This document shows positions 1 through 64,000 of a DNA stretch of 64,000 nt, in pieces (the stretch's first letter is position 1; every line of letters begins with the position of its first letter). A program made the translations under genes and the position numbers. The notes under the pieces were generated by a model. That model ran no database searches. It saw nothing but the letters and a program-made list of their open reading frames with translations, and was not told the origin of the DNA. Location: NCBI RefSeq assembly GCF_010977555.1, contig NZ_CP048815.1, positions 5,572,501 to 5,636,500 of the forward strand, read 5' to 3'. The stretch comes from Caulobacter rhizosphaerae (GTDB lineage Bacteria > Pseudomonadota > Alphaproteobacteria > Caulobacterales > Caulobacteraceae).

Positions 1-1011
1 GCGGCGGGGACGGACAAGGTGCTGGATCGTCTCGAGAGCCAGTCCGTCACCCTGCGGGAGACCAGGGGCCAGCTGTCGCAAGACCTGCAGTCGACCGGCA
101 ACGCCGTGCTTCGCTACGCCACGCTTTCCGAGCAGCGCGACGCTCACCTCAAGCATGAGCTGATGGGCGTGCGAGCCAATCTGGGCTTGATGCGCATCGA
201 GGGGCGCGAGAACCCCACGTTCGAACAGAACGGCGTGAAGGTCTTCTCCCAATGGGACGAAGACGGACTGATCGACCACATTGTCGCTCATTGCGAGATT
301 CCCAACCGCAGCTTCGTGGAGATCGGCATCGGCGACTATACGGAGGCCAATACCCGCTTCCTGCTGACGGAGCGGGGCTGGTCGGGCGTCGTTGTCGATT
401 CGACCACCGCGGATATCGAAAAGCTGCGCGGCAGCGAGGCCTATTGGCGATACCCTCTGACCGCGCTCAACAGCTTTGTCGCCGCCGAGAACGTCAACGA
501 GATCATCGCCACCGGCGGATTGAAGGGCGATATCGGCCTGTTGTCGATCGACATCGACGGCATGGACTATTGGATCTGGAACGCGATCGAGGTCGTCAGT
601 CCTCGGATCGTCGTCTGCGAGTACAACGGCATCTTCGGCTCGAAGGCCGCCGTCACCGTGCCCTATGAGCCCGCCTTCGATCGGCGGACCAAGCACTACA
701 GCTGGCTGTACGGCGGAACATCGCTCGGCGCGCTTGGCCATCTGGCGGCCCGCAAGGGCTACACCCTGGTGGGCTGCAACGCCGGCGGCAACAACGCCTT
801 CTTCGTCCGCAACGACGTGATGGCGGCCGGCGACCTGAAACCCAGCGCCAGGCCCTACCGCAAGCCCGTCTTCCGCGAGTCGCGCAATCCCGACGGCACG
901 TTGAGCTTTCTCGACGTCGCCGAGGGCGTCAAACTGATCCGTGATCTTCCGGTCTATGACGTCGCGCGCGACAAAACGATCAAGATCGCTGACGTCGACC
1001 TGGTCTTTTGA
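1..1011 (+). CDS. SAM-dependent methyltransferase-like protein (5' end cut by window edge)
   Basis: The frame is open to the first base, so the true start probably lies outside the window; the GTG at 19 is only the first internal candidate. The first 65 or so visible residues are charged and heptad-like (a coiled-coil linker). They are followed by a Rossmann-type segment with FVEIGIGDYTEANTRFLL, GWSGVVVDS and LLSIDIDGMDYWIW. This pattern is typical of the FkbM-like or class I methyltransferase-related hypothetical proteins found in polysaccharide or glycosylation loci. The substrate cannot be deduced. The stop codon lies 42 bases before threonine ammonia-lyase, which is not an obvious functional partner. 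Confidence 0.6.
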   Translation, partial: AAGTDKVLDRLESQSVTLRETRGQLSQDLQSTGNAVLRYATLSEQRDAHLKHELMGVRANLGLMRIEGRENPTFEQNGVKVFSQWDEDGLIDHIVAHCEIPNRSFVEIGIGDYTEANTRFLLTERGWSGVVVDSTTADIEKLRGSEAYWRYPLTALNSFVAAENVNEIIATGGLKGDIGLLSIDIDGMDYWIWNAIEVVSPRIVVCEYNGIFGSKAAVTVPYEPAFDRRTKHYSWLYGGTSLGALGHLAARKGYTLVGCNAGGNNAFFVRNDVMAAGDLKPSARPYRKPVFRESRNPDGTLSFLDVAEGVKLIRDLPVYDVARDKTIKIADVDLVF

Positions 1012-1053
1012 TCAACGCTGCGGTCTCGGCCGCGTCCAAACGCTGGGCCTCCA

Positions 1054-2256
1054 ATGACCTTGTCCATCGATTCCATCCGCGCCGCCGCGGCCCGCCTCTC
1101 CGGCCAGATCGAGCGCACGCCGTGCCGCTACTCTCGGACGCTGTCCAAGATCACCGGCGCCGAGGTGTGGGTGAAGTTCGAGAACCTGCAGTTCACCGCC
1201 GCCTACAAGGAGCGTGGCGCGCTCAATAAGCTGATGCTGCTGTCGAACTCCGAGAAGGCCAAGGGCGTCATCGCCGCCAGCGCCGGCAACCACGCCCAGG
1301 GCCTGGCCTACCATGGCGCGCGCCTCGGCGTGCCGGTGACCATCGTCATGCCCAAGACCACGCCCTTCGTGAAGGTGCAGCACACCCGCGACTTCGGCGC
1401 CAACGTCGTCATCGAGGGCGAGACCTATGACGACGCCTCCGCCCACGCCCGCAAGCTGCAGGCCGAGCAGGACCTGACCTTCGTCCACCCGTTCGACGAT
1501 TACGATATCATGGCCGGCCAGGGCACGATCGCCCTGGAGATGCTGGAGGACGCGCCGGACCTGGAGGTCCTGCCCGTCCCCATCGGCGGCGGCGGCCTGA
1601 TCAGCGGCGTGGCCACCGCCGCCAAGGCGGTCAAGCCCGATATCCACATCATCGGCTGCGAGCCGGCGATGTATCCGTCGTTCACCGCCAAGATGCGCGG
1701 CGTCGCGGCCCATTGCGGCGGCCAGACCATCGCCGAGGGCGTGGCGGTCAAGACCGTGGGCGACCTGACCTACGGTGTCGCCCGGCCGCTGATCGACGAC
1801 GTGCTGCTGCTGGAAGAGCCGCACATCGAACAGGCCGTGGCCCTGTACTGCAATGTCGAGAAGACCATCGCCGAGGGCGCCGGCGCCGCCTCCCTGGCCG
1901 CCCTGCTGGCCTATCCGGAACGCTTCCGCGGCAAGAAGTGCGGCCTGATCCTGTGCGGCGGCAATATCGACACCCGCCTGCTGGCCTCGGTCCTGACCCG
2001 CGAGCTGGTCCGCGCCCAGCGCCTGGTGTCCCTGCGGATCGTCGGCGACGACCGCCCGGGCCTGTTGTCGACCGTGGCCAGCGTCATCGGGTCGATGGGC
2101 GCCAACATCATCGAGGTCAACCACAACCGCCTGGCCCTGGACGTGCCGGCCAAGGGCGCGGAGTTCGACATCACCATCGAAACCCGCGACGCCCAGCACA
2201 CCCAGGACGTCATGAACGCCCTGCGCGAGAAGGGTTACCCGCCGCGCGCGGTGTAG
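1054..2256 (+). CDS. Threonine ammonia-lyase with C-terminal ACT domain
   Basis: This is a PLP enzyme that deaminates L-threonine to 2-oxobutanoate, either for isoleucine synthesis or for threonine catabolism. The 400-residue protein has the PLP-lysine region FTAAYKERGAL (Lys about 52), the substrate loop SAGNHAQG (about 76-83) and the phosphate-binding run GGGGL (about 178-182). A single ACT-type regulatory domain begins near residue 326 (VSLRIVGDDRPGLLSTVASVIG). One ACT domain of this form, rather than two IlvA-type repeats, fits the short TdcB/IlvA-like class, so ilvA versus tdcB is left open. A hairpin with T-tract and a REP arm follow directly downstream. Confidence 0.92.
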   Translation: MTLSIDSIRAAAARLSGQIERTPCRYSRTLSKITGAEVWVKFENLQFTAAYKERGALNKLMLLSNSEKAKGVIAASAGNHAQGLAYHGARLGVPVTIVMPKTTPFVKVQHTRDFGANVVIEGETYDDASAHARKLQAEQDLTFVHPFDDYDIMAGQGTIALEMLEDAPDLEVLPVPIGGGGLISGVATAAKAVKPDIHIIGCEPAMYPSFTAKMRGVAAHCGGQTIAEGVAVKTVGDLTYGVARPLIDDVLLLEEPHIEQAVALYCNVEKTIAEGAGAASLAALLAYPERFRGKKCGLILCGGNIDTRLLASVLTRELVRAQRLVSLRIVGDDRPGLLSTVASVIGSMGANIIEVNHNRLALDVPAKGAEFDITIETRDAQHTQDVMNALREKGYPPRAV

Positions 2257-2260
2257 AACT

Positions 2261-2313
2261 CTCCTTCTCCCCTTGCGGGAGAAGGTGTCAGCCGCAGGCT
2301 GACGGATGAGGGG
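2261..2313 (+). repeat. REP-like palindromic repeat, arm 1 of a pair separated by the IS110 element
   Basis: The arm has a C-rich/G-rich stem (CTTCTCCCCTTGCGGGAGAAG) split around a short loop, then a GTGTCAGCC...GGCTGAC stem and a GGATGAGGGG tail. It has the same architecture as the REP-B pairs elsewhere in the window (35836, 46641, 48376, 63327). The matching opposite arm is at 3538-3587, beyond the insertion element. Confidence 0.6.
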
Positions 2314-2323
2314 TCGAAGAACG

Positions 2324-2361
2324 AAAAGCCGCGCCCAGTCGCAAGACCGTGCGCGGCTTTT
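2324..2361. terminator. Bidirectional intrinsic terminator
   Basis: The arms AAAAGCCGCGC and GCGCGGCTTTT form an 11-bp stem with an inner AGTC-GCAA-GACC-type loop and T-runs on both strands. It follows threonine ammonia-lyase. An almost identical terminator cassette lies at 25534-25571. Confidence 0.8.
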
Positions 2362-2369
2362 GATTTCTG

Positions 2370-2578
2370 AGAGACCCCTTGTCTGTTGGAGAAGCGGTAA
2401 GCTGCTGGTGTCTTCCGGGACGTCCGCCTGGTGTTCTCAGCACCAGGCGGACCGCCGGCGGAGGGACCGATAACCCCTGAGCGTTTTGGCGCTGCGGGTG
2501 AGCCTGGTCGCCGCTGGCATATCCATGACCCGGATGGTTGCAGGGACGTATGGGTCCGGAGCCACAAGGATGGGATCG
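2370..2578 (+). ncRNA. Candidate IS110 bridge (guide) RNA region
   Basis: The stretch is noncoding and lies directly 5' of the transposase. It contains a perfect 12-bp hairpin, GTCCGCCTGGTG / CACCAGGCGGAC (2422-2433 and 2441-2452), with a 7-nt loop TTCTCAG, and further G+C-rich segments downstream. IS110-group elements transcribe a structured RNA of roughly 150-200 nt from this position, with internal loops that pair to donor and target DNA. Position, size and the strong 5' hairpin all fit. The guide loops could not be assigned because the parental target is unknown. Confidence 0.4.
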
Positions 2579-3525
2579 ATGGATAGGAACAAGTCTAGCA
2601 CAACGATCGCCGGGATCGATGTGGGCAAGCGCCAGTTGGATGCGGCCGTGCTCGGCAGGCCGAGCAGCATCGGGTGGCCAACGACGCAGCGGGCTGGGAA
2701 GGGCTGATCGCCTGGCTGGCGGAACGCGGCGTCAGACGCGTGGGGCTGGAGGCGACGGCGGGCTACGAGCGCGGCGTGCGGGCCAGACTTGAGGCGGCGG
2801 GGCTGGAGGTGGTGGTGCACCAGCCGCTGGAGGTGAAGCTGTTCGCGCGCCTCAAGCGGCGGCGGGCCAAGACCGACCGGCTGGATGCGGCGCTGATCGC
2901 GGCGGCGACGGCGCAGGTGGACACGGTGCGGGCGGCCCAGGACCCGCGCCTGGCCCATCTGGCCGAACGCCTGACGGCCTACGAGCAGATCAGCGACCAG
3001 GCCGCCCAGCTGAAGACCTTCATGGAGCATGTGACCCTGCCCGATCTGGCCGCCAGCCTGGGCGAGCAGATCCAGAGCCTGGCGCGGCTGAAGGCCCGGC
3101 TGGCGCGCGAGATCCTGGCCGCGCTCAAGGCCTGGCCCGACCTTCTGGCCCGCTGGACGCTGCTGCGGTCTCTGCCAGGTGTCGGGCCGCTGGTGGCCGC
3201 CAGCCTGGTGATCCGCATGCCCGAGCTGGGCGCCCTCAAGCGCGGCCAGCCCGCCAGCCTGCTGGGCGTGGCTCCCTTCGACCGCCAGTCGGGCCAATGG
3301 AAGGGCCAGAGCTTCATCGGCGGCGGTCGAAGCCGACCTCGCCGCATGCTCTATCTGGCCGCCATCGCCGCCAAGCGCTTCGATGCCGCCTTCAAGATCT
3401 TCGCCGATCGCCTCCTGGCCGCCGGCAAACCGCCCAAGGTCGCCATCGTCGCCGTCATGCGAAAACTCGTCGAAGCCGCAAACCTCGTCCTCAAGCGACA
3501 GCAGCCCTGGGTTCGCCACGCCTGA
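2579..3525 (+). pseudogene. IS110-family transposase, interrupted by a frameshift
   Basis: The N-terminal fragment (from ATG 2579) carries the RuvC-like motif AGIDVGKRQLDAAV, then leaves frame at about 2655-2665. The rest continues in another frame from about 2663 (EQHRVANDAAGWEG) to 3525. Across both frames the DEDD residues of the IS110 family are present: GIDVGK, GLEATAGYE, and KTDRLDA with two Asp. The C-terminal transposase domain also survives, including LPGVGPLVAASLVIRMPE and the serine-containing DRQSGQWKG. A one-base loss explains the shift. The second fragment alone would lack the first catalytic Asp, so the gene looks inactive unless the shift is a sequencing error or is programmed. 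Confidence 0.75.
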
Positions 3526-3537
3526 TCAACATGGTTG

Positions 3538-3587
3538 CTCACCCGACCCCACTCCGTGGGGCCACCCTCTCCCGCAAGGGGAGAGGG
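3538..3587 (+). repeat. REP-like palindromic repeat, arm 2
   Basis: The sequence CTCACCCGACCCC...GGGGCC followed by an ACCCTCTCCC...GGGGAGAGGG hairpin is the inverted counterpart of the arm at 2261-2313. It abuts the right side of the IS110 element and precedes the convergent end of galU. Confidence 0.6.
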
Positions 3588-3598
3588 ATCGGCGTGAT

Positions 3599-4465
3599 CT
3601 AAAGCAGTCCCTGGATCATCGCCCGGGCCGCGTCGGCCAGGTCCGGACGCTTCAGCGCCAGGGCGACATTGGCCCGCAGCAGGCCGATCTTGTCGCCGCA
3701 GTCATAGGTCTCGCCCTCGTATTCCAGGGCGTGGAAGTCCTGGCTTTCCAGCAGGGTCAGCATCGAGTCGGTCAGTTGGATCTCGCCGCCGGCGCCCTTG
3801 CCCTGCTTTTCCAGCAGGTCGAAGATCTCCGGCTGCAGGATGTAGCGGCCCGAGATGAACAGGTTCGAGGGCTCGGTTCCCTTCGGCGGCTTCTCGACCA
3901 TGCCGGTCATGCGGTTCAGGCGGCCCTCCTGGCCGTCCAGCGCCACGATGCCGTACTGGTGGGCCATGCCCTCCGGCGCCGGCTCGACCACGACGATGTT
4001 GCCGCCCTTCTGGTCGTAGGCCTCGATCGCCTGGGCCAGGGCCGGCTTGGACGCCGACATCACCATGTCGGGCAGCATCACCGCGAACGGCTCGTCGCCG
4101 ACGATGTCGCGGGCGCACCACACCGCGTGGCCCAGGCCCAGCGGGGCCATCTGGCGCACGAAGCTCATCTCGCCCGGCCGGGGCAGCTCGCCCAGCAGTT
4201 CCTCGAGCAGGGCGGTCTTGCCCTTGGCGGCCAGGGCGGCCTCCAGCTCGACTTGGTGGTCGAAATAGTCCTCGATCGCGCCCTTGTTGCGTCCCGTCAC
4301 GAAGACGAAATGCTCGATGCCCGCGGCGCGGCCTTCTTCGACGATGTACGACAGGATCGGCCGATCGACGACGTTCAGCAGCTCCTTCGGGGTCGTCTTG
4401 GTGCCGGGCAGGACTCGGGTGCCGAAACCTGCGACGGGAAGGACGGCTTTGCGGACGGGTTTCAT
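3599..4465 (-). CDS. galU: UTP--glucose-1-phosphate uridylyltransferase
   Basis: Makes UDP-glucose from UTP and glucose-1-phosphate for polysaccharide and LPS synthesis. The 288-residue form starts at MKPVRKAVLPVAG (ATG 4465). A GTG seven codons upstream (4486) is possible, but the internal ATG has a GAGG-type ribosome site and matches family N-termini. Motifs seen are the nucleotidyltransferase signature GFGTRVLPGTKTTPKELL near the N-terminus, LGLGHAVWCAR, LPDMVM, and EKPPKGTEPSNLFISGRYIL. It is divergent from the FKBP gene at 4648 and convergent with the IS110 element. Confidence 0.93.
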   Translation of the reverse strand: MKPVRKAVLPVAGFGTRVLPGTKTTPKELLNVVDRPILSYIVEEGRAAGIEHFVFVTGRNKGAIEDYFDHQVELEAALAAKGKTALLEELLGELPRPGEMSFVRQMAPLGLGHAVWCARDIVGDEPFAVMLPDMVMSASKPALAQAIEAYDQKGGNIVVVEPAPEGMAHQYGIVALDGQEGRLNRMTGMVEKPPKGTEPSNLFISGRYILQPEIFDLLEKQGKGAGGEIQLTDSMLTLLESQDFHALEYEGETYDCGDKIGLLRANVALALKRPDLADAARAMIQGLL

Positions 4466-4647
4466 GAAGGCCTCGTGAGCGGTCACTGGTGCGGACGGTT
4501 TCTAGGGCGCGCTGCGATCGGGCGCCACCATTGTTCTGTGACTGCGCGTCGCAAACTCCGGCCAAGCTCGCGGCTGCCGAAAATCGGCGCGCGGTCGAGC
4601 GCGAATTGGTCTAGCACGGGCGGATGTTTGTCGGAGCCCGTTGTTCC

Positions 4648-5181
4648 ATGGTCCGTCCTCTCGGTTTCGCCCTCGCCCCCAAGCTCCTTCTCGGCGCCGT
4701 TCTCACTGCGGCCCTGGCCCTGTCCGCCTGCGGTCCCAGCAAGAAGCAACAAGAAAGCCTGGCCGCGGCGCAGGCGTTCCTGGCCCAGAACGCCAAGCAG
4801 CCGGGCGTGGTCACCCTGGCCGACGGCCTGCAGTACAAGGTCGTCCGCTCGGGCCCGCCCGGCGGGGCCAAGCCGGCGCCCACCGACGAGGTCAAGGTCA
4901 ATTACGAGGGCAAGCTGGTCGACGGCACGGTGTTCGACAGCTCCTACGAGCGGGGCGTGCCCGCCTCGTTCCCGCTGCAGGGCCTGGTGCCGGCCTGGAA
5001 GGAAGCCCTGGTCATGATGCGCCCGGGCGACGAGTGGACCCTCTACGTGCCGCCGGAGCTGGGCTATGGCGCCCAGGACAAGGGCCCGATTCCCGGCAAC
5101 AGCGTGATGATCTTCCGCATCGAGCTGATCGATGTCCTGCCCACGAAGATCCAGGCGCCCAAGCAACGCCCGCCGGCCTAG
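4648..5181 (+). CDS. FKBP-type peptidyl-prolyl cis-trans isomerase, predicted lipoprotein
   Basis: Predicted periplasmic proline isomerase of 177 residues. The start at 4648 (MVRPLG) puts a lipoprotein signal, ALALSAC, ideally placed about 27 residues in; an in-frame ATG at 4624 only lengthens the leader. A short KKQQESLAAAQAFL helix is followed by a complete FKBP domain: LADGLQYKVVRSG, VKVNYEGKLVDGTVFDSSYERG, PGDEWTLYVPPELGYG and FRIELIDV. The long N-terminal dimerisation helices of Mip/FkpA are absent, so it is closer to the single-domain FklB/FkpA-like class. Its neighbours (galU, a GST) do not suggest a specific client. Confidence 0.88.
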   Translation: MVRPLGFALAPKLLLGAVLTAALALSACGPSKKQQESLAAAQAFLAQNAKQPGVVTLADGLQYKVVRSGPPGGAKPAPTDEVKVNYEGKLVDGTVFDSSYERGVPASFPLQGLVPAWKEALVMMRPGDEWTLYVPPELGYGAQDKGPIPGNSVMIFRIELIDVLPTKIQAPKQRPPA

Positions 5182-5183
5182 CT

Positions 5184-5816
5184 CTACACCTTCGGCACGG
5201 CCATGCCGCGTCGTACGGCCGCGCGCTCGCCGATCCGCTGCAGCCAGGCCCGCACCGCCGGCAGGGGCGGACGGTCCGGCTGAACCTTCTCCAGGGTCTC
5301 CAGCGCCGCCTGGGTCCAGGCGAAGCAGGCGATGTCGGCGATCGAATAATCGTCGCCGGCCAGGTAGCGGACCTTCTCCAGCCGGCCTTCCATCACCCCC
5401 AGCAGCCGCCGCACCTCGTCGGCGAAGCGGTCGATGGCCAGTTCGATGGGCTCCGGCGCGCGCAGGGCGAAATAGCCCAGCTGTCCGGCCATCGGCCCCA
5501 GCCCGCCGACCTGCCAGAAGGTCCATTCCAGGGCCGCCACCCGCGCTGGCCCCGAGGCCGCCAGCAGCTTGCCGGTCTTCTCGGCCAGATAGACCAGGAT
5601 CGCCCCGCTCTCGAACACCGACTGCGGCCCGTCTGGCGCATCATGGTCGATAATGGCCGGGATCTTGTTGTTGGGCGAGATGGCCAGGAAATCGGGCGCG
5701 AACTGCTGGTTCTGGCCGATGTCGACCGGATGGACGCGGTACGCCAGCCCCAGCTCCTCCAGGGCGATGGGGATCTTGCGGCCGTTAGGCGTGGTCCAGG
5801 TGTAGAGGTCGATCAT
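5184..5816 (-). CDS. Glutathione S-transferase family protein (nu-class/YfcG-like)
   Basis: This 210-residue protein has the thioredoxin-fold N-domain opening MIDLYTWTTPNGRKIPIALEE. It includes the TPNG motif that nu-class enzymes use in place of a catalytic Tyr or Ser, the cis-Pro glutathione site NNKIPAIID, and ESGAILVYLAEKTGKLL. The helical C-domain contains DYSIADIACFAW, the usual GST N-capping region. YfcG-type proteins are disulfide reductases using glutathione; activity here is inferred from family. It ends 2 bp from the convergent FKBP gene. Confidence 0.85.
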   Translation of the reverse strand: MIDLYTWTTPNGRKIPIALEELGLAYRVHPVDIGQNQQFAPDFLAISPNNKIPAIIDHDAPDGPQSVFESGAILVYLAEKTGKLLAASGPARVAALEWTFWQVGGLGPMAGQLGYFALRAPEPIELAIDRFADEVRRLLGVMEGRLEKVRYLAGDDYSIADIACFAWTQAALETLEKVQPDRPPLPAVRAWLQRIGERAAVRRGMAVPKV

Positions 5817-5915
5817 GGCGCGTCTCCGCTTGTCGCTCAGGCATTAGAACGCGAAACCGGCCGCCCCGGCCACGCCCCGGTAGGCGCGGGTCGGCCGCCG
5901 GGCTAGGGTCGCGCC

Positions 5916-7109
5916 ATGGTTCGTTCCCCACAGATCGCCTCGTCCGAAGTCCTGGCCGCCCGCGCCGTCGACATCCTCGCCACCCTGGTGGCCTTCGACA
6001 CCACCTCGCGCCTGTCCAACCTGGCCCTGGTCGAGTGGGTCGAGGCCTATCTGGCCGATCTTGGCGTCGCCTCGCGGCGCGTGCCCAACGCCGACGGGAC
6101 CAAGAGCAACCTGCTGGCCAGCATCGGTCCGGCGATCCCGGGCGGCGTCGTGCTGTCGGGCCACACCGACGTGGTGCCGGTCGACGGCCAGCCCTGGACC
6201 AGCGATCCGTTCGTCCTGACCCCGCGCGACGGCCGGCTCTACGGCCGCGGGACCTGCGACATGAAGGGCTTCCTGGCCCTGGCTCTCGCCGCCGCGCCGG
6301 ACCTGGCCAAGGCCGCCCTCGACCGCCCCGTCCACCTGGCCTTCTCCTATGACGAGGAGGTCGGCTGCCTGGGCGCGCCGGACATGATCGCGGTGATCGC
6401 CGACGAACTGCCTCGTCCGGCCCTGGTGGTGGTCGGCGAGCCCACCGACATGGTCGCCGTGCGCGGCCACAAGGGCATCGCCAGCTTCCGCGTCACGGTC
6501 ACCGGCCGCGAGGCCCATTCCAGCCTGACCCACCTGGGGGTCTCGGCCAACATGGTCGCCATCAAGCTGATGAACCATCTGGTCGAGCTGTCCGAGCGAC
6601 TGGAGCGCGAGGCCGACCCCGCCTCGCCGTTCACCCCAAAGGGCGCGACCCTGACCGTCGGCCAGGTCAACGGCGGCACCGCGGTCAACATCCTGGCCCG
6701 GGAGTGCGTGTTCATCTTCGACCTGCGGGTTCCCGCCGGCCTGGAGCCCCGGGAAATCCTGGCCGACTTCTTCGCCCTGGCCGACCAGATGGACGCCCAG
6801 GTCAAGGCCAAGGCCCCCGAAGGCGGCGTGGTGGTCGAGACCCGCTCGATGACCCCCGCCTTCGCCCCCGAGGTCGATGGGGCGGCCGAGACCTTCGCCC
6901 GTCGCATCGCTGGCGACAATGGTCCGCCGCGCGTCGTGCCCTACGCCGCCGAGGCCGGCCAGTTCCAGGGCGCTGGATTTTCGACGGTGATCTGCGGCCC
7001 CGGCTCGATCGACCAGGCCCACCAGCCCGATGAATATGTCGAAATCAGCCAGATGGAACGGGGCGCGGCCTTCATGCGGCGACTGATCGAGGAGCTTTCC
7101 CAGGCTTGA
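5916..7109 (+). CDS. argE: Acetylornithine deacetylase
   Basis: This is an M20-family zinc amidohydrolase that removes the acetyl group from N-acetylornithine in arginine synthesis. The 397-residue protein has metal ligands and catalytic residues at H83 and D85 (SGHTDVVPVDG), D115 (GRGTCDMKGFL) and E147/E148 (AFSYDEEVGCLGAPDMI). GEPTDMVAVRGHKGI follows, then the dimerisation domain, then the C-terminal DQAHQPDEYVEISQ with the last His ligand. The size matches ArgE and the KGI/SSL context favours ArgE over DapE, although M20 enzymes can be hard to separate. Its last 38 bases overlap the end of the convergent glycosyltransferase gene. Confidence 0.85.
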   Translation: MVRSPQIASSEVLAARAVDILATLVAFDTTSRLSNLALVEWVEAYLADLGVASRRVPNADGTKSNLLASIGPAIPGGVVLSGHTDVVPVDGQPWTSDPFVLTPRDGRLYGRGTCDMKGFLALALAAAPDLAKAALDRPVHLAFSYDEEVGCLGAPDMIAVIADELPRPALVVVGEPTDMVAVRGHKGIASFRVTVTGREAHSSLTHLGVSANMVAIKLMNHLVELSERLEREADPASPFTPKGATLTVGQVNGGTAVNILARECVFIFDLRVPAGLEPREILADFFALADQMDAQVKAKAPEGGVVVETRSMTPAFAPEVDGAAETFARRIAGDNGPPRVVPYAAEAGQFQGAGFSTVICGPGSIDQAHQPDEYVEISQMERGAAFMRRLIEELSQA

Positions 7110-8115
7110 CGGTCGGGGACCGGTGACGCCGGATGACGATCCGCCGGCCGAAGAAGGCCACGGGATCGATGGCCATGGCCCGCAGGATGTCCCAGGAGCC
7201 GACCCTGCGCGCCGCCTGCAGTTCCCGCCGCGACGCCAGGATCGGGTCCAAGGCCTGGCGCTGGAAGGCCGCTCGGATCCCGCGGACCACCGGTGCGGCG
7301 TCACCCCGCCGCCAATGCAGCAGCAGCAGGCCCGCCGTCACCGCCACATGCAGCGGCGCGGTCAGCCACAACAGCAGCGGCGGCGTGTTCTTGATGAAGG
7401 TCCAGACGCGATTGCGCGACCCGTGGAAGATCGCGAAGTCCGACCGCACCCCGGTGCTGGCCGAACCCACATGCTCGACCACCGCGCCCGGCAGCAGCAG
7501 GGTCGGCTCGCCGGCCAGCCTTAGGCGATAGCCCAGGTCGACGTCCTCGCAGTAGCAGAAGAACCGCTCGTCGAAGCCGCCCAGGCTCAGGAAGAGGTCG
7601 CGATCGATCAGGGTCGCCGCGCCGCAGGCCGAGAAAACCTCGCCCTCCGGCAGGCGCGGCGGCAGGCGTCGGCGATAGCCCCCCCGGAACGGGATGCCGG
7701 CCGAGGTCATCACGTCGCCGGCCCCGTCCATCAGCTCCGGCGCGTCAGCCACCATCTGCAGCGACGTGAAACAGCGGACGTCCGGGTGGCGGGCGACCCC
7801 CGCGATCAGCGTCTCCAGCCAGTCGGGCCGGGCGTAGGCGTCGGGATTGAGCAGCACCAGCCAGCGCCCCCTGGCCTCTCGCGCCGCCAGGTTGTTGCCG
7901 GCCGCGAAGCCGAGATTGGCCCCCGGCTGCAGGAAGCGGATCGCCGGATCAGCGGCGACCGCCGCCTGGGGCGCGCCGTCGCTCGAAGCGTTGTCGACCA
8001 GCAGGATCTCGAAATCGATGAAGGTTTGAGTCCGCAAGGCTTCCAGGCAGCGCGCCAGTGTCGGACCGCTCTGGTACGAGACGATGATGACGCTGACGAG
8101 CGGCGGCGAATCCAT
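7072..8115 (-). CDS. Family 2 glycosyltransferase (rhamnosyltransferase-like)
   Basis: Start chosen at 8115 (MDSPPLVSVIIVSYQ), where the GT-A fold begins; an upstream in-frame start at 8160 adds an unlikely basic leader. Motifs of the 347-residue protein are VSVIIVSYQ, ILLVDNASSDG, GANLGFAAGNN, the metal-binding VLLNPDAY, and GGFDERFFCYCEDVDLGYRLRLAG. Together they resemble the WbbL-like dTDP-rhamnosyl transferase group. A hydrophobic stretch near residues 255-280 may attach it to the membrane. It probably adds a sugar to a surface polysaccharide; donor and acceptor are unknown. It overlaps the 3' end of argE by 38 bp, tail to tail. Confidence 0.82.
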   Translation of the reverse strand: MDSPPLVSVIIVSYQSGPTLARCLEALRTQTFIDFEILLVDNASSDGAPQAAVAADPAIRFLQPGANLGFAAGNNLAAREARGRWLVLLNPDAYARPDWLETLIAGVARHPDVRCFTSLQMVADAPELMDGAGDVMTSAGIPFRGGYRRRLPPRLPEGEVFSACGAATLIDRDLFLSLGGFDERFFCYCEDVDLGYRLRLAGEPTLLLPGAVVEHVGSASTGVRSDFAIFHGSRNRVWTFIKNTPPLLLWLTAPLHVAVTAGLLLLHWRRGDAAPVVRGIRAAFQRQALDPILASRRELQAARRVGSWDILRAMAIDPVAFFGRRIVIRRHRSPTVKPGKAPRSVAA

Positions 8116-8242
8116 GGACACGACTGTTCTGTGAGGACGAGCGGGGGAACTGGCTACCACAGCCCGATAGCTCCCAGGTACAATGATCGCGGCGAAATAT
8201 CATCGCGCCAAGGGCCGGCGCCGCGGACCGCGCCGAGGCGTT

Positions 8243-9412
8243 TCAGGACGCCCTCTCCCACTCGTCCCGCACCGCAGGATCCTCCTCGGCCGCCGCCCCG
8301 GCGAGCCGCGCGAACGCCTCGCCGTCCAGCAGCCGCCTCGCCGCCCACACCGCCGCGCCGCGCACCACCGGCGAGGGATCGGCCAGCAGCGGCGCGACCA
8401 CCGTCATCAGCCGTGGATCGCCGCTGTTGCCGATCGCGTAGAGCACGTTGCGTACGAAGCGGTCGCGGCCGATGCGCTTGACGGGGCTCTTGCTGAACAG
8501 CGCCCGGAACGCCGGATCGTCCAGTCCGGCCAAGTCCGCCAGCGAGGGTCCCTTCAAGGTCTCGCGGGCGTGGAAGGCCATTTCGCTGGAGAGGCGGGCG
8601 AACTTGTTCCACGGGCAGGCGGCCAGGCAGTCGTCGCAGCCATAGATGCGGTTGCCCAGGGCGGGCCGGAACTCGACCGGAATCGGGCCCGCCAGCTCGA
8701 TCGTCAGGTAGGAGATGCAGCGCCGCGCATCCAGCCGGTTCGGGGCCGGAAAGGCCCCGGTCGGGCAGATGTCGAGGCAGGCGGTGCATGAGCCGCAGTG
8801 GTCGCGCTCGGGCGGGTCGGCCGGCAGGTCCAGGGTGGTCAGCACGCTGCCCAGGAACAGCCACGAGCCGAACTGGCGCGAGACCAGGTTGGTGTGCTTG
8901 CCCTGCCAGCCCAGGCCGGCCCGCTGGGCCAGGGGTTTTTCCATCAGCGGGGCGGTGTCGACGAACACCTTCACCTCGCCGCCGAACCGGCCGTGCATCC
9001 AGCGGGCCAGGGCCTTGAGCCGCTTCTTGATCACCTCGTGATAGTCGTCGCCCTGGGCGTAGACGCTGATCGCCGCCCGGGACTGATCCTGCAAGGCCAA
9101 CAGGGGGTCGTGCTCGGGGCCGTAGTTGACGCCCAGCACCACCGCCGTCTTCGCGTCGGTCCACATGGCCGTGGGATGGGCGCGACGGTCCAGCGTCTCC
9201 GCCATCCAGCCCATGGCCCCGTGGAAGCCCTCGGCCACGAAATCGCGCAGCCAGCCGCCGTTGGGCCAGGCGTCGCTGGCGCTGGCGAAGCCGCACGTGT
9301 CGAAGCCCAGCCGCAGGGCCTCGGCGCGGATGTCGGCCTTGGCCTGGTCCGCCTGGCTGGAGGTTTCAGCGGCGGTCGGAGGCGGCTTTTCGGGCTTGAG
9401 CGAGAGCGTCAC
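8243..9412 (-). CDS. queG: Epoxyqueuosine reductase
   Basis: Cobalamin- and iron-sulfur-dependent enzyme for the last step of queuosine synthesis on tRNA. The 389-residue protein has two 4Fe-4S clusters formed by [12 protein letters not shown] and [11 protein letters not shown]. Upstream of these is the cobalamin-binding N-domain with [23 protein letters not shown] and the [15 protein letters not shown] segment. The tail (about residues 310-389) has HEAT-like repeats used for tRNA binding. Its start overlaps the last 47 bases of the upstream secreted-protein gene, so the two are probably co-transcribed. No better internal start is present. Confidence 0.93.
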
Positions 9413-9983
9413 GGTTCTGGAAAAGGGTCTCGATGGCGGCGATCTGCGTCTCGATCGCCTCCCAGTCTACCTCACCCGGCTGCTCGACGCGCGCGGCGAT
9501 ATCGGTCAGATGCTGGGAGATCTCGCGTTCGCCCGCGAGGCTCTCGCGATACGAGGTCAGGGCGGCCTCGACCCTTGCTTGCGCCGCCTCGCTTTGCATC
9601 GACGAATCGTCGCGCGCCCGGTCGGCCAGGGTTGCGACGTCGCGCTCGGCGGCGTCGGCCGCGTCGAGCATGGCGTCGGCGTGCTTGCGGATCTCCGCCG
9701 AGACCGTCAGGCGGTCATCGAGCCCACCGGGCTTCTCGGCCGCGAACACCGCCATCAGCCCCTGATCAGCGCTGATCGCCGCGGTGTTGAGGCTCTTTTG
9801 CGGATGATCGGGCACGTTGATCTGGGCGTTGGCGGCTTCCAGGCCCTGGCTATGGGCCGCCCGCTCGACGATCGACTTGTCGAAGATCTGGGGATCGACC
9901 TCGGCGTTCTGCGCCGCCGCCGGCGACCCGAGGCCCGTCATCAGGGCGAGGGCGGCCGCGATCGGCAGGAGCGTTCGGCGCAT
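9366..9983 (-). CDS. Secreted, helix-rich protein of unknown function
   Basis: This 205-residue protein has a clear signal peptide ([25 protein letters not shown]). The mature part is Ala/Asp/Glu-rich and predicted almost fully helical, with probable coiled coils (about 90-190). There is no catalytic motif and no cysteine. A weak resemblance to DUF4142-type periplasmic proteins is not enough for a call. It lies upstream of queG with a 47-bp overlap and downstream of fzlA (44-bp gap), all on the minus strand, so it may be part of a fzlA-orf-queG transcription unit. Confidence 0.7.
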
Positions 9984-10027
9984 GACGTCTCTCCGAGGGG
10001 CGGCTCGCCCCTCCGAAGGATCATGCG

Positions 10028-10714
10028 TCAGAAGTCGAGATCGTCATAGTGCGCGACCGGCGCCAGGCCCGGCCAGCGATCGGCCAGGATCGGTCGGAAG
10101 GCGGGCCTGGACTTCAGCTTCATGTACCAGGTCTTGGTCGCCGGGAAGTCCTTCCACGGCACGTCGCCGAAATAGTCGATCACCGACAGGTGGGCGGCGG
10201 CCGCAAAGTCGGCCAGGCTCATCCGCCGGCCGGCCAGCCAGTCGCGGGTGTTCAACAGGCCTTCTATGTAGTCCATATGCTGGCGCAGGGCGTCGCGGCC
10301 CCGGCGCAGCGACGACAGGTCCGGCGCGCCCAGCCGCAGAAGACGCTTTTCCATCTTCTCGTGCAGCAGGAAGCCGTTGACCTCGTTGTCGAACTTGCGA
10401 TCGAACCATTGCAGCAGCCGGCGCGCCTCGGCCCGCTCGCCCGGCTCGCGGCCCAGCAGGGCCGGTTCGGGTTCCTGCTCCTCGATGTGCTCGAGGATGG
10501 CCCGGTTCTCGGCGATCACCGTGGTGCGCTGATGCTTGGTCTCGATCAGCACCGGCGGCAGGCCCGACGGGTTGAGCTTGAGGAACTCGGTTGGCCCTTC
10601 CCAATAGCGCACCTGCACCTCGACGAACGGCAGGCGCTTCTCGCCCAGGGCGAGGCGCACCTGGCGGGAGGCCGGATCGAGGGGAAAGTGGTGAAGGGTT
10701 CGTTCGACGCTCAT
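10028..10714 (-). CDS. fzlA: FtsZ-binding GST-fold cell division protein FzlA
   Basis: In Caulobacter, FzlA binds FtsZ filaments, promotes their curvature and is needed for constriction. It has a glutathione transferase fold but is not known as an enzyme. The start at 10714 (MSVERTLHHFPLDPASRQVR) gives 228 residues; a start four codons upstream is possible. Residues reported as important in Caulobacter FzlA fall at the same numbers here: Trp38 (QVRYW) and Asp227 in the C-terminal tail DDLDF. The GST landmarks LNPSGLPPVLIE and DWLAGRRMSLADFAAAAHLSVIDYFG are present. A generic GST label would miss the role. The identification rests on recall of the family, not on an alignment. Confidence 0.85.
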   Translation of the reverse strand: MSVERTLHHFPLDPASRQVRLALGEKRLPFVEVQVRYWEGPTEFLKLNPSGLPPVLIETKHQRTTVIAENRAILEHIEEQEPEPALLGREPGERAEARRLLQWFDRKFDNEVNGFLLHEKMEKRLLRLGAPDLSSLRRGRDALRQHMDYIEGLLNTRDWLAGRRMSLADFAAAAHLSVIDYFGDVPWKDFPATKTWYMKLKSRPAFRPILADRWPGLAPVAHYDDLDF

Positions 10715-10861
10715 GCCCACGCGCATTCAGGCTGCATCGTTCGATCGATGCGCCGTTTTGCTTAACAACAGCTTGCTGAACGCCGGTCATCGGCCGACTT
10801 CACGGCCGAATTAAGGGATTTCGTAAGGTTTCTCGGCGTCCGGCCCGATCGCGACCGCGGA

Positions 10862-12319
10862 TCACGCCTTGGCGTTCATCCGGCCGATCAGGTTGGTGGT
10901 GCTCTGGCCGGCCTTCAGCTGGGCCAGCAACACCTTGCCGCCATAGCCCAGCACCACGTCCGAGCCGACCACGGTCTCGACCGTGTAATCGGCGCCCTTG
11001 ACCAGCACGTCGGGGCGGAAGGCCTGGATCAGGGCCAGCGGGGTCGGCTCGTCGAACAGCACCACCAGGTCCACCGCCGACAGCGAGGCCAGCACGGTGG
11101 CGCGGCCGCCCTCCTTCTGCACCGGCCGGGTCGGGCCCTTCAGGCGCTGGACCGAGGCGTCGGTGTTCAGGCCGACGATCAGCCGGTCGCACGCCGCCTT
11201 GGCCTGGGCCAGCAGCGACACGTGGCCCGGGTGCAGCAGGTCGAAGCAGCCGTTGGTGAAGCCCACCTTCAGGCCCCGGGCCCGCCAGCCGGCGACGACA
11301 GCCAGGGCCCCGTCCAGATCGGCGATCTTGTCGGCGACGGGATCGGCGTGCTCGCCATGGGCCAGACCGACCAGCTCGTCGGCGGTGACCACGTCGGTGC
11401 CCAGCTTGGCCACCACCAGGCCGGCGGCCAGGTTGGCCAGGCGGGCCGCGTCCAGCGGACTGGCGCCGCGCGCCAAGGCCAGCGCCAGGGTCGCGGCGAC
11501 GGTGTCGCCGGCGCCCGAGACGTCGAACACTTCCAGGGCCGTCGCCGGCAGATGGACAGGGGCCTCGCCGCGCACCGCCAGGGTCATCCCCGCCCCGCCC
11601 CGGGTGATCAGGGTGGCCGACAGATTGGGCGCGCCGGCCAGGATGGCGTCGGCGGCGTCGGCGGCGGCCTCGTCGCCGGCTCCGGTCACGCCGGTGGCCT
11701 CCGCGGCCTCGCGGCGGTTGGGCTTGATCAGCGTCGCGCCGTCATAGCGGGAGAAGTCCCGGCTCTTGGGGTCGACGATCACCGGCTTGCCGGCGGCGTT
11801 GGCGGCCGCGATGGCGGCCTTCAGGACCACGGGGGTCAGCACGCCCTTGGCGTAGTCGGACAGCACCACCACGTCGACCTCGCGCAGGTGGGCGTTGAAC
11901 GCCGCCAGCAGGGCCTGGCCGTCGGCCTCGCCCCGGTCCTCGCGGTCGGCGCGCAGCATCTGGTGCGAGCCGGAGATGTAGCGGGTCTTCTCGGTGGTGC
12001 GGCGGCGGGCGTCGACGATCAGGGCCGAGTCGAGGCTGGGCTCCCGGTCGATCAGGCCATTCAGCGCCCGGCCGGCGTCGTCGTCGCCGACCACCCCCAC
12101 CAGCACCGCCCGGCCGCCCAGGGCCGCGACGTTGCGAGCCACGTTGCCCGCCCCGCCCAGCATCGCCGTCTCGCGCTCGACGGCGATCACCGGCACCGGC
12201 GCCTCGGGCGAGATGCGGTCCACCGCGCCGTAGACGAACCGATCCAGCATCACGTCGCCCAGCACCAGCACGGTGGCGCCGGCGAAGGCTCGCGGCAGCT
12301 TGGCCAGGGTGTCGTCCAT
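10862..12319 (-). CDS. hldE: Bifunctional heptose-7-phosphate kinase / heptose-1-phosphate adenylyltransferase
   Basis: Two-domain enzyme making ADP-heptose for the LPS core. The start at 12319 (MDDTLAKLPRAFAGATVLVLGD) gives 485 residues; upstream extension would run into the neighbouring gene. The N-domain is a PfkB-family kinase (GDVMLDRFVYGAVDRISPEAPVPV; anion-hole/catalytic DVSGAGDTVAATLALAL near 270). The C-domain from about 345 is a cytidylyltransferase-fold adenylyltransferase (GFTNGCFDLLHPGHVSLLAQAK with HPGH; PDVLVKGADYTVE). It is downstream of a cation efflux gene on the same strand (79-bp gap). Confidence 0.93.
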   Translation of the reverse strand: MDDTLAKLPRAFAGATVLVLGDVMLDRFVYGAVDRISPEAPVPVIAVERETAMLGGAGNVARNVAALGGRAVLVGVVGDDDAGRALNGLIDREPSLDSALIVDARRRTTEKTRYISGSHQMLRADREDRGEADGQALLAAFNAHLREVDVVVLSDYAKGVLTPVVLKAAIAAANAAGKPVIVDPKSRDFSRYDGATLIKPNRREAAEATGVTGAGDEAAADAADAILAGAPNLSATLITRGGAGMTLAVRGEAPVHLPATALEVFDVSGAGDTVAATLALALARGASPLDAARLANLAAGLVVAKLGTDVVTADELVGLAHGEHADPVADKIADLDGALAVVAGWRARGLKVGFTNGCFDLLHPGHVSLLAQAKAACDRLIVGLNTDASVQRLKGPTRPVQKEGGRATVLASLSAVDLVVLFDEPTPLALIQAFRPDVLVKGADYTVETVVGSDVVLGYGGKVLLAQLKAGQSTTNLIGRMNAKA

Positions 12320-12398
12320 TGGAAGGGTTGCTCGTCGTCTGTGCAGGAAGCGCCATTTGGCCCCGTCGGGCGCGGTCGGCAAGCCCGGCGATGCGCGC

Positions 12399-13340
12399 TC
12401 AGCCCGGCGGCGCCTCGCCGAACGCCCCGCCATGCGGCTCGGCCGCGCCGCGCGGATCGGGGTGAAGCAGGATGTCGGCGGCCGGAAAGACCTCGAGGAC
12501 GCGGTTCTCGGCCGCCACCATCACCGCATGGGCGACGCTCAGGACCAGGGCCGGATCCAGGTCCATGTGGGCCTGGACGTGCATGTAGGGGCCCGAGGCG
12601 CGGGTGCGCACCTGGTGGACGCCGAGCACCCGGGGGTCGGCGGTCAGCAGGGCGATGATCCGTTCGCGGTCCTCCAGCGGCAGCTCGTGGTCCATCAACT
12701 GGTGGGCCGCCTCGCGAAACACGCCGATCGCCCCCCACAGCAGCCACAGCGCCACGGCCAGGCCCGCGGCGGCGTCCACCCAGGCCAGATGCAGCAGGCT
12801 GGCCGCGCCGAGGCCGACCAGCGACACGGCGTTCGACGCCAGGTCGGCGGCGTAGTGGGCGCGGTCGCCCGACACCGCCACCGAGCGCGTCCTCTTGGTC
12901 ACCTCGGTCTGGGCCCGGATCAGCAGCAGGGTCAGGACGATCGAGGCGGCCATCACGCCGACGCCCAGGGCGCCGTGCTCGGGCGGCGCGGCGCGGCCGA
13001 AGGCGCGGATCGCTTCCTGGCCGATCAGCGCCGCCGACGCGAACACCAGGCCGCCCTGGGTCAGGCTGGCGAAGGCCTCGGCCTTGCCATGGCCGAAGCG
13101 GTGTTCGGCGTCGGGCGGGACGGCGGCGTAGCGCACGGCGTAGAAGGTGATCAGCGAGGCGACCAGGTCCAGCCCGCTGTCGGCCAGCGAGGCCAGCAGG
13201 GCCACCGAATGCCCCATCAGCCAGGCCACGCCCTTGATCGCGATCAGGACGGCCGCCACGCCCACCGACAGGGTCGTGACCCGGCGGGTCAGCACCAGGG
13301 ACTCGGCGGCGGTCAGGGCGGGGGCGAACGGAGCGGACAT
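12399..13340 (-). CDS. Cation diffusion facilitator (FieF/YiiP-like)
   Basis: Proton-coupled divalent metal exporter, probably Zn or Fe, in the inner membrane. The 313-residue protein has about six membrane segments. Both halves of the transport site are visible: SVALLASLADSGLDL (DxxxD) in TM2 and DRAHYAADLASNAVSL (HxxxD) in TM5. HRFGHGKAEAFASL follows TM2, as in YiiP. The cytosolic C-domain includes VLGVHQVRTRASGPYMHVQAHMDLDP, where a metal-binding His cluster is expected. The C-terminal tail is His/Pro/Gly-rich. It is transcribed toward hldE. Confidence 0.88.
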   Translation of the reverse strand: MSAPFAPALTAAESLVLTRRVTTLSVGVAAVLIAIKGVAWLMGHSVALLASLADSGLDLVASLITFYAVRYAAVPPDAEHRFGHGKAEAFASLTQGGLVFASAALIGQEAIRAFGRAAPPEHGALGVGVMAASIVLTLLLIRAQTEVTKRTRSVAVSGDRAHYAADLASNAVSLVGLGAASLLHLAWVDAAAGLAVALWLLWGAIGVFREAAHQLMDHELPLEDRERIIALLTADPRVLGVHQVRTRASGPYMHVQAHMDLDPALVLSVAHAVMVAAENRVLEVFPAADILLHPDPRGAAEPHGGAFGEAPPG

Positions 13341-13437
13341 GGATGCTGTCTAGCAAGGCTCGCCGCACAGCCCCAGCGAGAACGACTCGCGCGACAGGTT
13401 CGCAAGGTAGGCCGTGGCGCCCCTACCCTTCAGCCGG

Positions 13438-13559
13438 CATCCCGGGCCTCGTGCCCGGGACCCCTGGTTCAGCTGACGGTGAGAAACAATGGCGCGCCGG
13501 CGCGCCGCCCCTCCGCAGCTACGGCGGGCAAAGGGGTCCCGGGCACGAGGCCCGGGATG
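13438..13559. repeat. Perfect 28-bp inverted repeat with 66-bp spacer
   Basis: The arms at 13438-13465 and 13532-13559 are exact reverse complements. Each contains CCCGGGCCTCGTGCCCGGG, itself nearly palindromic. It lies between the cation efflux gene and the citrate synthase gene, upstream of the former. The nested symmetry resembles a BIME or MITE-like intergenic element rather than a terminator. Confidence 0.8.
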
Positions 13560-13587
13560 ACGGTTGCTAAGTTAAGAGCGGCTCTCC

Positions 13588-14712
13588 CTAGGCCGCCGCC
13601 TTGGTCCTCGGCCCCACATAGACCGACTGCGGGCGGACCAGCTTGCCGGTGGCCAGCTGTTCGCGGGCGTGGGCGATCCAGCCGGCGGTGCGGCCCATGG
13701 CGAACACGCAGGTGAACGCGGGCGGCGGCAGGCCCAAGGCCTCCAGCAGGACGGCGGTGTAGAACTCGACATTGGTGTCCAGCGGCCGGTCGGGCTTGTG
13801 GTCGCGCAGGATCCGCAGGGCGGCCTGTTCCACCGCCTCGGCGAAGGCCAGGCGGCCGGGAACCGTGCTGGAGGTCTGGGCCAGCTGGCGGATCGCGGCC
13901 TTCAGGGCGTCGGCCCGCGGGTCGCGGACCCGGTAGATGCGGTGGCCGAAACCCATCAGCCGGTCGCCGCGCGCCAGGGCCGCCAGGATCCAGGCCTGGG
14001 CGTTGTCGGGCGCGCCGATGGCGTCCAGCATCTCGATCACCGGCCCGGGCGCCCCGCCGTGCAGCGGGCCCTTCAACGCCGAGATTCCGGCCAGCACCGC
14101 CGAGGTCAGGCCGGCGCGGGTCGAGGCCACCACCCGGGCGGCGAAGGTCGAGGCGTTCAGGCCGTGGTCGCAGACCGTGACCAGATAGGCGTCCAGCGCC
14201 CTCGCCTCCCCGTCCGTCGCCGGAACGCCGCGCGTCATCCGCAGCATGTCGGCGGCGTGCGATAGCGCCGCATCGGGCGCGACCGGCGACTGGCCAGCGG
14301 CGACCCGCAGCACGGCGGGCGTGAAGACGGCGGGGGCGGCGATCAGCAGCAGCGCCGTGTCGAGGCCATCGCCGTCGGGCAGGCGGGCGATCAGGGCGCG
14401 GACAGCCTCGACCGGATCGCGCCGGGCCAGACCCTCGTCCAACGCGGCGACCTCGGCGAAGGCCCGAACCCGGGCCGCGCCGAGGGCCGCGCCCAGGTCC
14501 GACGGCATCCCGTCGAAGAAGCCGTCCAGCAGCAGGTGGGCGACGTCCTCGAAGCTCGCGCGATGGGCCAGATCCTCGACGGCGTAGCCCCGGATCGTCA
14601 GGCGGCCGGCCTGGCCGTCGACGTCGGAGAGCACGGTATGGGCGGCGACGACGCCTTCCAGGCCTTCGGCGACGGGACCAGCGGCGGGAACGGCGGAAAG
14701 ACCCTTGGACAT
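13588..14712 (-). CDS. Citrate synthase family protein
   Basis: The start at 14712 (MSKGLSAVPAAG) is supported by AGGAGA about ten bases upstream; the longer frame to 14784 adds an implausible leader. The 374-residue protein has all three catalytic positions of citrate synthase: His in KGPLHGGAPG, His in MGFGHRIYRVRDPRA and Asp in LDTNVEFY. The length and divergence from GltA fit the type II / 2-methylcitrate synthase-like group, so the acyl acceptor (acetyl- or propionyl-CoA) is uncertain. It is divergent from a second citrate synthase with an HTH domain (14790), with 77 bp between the start codons. Confidence 0.85.
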   Translation of the reverse strand: MSKGLSAVPAAGPVAEGLEGVVAAHTVLSDVDGQAGRLTIRGYAVEDLAHRASFEDVAHLLLDGFFDGMPSDLGAALGAARVRAFAEVAALDEGLARRDPVEAVRALIARLPDGDGLDTALLLIAAPAVFTPAVLRVAAGQSPVAPDAALSHAADMLRMTRGVPATDGEARALDAYLVTVCDHGLNASTFAARVVASTRAGLTSAVLAGISALKGPLHGGAPGPVIEMLDAIGAPDNAQAWILAALARGDRLMGFGHRIYRVRDPRADALKAAIRQLAQTSSTVPGRLAFAEAVEQAALRILRDHKPDRPLDTNVEFYTAVLLEALGLPPPAFTCVFAMGRTAGWIAHAREQLATGKLVRPQSVYVGPRTKAAA

Positions 14713-14754
14713 GGATGAGGTCTCCTTTCGACCCGCAATCCACGCCTCCGAAGC

Positions 14755-14784
14755 TTGATCGTCAATCTTGATCAATATAATCAA
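14755..14784. promoter_or_regulatory. Palindromic TTGA/TCAA sites between divergent citrate synthase genes
   Basis: The short divergent intergenic region is AT-rich, unlike its surroundings. It holds TTGA-N3-TCAA (14755-14765) and TTGAT-N7-ATCAA (14768-14784), just before the ATG at 14790. They are good candidates for an operator. The HTH domain of the adjacent citrate synthase is the obvious candidate binder (inference). Confidence 0.4.
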
Positions 14785-14789
14785 TATGA

Positions 14790-15938
14790 ATGGCCGAGTG
14801 GATCGATGCGGAACAGGCGATGGCGGCGCTGGGGGTGCGGGCTCAGACGCTGTACGCCTATGTCAGCCGGGGTCGGGTGGGCGCGACGGCGCATCCCGAC
14901 GATCCGCGCCGCAGCCTCTATCGCGCCTCCGACGTCGCGGCCCTGGCGGCGAAGAAGGCCCGCGGGCGGCGGGCCGCCGACGTGGCGGCCGAGGCCATCG
15001 CCTGGGGCGAGCCGGTCCTGCCGTCGGCGATCACCACGGTCGAAGGCGGGCGCCTCTTCTATCGCGGCCAGGACGCCGTCGACCTGGCGCGCATGCACAG
15101 CCTGGAGCAGGTCGCCCGCCTGCTGCGCGGCGGCCATGGCGCGCCGTTGACCGGGCCGGAGCCCAAGAAGCCCAAGAAGGGCGAGACGCCGCGCGCCCGG
15201 CTGTTCTCCACCCTGGCCGCCCGCGCCGGGATCGACCCGCCGGCCCGAGGCCGCGCGCCGCTGGCCCTGGCCATGGAGGCGGCGGGCCTGCTGGAAGCGG
15301 CCGCCGACGCCGTCGCGGGCGCGATCGGCGGGGGCCCCATCCACCAGCGCCTCGCCGACGCCTGGGCCCTGGACGCCCACGGCGCCGACCTCGTCCGCCG
15401 GGCCGTGGTGCTGCTGGCCGACCACGAACTGAACGCCTCGACCTTCGCGGTGCGGGTCGCCGCCTCGACGGGCGCTTCCTTGGCGGCCGCGTCCCTCGCC
15501 GGGCTGGCGGCCCTGTCGGGTCCCCTGCACGGGGGCATGGCGGCGCGGGTGGAGATGTTCGTCGACGAGGCCGAGCGGCGCGGGCCAGCCAGGGCCGTGG
15601 CCGAACGCCTGGCCCAGGGCTCGGCCATGCCCGGCTTCGGCCACCCGCTCTATCCCGACGGCGACCCGCGGGCGGCGGCCCTGCTGGGCGCCTTCAAGGT
15701 CCCGGCCGTGCTGGCGCAATTGCGCGCCGAGACGGAAGCCGCCACAGGCCTCCTGCCCAACATCGACTTCGCCCTGGTGGGGATGTCCCGCACCCTGGCC
15801 CTGCCGGCCGACGCGCCGTTCAGCCTGTTCGCCGTCGGGCGGATGGCGGGCTGGCACGCCCACGCCATCGAGCAGCTGCAGACGGGCAAGCTGATCCGGC
15901 CCCGGGCCCGGTACGTGGGTGTGAGACCGGGAGCCTGA
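14790..15938 (+). CDS. Citrate synthase with N-terminal MerR/excisionase-like helix-turn-helix domain
   Basis: A 382-residue fusion. Residues 1-60 (MAEWIDAEQAMAALGVRAQT, then LYAYVSRGRV and a SLYRASDVAAL wing) form a MerR/excisionase-type DNA-binding domain. The rest is a citrate synthase with His in SGPLHGGMAARVE, His-Asp-Pro-Arg in MPGFGHPLYPDGDPRA and Asp in LPNIDFALVGM, so the catalytic residues look intact. Unlike GltA it lacks the long N-terminal domain. It may be an enzyme that binds DNA or a regulator that senses citrate-cycle metabolites. It is divergent from the plain citrate synthase gene, with palindromes between them. Confidence 0.85.
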   Translation: MAEWIDAEQAMAALGVRAQTLYAYVSRGRVGATAHPDDPRRSLYRASDVAALAAKKARGRRAADVAAEAIAWGEPVLPSAITTVEGGRLFYRGQDAVDLARMHSLEQVARLLRGGHGAPLTGPEPKKPKKGETPRARLFSTLAARAGIDPPARGRAPLALAMEAAGLLEAAADAVAGAIGGGPIHQRLADAWALDAHGADLVRRAVVLLADHELNASTFAVRVAASTGASLAAASLAGLAALSGPLHGGMAARVEMFVDEAERRGPARAVAERLAQGSAMPGFGHPLYPDGDPRAAALLGAFKVPAVLAQLRAETEAATGLLPNIDFALVGMSRTLALPADAPFSLFAVGRMAGWHAHAIEQLQTGKLIRPRARYVGVRPGA

Positions 15939-15942
15939 TCCC

Positions 15943-16416
15943 TTAAGACCTGGGCCCGTTCAGGTCCTGAAGTCCCTCGCTGGCCTTCAGGATCGCCTCG
16001 ATGTCGCTGTCGCGCACGACGAAGGTCTTGAGATCGCGCCCGGCTCCGCAGCGATCGACCGCCGCCCTGATCGTCCGCCGCAGGGCGTCGCGGACCAGCC
16101 GGACCCGCGCCGGGCCAGGCTTGTTGAGCGCCTTGGGCGAAAGGTCCGTCGAGCCCGTTGGGGGCGGGCAGCCAGGAACGTCACCCAAGGCGGTGTAAGC
16201 CTCGTTCGCCGTCCTGACGATCACCAGCTGAACACCATTGACCGTAGCCCTGGCGGAGCAGCCCTCGACATGGTTCCAGCTGGTGAAGCTGCCGTCGCGC
16301 ACGCACCTCAAGTCCCATGGACCGACCCCACCGAGATCGGTGGGATCGTCCCAACCTGGCCCGGACGGGACCTGCACCGCCGTCGTCGCGGCCAGGAGCA
16401 TCAAGGTGTGCAGCAT
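15943..16416 (-). CDS. Small secreted protein of unknown function
   Basis: This 157-residue protein has a short signal peptide (MLHTLMLLAATTAVQVPSG). The mature part has four cysteines (LRCVRDG, EGCSAR, PGCPPP, DRCGAG) that could form two disulfides, consistent with a periplasmic location. No known domain is recognised. It ends 4 bp from the convergent HTH-citrate synthase gene and lies downstream of gltB on the same strand (48-bp gap). Confidence 0.7.
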   Translation of the reverse strand: MLHTLMLLAATTAVQVPSGPGWDDPTDLGGVGPWDLRCVRDGSFTSWNHVEGCSARATVNGVQLVIVRTANEAYTALGDVPGCPPPTGSTDLSPKALNKPGPARVRLVRDALRRTIRAAVDRCGAGRDLKTFVVRDSDIEAILKASEGLQDLNGPRS

Positions 16417-16464
16417 GGGCCTCTCCGGTTGAGAGGCCCATGTTAATCCATCTTTACGGCAGCG

Positions 16465-20991
<4,527 letters not shown>

Positions 20992-20995
20992 GATC

Positions 20996-22444
20996 TTACT
21001 CCGCCGCGATCAGCGCCGCGGCGCCGGTCTTGGTCATCAGGTAGCGGTGCATGGCGTCGGCGGCGTCGCGGCCGTCCTTGATCGCCCAGACCACCAGCGA
21101 GGCGCCGCGCACGATGTCGCCGGCCGCGAACACGCCGTCCAGATTGGTCATCTGGTGGCGGACGTCGGCCTTGACCGTGCCCCAGCGGGTGGTCTTCAGG
21201 TCCGGCGCCGACCACAGCTGCGGCAGGTTCTCGGGCTCGAAGCCCAGGGCCTTGACCACCAGCTGGGCCGGACGGTCGAAGTCGCCGCCGTCGATCTCTT
21301 CCGGAGTCTGGCGGCCCGAGGCGTCCGGGGCGCCCAGGCGCATGCGGATGGCGCGCACGCCGGTCACGGCCTCGGCGTCGCCCTGCAGGGCGCGCGGGGC
21401 CGCCAGCCACTCGAAGGTCACGCCCTCTTCCTCGGCGTTGGCCACTTCGCGGAGCGAGCCGGGCATGTTGGCCTTGTCGCGGCGATAGAGGCAGGTGACC
21501 GAGGTCGCGCCCTGGCGGATGGCGGTGCGCACGCAGTCCATGGCGGTGTCGCCGCCGCCGACCACCACGACGTCCTTGCCCTCGGCGTTCAGCTCGCCGC
21601 TGTCATAGGCGGGAACCTCGTCGCCCAGCGTCTTGCGGTTGGAGGCGATCAGGTAGTCCAGGGCCGGCACGACGCCCTGCGAGCCCGAGCCCGGGGCGGT
21701 CAGGTCGCGCGCGGCGTAGACGCCCACGGCGATCAGCACCGCGTCGTGCTGGTCACGCAGCTGCTGCAGGGTGGCGTCGCGGCCGACCTCGAAGCCCAGC
21801 TTGAACACCACGCCGCCATCGGCCAGGCGCTGGGTGCGGCGCTCGACCACTTCCTTTTCCAGCTTGAAGCCGGGAATGCCGTAGATCAGCAGTCCGCCGG
21901 CTCGGTCGTGGCGGTCGTAGACGGTGACGGCGTAGCCTTCCTCGCGCAGCCGTTCGGCGGCCGACAGGCCGGCCGGACCGGCGCCGATGACGGCGACCGA
22001 CTGGCCGCGATCGGCCTTGGCGACCAGCGGCTTGACCCAGCCCATCTCCCAGGCCTTGTCGGTCAGGTAGCGCTCGACCGAACCGATGGTCACGGTGCCG
22101 TGGCCCGACTGCTCGATGACGCAGTTGCCTTCGCACAGGCGGTCCTGGGGGCAGATTCTGCCGCAGACTTCCGGCATCGAACTGGTGGCCTGCGACAGCT
22201 CGTAGGCTTCCTGGATCCGGCCCTCGGCGGTCATCCGCAGCCAGTCGGGGATGTTGTTGTGCAGCGGGCAGTGGGTCTGGCAGAACGGCACGCCGCATTG
22301 CGAGCAACGCGAGGCCTGCTCGGTGGCTTTCGCGTCGATGAAGTCGGCGTAGATCTCGTGGAAGTCGCCATTGCGCTCGCTCGCCGCCCGCTTTTCGGGC
22401 GTCTTGCGGGCTACGGTCGTGAATTTCAGCATGCGCTCGGCCAT
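20996..22444 (-). CDS. gltD: Glutamate synthase (NADPH) small subunit
   Basis: Passes electrons from NADPH to the large subunit through FAD and iron-sulfur centres. The 482-residue protein has N-terminal cysteine clusters CSQCGVPFCQTHCPLHNNIP and CGRICPQDRLCEGNCV, the FAD-binding GAGPAGLSAAERLREEG and the NADPH-binding VVVGGGDTAMDCVRTA. The C-terminal FAD motif GVFAAGDIVRGASLVVWAI is complete. It is first in the gltD-gltB operon. A 450-bp intergenic region upstream must hold the promoter, but no convincing sigma-54 (GG-N10-GC) site was seen there. Confidence 0.96.
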   Translation of the reverse strand: MAERMLKFTTVARKTPEKRAASERNGDFHEIYADFIDAKATEQASRCSQCGVPFCQTHCPLHNNIPDWLRMTAEGRIQEAYELSQATSSMPEVCGRICPQDRLCEGNCVIEQSGHGTVTIGSVERYLTDKAWEMGWVKPLVAKADRGQSVAVIGAGPAGLSAAERLREEGYAVTVYDRHDRAGGLLIYGIPGFKLEKEVVERRTQRLADGGVVFKLGFEVGRDATLQQLRDQHDAVLIAVGVYAARDLTAPGSGSQGVVPALDYLIASNRKTLGDEVPAYDSGELNAEGKDVVVVGGGDTAMDCVRTAIRQGATSVTCLYRRDKANMPGSLREVANAEEEGVTFEWLAAPRALQGDAEAVTGVRAIRMRLGAPDASGRQTPEEIDGGDFDRPAQLVVKALGFEPENLPQLWSAPDLKTTRWGTVKADVRHQMTNLDGVFAAGDIVRGASLVVWAIKDGRDAADAMHRYLMTKTGAAALIAAE

Positions 22445-22896
22445 GCGACTTCCCTCGTCCCTGCTGCCAGGGAAAAATTTGCGTGCGAGGGCCTCATACG
22501 GACTCTTGAGGGCAAGAAGAATGCGCTAGTCAAAAATATAGACGAATATATCCGTGATGGGCGCAGGGCTATTGCGAAAGAATCGCAGAAGACGCCCCAA
22601 CTCGTCTACTTTGTTGACCCAGCCCTTCTAGCGACCCGAGATCGCGTCGAAGCAAGGCCCCGCCGCGTCATCGGCGGCTCGCCCCGGATTGCCTTGGATC
22701 TGCGGCCACTCTAACACAGCCCCTTCGCATCGTTCCGGCCGGGCCCAACGCCCGCGTCCGCCTCGGGAGAAATCGTCACGAGCTCCGGATAGTCGCGCCG
22801 GGACTTCACCCGAGCCCAGGCTTGGCAAATCGGCGCGAGTCCTGAATCGTGCCCGCCGCCACCCTCGCCCGCCCCTCAACAGCCGAAATGTGATTG
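22445..22896. other. 450-bp intergenic region between gltD and the phosphohexomutase gene
   Basis: No convincing gene. The only notable feature is an AT-rich tract at about 22527-22556 (AAAAATATAGACGAATATAT), which could hold a promoter for either divergent gene. Nothing matched a sigma-54 or heat-shock consensus, and no strong terminator hairpin was found. Confidence 0.5.
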
Positions 22897-24393
22897 ATGT
22901 TCTCCAAGCCCCGCGCCGATCTCGTCCCCAACACGGCCGCCTATGAGAATGAGCCTCTGGTCAAGGCCACGGGGTTCCGGGAATACGATGCACGCTGGCT
23001 GTTCGGGCCCGAGATCAACCTGTTGGGCGTGCAGGCCCTGGGCCTGGGCCTGGGGACCTACATCCACGAGCTGGGCCAGTCGCGGATCGTGGTCGGCCAC
23101 GACTTCCGGTCCTATTCGAGTTCAATCAAGAACGCCCTGATCCTGGGCCTGATCAGCGCCGGCTGCGAGGTGCACGACATCGGCCTGGCCCTGTCGCCCA
23201 CCGCCTATTTCGCCCAGTTCGACCTGGACATCCCCTGCGTGGCCATGGTCACCGCCAGCCACAACGAGAACGGCTGGACCGGGGTGAAGATGGGCGCCCA
23301 GAGGCCCCTGACCTTCGGCCCCGACGAGATGGGCCGCCTGAAGGCGATCGTGCTGGGCGGCGCCTTCGTCGAGCGCGACGGCGGCAAGCTGATCCGGGTG
23401 CAGGGCGAGGCCGAGCGCTACATCGCCGACGTGGCCAAGCGGGCCCAGATCACCCGGCCTCTGAAGGTGATCGCCGCCTGCGGCAACGGCACGGCCGGCG
23501 CCTTCGCCGTCGAGGGCCTGCAGCGGATGGGCGTCTCCGAGGTCGTCGGCATGGACACCGACCTCGACTACACCTTCCCCAAGTACAATCCGAACCCCGA
23601 AGACGCCGAGATGCTGCACGCGATGGCCCACGCCGTCCGCGAGCACGGCGCCGACCTGGCCTTCGGCTTCGATGGCGACGGCGACCGTTGCGGCGTGGTC
23701 GACGACGAGGGCGAGGAGATCTTCGCCGACAAGATCGGCCTGATGCTGGCCCGCGACCTGGCCCCGCTGAACCCGGGCGCGACCTTCGTGGTCGACGTCA
23801 AGTCGACCGGCCTCTACGCCACCGATCCGATCCTGGCCGCCCACGGCTGCAAGGTGATCTACTGGAAGACCGGCCACAGCTACATCAAGCGCAAGAGCGC
23901 CGAGCTGGGCGCCCTGGCCGGCTTCGAGAAGAGCGGCCACTTCTTCATGAACGGCGAGCTGGGCTACGGCTACGACTGCGGCCTGACCGCGGCGGCCGCC
24001 ATCCTGGCCATGCTGGACCGCAATCCGGGCGTGAAGCTGTCGGACATGCGCAAGGCCCTGCCCGTGGCCTTCACCTCCCTGACCATGAGCCCGCACTGCG
24101 GCGACGAGGTGAAGTACGGCGTCGTCGACGACGTGGTGCAGGAATACCAGGACCTGTTCGCCGCCGGCGGGTCGATCCTGGGGCGGAAGATCACCGAGGT
24201 GATCACCGTCAACGGCGTCCGGGTGCACCTGGAGGACGGCTCGTGGGTGCTGGTCCGCGCCTCGTCCAACAAGCCCGAGATCGTCGTGGTGGTCGAAAGC
24301 ACGCAGTCGGAGGACGACATGCGGGCCCTGTTCCGCCAGGAGGTCAAGCCGCGCCTGGGCGACCGGGTCGGCAAGTACAACCAGGAAATCTGA
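22897..24393 (+). CDS. Phosphomannomutase/phosphoglucomutase
   Basis: Interconverts hexose 6-phosphates and 1-phosphates, feeding GDP-mannose and UDP-glucose synthesis. ATG 22897 follows an in-frame TTG at 22894; the ATG is chosen. The 498-residue alpha-D-phosphohexomutase has the phosphoserine loop TASHNENGWTGVK, the metal loop FGFDGDGDRCG, the sugar loop FEKSGHFFMNGELGYGYDCG (ExSG type) and the phosphate loop RASSNKPEIVVVVES. The ManB/AlgC-like family is clear; sugar preference cannot be read reliably. UppP lies downstream on the same strand. Confidence 0.9.
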   Translation: MFSKPRADLVPNTAAYENEPLVKATGFREYDARWLFGPEINLLGVQALGLGLGTYIHELGQSRIVVGHDFRSYSSSIKNALILGLISAGCEVHDIGLALSPTAYFAQFDLDIPCVAMVTASHNENGWTGVKMGAQRPLTFGPDEMGRLKAIVLGGAFVERDGGKLIRVQGEAERYIADVAKRAQITRPLKVIAACGNGTAGAFAVEGLQRMGVSEVVGMDTDLDYTFPKYNPNPEDAEMLHAMAHAVREHGADLAFGFDGDGDRCGVVDDEGEEIFADKIGLMLARDLAPLNPGATFVVDVKSTGLYATDPILAAHGCKVIYWKTGHSYIKRKSAELGALAGFEKSGHFFMNGELGYGYDCGLTAAAAILAMLDRNPGVKLSDMRKALPVAFTSLTMSPHCGDEVKYGVVDDVVQEYQDLFAAGGSILGRKITEVITVNGVRVHLEDGSWVLVRASSNKPEIVVVVESTQSEDDMRALFRQEVKPRLGDRVGKYNQEI

Positions 24394-24617
24394 CGCGGCC
24401 TTTCCGTCTCCGTGCGGTCGCCCGCTTTTCGGGCGGGCGAAGGCCGGCGGACGAACGATCGACACGAAATCGGGGCAGGACGGGCCTGGACGGCCGCCAG
24501 GCTCGTCTCCACGGTTCCGCGACGCGGGCCGGCGGATAAACCCGATGCTTACCCCGCTTCCCGGGCGGGACTTTTTGCGGCGGCCGCGCCTAGGCCCGGC
24601 CCTTGAGAGGACTGACG

Positions 24618-25427
24618 ATGCCGGATTGGCTGATCGCGATCGTGCTGGGCCTGGTCGAGGGCCTGACCGAATTCATTCCCGTGTCCTCGACCGGGCACCT
24701 GCTGCTGACCAAGATCGCCCTGGGCCTGACCGATCCGACCTGGGACACCTTCATCGTCCTGATCCAGCTGGGCGCGGTCCTGGCCGTGGTCGCCGTCTAC
24801 TTCCAGCGCCTGTGGCAGGTGGTGGTCGGCCTGCCGACCAAACCGGAAGCCCGCCGCTTCGCGCTCAGCGTGATCATCGGCTGCATCCCCGCCTTCGCCG
24901 CCGGCCTGCTGCTGCACGGGGTGATCAAGCACTTCTTCGAGAACCCGTTCCTGCCGCAGGTGATCTGCGTGTCGCTGATCGTCGGCGGCTTCCTGCTGCT
25001 GTGGGTCGACCGCTCCAAGCTGCCGGTGCGCGAGGAGGACGGCATGGCCCTGTCCCTGAAGACCGCCTTCCTGATCGGCCTGTTCCAGTGCCTGTCGCTG
25101 GTTCCCGGCGTGTCGCGCTCGGGCTCGACCATCGTCGGCTCGATGCTGCTGGGGGTCGAGCGCAAGGCCGCGGCCGAGTTCAGCTTCTTCATGGCCATCC
25201 CGATCATGGTCGGGGCCTTCGCCCTGGACCTCCTCAAGAGCTACAAGGACATCGACCCCAGCCACGCCGGCACGATCGCCATCGGCTTCGTAGTGTCGTT
25301 CCTGTCGGGCCTGGTGGTGGTCAAGACGATGATCGCCTTCATCGGCAAGCGCGGCTTCACCCCGTTCGCCTGGTGGCGGATCGTGGTCGGCGTGATCGGC
25401 CTGGGCTTGATCTACATGCCGCGCTGA
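24618..25427 (+). CDS. uppP: Undecaprenyl-diphosphatase
   Basis: Recycles undecaprenyl pyrophosphate to the lipid carrier used for peptidoglycan and O-antigen assembly. The start at 24618 (MPDWLIAIVLGLVEGL) has GAGAGG upstream. The 269-residue inner-membrane protein has about eight hydrophobic segments. It shows both BacA/UppP signatures: EGLTEFIPVSSTGHL near the N-terminus and VPGVSRSGSTIVGSML near residue 170. A 27-bp inverted repeat and a bidirectional terminator follow. Confidence 0.95.
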   Translation: MPDWLIAIVLGLVEGLTEFIPVSSTGHLLLTKIALGLTDPTWDTFIVLIQLGAVLAVVAVYFQRLWQVVVGLPTKPEARRFALSVIIGCIPAFAAGLLLHGVIKHFFENPFLPQVICVSLIVGGFLLLWVDRSKLPVREEDGMALSLKTAFLIGLFQCLSLVPGVSRSGSTIVGSMLLGVERKAAAEFSFFMAIPIMVGAFALDLLKSYKDIDPSHAGTIAIGFVVSFLSGLVVVKTMIAFIGKRGFTPFAWWRIVVGVIGLGLIYMPR

Positions 25428-25441
25428 CCAGCCAAACCACT

Positions 25442-25520
25442 GGGGACATGCCCTTGCGGCGTGTCCCCGAGACTTGGTGCGACGCTAGCTGTTGGGGACG
25501 CGCCGCAAGGGCATGTCCCC
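25442..25520. repeat. 27-bp inverted repeat (one mismatch) with 25-bp spacer
   Basis: The arms at 25442-25468 and 25494-25520 match in 26 of 27 positions. Each arm also begins and ends with GGGGAC/GTCCCC, giving nested symmetry. It sits between uppP and the terminator at 25534, in a purely intergenic location. A MITE- or REP-type element is likely. Confidence 0.75.
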
Positions 25521-25533
25521 GGTCGCTGAACGA

Positions 25534-25571
25534 AAAAGCCGCGCCCGGTCGCAAGACCGAACGCGGCTTTT
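25534..25571. terminator. Bidirectional intrinsic terminator
   Basis: Stem AAAAGCCGCG/CGCGGCTTTT with a stable inner hairpin CGGTC-GCAA-GACCG and T-runs on both strands. It lies between the convergent uppP and NDUFA9-like genes and closely matches the terminator at 2324-2361 in sequence. Confidence 0.85.
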
Positions 25572-25597
25572 GCTTGCTTCTCCCGTGGGGAGAAGGA

Positions 25598-26554
25598 TCA
25601 GAACGCCCCCGCCGGCACCTCGGCGTACTGGCCGCCCTTGCGGTAGCGGTAGAGGTAGGACGGAACCACCGCCTCGACGGCGGTCGGGACGACGCCGGCC
25701 TCGGCCAGGCCCGGCAGGCCATGGTCGGCGACATTGTCGGTCCTCAGCGACTCGACCTGGTCCGAGGTCAGCGGCGGGTTGATCGGCGACAAATCGCCGA
25801 CCTTGCCGATCAGGCCGGCGGCGAAGAACGGGATCGGGGCCAGCACGCGGTTGCGGCCGGTCTCGCGCAGGATCAGCTCCATCAGCGCCTTGAAGCTGTA
25901 GACGGTTGGGCCGCCCAGCTCGTAGGTCAGGCCCTCGGCGGCCGGGCTGGAGACCGCCTTGGCCACCACGGCGGCCACGTCGCCGACATAGACCGGCTGG
26001 AACTTGGTCTCGCCGCCGCCGATCAGCGGCAGGGCGGGGAACAGGGCGGCCATCTGGCCGAACTTGTTGAAGAACTTGTCCTCGGCGCCGAACACGACCG
26101 ACGGGCGGATCACCACCGCGCCCGGGAACGCGGCGCGGACGGCCGCTTCGCCCTCGGCCTTGGTGCGCAGGTACTTCGACGACGCGTTGACGTCGGCGCC
26201 CAGGGCCGAGACCTGCACCAGGCGCGCGGCGCCGGCCGCCCGGGCCTGCTCGGCGATCGTCCGGGCGCCCATCACGTGCAGGGTCTGGAACTTCTGCCGG
26301 CCGCTTTCCCACAGGACGCCGACCAGGTTGACCACGGCTTCGGCGCCGTCGACGGCGCGGGCCACCGACGGGACGTTGCGGACATTGGCCTGCACGACCT
26401 CGATCTGGCCGACGTCGCCCAGCATCCGCATGCGATAGGCCAGGTTCGGATTGCGCACCGCCACCCGCACGCGATGGCCCGCCTTGGCGAGCGCGCGTAC
26501 GACCTGGCCGCCGACGAAGCCGGAGCCGCCGAACACCGTGACCAGACCTTGCAT
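25598..26554 (-). CDS. NAD(P)-binding protein, complex I NDUFA9 subunit family
   Basis: The start at 26554 (MQGLVTVFGG) is preferred over a TTG two codons upstream. The 318-residue atypical short-chain dehydrogenase/epimerase has the nucleotide-binding GGSGFVGGQVVRALAKAGHRV, VVNLVGVLWESG, VQVSALGAD and YLRTKAEGEAAVRAAF (YxxxK-like). It continues with VIRPSVVFGAEDKFFNKF, typical of NDUFA9-like proteins. In mitochondria and some alphaproteobacteria this protein is a complex I accessory subunit. An isolated gene away from nuo may instead act in quinone or lipid metabolism. Confidence 0.82.
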   Translation of the reverse strand: MQGLVTVFGGSGFVGGQVVRALAKAGHRVRVAVRNPNLAYRMRMLGDVGQIEVVQANVRNVPSVARAVDGAEAVVNLVGVLWESGRQKFQTLHVMGARTIAEQARAAGAARLVQVSALGADVNASSKYLRTKAEGEAAVRAAFPGAVVIRPSVVFGAEDKFFNKFGQMAALFPALPLIGGGETKFQPVYVGDVAAVVAKAVSSPAAEGLTYELGGPTVYSFKALMELILRETGRNRVLAPIPFFAAGLIGKVGDLSPINPPLTSDQVESLRTDNVADHGLPGLAEAGVVPTAVEAVVPSYLYRYRKGGQYAEVPAGAF

Positions 26555-26698
26555 AATCAACCTCGTCCTAAACCCGTGAGCCGGGGGATAGACGACCGCG
26601 AGCCCAATCGCAACGAAATGCGCAACTAAGCGATTGACGCGGTCAAAACCTTTGCATAAACGTCCCGGCCTCGCGGCGATCCACGGATTGCTTTGCAG

Positions 26699-26785
<87 letters not shown>

Positions 26786-27022
26786 CCCCCTACCAACCTT
26801 CGAAAGAAGGTCGGGGTGGCGCCGAAAGTATCCAGGCTTCGGCCAGGCATCTGAAATTTCCAGACATTGAGGCTCCGCAAGCTCAACCAAGGGCTGGCGA
26901 TGGTCGTGACCAGCGGATAGATATCCTGTTCATCCGGCCTATAGTGTCGGCGCCCCATATTTAAGGCGTGTCGGAATTCGCAACGTCCCGTGCGACGAGA
27001 CCGAGGCGCGGAGACGTTAGAC

Positions 27023-27640
27023 TTGGCCAACTTTCTGCATGAAGGCGATCTTCCGGACGGCGCGTTCGCCGGCGCGACCGCGGTCGCGATCGATTCCGAG
27101 ACCATGGGCCTGCGCCTGGGCCGCGATCCGCTGTGCGTGGTCCAGCTGTCGTCGGGCGACGGCGACGCCCACGTGGTGCGCCTGGACCGCTCGACCTATG
27201 ACGCGCCCAACCTCAAGCGCCTGCTGACCGATCCGGCCGTGGTGAAGCTTTTTCACTTCGGCCGCTTCGATATCGCCATGTTCCTGTTGCACCTAGGTGT
27301 CATGACGGCGCCTGTGTACTGCACCAAGATCGCCAGCAAGCTGGCCCGCACCTATACCGACCGCCACGGCCTGAAGGACGTGACGCGCGAGCTGGTCGGC
27401 GTCGAGCTGTCGAAGGTCCAGCAGAGCTCGGACTGGGGCGCGGCCGCGCTGTCGCCCGAACAGGTGGCCTATGCGGCGTCCGACGTGCTGCATCTGCACG
27501 CCCTGCGCGAGCGTTTGGACGCCATGCTGGTCCGCGAGGGCCGCATGGCCCTGGCGAAGGCGGCGTTCGACTATCTTCCCCACCGCGCCGCCCTCGACCT
27601 GGCCGGCTGGGAAGACGTCGACATCTTCGCGCACAGCTGA
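27023..27640 (+). CDS. rnd: Ribonuclease D-family 3'-5' exonuclease
   Basis: This DEDDy exonuclease trims tRNA and other RNA 3' ends. The TTG start at 27023 (MANFLHEGDLPDG, 205 residues) has GGAG nine bases upstream and gives the short N-terminus usual in the alphaproteobacterial form; a GTG at 26990 is the alternative. Catalytic positions are DSETMGL (Asp, Glu), FHFGRFDIAMF (Asp) and YAASDVLHLHALRERL (Tyr-x3-Asp). The HRDC domains of E. coli RNase D are missing, as expected for this single-domain class. It is just ahead of lptC. Confidence 0.85.
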   Translation: MANFLHEGDLPDGAFAGATAVAIDSETMGLRLGRDPLCVVQLSSGDGDAHVVRLDRSTYDAPNLKRLLTDPAVVKLFHFGRFDIAMFLLHLGVMTAPVYCTKIASKLARTYTDRHGLKDVTRELVGVELSKVQQSSDWGAAALSPEQVAYAASDVLHLHALRERLDAMLVREGRMALAKAAFDYLPHRAALDLAGWEDVDIFAHS

Positions 27641-27650
27641 AGGCCGAGGC

Positions 27651-28307
27651 ATGACCACGCTGGAGGCGGATCGGGCGGGATACAAGCGGGACTTGCGCCG
27701 CTGGCGCGCCCGCTCGCGCCGCGTCAAGCTGGCGCGCGTGGTCCTGCCGATCGCCATGGTCGCCATCCTGGCGACGGTCGGCGGCCAGGTGGCGTGGCGA
27801 TCGTTCACCGCCGGCGACCGGCGGCCGTCCGAAAGCAAGGCGCAGATCCGCATGGTCACGCCGCGCTTCTACGGCCAGTCCAGCGACGGGCGGCCGTTCA
27901 TCATCACCGCCCGCTCGGCGGTGCGCGACGAGAACGACCTCAAGCGGGTGTTCCTGGACGCCCCGACCCTGACCCTGGGCGTGGGCAGCCCCGCCCCTAC
28001 CCGCTCGACCGCCGACCGCGGCGTCTATCGCGAGGACACCCTGAAGCTGCAGCTTTACGGCAATGTGCGCATGGACGACGGCGCCGGCTATCGCTTCGCC
28101 TCGGACGAGGCCCTGGTCGACACCCGCAACGGCAACACCACCGGCGAAACCGAGCTACAAGGCGAAGGTCCCACTGGACAGGTGCAATCCAACGCCTACT
28201 CCGTATATGACAAGGGCGACCGCATCATCTTCCGGGGCGGCGTCAGGACACGAATCGACCGGAAGACGGGCCAACCGATCCCGGAACAAGGGACGGCTTC
28301 CGAATAG
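27651..28307 (+). CDS. lptC: LPS export protein LptC
   Basis: Inner-membrane-anchored component that hands LPS from LptB2FG to LptA. The 218-residue protein (ATG 27651 with GAGG upstream) has one membrane segment (about 26-46, RVVLPIAMVAILATVGGQVAW). It is followed by a periplasmic beta-jellyroll with PRFYGQSSDGRPFIITARSAV and QLYGNVRMDDGAGYRFASDEALVDT, typical of the LptC/YrbK fold. It follows rnd by 10 bp and precedes lptA by 2 bp, so one operon is likely. Confidence 0.9.
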   Translation: MTTLEADRAGYKRDLRRWRARSRRVKLARVVLPIAMVAILATVGGQVAWRSFTAGDRRPSESKAQIRMVTPRFYGQSSDGRPFIITARSAVRDENDLKRVFLDAPTLTLGVGSPAPTRSTADRGVYREDTLKLQLYGNVRMDDGAGYRFASDEALVDTRNGNTTGETELQGEGPTGQVQSNAYSVYDKGDRIIFRGGVRTRIDRKTGQPIPEQGTASE

Positions 28308-28309
28308 AC

Positions 28310-28918
28310 ATGAGGACCTGGTTGATGAATCGATGGATGGCGCCGACGGCGATCGCCCTCAGCCTGTTGAGCGGCCCGGCCCTCCTGGTCGGCTTCGGGA
28401 GCGCGGCGACGGCTCAGACGACCGCCGCCGGCGGCAACAATTCCAGCGCGCCGGTGGACATCTCCGCCGACGAGCAGGAGGTCATCAACAGCCAGTGCAA
28501 GACCATCTTCCGCGGCGCGGTCGAGGTGCTGCAGGACAAGGCCCGCATGCGGGCGGCGACCATGACCGTCTACAATCGCCGCAAGACGCCGGGCAAGACG
28601 TCCTCGCCCACCGGCAACAACGACTGCGGCGACGTCGACCGCGTCGAGGCCGACGGCAATGTCTTCTACGTGACGCCCGAGCAGACGGTGCGCGGCGACC
28701 ACGCCGTCTACACCTATGACAACGACACCATCGTCGTGACCGGCGACGTCGTGGCCGTTCAGGGCCAGGACGTGGCGCGCGGCGATCGCATGACGATCAA
28801 GACCAAGACCAACGACGTGAAGATGGAATCCAACGCCACGGGTCGCGGCAAGACCCGTGTGCGGGCGGTGCTCTATCCCGACCAGAACAAAGACAAGAAG
28901 CCCGCCGGCAAGCCGTAG
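28310..28918 (+). CDS. lptA: LPS transport periplasmic protein LptA
   Basis: Forms the periplasmic bridge that carries LPS to the outer membrane. The 202-residue protein has a signal peptide ending near ATAQT and an OstA-type beta-jellyroll: VDISADEQEVINSQCKTIFR, GAVEVLQDKARMRAATMTVY, VEADGNVFYVTPEQTVRGDHAVY and VVTGDVVAVQGQDVARGDRM. The start may be ATG 28310 or ATG 28325; the latter has GAGG upstream. The tail is Lys-rich. It is the middle gene of lptC-lptA-lptB. Confidence 0.92.
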   Translation: MRTWLMNRWMAPTAIALSLLSGPALLVGFGSAATAQTTAAGGNNSSAPVDISADEQEVINSQCKTIFRGAVEVLQDKARMRAATMTVYNRRKTPGKTSSPTGNNDCGDVDRVEADGNVFYVTPEQTVRGDHAVYTYDNDTIVVTGDVVAVQGQDVARGDRMTIKTKTNDVKMESNATGRGKTRVRAVLYPDQNKDKKPAGKP

Positions 28919-28924
28919 GAACCC

Positions 28925-29695
28925 ATGGCGTTTTCGATGCAATCCCTGGGCGTCAATCGCGACGCGGCCTCCGAAGGCCTGTTCGTCGACGCCGTCGGCA
29001 AGTCGTTCGGCGACCGTCCCGTCGTGAAGAGCGTTTCGCTGCGCCTCAAGCGCGGCGAGGTCGCGGGCCTGCTGGGCCCCAACGGCGCCGGCAAGACCAC
29101 CTGCTTCTACATGATCACCGGCCTGGTCGCCGCCGACTATGGCTCGATCTATCTGGACGGCGAGGACATCACCTCCCAGCCGATGTTCCAGCGCGCCCGC
29201 ATGGGCGTGGGCTACCTGCCGCAGGAAGCCTCGATCTTCCGCGGCATGACGGTCGAGCAGAACGTCATGGCCGTGGTCGAGATGCGCCAGAAGAACCAAC
29301 GCAAGGCCCGCGAGCAGGTCACCCAGATCCTGGAAGAGCTGCGCATCACCCACATCCGAAAGTCGCCCGCCGTGGCGCTGTCGGGCGGCGAGCGGCGCCG
29401 GGTGGAAATCGCCCGGGCCCTGGCCAGCGAACCGTCGTTCATGCTGCTGGACGAGCCGTTCGCCGGCATCGACCCGCTGGCGATCTCCGACATCCGCGAA
29501 GTGGTCAGCTACCTGAAGAACCGCGGCATCGGCATCCTGATCACCGACCACAACGTCCGCGAGACGCTGCAGATGGTCGATCGGGCCTCGATCATCCACG
29601 CCGGCGAGGTGCTTTTCGAAGGCTCGCCCCAGGAGATCGTCGACAATCCCGAAGTCCGCCGCGTCTATCTGGGCGACAGCTTCGACGAGCGCTGA
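28925..29695 (+). CDS. lptB: LPS export ABC transporter ATP-binding protein LptB
   Basis: ATPase that powers LPS extraction with LptF/LptG (not in this window). The 256-residue protein has Walker A GPNGAGKTT (51-59), a Q-loop in YLPQEASIF, the ABC signature LSGGERRRVEIARALA, Walker B FMLLDEPFAGIDP and the switch His in LITDHNVRETL. LptB-typical GMTVEQNVMAV is present. It is 6 bp after lptA. A REP-A pair and a sigma-54-type promoter separate it from rpoN, which elsewhere often follows directly. Confidence 0.95.
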   Translation: MAFSMQSLGVNRDAASEGLFVDAVGKSFGDRPVVKSVSLRLKRGEVAGLLGPNGAGKTTCFYMITGLVAADYGSIYLDGEDITSQPMFQRARMGVGYLPQEASIFRGMTVEQNVMAVVEMRQKNQRKAREQVTQILEELRITHIRKSPAVALSGGERRRVEIARALASEPSFMLLDEPFAGIDPLAISDIREVVSYLKNRGIGILITDHNVRETLQMVDRASIIHAGEVLFEGSPQEIVDNPEVRRVYLGDSFDER

Positions 29696-29711
29696 GGCCG
29701 CCGGGGCTGGT

Positions 29712-29798
29712 CCTCGCCCTTCGACGGGCTCGGGATGAGGACGCTTGGCGGGGCGACGACAATCGAAAACCTCATCCTGAGCCTGTCGAAGGACGAGG
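29712..29798. repeat. REP-A inverted-repeat pair (copy 1 of 5)
   Basis: The arms at 29712-29740 and 29770-29798 are inverted copies of a 29-bp unit, CCTCGTCCT...AGGATGAGG, that is itself imperfectly palindromic. This copy is slightly diverged in the left arm (CCTCGCCCTTCGACGGGCTC). Other copies are at 34770, 52191, 57074 and 58144. Confidence 0.85.
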
Positions 29799-30024
29799 TT
29801 TTCGCGCGCCTGACGCTGGATGCCGGGCCTTCCTCGACGAACCTTTCGCCAGAACTTTAATCCGTGGACAGCTTGTCGCGGCAAATTTTGACGGGCGGGG
29901 CGTTCCGGATTCCCGGCCGCACCGCCATCAGCTGCGGCTCGCCCGGAATGGACATCCTGGTTTTTCAGTAGGTTAAGCCGCCCTTGCGGGAAAAACGCCC
30001 GTCTCTCCGGACGGAGTGTCGCAC

Positions 30025-30040
30025 TGGCCCGCTTTTTGCT
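30025..30040 (+). promoter_or_regulatory. Sigma-54-type (-24/-12) promoter upstream of rpoN
   Basis: TGGCCCGCTTTTTGCT matches the sigma-54 consensus TGGCACG-N4-TTGCW at all but one fixed position. It has the required GG and GC doublets exactly ten bases apart. Transcription would begin near 30051, about 65 bases before the rpoN start codon. This suggests that sigma-54 acts on its own gene. Confidence 0.6.
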
Positions 30041-30106
30041 GGCGTTCGCGCCCCGTTAACCAACCTGCCCCTCTTATGGCGATCAACAGATGTCGTTGAT
30101 TTGCCC

Positions 30107-30112
30107 AGGAGG
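30107..30112 (+). promoter_or_regulatory. Ribosome-binding site that fixes the rpoN TTG start
   Basis: AGGAGG lies five bases before TTG 30118. No ATG or GTG in frame is as well placed, so the TTG is taken as the start codon. Confidence 0.8.
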
Positions 30113-30117
30113 GCGCA

Positions 30118-31623
30118 TTGGCTCTCGGCCACAGATTGGAGCTTCGGCAAGGCCAGGGTCTTGTCATCACGCCGCAGCTTCAGCAGGCGATCAAGCTGCT
30201 GCAGCTGTCGAATCTCGAGCTCGACGCCTTCGTCGAGGCCGAGCTCGAGCGCAATCCCCTGCTCCAGCGCGACGATGGTCCGGCCGAGACCGAACGCACC
30301 GTTGAAGACATCGCCGAGCGCACGCCCGAAAACCTCGGCCTGGACGCGGTGTCCGACAGCGCCGCCAGCCAACAGATGGACGCCGCGCCCGACGACGTCT
30401 CGCCCGGCGAACGCGCCACCGGCGACGGCGCCGATCCCGCAGCCGAGCAGGCCGGCGGCCAGATCGATTGGTCGCGCACCGGCGGCGGCGGCAGTTTCGA
30501 GGGCGACGGCCACTACGAAGAGGCCCTGACCCGCGCCCCGACCCTGGTCGAACACCTGACCGAGCAGCTGGCCGTGGCCGGCCTCTCCCCCGCCCAGAAC
30601 GTCGTGGCCGGGGTGCTGATCGACGCGGTCGACGACGCCGGCTACCTGCGCGCCGACCTCGAGGAGGTCGCCGACCGCCTGGGCTGCGACCTGGCCTTCG
30701 TCGAGGCTGTGCTGGGCGTCCTGCAAGGCTTCGAGCCTGCCGGCGTCATGGCCCGCGACGTGCGCGAGTGCCTGGCCCTGCAGCTGAAGGACGTCAACCG
30801 CTACGACCCGTGCATAGCCGCCCTGCTGGACAATCTGGACCTGCTGGCCCGCCGCGACATGAACGCCCTGCGCAAGGCCTGCGGCGTCGACGACGAGGAC
30901 CTGCGCGAAATGGTCGCCGAGATCCGCGCCCTGACCCCTCGTCCCGGCGCGGCCTTCCACGCCGACCCGCCCCAGACCCTGACGCCAGACGTCCACGTGC
31001 GCGAGACGCCCGGCGGCCTGTGGCACGTGGAGCTGAACACCGACACCCTGCCCAAGGTGCTCGTCGACCAGCGCTACCACGCCCGGGTCAGCAAGGGCGC
31101 GCGGACGGACCAGGAAAAGACCTTCGTCTCCGACAGCTTCGCCACCGCCAACTGGCTGGTCAAAAGCCTCGACCAGCGGGCCAAGACTATCCTGAAGGTC
31201 TCCAGCGAGATCGTCCGCCAGCAGGACGGCTTCCTGGCCTATGGCGTCGAGCACCTGCGGCCGCTGAACCTGAAGACCGTCGCCGACGCCATCGGCATGC
31301 ACGAATCCACCGTCAGCCGGGTGACCTCCAACAAGTACATCGCCACCCCGCGCGGGGTGTTCGAGCTGAAGTATTTCTTCACCTCGGCGATCCAGGCCAC
31401 CGAGGGCGGCGAGGCCCACTCGGCCGCCAGCGTCCGCCACAAGATCAAGGCCCTGGTCGAGGCCGAGCGCAGCGAGGCGGACGTCCATTCCGACGATCGC
31501 ATCGTCGAGATCCTCAAGGAAGCCGGCGTCGACATCGCCCGCCGCACCGTGGCCAAGTACCGCGAGGCCCTGCGGATCCCGTCGTCGGTCGAACGCCGGC
31601 GCTTGATCAAGGAAACCGCCTGA
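30118..31623 (+). CDS. rpoN: RNA polymerase sigma-54 factor
   Basis: Sigma-54 directs enhancer-dependent transcription (flagellar, stalk and nitrogen genes in Caulobacter-type bacteria). The 501-residue protein starts at a TTG behind a perfect AGGAGG. The N-terminal activator-interacting region LRQGQGLVITPQLQQAIKLLQLSN is standard, followed by a long acidic region II (about 55-125). The core-binding domain comes next, then the DNA-binding domain with ESTVSRVTSNKYIATPRGVF. The RpoN box RRTVAKYRE lies near the C-terminus. A sigma-54-type promoter lies upstream; exoD-like, hpf and ptsN follow on the same strand. Confidence 0.97.
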   Translation: MALGHRLELRQGQGLVITPQLQQAIKLLQLSNLELDAFVEAELERNPLLQRDDGPAETERTVEDIAERTPENLGLDAVSDSAASQQMDAAPDDVSPGERATGDGADPAAEQAGGQIDWSRTGGGGSFEGDGHYEEALTRAPTLVEHLTEQLAVAGLSPAQNVVAGVLIDAVDDAGYLRADLEEVADRLGCDLAFVEAVLGVLQGFEPAGVMARDVRECLALQLKDVNRYDPCIAALLDNLDLLARRDMNALRKACGVDDEDLREMVAEIRALTPRPGAAFHADPPQTLTPDVHVRETPGGLWHVELNTDTLPKVLVDQRYHARVSKGARTDQEKTFVSDSFATANWLVKSLDQRAKTILKVSSEIVRQQDGFLAYGVEHLRPLNLKTVADAIGMHESTVSRVTSNKYIATPRGVFELKYFFTSAIQATEGGEAHSAASVRHKIKALVEAERSEADVHSDDRIVEILKEAGVDIARRTVAKYREALRIPSSVERRRLIKETA

Positions 31624-31679
31624 CCGATGGTCCGGACGCTCGCGGTCCGCGTTGATAGACACGCGACCCAAGGCTGAGC

Positions 31680-32291
31680 ATGAGCATCCAGAGACTATCC
31701 GACGTGATCGAAGGATTCGGCGAGGACGAGCGTCCCGTCCTGACCGTCGGCCAGATGCTCGAGCAGTTCGACAGCCGCGCCTTCGGGGCCATGCTGCTGG
31801 TGTTCGGCCTGCTGAACTGCCTTCCCCTGCCCCCGGGCTCGTCGACGATCCTCAGCCTGCCGATCCTGCTGCTGGCCCCGCAGATCGCCTGGGGGTCGGA
31901 CGTCCCGTGGCTGCCGCGCAAGCTGGTCGAGCATCCCCTGAAGCGCGACGACCTGCGCGGACTGTTCCGTAGGCTGACACCGATCGTCCGGCGGATGGAG
32001 CTTGTCACCCGCCCCCGGCTGAAGATCCTGTTCGGGCCGGTCGGCGAGCGGCTGATCGGCGTGGTCTGCACCCTGCTGGCCCTGGTGCTGGTGCTGCCGA
32101 TCCCGCTGGGCAACCTGGCGCCGGGGGCCACGGTGGCCGTCCTCGCCCTGGCCCTGCTGCAGCGCGACGGCCTGCTGGCCCTGCTGGGCTACCTGATGGC
32201 GGCGGTCAGCGTGGGCCTGCTGGTGCTGAGCGCGGGCGTGGTGGCGGCGGCGGTCGAACGGTTGCTGCACATGATTCCGGGACTGTTTTAA
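31680..32291 (+). CDS. ExoD-family membrane protein
   Basis: A 203-residue protein with a short cytosolic N-terminus (MSIQRLSDVIEGFGEDERPV) and about four to five hydrophobic segments. It contains LLVFGLLNCLPLPPGSSTIL and LPIPLGNLAPGATVAVLALALLQRDG, the hallmarks of the ExoD family. ExoD was described in rhizobial exopolysaccharide production and alkaline tolerance; its molecular activity is unknown. It sits between rpoN and hpf, 56 bp after rpoN, and may be co-transcribed with them. Confidence 0.82.
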   Translation: MSIQRLSDVIEGFGEDERPVLTVGQMLEQFDSRAFGAMLLVFGLLNCLPLPPGSSTILSLPILLLAPQIAWGSDVPWLPRKLVEHPLKRDDLRGLFRRLTPIVRRMELVTRPRLKILFGPVGERLIGVVCTLLALVLVLPIPLGNLAPGATVAVLALALLQRDGLLALLGYLMAAVSVGLLVLSAGVVAAAVERLLHMIPGLF

Positions 32292-32342
32292 GTCGCTTTT
32301 GCGACGCTTGACACCAGGCGCGGACGGGCGCGTTGATAGGCC

Positions 32343-32975
32343 ATGCAAGTCCAAATCTCCGGCAAGCATGTCGACGTTGGCGAGGCTCTGCGAGCGCGAG
32401 TCTCCGACGAAATCACCCTGAGCATCGGCAAGTATTTCGACCGCGGCGGCGACGCCGATGTCGTGATCAGCAAGGAGGGCTTCGCCTTCCGGGTCGATTG
32501 TTCGGTCAAGCTGGCTTCGGGCCAGCAGCTGATCAGCCATGGGTCGGGCGGTGACGCCCACGCGGCCTTCGACGCCGCCCTGGCCAAGATCGAGACGCGC
32601 ATCCGCCGCTACAAGCGGCGGCTGAAGAGCCACTCGATCGCCGCCAACGCCAAGCAGGCCGAGAACGCGGCGATGTACGTGTTGCGGGCCCCCGACAGCG
32701 ACGAGATCGACGACGACGACTGGACGTCGGAGGACGACCATCCGACCGGCGCCCCGTCGGCCATGATCATCGCCGAGAGCCAGGCCTCGCTGAAGACGAT
32801 GACTGTTTCCATGGCGGTCATGGAACTGGACTTGACCGAGTCCCAGGCAATCGTGTTTAGGAACGCCGCCCACGACGGTTTGTCGGTGGTCTACAGGCGG
32901 CCTGACGGAAATATCGGCTGGATCGACCCCGAACGCACCAAGTCGCTGAACGGGCACGCTCCGGCCGCAAGCTGA
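32343..32975 (+). CDS. hpf: Ribosome hibernation promoting factor, long form
   Basis: Dimerises ribosomes in stationary phase. The 210-residue protein combines the HPF/RaiA domain (MQVQISGKHVDVGEALRARV to about 105, ending in the basic KIETRIRRYKRRLKSHS) with an acidic linker. The C-terminal dimerisation domain (about 148-205, with DLTESQAIVFRNAAHDGLSVVYRR) defines the long form. A TTGACA element at 32308 may be part of a promoter close to the start codon. Linkage to rpoN and ptsN is conserved across proteobacteria. Confidence 0.93.
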   Translation: MQVQISGKHVDVGEALRARVSDEITLSIGKYFDRGGDADVVISKEGFAFRVDCSVKLASGQQLISHGSGGDAHAAFDAALAKIETRIRRYKRRLKSHSIAANAKQAENAAMYVLRAPDSDEIDDDDWTSEDDHPTGAPSAMIIAESQASLKTMTVSMAVMELDLTESQAIVFRNAAHDGLSVVYRRPDGNIGWIDPERTKSLNGHAPAAS

Positions 32976-33072
32976 TCGAACCTCGGATCGGTCGGCGCGT
33001 TTCGGTAGGCCCCCGTCTCGACGAGAGGCGGCGACGAAGCGCGACGACCGACTGCGAGCGAGTTTCCACACC

Positions 33073-33543
33073 ATGACCCTTGGCGATCTCCTCGAGCCCG
33101 GCGCCGTCACCCTCAGAGTCAGCGCCGCCAACAAGCGTCAGGTCCTCGGCGTGATCGCCGACGTCGCCGCCCGGGTGTTCGGCGTCGACGCCGACGAGGC
33201 GCTGGAGGGCCTGATCGAGCGCGAGAACGCCGGCTCCACCGGCGTCGGCCAGGGCGTGGCCATCCCGCACGCGCGGCTGTCCGACATCGACCGGGTCCGC
33301 GCGGTGTTCGTGCGCCTGGAGACCCCCGTGGCGTTCGGCGCGGTCGACGACAAGCCGGTCGACCTGCTGGTCGCCCTGTTCGCCCCCAAGGAGGCCGATT
33401 CCAGCCACTTGCGGGCCCTGGCCCGGGTGTCGCGGATGATGCGCCAGCCTGAGCTGCGCGAGCAACTGCGCCAGGCCCGCTCGGCCGATGCGGTGCACGT
33501 GATGCTGACCCACGCCCAGGAGAGCAAGCCGACGGCCGCCTGA
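33073..33543 (+). CDS. ptsN: Nitrogen PTS EIIA protein
   Basis: Phosphoryl-accepting end of the nitrogen phosphotransferase chain; regulates potassium, nitrogen and stress responses rather than sugar uptake. The 156-residue protein has the EIIA fold with active-site His66 in GVGQGVAIPHARL, preceded by ERENAGSTG. LLVALFAPKEADSSHLRALARVSRMM is the conserved middle segment. It is the last gene of the rpoN-exoD-hpf-ptsN run; a convergent gene starts 24 bp on. Confidence 0.94.
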   Translation: MTLGDLLEPGAVTLRVSAANKRQVLGVIADVAARVFGVDADEALEGLIERENAGSTGVGQGVAIPHARLSDIDRVRAVFVRLETPVAFGAVDDKPVDLLVALFAPKEADSSHLRALARVSRMMRQPELREQLRQARSADAVHVMLTHAQESKPTAA

Positions 33544-33567
33544 TCGCGTCGAGCGGCCAGCCGCCCG

Positions 33568-34074
33568 TCAGAACCCCGCCATGTCGTCGGCCAGCCAGGC
33601 CGCGGCGGCGGGATTTCCATACTCGCAGCCAACCAGGACCTTGCCGTCCAGGACCCCTTGGCTGAGCTGGTAGGCGACGATTTTGCGCGTATCGTCGATC
33701 CGCCGCTCGGCGGGTCCATAGGGCTCGGCCTCGAGCTGGAGCCGGGCGGAGACCGCCGCCAGGGTCTGGCCTTCAACCACCATGACGATCCGGCCCGGCG
33801 AGACATAGATCGCGTCCGCGGAATGGCCCAGCGCGCTGACCGGCCTGGCCAGGCGATAGAGATTGCCCGACGGCGCGGCGAAGGCCTGGGCCGCCGATTT
33901 CATGCCGGCGTCCTCGGCGGCCAGCGCGCCCATCAGCGTGGCGACGTCGCCGTCGTCGACCTGGCAGGACACCGCGCGCGCCAGCAGGCCTTCGCGGGCC
34001 AGCGCCGTCGACGGGAGGGCGGCGGCCAGCGACACCAGGGCCGCGCACCCGACTGTTCCCAAGAAGTGCTTCAT
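33568..34074 (-). CDS. Secreted protein of unknown function
   Basis: This 168-residue protein (ATG 34074) has a signal peptide MKHFLGTVGCAALVSLAAALPSTALA. The mature part contains two cysteines (VSCQVDD and LVGCEYGN). No domain is recognised. Its start lies 5 bp after the stop of the cyclophilin gene, so the two are translationally close and probably one operon; it may be a folding client or partner (inference). A longer in-frame extension to 34785 is a shadow of the cyclophilin. Confidence 0.65.
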   Translation of the reverse strand: MKHFLGTVGCAALVSLAAALPSTALAREGLLARAVSCQVDDGDVATLMGALAAEDAGMKSAAQAFAAPSGNLYRLARPVSALGHSADAIYVSPGRIVMVVEGQTLAAVSARLQLEAEPYGPAERRIDDTRKIVAYQLSQGVLDGKVLVGCEYGNPAAAAWLADDMAGF

Positions 34075-34079
34075 CGCCG

Positions 34080-34685
34080 TCAGACCCGCTTCATGCCGAT
34101 GATCTTCACCGGCGGGTTCAGCATCTGGCCCTTCATGGCCGGATAGAGTGCCGGCCCGTCGGCCTTCAGGGCCAGGATCGTCTTGACCACGTCCAGGCCC
34201 TGGACCACGCCGCCGAACGCCGCGAAGCCCTGGTTGTCCCCCGCTGCGCCGGGATGGGCGTCGAGGTAGGGCTGCGGGCTGGCGCAGATGAAGAAGTCGC
34301 AGGTGGCCGTGCCGGGGGCGTTGCGGGCCATGGAGATCGTTCCGGCCCGATGCTTGATCCCGGTCAGACGGGTGCTTTCGTGGGCGATGGGGGCGAAGCG
34401 GCGCACCCGGTCGGGCGGCCCGCCCTGGATCGAGCCGGCGCCCTTGACGCCCTTGGTCTTGGAGGCGCGATAGAAGGTCCCGCCGTCGTACTTGCGGGCG
34501 TCGACATAGCGCAGGAAGTTGGCGGAGGTGATCGGGGCCTTGCCGGCCTCCAGCTCCACCACGATCGTGCCATGGTCGGTCTGGATCGCCACGCGGGGCT
34601 TGGGCGCGGCGGCCCAGGCGGGGCCCGCGATCAACAGTCCCGCCAAGCCCAGCAGGTTTCGGCGTCCGATCCCCGTCTCGCTCAT
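34080..34685 (-). CDS. Cyclophilin-type peptidyl-prolyl cis-trans isomerase, exported
   Basis: A 201-residue protein with a Tat-like signal (GRRNLLGLAGLLIAGPAWA) and a cyclophilin domain: VAIQTDHGTIVVELEAGKAP, TSANFLRYVDARKYDGGTFYR, TISMARNAPGTATCDFFICAS and NQGFAAFGGVVQGLDVVKTI. The catalytic Arg of FYRxxP is kept as FYRAS. Periplasmic location is inferred from the signal. A REP-A pair separates it from DUF1150 upstream. Confidence 0.87.
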   Translation of the reverse strand: MSETGIGRRNLLGLAGLLIAGPAWAAAPKPRVAIQTDHGTIVVELEAGKAPITSANFLRYVDARKYDGGTFYRASKTKGVKGAGSIQGGPPDRVRRFAPIAHESTRLTGIKHRAGTISMARNAPGTATCDFFICASPQPYLDAHPGAAGDNQGFAAFGGVVQGLDVVKTILALKADGPALYPAMKGQMLNPPVKIIGMKRV

Positions 34686-34769
34686 TTCGTCGTCCTCGCC
34701 TTGTTGTCGGTCGAGATTCCTTACCTCGCCTCGACGGGGTGCGTCGACAAGACCGAGCGGCGCGGCCGT

Positions 34770-34854
34770 CCTCGTTCTTCGACACGCTCAGATGAGGACG
34801 AATTCGACGGCGGTTCAGTGGAAATCCTCATCCTGAGCCTGTCGAAGGACGAGG
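34770..34854. repeat. REP-A inverted-repeat pair (copy 2 of 5)
   Basis: The arms at 34770-34797 and 34826-34854 are inverted copies; the left arm is one base shorter. The spacer begins ACGAATTCGACGGCGGTTCA, which nearly repeats the spacer of the copy at 58144. It lies between the cyclophilin gene and the DUF1150 gene. Confidence 0.85.
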
Positions 34855-34917
34855 ATTTCCACCCGCACAAGGGCGGGAACAACGGCCGCAGTTAAAATGC
34901 GGCCGACGACTAGGGTC

Positions 34918-35187
34918 TTAGTGCACCGACACCGGCGCCAGTTCGTGGGCGAGGGCGGCGGCGACGGCCGCGTCCTTGTCGGTCAGCACGGCCAGGCGGG
35001 CGCCGTCGGCGCGGAACACCGCGTACAGGGTCTGGTCGGGAGACAGCTCGACCTCGTCGGTCACGCCGACCGGCACGTCGGCCAGGATCTCCGCCGCCTT
35101 GATCGGGCGCACATAGACCAGGTCCGGGGCGCCCAGCGCCGCGAAGGCCTCGGCGGAGAAGAACGGGGTAGCGGGGTTGGGTGTCAT
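34918..35187 (-). CDS. DUF1150 family protein
   Basis: An 89-residue cytosolic protein with the family's features: FAALGAPDLVYVRPIKAAEIL near the N-terminus and a C-terminal ELAPVSVH ending. An almost perfect Shine-Dalgarno (GAAGGAGGT) precedes the ATG. DUF1150 genes habitually follow small heat-shock genes in alphaproteobacteria, as here (101 bp after hsp20), which points to a role in the heat-shock response. Its molecular function is unknown. Confidence 0.85.
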   Translation of the reverse strand: MTPNPATPFFSAEAFAALGAPDLVYVRPIKAAEILADVPVGVTDEVELSPDQTLYAVFRADGARLAVLTDKDAAVAAALAHELAPVSVH

Positions 35188-35288
35188 AAGACCACCTCCT
35201 TCGGAAGGGGAACGCTCCGTGTCGCGTCTGGGTTCAGACCGCGATCATGGGCTATCAAGCGAGGGGTTGTCGGCGGGCGATCGGGCGA

Positions 35289-35714
35289 TCAGCCCACCGA
35301 GCGGATCGGGATGCGGCGGACCAGCCGCTCGGGCTCCGGACGGGCCAGGTCTACGTGCAGCAGGCCGTGCTCGAGCGTGGCGGCCGTGACCTCCATGCCG
35401 TCGGCCAGTACGAAGGTCCGCAGGAAGCCGCGGGCGGCGATGCCGCGATGCAGATAGGCCTTGTCGGCTTCGGGCCTGCCCTCGGTCTCGCGCCGCCCGG
35501 CCACCACCAGCTGGCCGCCTTCGACGGTGACCTGCAACTGGTCGGGCGAGAAGCCGGCCACCGCCAGGGTGATGCGCACCCCGCCGTCCTCGGCCTGCTC
35601 GACATTGTAGGGCGGATAGCTTTCGGCGGCGGCCTTGGCCGCGCGCTCGATCAGGTCTCTGGTGTGCTCGAAGCCCAGCAGGAAGGGGCTGTCGAACAGG
35701 ATCGTCCGGGTCAT
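35289..35714 (-). CDS. Small heat-shock protein, Hsp20/IbpA family
   Basis: ATP-independent holdase. The start at 35714 (MTRTILFDSPFLLGFEHTRDL) matches IbpA-like N-termini; a longer frame to 35783 covers the leader. The 141-residue protein has a complete alpha-crystallin domain (YPPYNVEQAEDGGVRITLAVAGF split by the usual loops, then FVLADGMEVTAATLEHGLLHVDL) and a C-terminal RRIPIRS with the I-x-I motif for oligomerisation. A heat-shock-type promoter and a hairpin masking the ribosome site lie just upstream. Confidence 0.9.
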   Translation of the reverse strand: MTRTILFDSPFLLGFEHTRDLIERAAKAAAESYPPYNVEQAEDGGVRITLAVAGFSPDQLQVTVEGGQLVVAGRRETEGRPEADKAYLHRGIAARGFLRTFVLADGMEVTAATLEHGLLHVDLARPEPERLVRRIPIRSVG

Positions 35715-35720
35715 CGCGAA

Positions 35721-35752
35721 GTCCTCGCTGAAGCGACTTCGTTCGCGAGGAC
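35721..35752 (-). promoter_or_regulatory. Candidate RNA thermometer in the hsp20 leader
   Basis: In the minus-strand leader, GTCCTCGC and GCGAGGAC form an 8-bp stem that buries the ribosome site GAGGA, which is seven bases from the ATG. A small GAAG-TCG-CTTC hairpin caps it. Alternative pairing TCGCGAA/TTCGCGA would mask the start region instead. A second hairpin, CCAGGC/GCCTGG, lies at 35752-35774. The order of stems is reminiscent of the ROSE elements of alphaproteobacterial small heat-shock genes. Confidence 0.5.
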
Positions 35753-35793
35753 CAGGCCCGAAGTCGGCGCCTGGGCCTCGCAACGTGACACCT

Positions 35794-35822
35794 AGGTGGC
35801 GACTCGCGAGGACGGGTTCAAG
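35794..35822 (-). promoter_or_regulatory. Sigma-32-type heat-shock promoter for hsp20
   Basis: On the minus strand CTTGAA (35822-35817) is followed after 15 bases by CGCCACCT (35801-35794). The pattern resembles the sigma-32 consensus CTTGAA-N13-17-CCCCATNT; the -10 part is imperfect. Confidence 0.45.
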
Positions 35823-35835
35823 AGGAACCTAAGGT

Positions 35836-35963
35836 CCTCCCCCTGTGGGGGAGGTGTCGCCCGACGGGCGACGGAGGGGGAGTGGTGCGGCGTAGACCGT
35901 GATCACGACCGCCGGCGCAAACTCCCCCCACCGGCCTTCGGCCGCCTCCCCCACAGGGGGAGG
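35836..35963. repeat. REP-B palindromic repeat pair
   Basis: The left arm is CCTCCCCCTGTGGGGGAGG followed by a GTCGCCC-GA-GGGCGAC stem and GGAGGGGGAGT. The right arm is its inverted counterpart, ending CCTCCCCCACAGGGGGAGG. It separates the hsp20 promoter from ydbL. Confidence 0.85.
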
Positions 35964-35982
35964 AACAGCCTTGGCCGTTCGC

Positions 35983-36348
35983 CTACTTCTTCGTCCAGCC
36001 GCCGTTCAGCGGCTTCCAGTACTGGCCGGGCGCCAGGCGGCCGTAGAGCTGCTTGGCGGTGGCCTGACCGGCAGCCTCGGCGGTGACGCCGGTCTTGGCG
36101 GCGGTGTCCTTGTAGACGGCCGCGCGGCCGGCGTTGATTTCGGCCACGGCGGCCCGGAGGGCGGCGTCGCCGCCCGAGACCACGCCTAGGAAGCCGTCGG
36201 CCTGTTCGCCCACGACGCCCGCGGCCTTGCCGGCGTCGACGGCGGCCTTGGCGGCGGCCGACTGGGCCAGGGCGGGAAGGGCCACGAAGCTCACGGTCGC
36301 GCCCAGCGAGGCGGCCAGGGCCAGGACCGTCATAGTCTTGCGGATCAT
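35983..36348 (-). CDS. ydbL: YdbL family (DUF1318) protein
   Basis: A 121-residue exported protein. The start at 36348 (MIRKTMTVLALAASLGATVS) has AGAGGAA upstream and gives a signal peptide ending ALPALAQ. Family features are AAAKAAVDAGKAAGVVGEQADGFLG and the C-terminal LYGRLAPGQYWKPLNGGW. In E. coli, YdbL is encoded with YnbE and YdbH, which form an intermembrane phospholipid bridge; YdbL is proposed to modulate it. The same three genes occur here in order ydbH-ynbE-ydbL. Confidence 0.85.
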   Translation of the reverse strand: MIRKTMTVLALAASLGATVSFVALPALAQSAAAKAAVDAGKAAGVVGEQADGFLGVVSGGDAALRAAVAEINAGRAAVYKDTAAKTGVTAEAAGQATAKQLYGRLAPGQYWKPLNGGWTKK

Positions 36349-36361
36349 GTCGGTTCCTCTC

Positions 36362-36538
36362 TTAGAACAGGTTGGGGTTTTGCTGGATCGCGGACTGGAC
36401 TTCCTTGTCCAGTTGCACGCGCACATTGGCGTCCAGCTTGGCGTAGATGTTGATCGGGTCGACCTTCACCCGCACCGTCGGTGTGCACGCCGCAAGGGCG
36501 CCCACCGCGAGGAGGGGAAGGATCAGGGCGCGCTTCAT
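36362..36538 (-). CDS. ynbE: YnbE-like lipoprotein
   Basis: A 58-residue protein starting at 36538 with the lipobox LAVGALAAC. The mature segment is VKVDPINIYAKLDANVRVQL followed by DKEVQSAIQQ, characteristic of YnbE. In E. coli it is an outer-membrane lipoprotein whose strands extend the YdbH beta-groove. It is 35 bp downstream of ydbH and 13 bp upstream of ydbL. Confidence 0.88.
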   Translation of the reverse strand: MKRALILPLLAVGALAACTPTVRVKVDPINIYAKLDANVRVQLDKEVQSAIQQNPNLF

Positions 36539-36573
36539 GGCGGGTCTCTCCAGTTCTCGGGGAATGTGCGGCT

Positions 36574-39500
36574 TCAAGGCTGAACCGTGCCTGAACGCGG
36601 CGGCGGGGTTGGCGTAAGCTGAGGCGTAGGCGGCGTAGGCGGCGTAGGCGGTATAGGCGGTGTAGGCGGTATAGGCGGTGTAGGCGCGGACGGAGTCGCC
36701 GCCGAGGCCGCGGCCGCACGGGCCTGGGCTTCCTCCCAGGCGCGCTTGGCCGCGGCGATCAGCTCGTCGAAGTTCAGCGACGTATCCAGGGTCAGGTCGA
36801 CGGGCGTCTTGGCGGGCAGGGGGATGCGGCGCTGGAAGGCGCTGCCGTTCAAGAGCTCCATCAGCCCGATCCGGGCCTTTTCGGCCACCTTGGGATCGTG
36901 CTCGCCCTTGATGTGGAACAGCACGCCCAGCCGACCCTTGTCGGTGCTGTTGACCCCGGCCTCCAGCGTCTCGAAATGCAGGTTCTCCATCGCCTGGTAG
37001 GCGAAGTCCTGGATGGCGTTGACCGGCACGGCCTTGGGCGCGGTCAGCGGGTCGGCCGGATCGACCGTTCCCTGGCCCGCCTCCACCCCGGTCAGGGCCT
37101 CGCGGGCGATCGACAGGCGGCCGGGGCCGGTGGCGTAGACCTTGCCGTCGACGAAACGGAAGCCGGCCGGGCTGGCCTCGAACGGCAGGCGGCCATCGAC
37201 CAGCGCCTCGATCTTGACCTTGTCGGACAGGGACGAGCCGGCCACCAGCTGGCCCAGGTCCAGGCCGGCGATATTGACCACGCCCTTCATCGCGCCCTTG
37301 CCGTCCAGCGGCACGTCGAACGGCTCGATGCTGATCTTGCCCTGCGACGCCTCGAAGGTGGTGGTCTCCAGGTGCAGGGCCTCGGCGCCGAGGCCGAAGC
37401 TGGCCCGGATCGACTGGATCGGCACCACCGCGTCGATGGTGTCGATGGTCACGACCTGGCCGGGCGGGGCGGTCAGCGGGGCCAGGCTGTCGAAGACGAT
37501 CTCGCCCTTCAGCCGGCGGGCCGGGCCCAGCGGGCTCTTGAAATCCAGGCCTGGGGTCGAGGCCCGGCCCTGGCTGGTCATGATCTCGTCATGCCACGCG
37601 AACTGGCCGGTGAAGGCGACCGGGCCCTCGGCGTCGCGAGCGACCACGGCCAGGGGCGTCAGGTCCAGCGGCTGCAGCCCGCCCTTGGCGAAGGCCAGGG
37701 TCGAGGCGTCGATATCGGCCTGGCCCCGGCCGCTGGCCACGTCGTGGCGGATCGTCACCCGGCCCAGCGGGCGGCCGGACAGGGTCTTGCCGTCCAGGGC
37801 GCCGGTCCACTGGCCGCGGGCCAGGTCGACCTCGCCGGTCGCGGCGATCGTCTCGAAGCGCTTGCCCTCGGTCGAGGCCTCGACCACACGGCCGCCGGTG
37901 ACCTTGACCTGGGCGGCGTCGAAGCCGCGCCCGCCGCCGACGAAGCTGGCCTCGACCCCCTCCAGCCGGGCCTGGGCGACATTGACCATGGCCGCCCCGT
38001 CGCGGATCAGGGCCGAGGCGCGCCACAGCCCGCCGCTGGCCGTGACCAGGGGCTGGGCGGTCGGACACAGCTTGAACGTCACGTCGCTGATCGGCGGCTC
38101 GCCCATGGCGATGGCCTTGGCGGTCATTGGCGTGCAGCCGTTCAGCCGGATGCTCAGCCCGCCGCCGGCCAGCTGGGCGCGGCCGGCCAGGGTTCCGCCG
38201 ACGCCGATGAACGGCGGCACGTCCACGGCCCCGGCCACGATCACGTCGCTGGTCAGGCCCGCGGCGTTCGCGCGCCAGGTCGGAACCTTCAGGGTCAGGT
38301 CAGGCAGGCCGCCGCCGCCCAGGGCGACCGCCGCCCGGCCGTCGGCCGTTCCGGCCCGCGCCGCCACCAGCGGACCGCCCGGCGCGTCCAGCGTGACCTT
38401 GGCGCCGCTGGCGGCGGTCAGGGCGATGGGACGGGGCAGGGACAGGATCGTCTGTCCGCCGGTCATCCCCAGCTTCAGGGCCGGCGCGCTCAGCGTGAAC
38501 CGCGACAGGGCCCGGGCGGCGGCCTTGGCGTAGTCGGGATTGGGCAGGGCCAGGGCCACGCGCTGGGCGTCCGGCCCGGTCATGGCCCCGTCGGCGTCGG
38601 CCTGGGCGTCCAGGGCCAGGGCGATCCCGTCGGTCCCGGCCGAGAACCGGCCCTTGCCGTCGGCGGCCAGGCCGGACAGCACGACCCCGCCCATCGCCGC
38701 CCGGCCGCTGCCCAGCGCCGCCGACAGCGGTCCGCTGACCGAGCTTCTGGTCTTGTCGGCGACCATCGTCAGGCTGGAAGACTGGAGCTCGAGCACGGTG
38801 TGCGACAGGGCCGCCCCGCCCGCCACGGCCCGGTCGGCGTTGGCGGTCAGGCGGGTGCGGGCGGAGCCGCGCAGGCCGGTCGGGTCGTAGGTCAGGGCCA
38901 GTTTGGCCAGGTCGAGGTCGGCGACCACGTCGCGGCTGTCCAGACCCTGAGCCGTCAGCCGCTCGCCGCGCGCGTGCAGGGTGGTCTTGCCGGTCAGGCC
39001 GCCGCGCCGCGCGTCGCCGCTCAGCAGGCCCGACACCGCCAGGTTGGCCTCCAGCCCGCCCAGGCTGGCGCCCTCGACCTCGGCCCCACGGGCGGTCAGG
39101 GCCAGCCGCGCCTCGGCCGGACCGACCATCGACAGCGACTTGAGGTCGGGATAGGTCAGGTCGGCCTGCAGGGTCCCCTGCGCCTCGGTCAGGTCCAGCT
39201 GGCCGGCGCTGAAGGTCTTCAGGCCCAGCTGGACGTCGACGGTCAGGCGGTCGCCGCGCTTGCGGGCCTTGACCAGCGCGCCGTCGGCCTCGAACGACAG
39301 GGCCGGCGTCGCATAACGCATGGCCGCCAGCCGGCCGTCGAAGCGCAGCAGCTTGCCGTCGTCGAGGCTGGCGTCGCCGGTCAGGCGGGCGGGACCGCCG
39401 GGGGTGCGCAACAGCACCCGGGCGTCCTCGATCAGCACCGCCGGACCCGGGGCGGCCGGTTCGGCCGGCGACTGCAGCGCCCGATCGATCAGCGGCTGCA

Positions 39501-39933
39501 GGGTCCCGAAGTTCAGGCCGTTCTGGTCCAGCCGGGCGTTGACCCGCGGCCGCACCAGCCGCACGGCCCGCGTGTTGAGCGCGAACTTGCCGCCCGTCCA
39601 TGGGGAAGCCAGATCGTAGGCCACCTCGATCCGCTCGGCCGAGAACACCGGGGCGTTCTTGGGCCCCAGGCGGATGGCGCCGGCGAAGCCGGTGGCGTCC
39701 AGGTCGTCCAGGTCGACGCTGGCTTCGATCCCCTGGTCGTTCAGCCAGGCCAGGGCCAGCTCGCGGCTGATCTCGCGGCGGCCGGCATAGGCGCAGAAGC
39801 CCACGGCGATGAACGCCAGGGCCGCCAGGCTCATGGCCTCCAGGCCGACGTCGACCAGCGCCGCGCGGCGGAACCGCGACGGGGAGGACGGCTTGGCGTC
39901 GGTTTGGGGCTCTGGCGGTGCGGTCTCGGCCAT
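36574..39933 (-). CDS. ydbH: YdbH family AsmA-like intermembrane lipid transport protein
   Basis: A 1119-residue inner-membrane-anchored protein. One membrane segment (about residues 30-52 in ALVDVGLEAMSLAALAFIAV) is followed by a very long repetitive beta-rich periplasmic region, as expected for the AsmA/TamB/YdbH bridge proteins. The YdbH-domain C-terminus includes QAMENLHFETLEAGVNSTDK, GRLGVLFHIKGEHDPKV and LLNGSAFQRRIPLP. It ends in an unusual Pro-rich tail of (T/I)PP repeats (about 1080-1119) encoded by tandem 9-bp repeats. ATG 39933 is preferred to a TTG at 39945. Confidence 0.87.
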   Translation of the reverse strand: MAETAPPEPQTDAKPSSPSRFRRAALVDVGLEAMSLAALAFIAVGFCAYAGRREISRELALAWLNDQGIEASVDLDDLDATGFAGAIRLGPKNAPVFSAERIEVAYDLASPWTGGKFALNTRAVRLVRPRVNARLDQNGLNFGTLQPLIDRALQSPAEPAAPGPAVLIEDARVLLRTPGGPARLTGDASLDDGKLLRFDGRLAAMRYATPALSFEADGALVKARKRGDRLTVDVQLGLKTFSAGQLDLTEAQGTLQADLTYPDLKSLSMVGPAEARLALTARGAEVEGASLGGLEANLAVSGLLSGDARRGGLTGKTTLHARGERLTAQGLDSRDVVADLDLAKLALTYDPTGLRGSARTRLTANADRAVAGGAALSHTVLELQSSSLTMVADKTRSSVSGPLSAALGSGRAAMGGVVLSGLAADGKGRFSAGTDGIALALDAQADADGAMTGPDAQRVALALPNPDYAKAAARALSRFTLSAPALKLGMTGGQTILSLPRPIALTAASGAKVTLDAPGGPLVAARAGTADGRAAVALGGGGLPDLTLKVPTWRANAAGLTSDVIVAGAVDVPPFIGVGGTLAGRAQLAGGGLSIRLNGCTPMTAKAIAMGEPPISDVTFKLCPTAQPLVTASGGLWRASALIRDGAAMVNVAQARLEGVEASFVGGGRGFDAAQVKVTGGRVVEASTEGKRFETIAATGEVDLARGQWTGALDGKTLSGRPLGRVTIRHDVASGRGQADIDASTLAFAKGGLQPLDLTPLAVVARDAEGPVAFTGQFAWHDEIMTSQGRASTPGLDFKSPLGPARRLKGEIVFDSLAPLTAPPGQVVTIDTIDAVVPIQSIRASFGLGAEALHLETTTFEASQGKISIEPFDVPLDGKGAMKGVVNIAGLDLGQLVAGSSLSDKVKIEALVDGRLPFEASPAGFRFVDGKVYATGPGRLSIAREALTGVEAGQGTVDPADPLTAPKAVPVNAIQDFAYQAMENLHFETLEAGVNSTDKGRLGVLFHIKGEHDPKVAEKARIGLMELLNGSAFQRRIPLPAKTPVDLTLDTSLNFDELIAAAKRAWEEAQARAAAASAATPSAPTPPIPPTPPIPPTPPTPPTPQLTPTPPPRSGTVQP

Positions 39934-39973
39934 CGGGGGGCACAATGCCGCAAGCTGCGGCGATTGTTAGGCC

Positions 39974-40798
39974 TTAGTTTTCGAAACCCAGCACATCCTG
40001 CATGTCGTAGAGCCCGGGCGGCCTTCCCTTGACCCACAGGGCGGCGGCCACCGCCCCCCGCGCGAACAGCCCCCGGTCGGTGGCCGAGTGCGACAGGGTC
40101 AGCACCTCCTCCTCGCCGGCGAAGATCACGCTGTGCTCGCCGATGATGCCGCCGCCGCGCACCACCGAGAAGCCGATGGCCCCCGCCTTGCGCGGGCCGG
40201 TCATGCCGTCGCGGCCGCGGTCGGCGACCTGGCCCAGGCCGACGCCGCGCCCGTCGGCGGCGGCCTGGGCCAGCATCAGGGCCGTGCCGGACGGGGCGTC
40301 GATCTTGCGCCTGTGGTGGGCCTCGTAGACCTCGACGTCCCAGTCGGCGGCGGGCAGGGCGGCCGCGGCCTGGCGGACCAGGCCCATCAGCATGTTGACC
40401 CCCAGCGAATAGTTGCCGGATTTGACGATGGCGAGCCTGGTCGCCGCCGCGGCGATGCGGGCGTTCTGCTCGTCAGAAAAGCCGGTCGAGCCGATGATCA
40501 GGGCCGGGCCGCCGCCGTCCTTGTCGGCCAGGGCCGCCGCCGCCTCGGCCAGGGCCACCGAGGCCTCGGGAACGGTGAAGTCGATGACCACCTCGGCGGC
40601 CGCCAGGGCCGCGTCGCGGTCGACAAGGCCCTCGACGAGACCGCCCGGACGATCAAACCGCGCCACGACCACCGCGTCGGTCCGCCCGTCCAGCGTCCGG
40701 GCCAGGGCCTGGCCCATCCGCCCCAGCGCGCCGGCCAGGGCGATGGTAACGGTACCTTCCGAAGCGCCGGGCGCGGCGGCTAAGTCGTTCTGGCTCAA
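39974..40798 (-). CDS. dapB: 4-hydroxy-tetrahydrodipicolinate reductase
   Basis: NAD(P)H-dependent step of lysine and diaminopimelate synthesis. The 274-residue protein has the nucleotide-binding [37 protein letters not shown] and the substrate/catalytic motif [38 protein letters not shown] and the C-terminal VLGFEN tail are standard. It is upstream of ydbH on the same strand, with 40 bp between the genes. Confidence 0.95.
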
Positions 40799-41053
40799 GG
40801 CGATCTCCCGGGCGTCGTGCGGCCGGTAGTCTCCCGACCCGCCCCCTCAGGTCAAGGAAAACAGCGGCCCGATGACAACGCTGGACAGGCCTAATCCCAA
40901 GCGGAACAAGCGTTTGCGGCCGGAAACTTCCCCAGCGCGAGGTTGTGACGACCCCGCCCGGCCGCTACGGTGCCCGCCCATAAGGGCGCGCCGCATCGAT
41001 CGGCGCCTCCACATCGTGTGACTGGCAGGACAGCAGGACAGGGGAAACGCGCC

Positions 41054-43342
<2,289 letters not shown>

Positions 43343-43468
43343 GGGAATCGGCCTTTCGCCAATCCGACTTCGATTTGGCACGCGAAGCTGCACTACTCAG
43401 TCAGCACAATCTCGAGTAGGATTTGATAAATCGCACAAGAATGCGACGAGTGATCCGGGGAAACGCGC

Positions 43469-44479
43469 TTGCCAAACGTAATTATCAATGCCGCCGTGCA
43501 TGATCTTCAAAAGGGTGCGGCCGGATTTGTCGTAGCGCTGGCGCAAAATCCGCTCCCTATCAATCCAACGCTCCAGCGGGTTATCGACGAGTTGTATGAT
43601 CTCTATAGCCGTCGGACGTCAAAATCTCACGGCCGGTTCGCCGTGGATGAGGCGAACTATCCTGCGCCAATATTTCTGCGTGCTTATCTCCTGGACAGTG
43701 ATTTTGGCGTTCTTACGTCGGAGTTGATGAACACGCTACGCCTCCAGGCTCAGCGAAAAACTAACGCTACTGGCGGGCACGTCTTTTTTGCCCATTTCGA
43801 ACGCGACGCGAAACAATACTTATTGGTAGCGATCGTCAACGACAAGCTCGGCGCAACGTTGACGCGCGACCTTAGTGTTCAGGACGTCAAACATCTGGAC
43901 ATGGACGGCTTTCGTTTCGCAGGCCGCATCAATCTGACGGGATGGATGGAAGGCGATGCTCGATACATTGGTTTCCTAAAGGGAAAAGGCGATGTATCGG
44001 AATATTTCCGAGAATTTCTAGGCTGCGATGCGACAATTTTGGAGCGTCAAGATACTGCTGACCTTGTTTCGGCGCTAAAACACTTCGCGGAAGCGCAGGG
44101 AATGGATCCTGCTGCTAAAGACGATTTTTTGGGCCGTGCGAAATCCATATGCGAGCGTGCGTCTAAACAAAAGCAGGAATTAGAATTTCAGGCCCTTGCA
44201 AATGAACTTATGCCCGCACACCCAGATGTTCTACTAGAAGTTCTTACAGACCCTGACCGAGGTTTGAACGATCGATTTGTTCCGCATCGAGGAGCCTTGA
44301 GTCCACTAGTTAAATTCAAAGCAAAAACCTCCCTTTGGTCGGTCGAATTTGAGCGTGAAGCCCTCTCGGGAGGAAATATACTGTTTGATGAGGAGGAAAA
44401 TACGTTGACTATCCTCAATCTGCCGCCGGAGCTCTCGCAACAGCTACGCGCAGAGCGCGAAGTAGATGCCCAGGCTTAA
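43469..44479 (+). CDS. NdpA-like nucleoid-associated protein, in an AT-richer island
   Basis: A 336-residue protein matching the length and layout of the NdpA/YejK nucleoid-associated family. It has an N-terminal INAAVHDLQKGAAGF, GGHVFFAHFERDAKQYLLVA, INLTGWMEGDARYIGFLKGK and a C-terminal WSVEFEREALSGGNILFDEE. It starts at TTG 43471-43469 region (TTG CCA AAC; first base 43469). Base composition and codon use (many AT-ending codons) differ sharply from neighbouring genes, which suggests horizontal transfer. The next gene overlaps its last 14 bases, so the two are translationally coupled. Confidence 0.75.
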   Translation: MPNVIINAAVHDLQKGAAGFVVALAQNPLPINPTLQRVIDELYDLYSRRTSKSHGRFAVDEANYPAPIFLRAYLLDSDFGVLTSELMNTLRLQAQRKTNATGGHVFFAHFERDAKQYLLVAIVNDKLGATLTRDLSVQDVKHLDMDGFRFAGRINLTGWMEGDARYIGFLKGKGDVSEYFREFLGCDATILERQDTADLVSALKHFAEAQGMDPAAKDDFLGRAKSICERASKQKQELEFQALANELMPAHPDVLLEVLTDPDRGLNDRFVPHRGALSPLVKFKAKTSLWSVEFEREALSGGNILFDEEENTLTILNLPPELSQQLRAEREVDAQA

Positions 44480-45689
44480 ATTCGATCAGCTGCTTTCGGT
44501 ATATAGAGCTACACAATTTAGCCCCGACGGCCGCAGCGGAAACCTCACCATCCTGGACGATGGCGTCTTGGCGACGTTGCGACTGCTGGATACGGACGAG
44601 GATGCGCTTCAAGATAGCGGCATCGGCATGGGTGCGACTGATCCCGCGACACTCTCTATTGGAGATGTGATTCAGGTAGATTTTACTTCGCCACGAATAG
44701 GGCTCGGATCACTCGTTAAGGACTTTGATACGCTTGTTAAGTCGTCAAGCGGCTACATCGAGGAGCCAAGCGCCTACTTCGTAGTAGACGGAGCCTACTA
44801 TCCCGGCGGAGGCAATCCACCCGATTGGCTTGTGAAATACCGAAAAACACTCAAGCTTATAAGCTTATTATCACAGGCTGCATCATATCTGGATCGTACG
44901 AAACAAGCTTTCGTGTTCGTTAGAAAAATAAAAACGGTAATACCGATTAGGTATAATGCTGCGATGCTCGGTCGTGTGTCGGCGGTCGATGCGGATAGAT
45001 TCTTGGGATTGTTCGCCGACGAAGCGCACAAAGATCAAAAGCTTGAAATCTTGTCTGAAGCCATCGTGCGATTGTGCGAAGCTCAACCTGTTGACGATAG
45101 GTTCCGGACCCTTCTTGAAAATCTCGGGACCCTGGCAGACGCGGTGAGAGATGGCTACAAACTTTTTGCGTCCAGTTTCTCATACTCAAAGATTAAAGGT
45201 GAACTTGAAGCAGCTAAGATAGAGTATGTAACTAAGATACACAAAACTATCGTTGACGTTCAGGCACAACTTCTCGGCATACCAGTTGCTTCTGTTATAG
45301 TCGCCTCACAATTAAAAACTGCTCAGAGCTGCGGACCTGATCTATGGACGGATGTGGCCGTGATAAGTGGCGCTTGGATATTTCTAATTTTGCTGGTCGT
45401 GGCGCTCGTCAATCAACTACTTACACTGAACACGATATGCGCGGAAATCAATCGACAGAGATCGAAGCTTGTTAAAGATTATGCGGATCTCGGACAGACG
45501 TTCACGAGGGTTTTCGATGGGCTGATCTACCGAATTTGTTGGCATCGAGCCGCTTTAGCAATTGTGGGCACAATTGCCATTCTAGGGGCGTGCTTCGCTA
45601 CCGTCGCATTTGATCGTGTAGTGAGTGTTGAAGTGGGCAGTTGTCTAACCGGCAAAGTTCCAATGGTTTTCCCTCCCCTCAAGCCTTGA
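44466..45689 (+). CDS. Membrane protein of unknown function, coupled to the NdpA-like gene
   Basis: A 407-residue protein with no recognised domain. The first 290 residues are soluble, mostly helical after residue 120. Two membrane segments follow at about 296-321 (ISGAWIFLILLVVALVNQLL) and 362-382 (AALAIVGTIAILGACFATVAF), with a weaker hydrophobic helix at 266-282. The loop between them is basic (EINRQRSKLVKDYADLGQ). Codon use is AT-rich like its partner. Its ATG lies inside the partner's 3' end (14-bp overlap), a strong sign that the two act together. Function unknown; defence or stress function is speculative. Confidence 0.7.
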   Translation: MPRLKFDQLLSVYRATQFSPDGRSGNLTILDDGVLATLRLLDTDEDALQDSGIGMGATDPATLSIGDVIQVDFTSPRIGLGSLVKDFDTLVKSSSGYIEEPSAYFVVDGAYYPGGGNPPDWLVKYRKTLKLISLLSQAASYLDRTKQAFVFVRKIKTVIPIRYNAAMLGRVSAVDADRFLGLFADEAHKDQKLEILSEAIVRLCEAQPVDDRFRTLLENLGTLADAVRDGYKLFASSFSYSKIKGELEAAKIEYVTKIHKTIVDVQAQLLGIPVASVIVASQLKTAQSCGPDLWTDVAVISGAWIFLILLVVALVNQLLTLNTICAEINRQRSKLVKDYADLGQTFTRVFDGLIYRICWHRAALAIVGTIAILGACFATVAFDRVVSVEVGSCLTGKVPMVFPPLKP

Positions 45690-45770
45690 GGCTGTTCTCT
45701 GACCATCGATAAGAGCTATCCGCCCCTCAGCGGATGACGCCACGTCCTGAAACCCTTGGTGGAATTGGAG

Positions 45771-45859
45771 CTCTGGGGTCTGACCGTGTCAAGGATCGCC
45801 TCCGGCGACCGCGTCGCGGCGGCGCGGCGCGCCGTCCTTGACACGGTCAGACCCCAGAG
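45771..45859. repeat. Perfect 25-bp inverted repeat with 39-bp G+C-rich spacer
   Basis: CTCTGGGGTCTGACCGTGTC... at 45771-45795 and its exact reverse complement at 45835-45859. The spacer contains GCGCGGCGCGCC-type inner pairing, so a transcript would fold into one long hairpin. It lies just downstream of the AT-rich gene pair. Confidence 0.8.
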
Positions 45860-45939
45860 CAGGCTCGCCACCATGGATTTCAGGGCGCGGCCTGGCCGCC
45901 GGGGCGGTCCGGCCGGGCGAGGGGGGACGGCAGTTGGCG

Positions 45940-46109
45940 CACCCTCTCCCAGCGGGAGAGGGTGGGGCCCGCGCGAAGCGTGGGAGGGAGAGGGGTTACA
46001 CCCTGTTCGGTTTCTCACGAACGCCCTGCCGGCGCGCCGGCCGGCGGTTTACGCCCTCACCCTCCCACCGCTGCGCGGCGGGCCCCTCCCTCTCCCCACG
46101 GGAGAGGGT
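45940..46109. repeat. REP-B-like palindromic repeat pair
   Basis: The left arm ACCCTCTCCCAGCGGGAGAG and following GGGGCCCGCGC...GGGAGGGAGAGG are mirrored by a right arm from about 46052, ending CTCCCCACGGGAGAGGG at 46109. The spacer contains GGCGCGCC/CCGGCCGG palindromes. Confidence 0.7.
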
Positions 46110-46640
46110 TCGAGATGACTTATGCTCGGCGGATAGCGGACAAACTCCCGCGATTTCAACGCCCTGAACTTTCTCGACCTAACTTATCCCCACCCTTCCA
46201 GACCGCCCTTATCCTGTACCCACCTCGTCGCGGGGAAAGGGCGCATGGCCAGCGACCGATGCGGCGGCGGGGTGCGATCGAGCGGAGAGCGCTCGTCGAT
46301 GCGGCTTCGGCCGCAACCCGCACGCCACCTATGGGGAGCCGCCCATGGACGACAGGAACGGCGGAGCGCGCGGGGTCGGCGAGGGCGGCAGGCCTGCGGG
46401 GGATACGCAGGCGGTCCGGGGATCCCGATGCTGCGGGACCTGTCCGTCGGGGGCGCTTCCGGTAAGGCGTTAAGAGCGCCACCCGCCGGAGGGCTGCTGG
46501 AAAACGACCGCGCGGAGCGTTCGGGCTTCGTCGAAACGGTACACAAACTCAAACACTCCGGACGATGTCCGGCGCTCCGCGTCCCTTTCCATACCTTCAG
46601 CGAGTGATCGCGTGAGGCGGCCAAGCCGTGCAACCAAGAT

Positions 46641-46774
46641 CCTCCCCCTGTGGGGGAGGCGTCGGCGAAGCCGACGGAGGGGGGAGTGATCGGCCGATGG
46701 CCCGCTCTACGATCGCCGATCCTAAAACTCCCCCCACCGATCGCTGCGCGATCGCCTCCCCCACAGGGGGAGGG
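46641..46774. repeat. REP-B palindromic repeat pair
   Basis: The left arm CCTCCCCCTGTGGGGGAGG plus a GTCGGC-GAA-GCCGAC stem is mirrored by CCGATCGCTGCGCGATCG and CCTCCCCCACAGGGGGAGG on the right. It lies about 110 bp upstream of the histidine kinase start. Confidence 0.85.
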
Positions 46775-46884
46775 GCGTGGATCCACCGCGAAATCAATCG
46801 ACTGCGCGGGATTGCCCCATCGACAGCCGCTGCAACCTGAGCAAGATGGCGCGCCCGCACGAACCAGCCGAGCAAAGGAGCGCG

Positions 46885-48375
46885 ATGGCCGCGCGATCGC
46901 CGACCGAGATTGAGGACGCCGCCAAGAACGCCCCGGAGGACGCGCTGTCCCTGGCGGCGGCGCCCCCGGCTTCGCCCAGCGTGACCACGGCCCTGAAACA
47001 CGCGCCGATGGGCATCGCCATCTTCGACGACCAGATGCGCTACCTGGCCGCCTCGCGCCAGTACCTGACCGACCAGGGCATGGCGCCCGACACCCCGCTG
47101 CTGGGCCGCCGCCACTACGACGTCTTCCCCGAGATCCCGCAGTTCTGGCGCGAAAAGCACGCCCAGGTGCTGGCCGAGGGGGTCGAGCTGCGCGAGGACG
47201 AGGGCGACCGCTATGTCGACGGCGAGGGCCGCGTGCACTGGGTGCGCTGGTCGATGGCCCCCTGGCGCACCGACGACGGCCGGATCGGCGGGCTGGTGCT
47301 CTATACCGAGATGGTCACCGCCGCCGTGGAGGCCCGCCGCCGGCTGCAGGCGGCCGAGGCCCGTTACCGGGCGCTGTTCGATCAGGCGGCGATGGGCGTG
47401 GCCCGGGTGTCGGGCAGCGGCCGGTTCCTGGAGGTCAACGACCGGTTCTGCGCCATCACCCGCCGCGACCGCGAGACCCTGCTGGCCTCGACCTTCATGG
47501 ACATCGCGCCGGGCGAGGACAATGTCGCCACCGTGGTCACCCAGGGCCTGGCCCTGCTGACCGGCGAGATCGACACCTATGCGCTGGAGCGGCGGGTCGA
47601 GGGCCGCGACGGGCCGGTCTGGGTGCACGTCACCGCCTCGCGGGTCGATCCCGGCGACGGGCGGCCCTATCTGGTGGTGATCATCTCCGACATCACCGCC
47701 CGCAAGCAGGTCGAGGCCGAGCAGCAGCACTACCAGGGCCAGCTGCGGCTGCTGATCAACGAGCTGAACCACCGGGTGAAGAACACCCTGGCCACCGTGC
47801 AGTCGATGGCCAGCCAGACCCTGAAGACCGAGGCCGACCCGCTGACGGCGTTCGAGAAGTTCGAGTCGCGGCTGCTGGGCCTGTCGCAGGTGCATGACGT
47901 GCTGACCCGCGAGAGCTGGCACGGGGCCGGGCTGCGCGACGTGGCCGAGCGGGCTCTGGCGCCGTTCGTGCCGCCCGAGGCGCCCGAGCGGCTGGCGGTC
48001 GAGGGGCCGCCGGTCTGGCTGGCGCCGGGCGGGGCCCTGACCATGGCCCTGATCTTCCACGAACTGGCGACCAACGCGCTGAAGTACGGCGCCTTGTCCA
48101 GCCGCGAGCGGGGCGGCGGCGAAGGCCGGGTGGTGCTGGCCTGGACCTACGACGCGGCGACCCGCGACCTGGCCCTGACCTGGACCGAGACCGGCGGCCC
48201 GCCCGTCGTGCCGCCCCGCCGCCGCGGCTTCGGCTCGCGCCTGATCGAACGCAGCCTGCGCGGCGAGCTGAAGGGCGCGGCGACCATGGACTACCGCCCC
48301 GAAGGCCTGGTCTGCACCATGCGCGCCACCCTGTCGGACCCGGTGGAGGCGGCGGGACCGCTGGGCGCGGGCTGA
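46885..48375 (+). CDS. PAS-domain HWE-family sensor histidine kinase
   Basis: The start at 46885 (MAARSPTEIED) is chosen for AGGAG five bases upstream; an ATG at 46846 has no such site. The 496-residue soluble kinase has two PAS domains (about 33-145 and 160-275, the second ending VVIISDITARKQVEAEQ). The HWE dimerisation motif follows with the phospho-accepting His296 (INELNHRVKNTLATVQSMAS). The ATPase domain contains FHELATNALKYGALS and the family WxE (LTWTETGG). There are no membrane segments, so it senses a cytosolic cue. No response regulator is adjacent, so the partner is unknown. Confidence 0.9.
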   Translation: MAARSPTEIEDAAKNAPEDALSLAAAPPASPSVTTALKHAPMGIAIFDDQMRYLAASRQYLTDQGMAPDTPLLGRRHYDVFPEIPQFWREKHAQVLAEGVELREDEGDRYVDGEGRVHWVRWSMAPWRTDDGRIGGLVLYTEMVTAAVEARRRLQAAEARYRALFDQAAMGVARVSGSGRFLEVNDRFCAITRRDRETLLASTFMDIAPGEDNVATVVTQGLALLTGEIDTYALERRVEGRDGPVWVHVTASRVDPGDGRPYLVVIISDITARKQVEAEQQHYQGQLRLLINELNHRVKNTLATVQSMASQTLKTEADPLTAFEKFESRLLGLSQVHDVLTRESWHGAGLRDVAERALAPFVPPEAPERLAVEGPPVWLAPGGALTMALIFHELATNALKYGALSSRERGGGEGRVVLAWTYDAATRDLALTWTETGGPPVVPPRRRGFGSRLIERSLRGELKGAATMDYRPEGLVCTMRATLSDPVEAAGPLGAG

Positions 48376-48476
48376 CCCCCTCAGTCGCTTCGCGACAGCT
48401 CCCCCAGAGGGGGAGCATCTACGTCAATCAGATCCTCCCCCTCTGGGGGAGGTGGCCCGGAGGGCCGGAGGGGGTC
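48376..48476. repeat. REP-B palindromic repeat pair (short form)
   Basis: CTCCCCCAGAGGGGGAG and CCTCCCCCTCTGGGGGAGG stems are arranged as an inverted pair with GTGGCCC-GGA-GGGCC. It begins at the kinase stop codon and ends 36 bp before trpF. Confidence 0.8.
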
Positions 48477-48511
48477 TTGCGCCAAGGCCTTCCCCGCCGT
48501 ACCTCCCCCTC

Positions 48512-49156
48512 ATGACCACCCAGGCCAAGATCTGCGGGCTGTCCACGGCCGAGAGCGTCGCCGCCGCCGTCGCCGGCGGGGCGGCCTATGTCGGCTTCGT
48601 CTTCTTCGCCAAAAGCCCGCGCAACCTCGAGCCCGAGGCCGCCGCCCGGCTGGCCGCGCCGCTACGCCAGGGCCCGGTCAGGACCGTGGCCGTCACCGTC
48701 GATCCCGACGACGCCCTGGTCGACCGGCTGATGGCCACGTTGAAGCCCGACCTGATCCAGGTGCACGGCAAGGAGACCCCCTCCCGGGTCCGCGAGATCG
48801 CCGCCCGCTCCGGCGCCGGGGTGATCAAGGCCTTCTCGGTCTCGTCGGCCGCCGACGTCGACCAGGCCCGGGCCTTCGACAGCGTCGCCGAGCACCTGAT
48901 GTTCGACGCCCGGCCGGTGGAAGGAGCGGCCCTGCCCGGCGGCACCGGCGCAAGGTTCGACTGGCGCCTGCTGGAAGGCCGGCGCTTTTCTCGCCCGCAT
49001 TTCCTGGCCGGCGGGCTGGACCCGTGGAACGTCGCCGAAGCGGTCCGGGCCTCCGGCGCGCCGCTGGTGGACGTTTCCTCTGGCGTCGAGCGGGGTCCCG
49101 GCCTAAAGGACCCGGCTCTGATCACGGCGTTCCTGGACGCCGTCAAACGCGCCTGA
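48512..49156 (+). CDS. trpF: Phosphoribosylanthranilate isomerase
   Basis: Tryptophan synthesis step between anthranilate phosphoribosyltransferase and indole-glycerol phosphate synthase. The 214-residue TIM barrel starts at 48512 ([10 protein letters not shown]). It has the catalytic Cys in [46 protein letters not shown] and the catalytic Asp in [16 protein letters not shown]. It is the first gene of a trpF-trpB-trpA-accD run. Confidence 0.95.
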
Positions 49157-49172
49157 CGTCTGGAAGAGTCCC

Positions 49173-50393
<1,221 letters not shown>

Positions 50394-50406
50394 GGCTAGA
50401 GCGACT

Positions 50407-51234
50407 TTGACCAAAGACCGTATCGACCGCCGGTTCGCGGCGCTGAAGGCCGAGAACCGGGCCGGCTTCGTCTCCTACGTGATGGCCGGGGACCCCGACG
50501 CCGCCACCGCGCTGGCGATCCTGGAGGGCCTGCCGGCCGCCGGGGCCGACATCATCGAGCTGGGCTTCCCGTTCTCGGACCCGATGGCCGAGGGCCCGAC
50601 CATCCAGCGCGCCAGCCAGCGCGCCCTGGCCCAGAAGATGACCCTGAACGGCACGCTGGACCTGGTCCGCGCCTTCCGCCAGGGCGACGACGACACCCCG
50701 CTGATCCTGATGGGCTATCTGAACCCGCTGGTGAACAAGGGCTTCGAGACCTTCGCCCGCGAGGCCGCCCAGGCCGGGGTGGACGGCCTGATCGTCGTCG
50801 ACTGCCCGCCGGAGGAAGCCGACCCGCTGGCCGACGCCCTGGAGGCTCACGGCGTCTCGCTGATCCGCCTGGCCGCCCCCACCACCGACGACGCGCGCCT
50901 GCCGGCCGTGGTCCGCCGCACCTCGGGCTTCCTCTATTACGTGTCGGTGGCCGGAGTGACCGGCGTCAAGTCGGCCGACGCCGGTGACGTGGCCCCGGCC
51001 GTGGCCCGGCTGCGGGCGGCCTCGGGCCTGCCGGTGGCCGTCGGCTTCGGCATCCGCACCCCCGAGCAGGCGGCCGCCGTCGCCCGGATCGCCGACGCCG
51101 CCGTGGTCGGCTCGGCCCTGGTGGATGAAATCGAATCCGCGGCCAAGGTGAACGAAAACGTGACCGAGAAGGTTCTTCTCAAGGCGTCGGAGCTGGCTAA
51201 GGCTGTGCGGTCGGCGCGACTCGAAATGGCGTGA
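50407..51234 (+). CDS. trpA: Tryptophan synthase alpha chain
   Basis: Cleaves indole-3-glycerol phosphate to indole, channelled to TrpB. The 275-residue TIM barrel starts at TTG 50407. The catalytic Glu is in DIIELGFPFSDPMAEGPTIQ; the second acid (Asp60 in E. coli) is Glu here, a substitution seen in related sequences. PAVVRRTSGFLYYVSVAGVTG and VAVGFGIRTPEQA are the phosphate-binding parts. Its TGA overlaps a GTG of the accD frame. Confidence 0.96.
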   Translation: MTKDRIDRRFAALKAENRAGFVSYVMAGDPDAATALAILEGLPAAGADIIELGFPFSDPMAEGPTIQRASQRALAQKMTLNGTLDLVRAFRQGDDDTPLILMGYLNPLVNKGFETFAREAAQAGVDGLIVVDCPPEEADPLADALEAHGVSLIRLAAPTTDDARLPAVVRRTSGFLYYVSVAGVTGVKSADAGDVAPAVARLRAASGLPVAVGFGIRTPEQAAAVARIADAAVVGSALVDEIESAAKVNENVTEKVLLKASELAKAVRSARLEMA

Positions 51235-51245
51235 GGCTGAAGGCT

Positions 51246-52172
51246 ATGGCGATGGCTGAACCCCAGGGGCCCAAGAAGGGCGACAAGACCAAGGTCGCGA
51301 CCGAGCGGCGCGGCGGCTGGCTGTCGCGGATCGCGCCCGGCGTGCGCGGCGCGTTCGCCAAGCGCGAGACGCCCGAAAACCTGTGGGTCAAGTGCCCCGA
51401 CACCGGCGAGATGATCTACCGCTCCGACCTGGACGCGGCCCTGTGGGTCACCCCGGCCGGACGCCACATGCGCATCGGCCCCGAGGCGCGGTTCAAATAC
51501 ACCTTCGACGACGGCGTCCACGAGGTCCTGCCGACCCCGGCCGTGGTCGAGGATCCGCTGAAGTTCTCGGACGGCAAGTCCTACAAGGACCGCCTGGCCG
51601 CCGCTCGCAAGGCGACCGGCGAGCAGGACGCCATGGCCATCGCCTTCGGCAAGGTCGGCGGCGTCGACGCCGTGGTGCTGGTCCAGGACTTCGCCTTCAT
51701 GGGCGGTTCGCTGGGCATGGCCGCGGGCGAGGGCTTCATCGCCGCCGCCGAGGCCGCGATCACCCGCCAGGTTCCGCTGGTGGCCTTCACCGCCGCCGGC
51801 GGCGCGCGGATGCAGGAAGGGGCGCTGTCCCTGATGCAGATGGCCCGCACCACCCTGGCCATCAACGCCATGAAGGACGCCGGCCTGCCCTATGCGGTGG
51901 TGCTGACCGACCCGACCACCGGCGGCGTCACCGCCTCCTACGCCATGCTGGGCGACGTGCACCTGGCCGAGCCGGGCGCCCTGATCGGCTTCGCCGGCCC
52001 GCGGGTGATCGAGCAGACCATCCGCGAGACCTTGCCGCCGGGCTTCCAGCGCTCGGAATACCTGGTCGAGAAGGGCATGGTCGACCGCGTGACGCACCGC
52101 AAGGACCTGCCGGCCGTGCTGGGCTCGATCCTGGGCACGCTGATGATGGGCCGGGCGCTGAAAGCGGCTTGA
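51246..52172 (+). CDS. accD: Acetyl-CoA carboxylase carboxyltransferase subunit beta
   Basis: Part of the complex that makes malonyl-CoA for fatty acid synthesis. The 308-residue form starts at 51246 (MAMAEPQGPKKGDK); ATG 51252 and GTG 51231 are alternatives. The crotonase-like domain is complete (FMGGSLGMAAGEGFIAAAE, FTAAGGARMQEG, LTDPTTGGVTASYAMLGD, FAGPRVIEQTIRE). The usual four-Cys zinc ribbon is degenerate (WVKCPDTGEMIYRSDL and WVTPAGRHMRI keep one Cys), as in other alphaproteobacteria. The trpA-accD-folC order is conserved in the group. Confidence 0.95.
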   Translation: MAMAEPQGPKKGDKTKVATERRGGWLSRIAPGVRGAFAKRETPENLWVKCPDTGEMIYRSDLDAALWVTPAGRHMRIGPEARFKYTFDDGVHEVLPTPAVVEDPLKFSDGKSYKDRLAAARKATGEQDAMAIAFGKVGGVDAVVLVQDFAFMGGSLGMAAGEGFIAAAEAAITRQVPLVAFTAAGGARMQEGALSLMQMARTTLAINAMKDAGLPYAVVLTDPTTGGVTASYAMLGDVHLAEPGALIGFAGPRVIEQTIRETLPPGFQRSEYLVEKGMVDRVTHRKDLPAVLGSILGTLMMGRALKAA

Positions 52173-52190
52173 TCCACGTTCGTGAGCGAT

Positions 52191-52277
52191 CCTCGTCCTT
52201 CGACAAGCTCAGGATGAGGATCGAATTTGGCGCAGAGTGAGCAATAGCCCTCATCCTGAGCTTGTCGAAGGACGAGG
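52191..52277. repeat. REP-A inverted-repeat pair (copy 3 of 5)
   Basis: Exact 29-bp inverted arms at 52191-52219 and 52249-52277 with a 29-bp spacer. They lie between accD and folC; the right arm ends 11 bp before the folC start codon, so it forms part of the leader. Confidence 0.9.
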
Positions 52278-52288
52278 GCGGACCCTCC

Positions 52289-53602
52289 ATGACCGACCAC
52301 CTCCGCGCCCATGACGCCGCGCTGGCCCGGCTGCAGGCCCTGCATCCCAAGCTGATCGACCTGTCGCTGGACCGCATGGTGCGGCTGTGCGCCGCCCTGG
52401 GCGATCCGCAGAAGAGGCTGCCGCCGGTGATTCACGTGGCCGGCACCAACGGCAAGGGCTCGACCGTCGCCTATCTGCGGGCCATGGCCGAGGCGGCCGG
52501 GCTGAGGGTCCACGTCTTCACCTCACCGCACTTGGTGCGGTTCGCCGAACGCATCCGGCTGGCGGGGACGCTGATCACCGACGAGCACCTGGCCCAGGTG
52601 CTCGAGCGCGTCGAGGCGGCCAACGCCGGCCTGCCGATCACCTTCTTCGAGATCACCACCGCCGCGGCCTTCCAGGCCTTCTCCGAGGTTCCGGCCGACC
52701 TTTGCCTGGTCGAGGTGGGGCTGGGCGGGATCCTGGACGCCACCAATGTCGTCCTGCCCGCGGTCAGCGTGATCGCCCCGATCGACATCGACCACCGCGA
52801 GTTCCTGGGCGACACCCTGGCGGCCATCGCCCAGGAAAAGGCCGGGATCATCAAGCCCAACACCCCCGTCGTCTCGGCCCGCCAGCAGGAGGAGGCCGAG
52901 CGGGTGGTCGAGCGCGAGGCCGACCTGTTCGAGGCGCCCCTGACCCTGATGGGCCGCGACTTCGACGCCTGGAACGAACGCGGCCGGCTGCTGGTCCAGA
53001 TGCAGGATCGCCTGCTGGATCTGCCGGCCCCGGCCCTAGCGGGCGAGCATCAGTTCGCCAACGCCGGCCTGGCCGTGGCGGCCTTGCTGACCCTGAACGA
53101 TTCGCGCGTCGACGAGGCCGCCATGGCCCGGGGGATCGCAGCCGCCACCTGGCCGGCCCGATTCCAGCGATTGACGGCCGGTCCCCTGGCGGAGCGGGCC
53201 CGGGCGGACGGGGCGGACCTCTGGCTGGACGGCGGCCACAATCCCCATGCGGGCCAGGCGGTGGCCCGGGCCCTGGGCGACTTGGCGGCGCGCGACGGGC
53301 GGCCCGTGGCCCTGATCTCCGGCCTGCTGGCCAACAAGGACGCCACGGGGTTCTTCGCGCCGTTCGCACCGCTGAAGGCCAAGGTCTTTTCCGTGACGTT
53401 CGAGGGCCATGCCGCGGCCAGCGCGGCCCAGACGGCGGCGGCGGCGGAACTGGCCGGCCTGCGGGCCCATGCCTGCGACAGCGTCGAGGCGGCGCTCGAC
53501 AAGGCGCTGGCGCTCGAGCCGACGCCGCACGTGCTGATCTGCGGCTCGCTCTACCTGGCGGGCGAGGTGCTGGCGATGAGTCCGGAGACCTGGCCGGTCT
53601 AG
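52289..53602 (+). CDS. folC: Folylpolyglutamate synthase / dihydrofolate synthase
   Basis: Adds glutamate to dihydropteroate and folates. The 437-residue Mur-ligase-fold protein starts at 52289 (MTDHLRAHDAALARL). It has the P-loop VAGTNGKGSTVAYLRAM, TSPHLVRFAERIRL (the family SPHL motif), LVEVGLGGILDATNVV, IDIDHREFLGDTLAAIAQEK and LWLDGGHNPHAGQAVARAL. It follows accD with a REP-A pair between them. Confidence 0.94.
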   Translation: MTDHLRAHDAALARLQALHPKLIDLSLDRMVRLCAALGDPQKRLPPVIHVAGTNGKGSTVAYLRAMAEAAGLRVHVFTSPHLVRFAERIRLAGTLITDEHLAQVLERVEAANAGLPITFFEITTAAAFQAFSEVPADLCLVEVGLGGILDATNVVLPAVSVIAPIDIDHREFLGDTLAAIAQEKAGIIKPNTPVVSARQQEEAERVVEREADLFEAPLTLMGRDFDAWNERGRLLVQMQDRLLDLPAPALAGEHQFANAGLAVAALLTLNDSRVDEAAMARGIAAATWPARFQRLTAGPLAERARADGADLWLDGGHNPHAGQAVARALGDLAARDGRPVALISGLLANKDATGFFAPFAPLKAKVFSVTFEGHAAASAAQTAAAAELAGLRAHACDSVEAALDKALALEPTPHVLICGSLYLAGEVLAMSPETWPV

Positions 53603-53606
53603 ACGT

Positions 53607-53882
53607 CTAGACCAGGATATTCAGCAGCGAGCCCGGGCGCAGGATCTTCTGTGGCTGCTCGGCCGGCTGGACGAACGGCCGGGCCGGCGGCGGACGCTGC
53701 GGTTGGGCCTGGGTCTGCAGCTGGACGGCGATCGGCGGGGCGGTGGGTCGGGCCGCGGCGGCGTCGCTGACGGCCGCCTGGAAGAACGCCGCCGCGCGCG
53801 AGCCGCCAGCCGCCGACGAGCCCTGCGCTGAGGCGGGTCTCGGTGGGACGGACGGCAGGCCGGTCGGACGGATCGTGCTCAT
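53607..53882 (-). CDS. Small Ala/Pro-rich protein of unknown function
   Basis: A 91-residue protein without signal peptide or membrane segment. It is rich in Pro, Ala and Gln, with low-complexity QLQTQAQPQRPPPARPF. It ends GSLLNILV, a hydrophobic tail. It is convergent with folC (4 bp apart). Codon third positions fit a real gene, but the composition makes a spurious frame possible. Confidence 0.45.
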   Translation of the reverse strand: MSTIRPTGLPSVPPRPASAQGSSAAGGSRAAAFFQAAVSDAAAARPTAPPIAVQLQTQAQPQRPPPARPFVQPAEQPQKILRPGSLLNILV

Positions 53883-54106
53883 GGGCGCGACTCTATCATG
53901 GTTAATGCAAGGTCGGCGAGCATGGTCAACGCGCGGTTAATGGTCGCGGCTGCGTTCGACGAAACACGGCCAAAACCGGACGCCAACCTGAACGCCAGAT
54001 GAAAGTCGGGTTGCCGACGCCGTTCAGGCGGCGGGGCGTAAGGTGTCCTCAAGATCGACCGGATCGGGGCCGGTCGGACATGAATTTGAACGGAAAGGGA
54101 CACCCG

Positions 54107-54466
54107 ATGCGTACCGCCACCAAGACCACCCTCTCGATGATCGCCGCGGCCACGGCCGCCCTGAGCCTGGTTTCGGCCCCGAGCTTCGCCTCTGCCCATG
54201 ACGGCCGCTACTACCGCGACCACCACCGCTATGAGTCGCGCTACGACAGCCGTTACGATCGTCGCTATGACAGCCGCTACAGCCGCTACGACAGCTGCCG
54301 CTCGCACCGCAAGAACGGCAAGGCGACCGGCGCGGTGATCGGCGCCCTGGCCGGCGGCCTGCTGGGCAACTCGGTCTCGAACGGTAACCGCACCCCCGGC
54401 ACCCTGCTGGGCGCGGGCGTCGGGGCCTATGCCGGCAGCCAGATCGGCAAGGGCCATCGCTGCTAA
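54107..54466 (+). CDS. Glycine zipper 2TM domain protein
   Basis: A 119-residue envelope protein starting at 54107 (MRTATKTTLSMIAAATAAL), with AAAGGGA upstream. The signal peptide is followed by a Tyr/Arg/Asp-rich repeat region (RYDSRYDRRYDSRYSRYDS) and a glycine zipper (GAVIGALAGGLLGNSV and LLGAGVGAYAGSQIG), as in Rcc01698/SlyB-like outer-membrane-associated proteins. Its role is unknown. A strong intrinsic terminator follows. Confidence 0.82.
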   Translation: MRTATKTTLSMIAAATAALSLVSAPSFASAHDGRYYRDHHRYESRYDSRYDRRYDSRYSRYDSCRSHRKNGKATGAVIGALAGGLLGNSVSNGNRTPGTLLGAGVGAYAGSQIGKGHRC

Positions 54467-54491
54467 GCCGCAGCCGTCCTAGACAAACCGG

Positions 54492-54524
54492 AGGCCCGGA
54501 CCGCGAAAGCCGTCCGGGCCTTTT
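54492..54524 (+). terminator. Intrinsic terminator
   Basis: AGGCCCGGAC and GTCCGGGCCT form a 10-bp stem with an 11-base loop, followed by TTTT on the plus strand. It ends the glycine zipper gene, 10 bp before the convergent ccmG stop. Confidence 0.85.
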
Positions 54525-54533
54525 GGCGTCCGG

Positions 54534-55046
54534 CTAGCGCAGCTTGGCCAGCATCTGCTCGACGTCGGCGTCGGTCAGCGGGCCGCTGTGCTTGGCCAGG
54601 ATGACGCCGTCGGCCCCGACCAGGAAGGTCTCGGGCACGCCGGTGACGCCGAACTCGATGCCGGCCCGGCCGTTGCGATCCATCAGCTTGACGGCGAACG
54701 GGTCGCCCAGTTCGCCCAGGAACGCCTGGGTGCGAGCGGGCTCGTCCTTGTAGGCTACCCCGACCAGGGTGACGCCCCGGGCCTTCAGCGCCATCAGCTG
54801 CGGAGCCTCGACCCGGCAGGGGGCGCACCAGGAGGCGAAGAAGTTGATCAGGCGCGGTCCCTTCGGCGCGTCGCGCACGGCGACCATCGCCCCGGTGTCC
54901 AGGTCGGGCAGGGTCACCGCCGGGACGGGCTTGCCGACCAGGGCGTGGGGCTGGACATGCGGATCGTGCTTGAGAGCGTAGCCGGCGAACAGCACGCCCA
55001 GGCCGACCAGCACGACCAGCGGCGCGAAGCCGATCCAGCGCCTCAC
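54534..55046 (-). CDS. ccmG: Cytochrome c maturation thioredoxin CcmG/DsbE
   Basis: Membrane-anchored periplasmic thioredoxin that reduces apocytochrome c cysteines for haem attachment. The GTG start at 55046 (VRRWIGFAPLVVLVGLGVL) has GAGGA upstream and gives 170 residues. It has one N-terminal membrane anchor, the active site FFASWCAPCRVEAP, and GVTGVPETFLV with the cis-Pro. Its GTGA start overlaps the stop of ccmD. Confidence 0.93.
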   Translation of the reverse strand: MRRWIGFAPLVVLVGLGVLFAGYALKHDPHVQPHALVGKPVPAVTLPDLDTGAMVAVRDAPKGPRLINFFASWCAPCRVEAPQLMALKARGVTLVGVAYKDEPARTQAFLGELGDPFAVKLMDRNGRAGIEFGVTGVPETFLVGADGVILAKHSGPLTDADVEQMLAKLR

Positions 55047-55210
55047 GGCTTCCTCGCGTCCCGCTGGGCCTGGAGCCGTTCGGCCTCGCGCCGCCAGCGA
55101 CAGGCCGAGGCCAGGCTGTCGGCGATCATCCAGACGAAGGCGCCGGCCGTCAGGGCGAAGGCGGGCCAGACATAGACCGCGTACTTGCCGGCGTCGAAAT
55201 CGAAGTGCAT
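55043..55210 (-). CDS. ccmD: Haem exporter protein CcmD
   Basis: A 55-residue protein that stabilises the CcmABC-haem-CcmE complex. The frame from ATG 55210 reads MHFDFDAGKYAVYVWPAFAL, then a single membrane helix (ending VWMIADSL) and a basic Arg/Glu-rich tail (CRWRREAERLQAQRDARKP). This is exactly the CcmD layout. It lies between ccmC (3-bp gap) and ccmG (4-bp overlap). Confidence 0.9.
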   Translation of the reverse strand: MHFDFDAGKYAVYVWPAFALTAGAFVWMIADSLASACRWRREAERLQAQRDARKP

Positions 55211-55213
55211 CGG

Positions 55214-55960
55214 CTAGCCTTCCGCCTGCTGCAGGGCCAGGGCGCGGGCCTTGCGCCGCCAGACCAGGGCGCGGATCCGCACCAGCCACAGCGCGCCAAA
55301 GGCCGACAGATAGGCCAGGCTCATCACCAGCATCGGCCAGGCATAGACCGCCGGCAGGCCGTTACCCGGCTTGGCGAACAGGGTGGAGCTGCCCTGGTGC
55401 AGGCTGTTCCACCATTCGACCGAGAACTTGACGATCGGCAGGTTGATCAGGCCGACCAGGGCCAGGATGGCGGCGGCCCGGGCCGCCTTCTGCTCGTCCT
55501 CGAGCGCCGAGCGCAGGGCCAGGTAGCCCAGGTAGAACAGCAGCAGCACCAGCACCGAGGTCAGGCGGGCGTCCCACACCCACCAGGTTCCCCACATCGG
55601 CTTGCCCCACAGCGATCCGGTGGCTAGGGCCAGGGCGGTGAAGGCCGCGCCCAGCGGGGCGCAGGCCACGGCGGCGGCGTCGGCCAGGGCGTGGCGAAAC
55701 ACCAGGGCCAGGAAGCTGGCGATCCCCAGGCACAGATAGACGAACAGCGACAGCGAGGCGGCCGGCACGTGGATGAACATCATCCGCACGGTGTCGCCCT
55801 GCTGGTAATCCTCCGGCGCGGCGAAGGTCAGCACCAGGCCCACGGCGGCCAGCACCGCGGCGACTACGCCGAACATCGGCGCGGCCCAGCGCGAAAAGGC
55901 CATGAACCGCTCGGGGTTGGTCAGGAAGTCCAGCGGATGGTGTGGATCACGGGCGCCCAT
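55214..55960 (-). CDS. ccmC: Haem exporter permease CcmC
   Basis: Inner-membrane protein that passes haem to CcmE. The 248-residue protein starts at 55960 (MGARDPHHPLDFLTNPERFM). It has six membrane segments, the tryptophan-rich haem motif GTWWVWDARLTSVLVLLLFY, and the flanking His sites (IHVPAASLS and WWNSLHQGSS). It heads ccmC-ccmD-ccmG; ccmA and ccmB are 2.3 kb away on the same strand. Confidence 0.95.
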   Translation of the reverse strand: MGARDPHHPLDFLTNPERFMAFSRWAAPMFGVVAAVLAAVGLVLTFAAPEDYQQGDTVRMMFIHVPAASLSLFVYLCLGIASFLALVFRHALADAAAVACAPLGAAFTALALATGSLWGKPMWGTWWVWDARLTSVLVLLLFYLGYLALRSALEDEQKAARAAAILALVGLINLPIVKFSVEWWNSLHQGSSTLFAKPGNGLPAVYAWPMLVMSLAYLSAFGALWLVRIRALVWRRKARALALQQAEG

Positions 55961-56009
55961 GTTCCGAGCCTTAGAAGACCTGGAGGGCGCCCGCAATCGT
56001 GGAGGCTAC

Positions 56010-56564
56010 CTAGTCCGCCTTGGGCCGGGGCGGCATTCCGCCCGGACCGCCCTTGAAGTGGCGGAATTCGGCGCGGCGCATCATCGGGCCGTGGCCGCCG
56101 GCCATCGGGCCCAGGGCGTCGAAGGCCTTTTTCTGGCCAGGCGACAGGGCGGCGTAGAAGGCGCGGGTGGCGTCGATCCGCGCCCTGGCGCGGTCCAGGC
56201 GCTCGGCCTCGCGATCCAGGCGTTCGGGCGTGGTCGGCGGCCGACGCGGTGTGTCGACCGCTTCCCGCTTCGGATGGTCCTTGGTCCAATCCTTGGGCGC
56301 GACGGCGTCCAGATAGGCCTTCAGGGCGCCGTCCTGGTCGGCGCGCAGTTGCAGCACGTCGCGCAGATGCTGGGCGCGGGCTTCGGGGTCGAGGCGGTGG
56401 TGGCGCACCATCGCCGGCGGTCCGCCGGGACCGCCCGGGCCGTCATCGGCCATGGGCGGGGGACCGGGCGGCGGGGGGCCGTCCTGAGCGACGGCGACCG
56501 CCGCGCCGGAAAACGTGAAGACGGCCGCGGCTATCAGGGCGAGGCGGCTGGGCTGCAGGCGCAT
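56010..56564 (-). CDS. Periplasmic Spy/CpxP-like protein (tentative)
   Basis: A 184-residue protein (ATG 56564, GGAG upstream) with a signal peptide ending AVAVAQD. A Pro/Gly-rich linker leads into a helical, charged body with two LTXXQ-like spots (VLQLRADQDGALKAYL and YAALSPGQKKAFDAL). A His/Met/Gly-rich tail (MAGGHGPMMRR) could bind metal. This resembles Spy/CpxP-type proteins that respond to metal or envelope stress. It lies between ccmC and ccmB, transcribed in the same direction. Confidence 0.6.
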   Translation of the reverse strand: MRLQPSRLALIAAAVFTFSGAAVAVAQDGPPPPGPPPMADDGPGGPGGPPAMVRHHRLDPEARAQHLRDVLQLRADQDGALKAYLDAVAPKDWTKDHPKREAVDTPRRPPTTPERLDREAERLDRARARIDATRAFYAALSPGQKKAFDALGPMAGGHGPMMRRAEFRHFKGGPGGMPPRPKAD

Positions 56565-56707
56565 GGGTTGCTCCAAGGGATTGTTCCTGGAGCGGAACCT
56601 CGAGTCCGCGTGTAACCCGGGAATGTCAGGATCACCGGCGAATATTGCAGAACTGACGGACGCCGCGATGCATAAACACCTCGCCGCCGTCCAGGGAGAC
56701 CCGCGCG

Positions 56708-57058
56708 ATGCTGTACCTGCTGGCCAAGGCCGCGATTTCGGGCGTGATCATCGCCCTGGTGTCCGAGATCGCCAAGCGCCAGCCGGGCTTCGGCGCCCTG
56801 GTCGCCTCGCTGCCGCTGATCTCGATCCTGGGCATGCTGTGGCTGTGGCGCGACACCCATGACGTCAAGCGCATGGCGACCCATGTCGAGGCCACCTTCT
56901 GGTACGTGCTGCCGTCCCTGCCGATGTTCCTGATCGTGCCGGCCCTGCTGCGGCGGGGCGTGAACTTCTGGATGGCGCTGGGGGCCGGTTGCGCGGTCAC
57001 CATCGGCCTCTATCTGACGATGACGGCGATCGGACCGCGTTTCGGGCTGAAGCTCTAG
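56708..57058 (+). CDS. DUF3147 family small membrane protein
   Basis: A 116-residue protein with four hydrophobic segments. It contains ISGVIIALVSEIAKRQPGFG and LVASLPLISILGMLWLW, the DUF3147 pattern. Function unknown; probably inner membrane. It is transcribed opposite to the surrounding ccm genes. GGGAGACCCGCGCG precedes the ATG. Confidence 0.78.
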   Translation: MLYLLAKAAISGVIIALVSEIAKRQPGFGALVASLPLISILGMLWLWRDTHDVKRMATHVEATFWYVLPSLPMFLIVPALLRRGVNFWMALGAGCAVTIGLYLTMTAIGPRFGLKL

Positions 57059-57073
57059 CGGTTCATGAGCCGC

Positions 57074-57160
57074 CCTCGTCCTTCGACAGGCTCAGGATGA
57101 GGGCTACTTTTGCAGCGGTGGCATTCGAATTCCTCATCCTGAGCTTGTCGAAGGACGGGG
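57074..57160. repeat. REP-A inverted-repeat pair (copy 4 of 5)
   Basis: The 29-bp arms at 57074-57102 and 57132-57160 are inverted copies; the right arm has one change (ACGGGG for ACGAGG). They separate the DUF3147 gene from the EamA transporter gene. Confidence 0.85.
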
Positions 57161-57222
57161 AATTCGCCCCCTAGCGCTCGGTGTTGACACAACTCGGCAC
57201 GAACACGGTTAGAAGCCCGGTC

Positions 57223-58119
57223 ATGAACCGCTCCAACAAACGCATCGCCTTTCTCGCCCTGATCGTCTCCGGCCTGTGCTGGGGCCTCGGCTTTCCGCTG
57301 GGCAAGCTGGTGCTGCGCGAGACCGACTCCGCCCACATGGTGCTGCTGCGCTTCCTGGTGGCGGCGGTGGTGGCCGCGCCGTTCGCCCTGCGCAGCGCCG
57401 AGACCCGGGGCCTGTTCCGCTCGCCGGTCGTCCTTCTGGCCGGCGCGCTCTACGGGATCGCCTTCATGGTGCAGTTCGAGGGCCTGGCCCATGTCAGCGT
57501 TACCCTGGCGGCCCTGCTGGTCGGGGCCATGCCGGCCCTGATCGCCATCGCGGCCAAGCTGCTGGGCGAAAAGGTCAGCCGCGCCTCGTGGGCCGGGGTC
57601 GCCGCCGCGACCCTGGGGGCCGCCCTGATCGCCGGCAAGCCCGACGGCGCCGGCTCGCCCCTGGGCGTGGCCCTGTCCCTGGGCTCGCTGTTCATCTTCC
57701 TGGCCTGGCTGACGGTGCTGCGCCGCGCGCCCAAGGCGCCCAACGAGATGGCCATTCCTGCGGTGACGGTGATCGTCGCCGCCGTCACCGTGGCCCCGAT
57801 CGCCTTCCTGATGCACGGCCCGCCGAGGCTGGACCTCAGCCCGGTCGCCTGGGGCGGCATCCTGGGCCTGGGCGTCCTGAGCACCCTGGTGGCCACCGCC
57901 GCCTGGCAGTTCGGCTCGGCCCGGGTCGACAGCGCCAGCGCCGGGGTGTTCATCAACATCGAGCCGTTGATGGGCGCCTGCGTCGGGGTGATGCTGTTCG
58001 GCGACCGCCTGACCTGGGCCCTGGCGGCCGGCGGCCTGATGATCATCGCCGGCAGCTTCGCGGTGGTGCTGGGCGAGCGACGGAGCCAGTCCGTCTGCGC
58101 CAGCGCGGGGCCGATTTAG
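57223..58119 (+). CDS. EamA/DMT-family transporter
   Basis: A 298-residue inner-membrane protein with about ten membrane segments in two EamA repeats. These are VSGLCWGLGFPLGKLVL to about residue 130, and LFIFLAWLTVLRRAPK to INIEPLMGACVGVMLFGDRL and LMIIAGSFAVVLGERR. It is a probable metabolite or drug exporter; substrate unknown. ATG 57223 is chosen. TTGACA at 57184 and a weak -10 (TTAGAA, 57209) just ahead suggest a very short leader. A REP-A pair flanks it on each side. Confidence 0.87.
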   Translation: MNRSNKRIAFLALIVSGLCWGLGFPLGKLVLRETDSAHMVLLRFLVAAVVAAPFALRSAETRGLFRSPVVLLAGALYGIAFMVQFEGLAHVSVTLAALLVGAMPALIAIAAKLLGEKVSRASWAGVAAATLGAALIAGKPDGAGSPLGVALSLGSLFIFLAWLTVLRRAPKAPNEMAIPAVTVIVAAVTVAPIAFLMHGPPRLDLSPVAWGGILGLGVLSTLVATAAWQFGSARVDSASAGVFINIEPLMGACVGVMLFGDRLTWALAAGGLMIIAGSFAVVLGERRSQSVCASAGPI

Positions 58120-58143
58120 GAGCGGCGGGAGACCTGGGAGCGT

Positions 58144-58229
58144 CCTCGTCCTTCGACAAGCTCAGGATGAGGACGAATTCGACGACGGTTCAAAAGAAAC
58201 CCTCATCCTGAGCTTGTCGAAGGACGAGG
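58144..58229. repeat. REP-A inverted-repeat pair (copy 5 of 5)
   Basis: Perfect 29-bp inverted arms at 58144-58172 and 58201-58229. The spacer (ACGAATTCGACGACGGTTCA...) nearly matches the copy at 34770. It lies between the convergent EamA gene and ccmB. Confidence 0.9.
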
Positions 58230-58269
58230 GTTTCCGCCACTGAGCTTTGGCCGAGCCCTGGAGTTCAGC

Positions 58270-58935
58270 CTAATCCAGCGCATTCCGACAAGCCGCCGCC
58301 ATGGCGATCGGCCCCAGGGCCACGGCCGCCGCCGAATAGGCCAGCAGCAGGAATAGACCCCCCGTCCACGGCAGGCCGCCGGCCAGGGCGTCCAGGGCGC
58401 CGGCCCCGAAGATCACTGGCGGCACGTAGAGCGGCAGGACGATCACCGCCACCAGCAGGCCGCCGCGCTTGCTGCCCAGGGCCAGGCTGGCCCCCAGCCC
58501 GCCCAGGAACGAGAAGGCCAGGCCTCCGGCCAGGGCGCAGGGGATCAGCAGCGGGATGATGGCCGGCGAGGCCCCCAGAGCCAGGGCGGCGATCGGAGCG
58601 GCGAAGGCCAGGGGCGCGCCCGCCGCCAGCCAATGGGCCAGGCACTTGGCCACGGCCACGATCTCGAGCGGCGCGGGACCCAGCGCCAGCAGGTCCAACG
58701 CCCCGTCCTCGAAGTCGCGTTCGAACAGCCGCTCCAGGGACAGCAGGGCGGCCAGGGCCAGGGCCAGCCAGGCGATGCCGGGGGCCAGGCTGGCCAGCCG
58801 TTCGGGCGCGCGGCCGGCGGCCAGGGGCAGTAGGGTGACCACGCAGGCGTAGAAGGCCAGGGCCAGCAGAGGACCACCGCCCTTGCCCCAGGCCAGGGCC
58901 AACTCGCGGCGCAGTAGGATCAGGAAGGCCCTCAT
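58270..58935 (-). CDS. ccmB: Haem exporter permease CcmB
   Basis: Membrane subunit paired with the CcmA ATPase. The 221-residue protein has six hydrophobic segments. It shows CcmB landmarks [40 protein letters not shown] and [20 protein letters not shown]. Its ATG overlaps the ccmA stop (ATGA). It is separated from ccmC by three other genes and two REP-A pairs. Confidence 0.94.
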
Positions 58936-59546
58936 CCTCCGACCTCCACCGCCCGAGCCGGAACGGGCAGGGGATCGTGCACCGCCGCCAGGATCATGCC
59001 GCCCCCGGCCAGGTGCTCGGCCATCAGCAGGCCGAAGCCCTCGCGATGACCGGCGTCCAGCGGAGCCATGGGCTCATCCAGCAACCACAGCGAGCGGGGG
59101 CTGGCCAGCAGCCGCGCCAGGGCCACCCGCCGCCGCTGGCCGGCCGACAGCCGGCGGACCTCCAGCTCGAGCAGGCGGTCCAGGTCCAGCCGGGTCGCCG
59201 CGTCGCGGGCCGAGGCCTCCGAGCCGCCCGTCCAGCGGGCCTGGAACAGCAGCTCCTCCCAGGCCGAGCGCGTCGACTTCAGCCCGTCGTGATGGCCGAC
59301 CAGGTGCAGGGCGTCGGACCGCGCGACCTCGGCCTCCAGCGGGCCGGCCTCGCCGTCGAAGCCGATGACGCCCTGCGACGGCCGCAACAGTCCCGCCACC
59401 GCCCGCAAGAGACTGGTCTTGCCCGCGCCGTTGCGCCCGGTCAGCGCCAACGCCTGGCCGGCCGAAACCTCCAGGTCCAGCCCCGAGAACAGCCGCCGTT
59501 CGCCGCGAACAAGACTTAAGTCCTTGATGCGAATAGTTCTCAACAT
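58932..59546 (-). CDS. ccmA: Haem exporter ATP-binding protein CcmA
   Basis: ATPase driving release of holo-CcmE. The 204-residue form starts at 59546 ([19 protein letters not shown]). It has Walker [24 protein letters not shown]-like [20 protein letters not shown], the signature [19 protein letters not shown] and Walker [15 protein letters not shown]. The frame extends upstream to 59792, but that part is a shadow of the divergent acnA leader. Confidence 0.94.
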
Positions 59547-59739
59547 AGGCCGCAAGCCCTCAAGACCCTGCCCTGTGCATGGACGTTGCCCACGGCGACG
59601 GCTAAGAAGCCCTCGGCCGTCACCCTCCGCATTGGATGGGGCGTACGCGGCGCGAGGATGGACGCTGTGGGTCCGCCTCGATCGCGCGATCCCTGGAGAG
59701 GTTTTCCGGCGGCCGTGGACAGAGAAGGGATCCTTCGAA

Positions 59740-62427
<2,688 letters not shown>

Positions 62428-62465
62428 GGGCCCCGGTCAGGGCGCCTTCAGCGCCGGACAAGATC

Positions 62466-62494
62466 AAGCCGGGTCCGAAAGAGCCCGGCTTTTT
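62466..62494 (+). terminator. Intrinsic terminator of acnA
   Basis: AAGCCGGG and CCCGGCTT flank a 9-10-base loop (TCCGAAAGAG) and are followed by TTTTT. It lies 39 bp after the acnA stop. Confidence 0.85.
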
Positions 62495-62605
62495 CCTTGC
62501 CGCACGGCCGGCGCACCCTGCAGTTGACGGTTTTTGTGCGGAAAGCCCGCCTTCACGGCCTCGTGAACGGCCATCTTCCGCGATCTTGGCTTAAGTGCCC
62601 CGCAC

Positions 62606-63322
62606 ATGCGTCAGGCCCTGCTCTCCGTTGTTCTCGCCACCCTCGCGGGTTTTTCAGCCACGCCCGCCTTCGCCGCGAAACCGCCGGTGGTCGTCGAGCT
62701 GTTCACCGCCCAAGGTTGCTCGTCCTGCGGCAAGGCCAACCAGGTCGTCGCCGACATGGCCGACGACAAGGGCGTGCTGGCCCTGACCTATTCGGTCGAC
62801 TACTGGGACTATCTGGGCTGGACCGACACCTTCGCCAAGCCCGCCTTCGCCGCTCGCCAGCGCGCCTACGCCACGAAGTTCTCGCTGCGCGACGTGCCGA
62901 CCCCGCAGGTGGTGGTCGCCGGCCGCCAGCAGGCGTCCGGCGCCAAGGCCGAAGCCGTCGAGACCCTGGTCAAGGAGGCCGCCAAGGCGCCCTCCAACCC
63001 GCCGGACATGGAATTCGTCGGCGACGGCGCCCGCGTCGCCGTCGGCTCGGGGCCCGCGCCGCGCGGCGGGGGCGAGGTCTGGCTGGTGCGCTACGATCCG
63101 CGCGAGCAGGACATCGCCGTCAAGCGCGGCGACAACCGCGGCCAGACCCTGGTCCACCGCAACGTCGTGCGCGAGCTGGTCCGCCTGGGCCCCTGGAACG
63201 GTCGCCCCAGGCTGTATCGTCTGCCAGCGGCGGGCGACGAGGCGCTGAAGACCGTGATCCTGGTGCAGGGCGCCAAGGGCGGCCGGGTGATCGGCGTGCT
63301 GCAGGAAGCGGCGGAGAAATAG
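62606..63322 (+). CDS. DUF1223 family exported thioredoxin-like protein
   Basis: A 238-residue protein with signal peptide MRQALLSVVLATLAGFSATP, cleaved near AFAAK. The thioredoxin-like domain begins VVVELFTAQGCSSCGKANQV, with a CSSC redox pair. YSVDYWDYLGWTDTFAKPAF and the segment PTPQVVVAGRQQ (cis-Pro) are hallmarks of DUF1223. Periplasmic disulfide or redox function is inferred from the fold; no substrate is known. Confidence 0.88.
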   Translation: MRQALLSVVLATLAGFSATPAFAAKPPVVVELFTAQGCSSCGKANQVVADMADDKGVLALTYSVDYWDYLGWTDTFAKPAFAARQRAYATKFSLRDVPTPQVVVAGRQQASGAKAEAVETLVKEAAKAPSNPPDMEFVGDGARVAVGSGPAPRGGGEVWLVRYDPREQDIAVKRGDNRGQTLVHRNVVRELVRLGPWNGRPRLYRLPAAGDEALKTVILVQGAKGGRVIGVLQEAAEK

Positions 63323-63326
63323 AAAA

Positions 63327-63457
63327 CCCTCTCCCCTTGGGGGAGGTGTCGGCGCAGCCGACGGAGGGGGGGAGTTGTCGGATCGTCGATCCCTGAGCCG
63401 CCCTCGCAACACTCCCCCCACCGATCGCTTCGCGATCGCCTCCCCCACAGGGGGAGG
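63327..63457. repeat. REP-B palindromic repeat pair
   Basis: The left arm CCCTCTCCCCTTGGGGGAGG plus GTCGGC-GCA-GCCGAC, and the right arm with CCGATCGCTTCGCGATCG and CCTCCCCCACAGGGGGAGG. It begins 5 bp after the DUF1223 gene stop codon. Confidence 0.85.
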
Positions 63458-63472
63458 ATCGCGCCCCCATAA

Positions 63473-63510
63473 TGAAAGGCCCGCGCGGGGAGGGGACACC
63501 GCGCGGGCCT
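63473..63510 (-). terminator. Intrinsic terminator of sRNA-like unit 1 (minus strand)
   Basis: A perfect 12-bp stem (63477-63488 with 63499-63510; AGGCCCGCGCGG/CCGCGCGGGCCT), a 10-base loop that reads TGTCCCCTCC on the minus strand, and TTTCAT after the stem. Confidence 0.75.
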
Positions 63511-63683
63511 CTTAGGGGGAGGGGAATATCTAGACCGTCGGCCGACCGGAGCCCGGGTCGGGGGCTGGGGGGCAATCAGGGTCCGAGCCGGGACGTCCGA
63601 TCAGCCGACAATGATCTTATGGCGGGCCAAGCCGGCGCTCGAAGGGCGTGATCAAGGTCGTTTCGCGGCGGTTCGTGTCCGCC
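63473..63683 (-). ncRNA. Candidate small RNA, tandem unit 1
   Basis: A noncoding unit of about 211 bp, read on the minus strand and ending in the terminator at 63473-63510. It shares collinear blocks with unit 2: GTCGGCCGACCGG at 63537, a 13-base C-run block (GGGGGCTGGGGGG on plus) at 63560, the identical 16-mer GTCCGATCAGCCGACA at 63595, and the 5' block around 63656-63683. No open frame has coding character. The 5' end and promoter are not defined. Confidence 0.5.
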
Positions 63684-63730
63684 ATGTGTCGCCCGCCTGC
63701 ATCGGCGGCCAGGCCGTGTGACGCGCACGC

Positions 63731-63766
63731 GAAAACCCCGCGTGGAGAGGGGCGCCACGCGGGGTT
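63731..63766 (-). terminator. Intrinsic terminator of sRNA-like unit 2 (minus strand)
   Basis: A perfect 12-bp stem (63734-63745 with 63755-63766; AACCCCGCGTGG/CCACGCGGGGTT), a 9-base loop reading CGCCCCTCT on the minus strand, and TTTTC after the stem. Confidence 0.8.
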
Positions 63767-63936
63767 CTGAGCGGGTAGTGCAGAGAGTTGTCTGTCGGCC
63801 GATCGGCCCACGATCAAGGGGGCTGGGGGGGCTGTTCAGGATCCTGAACCGCAGGATGTCCGATCAGCCGACAGCCTCAAGATGGAGAGCCAAGCGGGCG
63901 GCGGCGGGTCCAAATTAAGGTCATTTCGTGTCCGCC
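63731..63936 (-). ncRNA. Candidate small RNA, tandem unit 2
   Basis: A unit of about 206 bp collinear with unit 1: GTCGGCCGATCGG at 63794, the 13-base block at 63828, the 16-mer at 63858 and the 5' block at 63919-63936. The distances between terminator and first block, and between 16-mer and 5' block, are conserved (27/28 and 46/46 bases). On the minus strand TTGATAATG near 63950-63958 could be a -10 region. The stem sequences of the two terminators differ but keep pairing, which argues for selection on RNA structure. Confidence 0.55.
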
Positions 63937-64000
63937 GGAGCCGGGCCGGACATTATCAAGCGCGACTGTAGCGTGGCCGCAACGCTGGCGAGGGGCGTGC

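Follow-up and report, generated by a model that had tools for sequence, protein, structure and literature searches.

A tandem sibling of the CC3664 small RNA gene in Caulobacter rhizosphaerae, with a shared C-rich loop and a phased upstream element

The analyzed window is a stretch of 64,000 nucleotides of Caulobacter rhizosphaerae DNA (NZ_CP048815.1, positions 5,572,501 to 5,636,500). At its right end, two homologous units, A and B, lie head to tail on the minus strand (Table 1). A DUF1223 gene (PF06764) and an aconitase gene lie to the left of the units, and both units converge on the end of the DUF1223 gene. Past the right edge of the window, a DUF2794 gene (PF10984; L003 4048-4374) is divergent from A and is followed by a Bax1-I gene. 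The terminator hairpin of A is followed by TTTT, and that of B by TTT. Intergenic sequence next to B (63339-63446) holds a composite palindromic repeat (GTCGGCTTCGCCGACACCTCCCCC and GGGGGAGGCGATCGCGAAGCGATCGG), which recurs at 46652-46762 and to the right of the window (L003, about 6415-6555). Elsewhere in the window, ARAGORN lists a tRNA-Leu(AAG) on the minus strand at 21959-22052; the Rfam tRNA model at its cut-off lists only the tRNA at 26699. The ARAGORN hit is possibly a false or degenerate tRNA.

Table 1. Positions of the parts of units A and B in the window.
Feature	Position	Strand	Basis
sRNA gene A, CC3664 family	63735..63872	-	RF01530 109.7 bits; model R1 121.9 bits
sRNA gene B, diverged tandem paralogue of A	63478..63609	-	RF01530 53.9 bits (below cut-off); R1 87.7 bits (B is among the R1 training sequences)
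Promoter element of A, CGAAATGACCTTAATTTGG, at about -56 to -38 if the RNA starts at 63872	63910..63928	-	Genome search and spacing in relatives
Promoter element of B, left half retained, CGAAACGACCTTGATCACG	63647..63665	-	Alignment
-10-like stretch of A, weak match by eye	63873..63884	-	Inferred from alignment position
-10-like stretch of B, CATAAGATCATT, by eye better than that of A	63610..63621	-	Inferred
27-nt loop region of A, GGATCCTGAACAGCCCCCCCAGCCCCC	63818..63844	-	Exact match in at least 120 stretches
Loop region of B, GGACCCTGATTGCCCCCCAGCCCCC	63560..63584	-	
Intrinsic terminator of A	63732..63765	-	Pairs covary among relatives
Intrinsic terminator of B	63475..63509	-	Pairs covary among B copies

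Four blocks are identical in A and B: a 12-mer (GGCGGACACGAA), a 16-mer (TGTCGGCTGATCGGAC), a 13-mer (CCCCCCAGCCCCC), and a 9-mer (TCGGCCGAC). Local alignment of the two units scored 87, whereas none of 300 dinucleotide shuffles scored above 32. A common word of at least 16 nt occurred in none of 500 shuffles, and one of at least 13 nt in a single shuffle out of 500. The two tandem minus-strand units with four collinear blocks, as outlined in a preliminary description made from the sequence alone, are therefore present. The block spacings given there (27/28 and 46/46) were not reproduced, as we measured 27 versus 22 nt from the 16-mer to the 13-mer, and 15 versus 14 nt from the 13-mer to the 9-mer. 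Both units end, as described, in perfect terminator hairpins with C-rich loops. The two terminator stems had been said to differ completely while keeping their pairing; only 3 of 11 positions differ, but each of these is compensated on the other arm. C-richness is also not confined to the terminator loops, as had been implied, because conserved C-rich sequence lies in the first hairpin and its apical loop as well.

Unit A matched the Rfam model of the CC3664 sRNA (RF01530) over its full length (1-136) and above the cut-off of 60 bits. Unit B also matched the full length of this model (1-136; E 9.7e-8), but its score was below the cut-off, and B is therefore termed a diverged paralogue and not a curated member. 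We also used a broader model, R1, which was built from 38 sequences (A and B of the window and 36 type-A relatives). The match of B to R1 (E 9.7e-17) includes B's own contribution to the training set. Copies of B from other genomes, which were outside this set, mostly scored 52.8-95.8 bits, with L117 at 39.8 and L133 at 109.5 bits. A and B are thus almost certainly CC3664-family sRNA genes. The expectation of a duplicated sRNA family with C-rich loops was correct, but the family proved to be a known one, with A as Rfam CC3664 and B as its diverged paralogue. What is new is B, a recurrent tandem sibling that the Rfam model rates low or misses. Further copies had been considered possible beyond the right edge; none was found there or elsewhere in the genome, which holds only two RF01530 matches and, beyond the two strong R1 matches, a next-best R1 hit of 26.4 bits (E 0.01). 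The 6C RNA model (RF01066) reached 31.8 bits over the terminator of B, below its cut-off of 47, and was rejected.

Both units folded far better than their shuffled versions (z -5.83 and -6.95). In the alignment of 38 sequences, 96.6% of the cells paired, compared to 89.3% after shuffling, and both-sided changes were observed in 17 of 33 pairs, compared to 8.8; none of 500 shuffles reached any of five covariation measures, where the structures were derived from the same alignments and the shuffles ignore relatedness. When the partner was slid by 1 to 3 columns, pairing fell to 35-48%. The same tests, read in the same way, were applied to 25 copies of B. Here, 96.5% of the cells paired (83.9% shuffled), both-sided changes occurred in 14 of 22 pairs (8.3 shuffled), and four of the covariation measures were reached by 0/500 shuffles and one by 1/500. 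While the stems change, the sequence CUG..GCCCC(Y)CC.AGCC was kept in all 25 copies. Its C-tract is carried by an apical CUG..CAG hairpin, which is constant against the changing stems, and was mostly unpaired in single-sequence folds (mean P 0.54-0.88). In two clades, that of the window and the vibrioides-like one, the B copies have a changed 5' half of the loop region and keep the C-rich half. Covariation and folding together show the same architecture for each RNA: a long stem is topped by a small apical hairpin, whose loop is C-rich, and a linker then leads to the intrinsic terminator.

The preliminary description had made its reading depend on covarying stems and on conservation outside this strain. 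The stems covary, and the 26-mer of the loop (up to 2 mismatches) was found in 36 of 41 genomes of the same family, compared to 0 of 159 genomes of the order's other families. The covariance-model search of relatives that it had proposed gave RF01530 matches (E ≤0.001) in 109 of the 149 Caulobacteraceae genomes sampled, 49 of which scored above the cut-off. Across 289 class-wide genomes, RF01530 matched only this genome; as the search missed G002, a same-family genome with the exact loop core, it is weak evidence of absence. The exact 27-mer occurred in at least 120 stretches of genome contigs, and the 80 titles listed for it were all of Brevundimonas, Phenylobacterium, Caulobacter, Peiella, or metagenome-assembled genomes (MAGs). 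The exact core defined 142 distinct loci, of which 122 lie near at least one of five neighbors from the window, and 20 near none. The DUF2794 gene was present at 117 of the 142 loci, always on the opposite strand (117/117), and might be functionally tied to the sRNA. Some of the 20 loci without these neighbors look like dispersed extra copies. By eye, hairpins with the same loop but without the usual neighbors or an obvious terminator nearby were seen at L090, L097, L099, L102, L110, L118, and L137, together with a similar upstream GAAATGG..CCGGAC-like element. The automatic terminator finder was crude and missed the terminator of A in the window, so its counts were set aside.

The frequency of the tandem sibling depended on the model used. 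At the 19 top-scoring Caulobacter loci, the Rfam model detected a second tandem copy at 11 and none at 8 (E 0.05), whereas R1 detected it at all 19. This indicates that the Rfam model is too narrow. Because these 19 loci were the best-scoring ones, a fairer figure is given by 40 evenly drawn Caulobacter genomes, where R1 matched 39: 24 had a tandem pair, 9 had dispersed extras only (at only 32-34 bits in 3 of these 9), and 6 had a single match. Among 99 loci searched with R1, a tandem copy was found in 36, of which 35 carry a Caulobacter name or genus handle and one is an alphaproteobacterial MAG. The 63 loci without it comprised 9 from Caulobacter and 54 others (in 50 of these 54, the sequence extends 500 nt or more past the core on its downstream side), and no tandem pair was seen in Brevundimonas or Phenylobacterium at these 99 loci. 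The tandem pair is therefore common, but not universal, in Caulobacter. A test of a single origin of B gave a p-AU of 0.35, on a tree of 19 A and 11 Rfam-found B sequences with two long branches. At G618:C10:11437-12426, three consecutive R1 matches share one strand and may be a triplet of siblings.

Upstream of the RNAs lies a 20-bp element (GAAANGRCCYYDDTYYGGNC), partly palindromic with the consensus CGAAAT-N6-ATTTCG, at about -56 to -37. A search of 25 Caulobacter genomes gave 17 matches in 16 genomes and none in the remaining 9, compared to 2 matches for a reversed control pattern in the same genomes. For all 17 matches, the distance to the start of the R1 match that follows is exactly 27 nt; this R1 match is A or a sole copy in 14 cases and B in 3. 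Because the pattern derives from this family's own sites, recovering them was expected; the result lies in the lack of other matches and in the one constant spacing. With a stricter consensus (up to 3 mismatches), 26 genomes yielded 19 matches, of which 18 precede the RNA and 1 lies elsewhere. The element of A has 2 mismatches to the 19-bp consensus and is the sole match in its own genome at up to 3 mismatches. We know of no protein that binds this element. Its fixed phasing suggests that it may be an activator site or an unusual promoter recognition site. Since B in the window lacks half of the element and A has the weaker -10-like stretch, A and B are probably expressed under partly different conditions in this strain.

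Complement-pattern searches found no conserved complementary target. The exact complement of the common C-rich 13-mer (CCCCCCAGCCCCC) occurs at one genome site outside the sRNAs (L033 1501-1513; G000:C1:140428-140440), on the sense strand of an open coding frame. This third site is probably due to chance, and its coding frame reads like uroporphyrinogen-III synthase. A 19-nt complement with 3 mismatches matched 15 other genome sites, compared to 7 for the control, and in 13 genomes, most matches to the 13-mer complement were the sRNA itself.

We propose, with a probability of roughly 0.7, that A and B are separately promoted and terminated sibling trans-acting sRNAs, whose C-rich loop would meet G-rich mRNA leaders and which would have a dedicated regulator. 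A would be the usual copy of the family, and B a paralogue just downstream that recurs across much of Caulobacter. Transcription would be driven by the putative regulator at the 20-bp element. The rigid stem would then present the C-rich loop for pairing with G-rich leader or Shine-Dalgarno regions of target mRNAs, and A and B may have overlapping targets under separate control. The base-pairing step, taken by analogy with known sRNAs, is somewhat favored over other modes of action, although a pairing seed would not require an invariant loop region of this length. A more elaborate model, which we consider tentative at best, is a switch between sibling sRNAs. In this model, a private transcription factor with these sRNA promoters as its main or only sites would set the levels of A and B differently, the fixed loop would engage a single partner, either an RNA or a protein, that is deeply conserved in Caulobacteraceae, and B, overlooked in Rfam, would occur in the C. 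crescentus group as well.

The lack of a conserved target and the long fixed loop leave room for a protein partner. The RNAs could act mainly via one conserved protein that is titrated or recruited by the invariant loop, with the tandem copies raising the dose. The 27-nt region, kept exactly while the stems change, would fit this, as it exceeds the usual need of a seed. Still, the B copies of two clades altered the 5' half of the loop and kept its C-rich half, which fits a pairing tract better, and no candidate protein is known; we therefore regard this explanation as unlikely. Less probable still is that one sibling, instead of regulating mRNAs directly, acts on other RNAs as a sponge or timing device, in the manner of CrfA on SisA-D. 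sRNA-sRNA pairing and sponging have been demonstrated for CrfA and SisA in C. crescentus (PMC12559287), but the C-richness of both A and B precludes mutual pairing through the C-tract, and no G-rich partner RNA was identified here. It is very hard to credit that the two stretches lack any RNA function and merely provide terminators and palindromes in the intergenic space that separates the convergent DUF1223 gene from what lies to the right: the units do face the end of that gene and an unrelated palindromic repeat does adjoin B, but the covarying first stem, the fixed loop, the element at constant spacing, and the curated family match of A all argue against it.

A and B were compared with the closest known systems. 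Compared to CC3664 (RF01530), A is alike in fold, loop, and terminator, whereas B has the loop GGACCCTGATTG in place of GGATCCTGAACAG, and the tandem pairing is not in the Rfam model. Sigma-T promoters have the consensus GGAAC..CGTT. Using this consensus with a spacer of 14-19, no sigma-T-like site was found on the minus strand of 63465-64000, and membership in GsrN, which has a sigma-T promoter, was rejected. In the same interval and strand, the single-stranded 10-nt core of alpha-R8 (SisA-D, MmgR), UUUCCUCCCU, is absent (best match with 3 mismatches), and this family was also rejected. The usual, though not universal, linkage of alpha-R8 copies to an N-formylglutamate amidohydrolase gene was not encountered either, as the neighbors of A and B are DUF2794, DUF1223, and aconitase, but SisB-D also lack this linkage, so that it excludes little by itself.

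GsrN (CCNA_R0081) is the general stress sRNA of C. crescentus, where six cytosines of a C-rich loop pair with the G-rich katG leader, as tested by mutations of the C-loop and the leader and by their compensation (PMC5869019). According to the same paper, GsrN is confined to Caulobacteraceae by BLASTn, and its C-loop is the most conserved part (PMC5869019). A and B resemble GsrN in their C-rich loop, which is the basis of the pairing mode proposed by analogy. SisA-D are described as sibling sRNAs with a common pyrimidine-rich anti-Shine-Dalgarno tract and separate promoters (PMC12559287). A and B are likewise siblings with a common tract and separate promoters, but whereas the SisA-D promoters have no common motif, those of A and B share one. 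OmrA and OmrB of E. coli are tandem sibling sRNAs with a common pairing region, again according to PMC12559287. They are unrelated to A and B in sequence and host, and their common region is located at the 5' end and not in an apical loop.

A search of the literature under the name CC3664 returned one unrelated paper only, and none on the function of CC3664 or on a tandem sibling; a description under an unlinked CCNA_R number is possible. The original survey linked to CC3664 is reportedly that of Landt et al. 2008. The NA1000 positions of CCNA_R0090 and R0199 are near 3.88 Mb and at 3.99 Mb, respectively. CCNA_03774 is a citrate lyase beta chain, and an ORF that reads as CitE-like lies ~6 kb from A and B in C. 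rhizosphaerae. From these positions, R0091, R0092, or R0194-R0198 are possible tags for CC3664. Cell-cycle variation of 23-fold has been reported for CCNA_R0092, and enrichment with Hfq for CCNA_R0195.

CC3664 thus gains a recurrent tandem sibling, a loop that is fixed across Caulobacteraceae, and a promoter element with hardly any matches outside CC3664-type genes in the genomes searched. With these three features at hand, the targets and the regulator of the sRNAs can be sought directly in laboratory Caulobacter.
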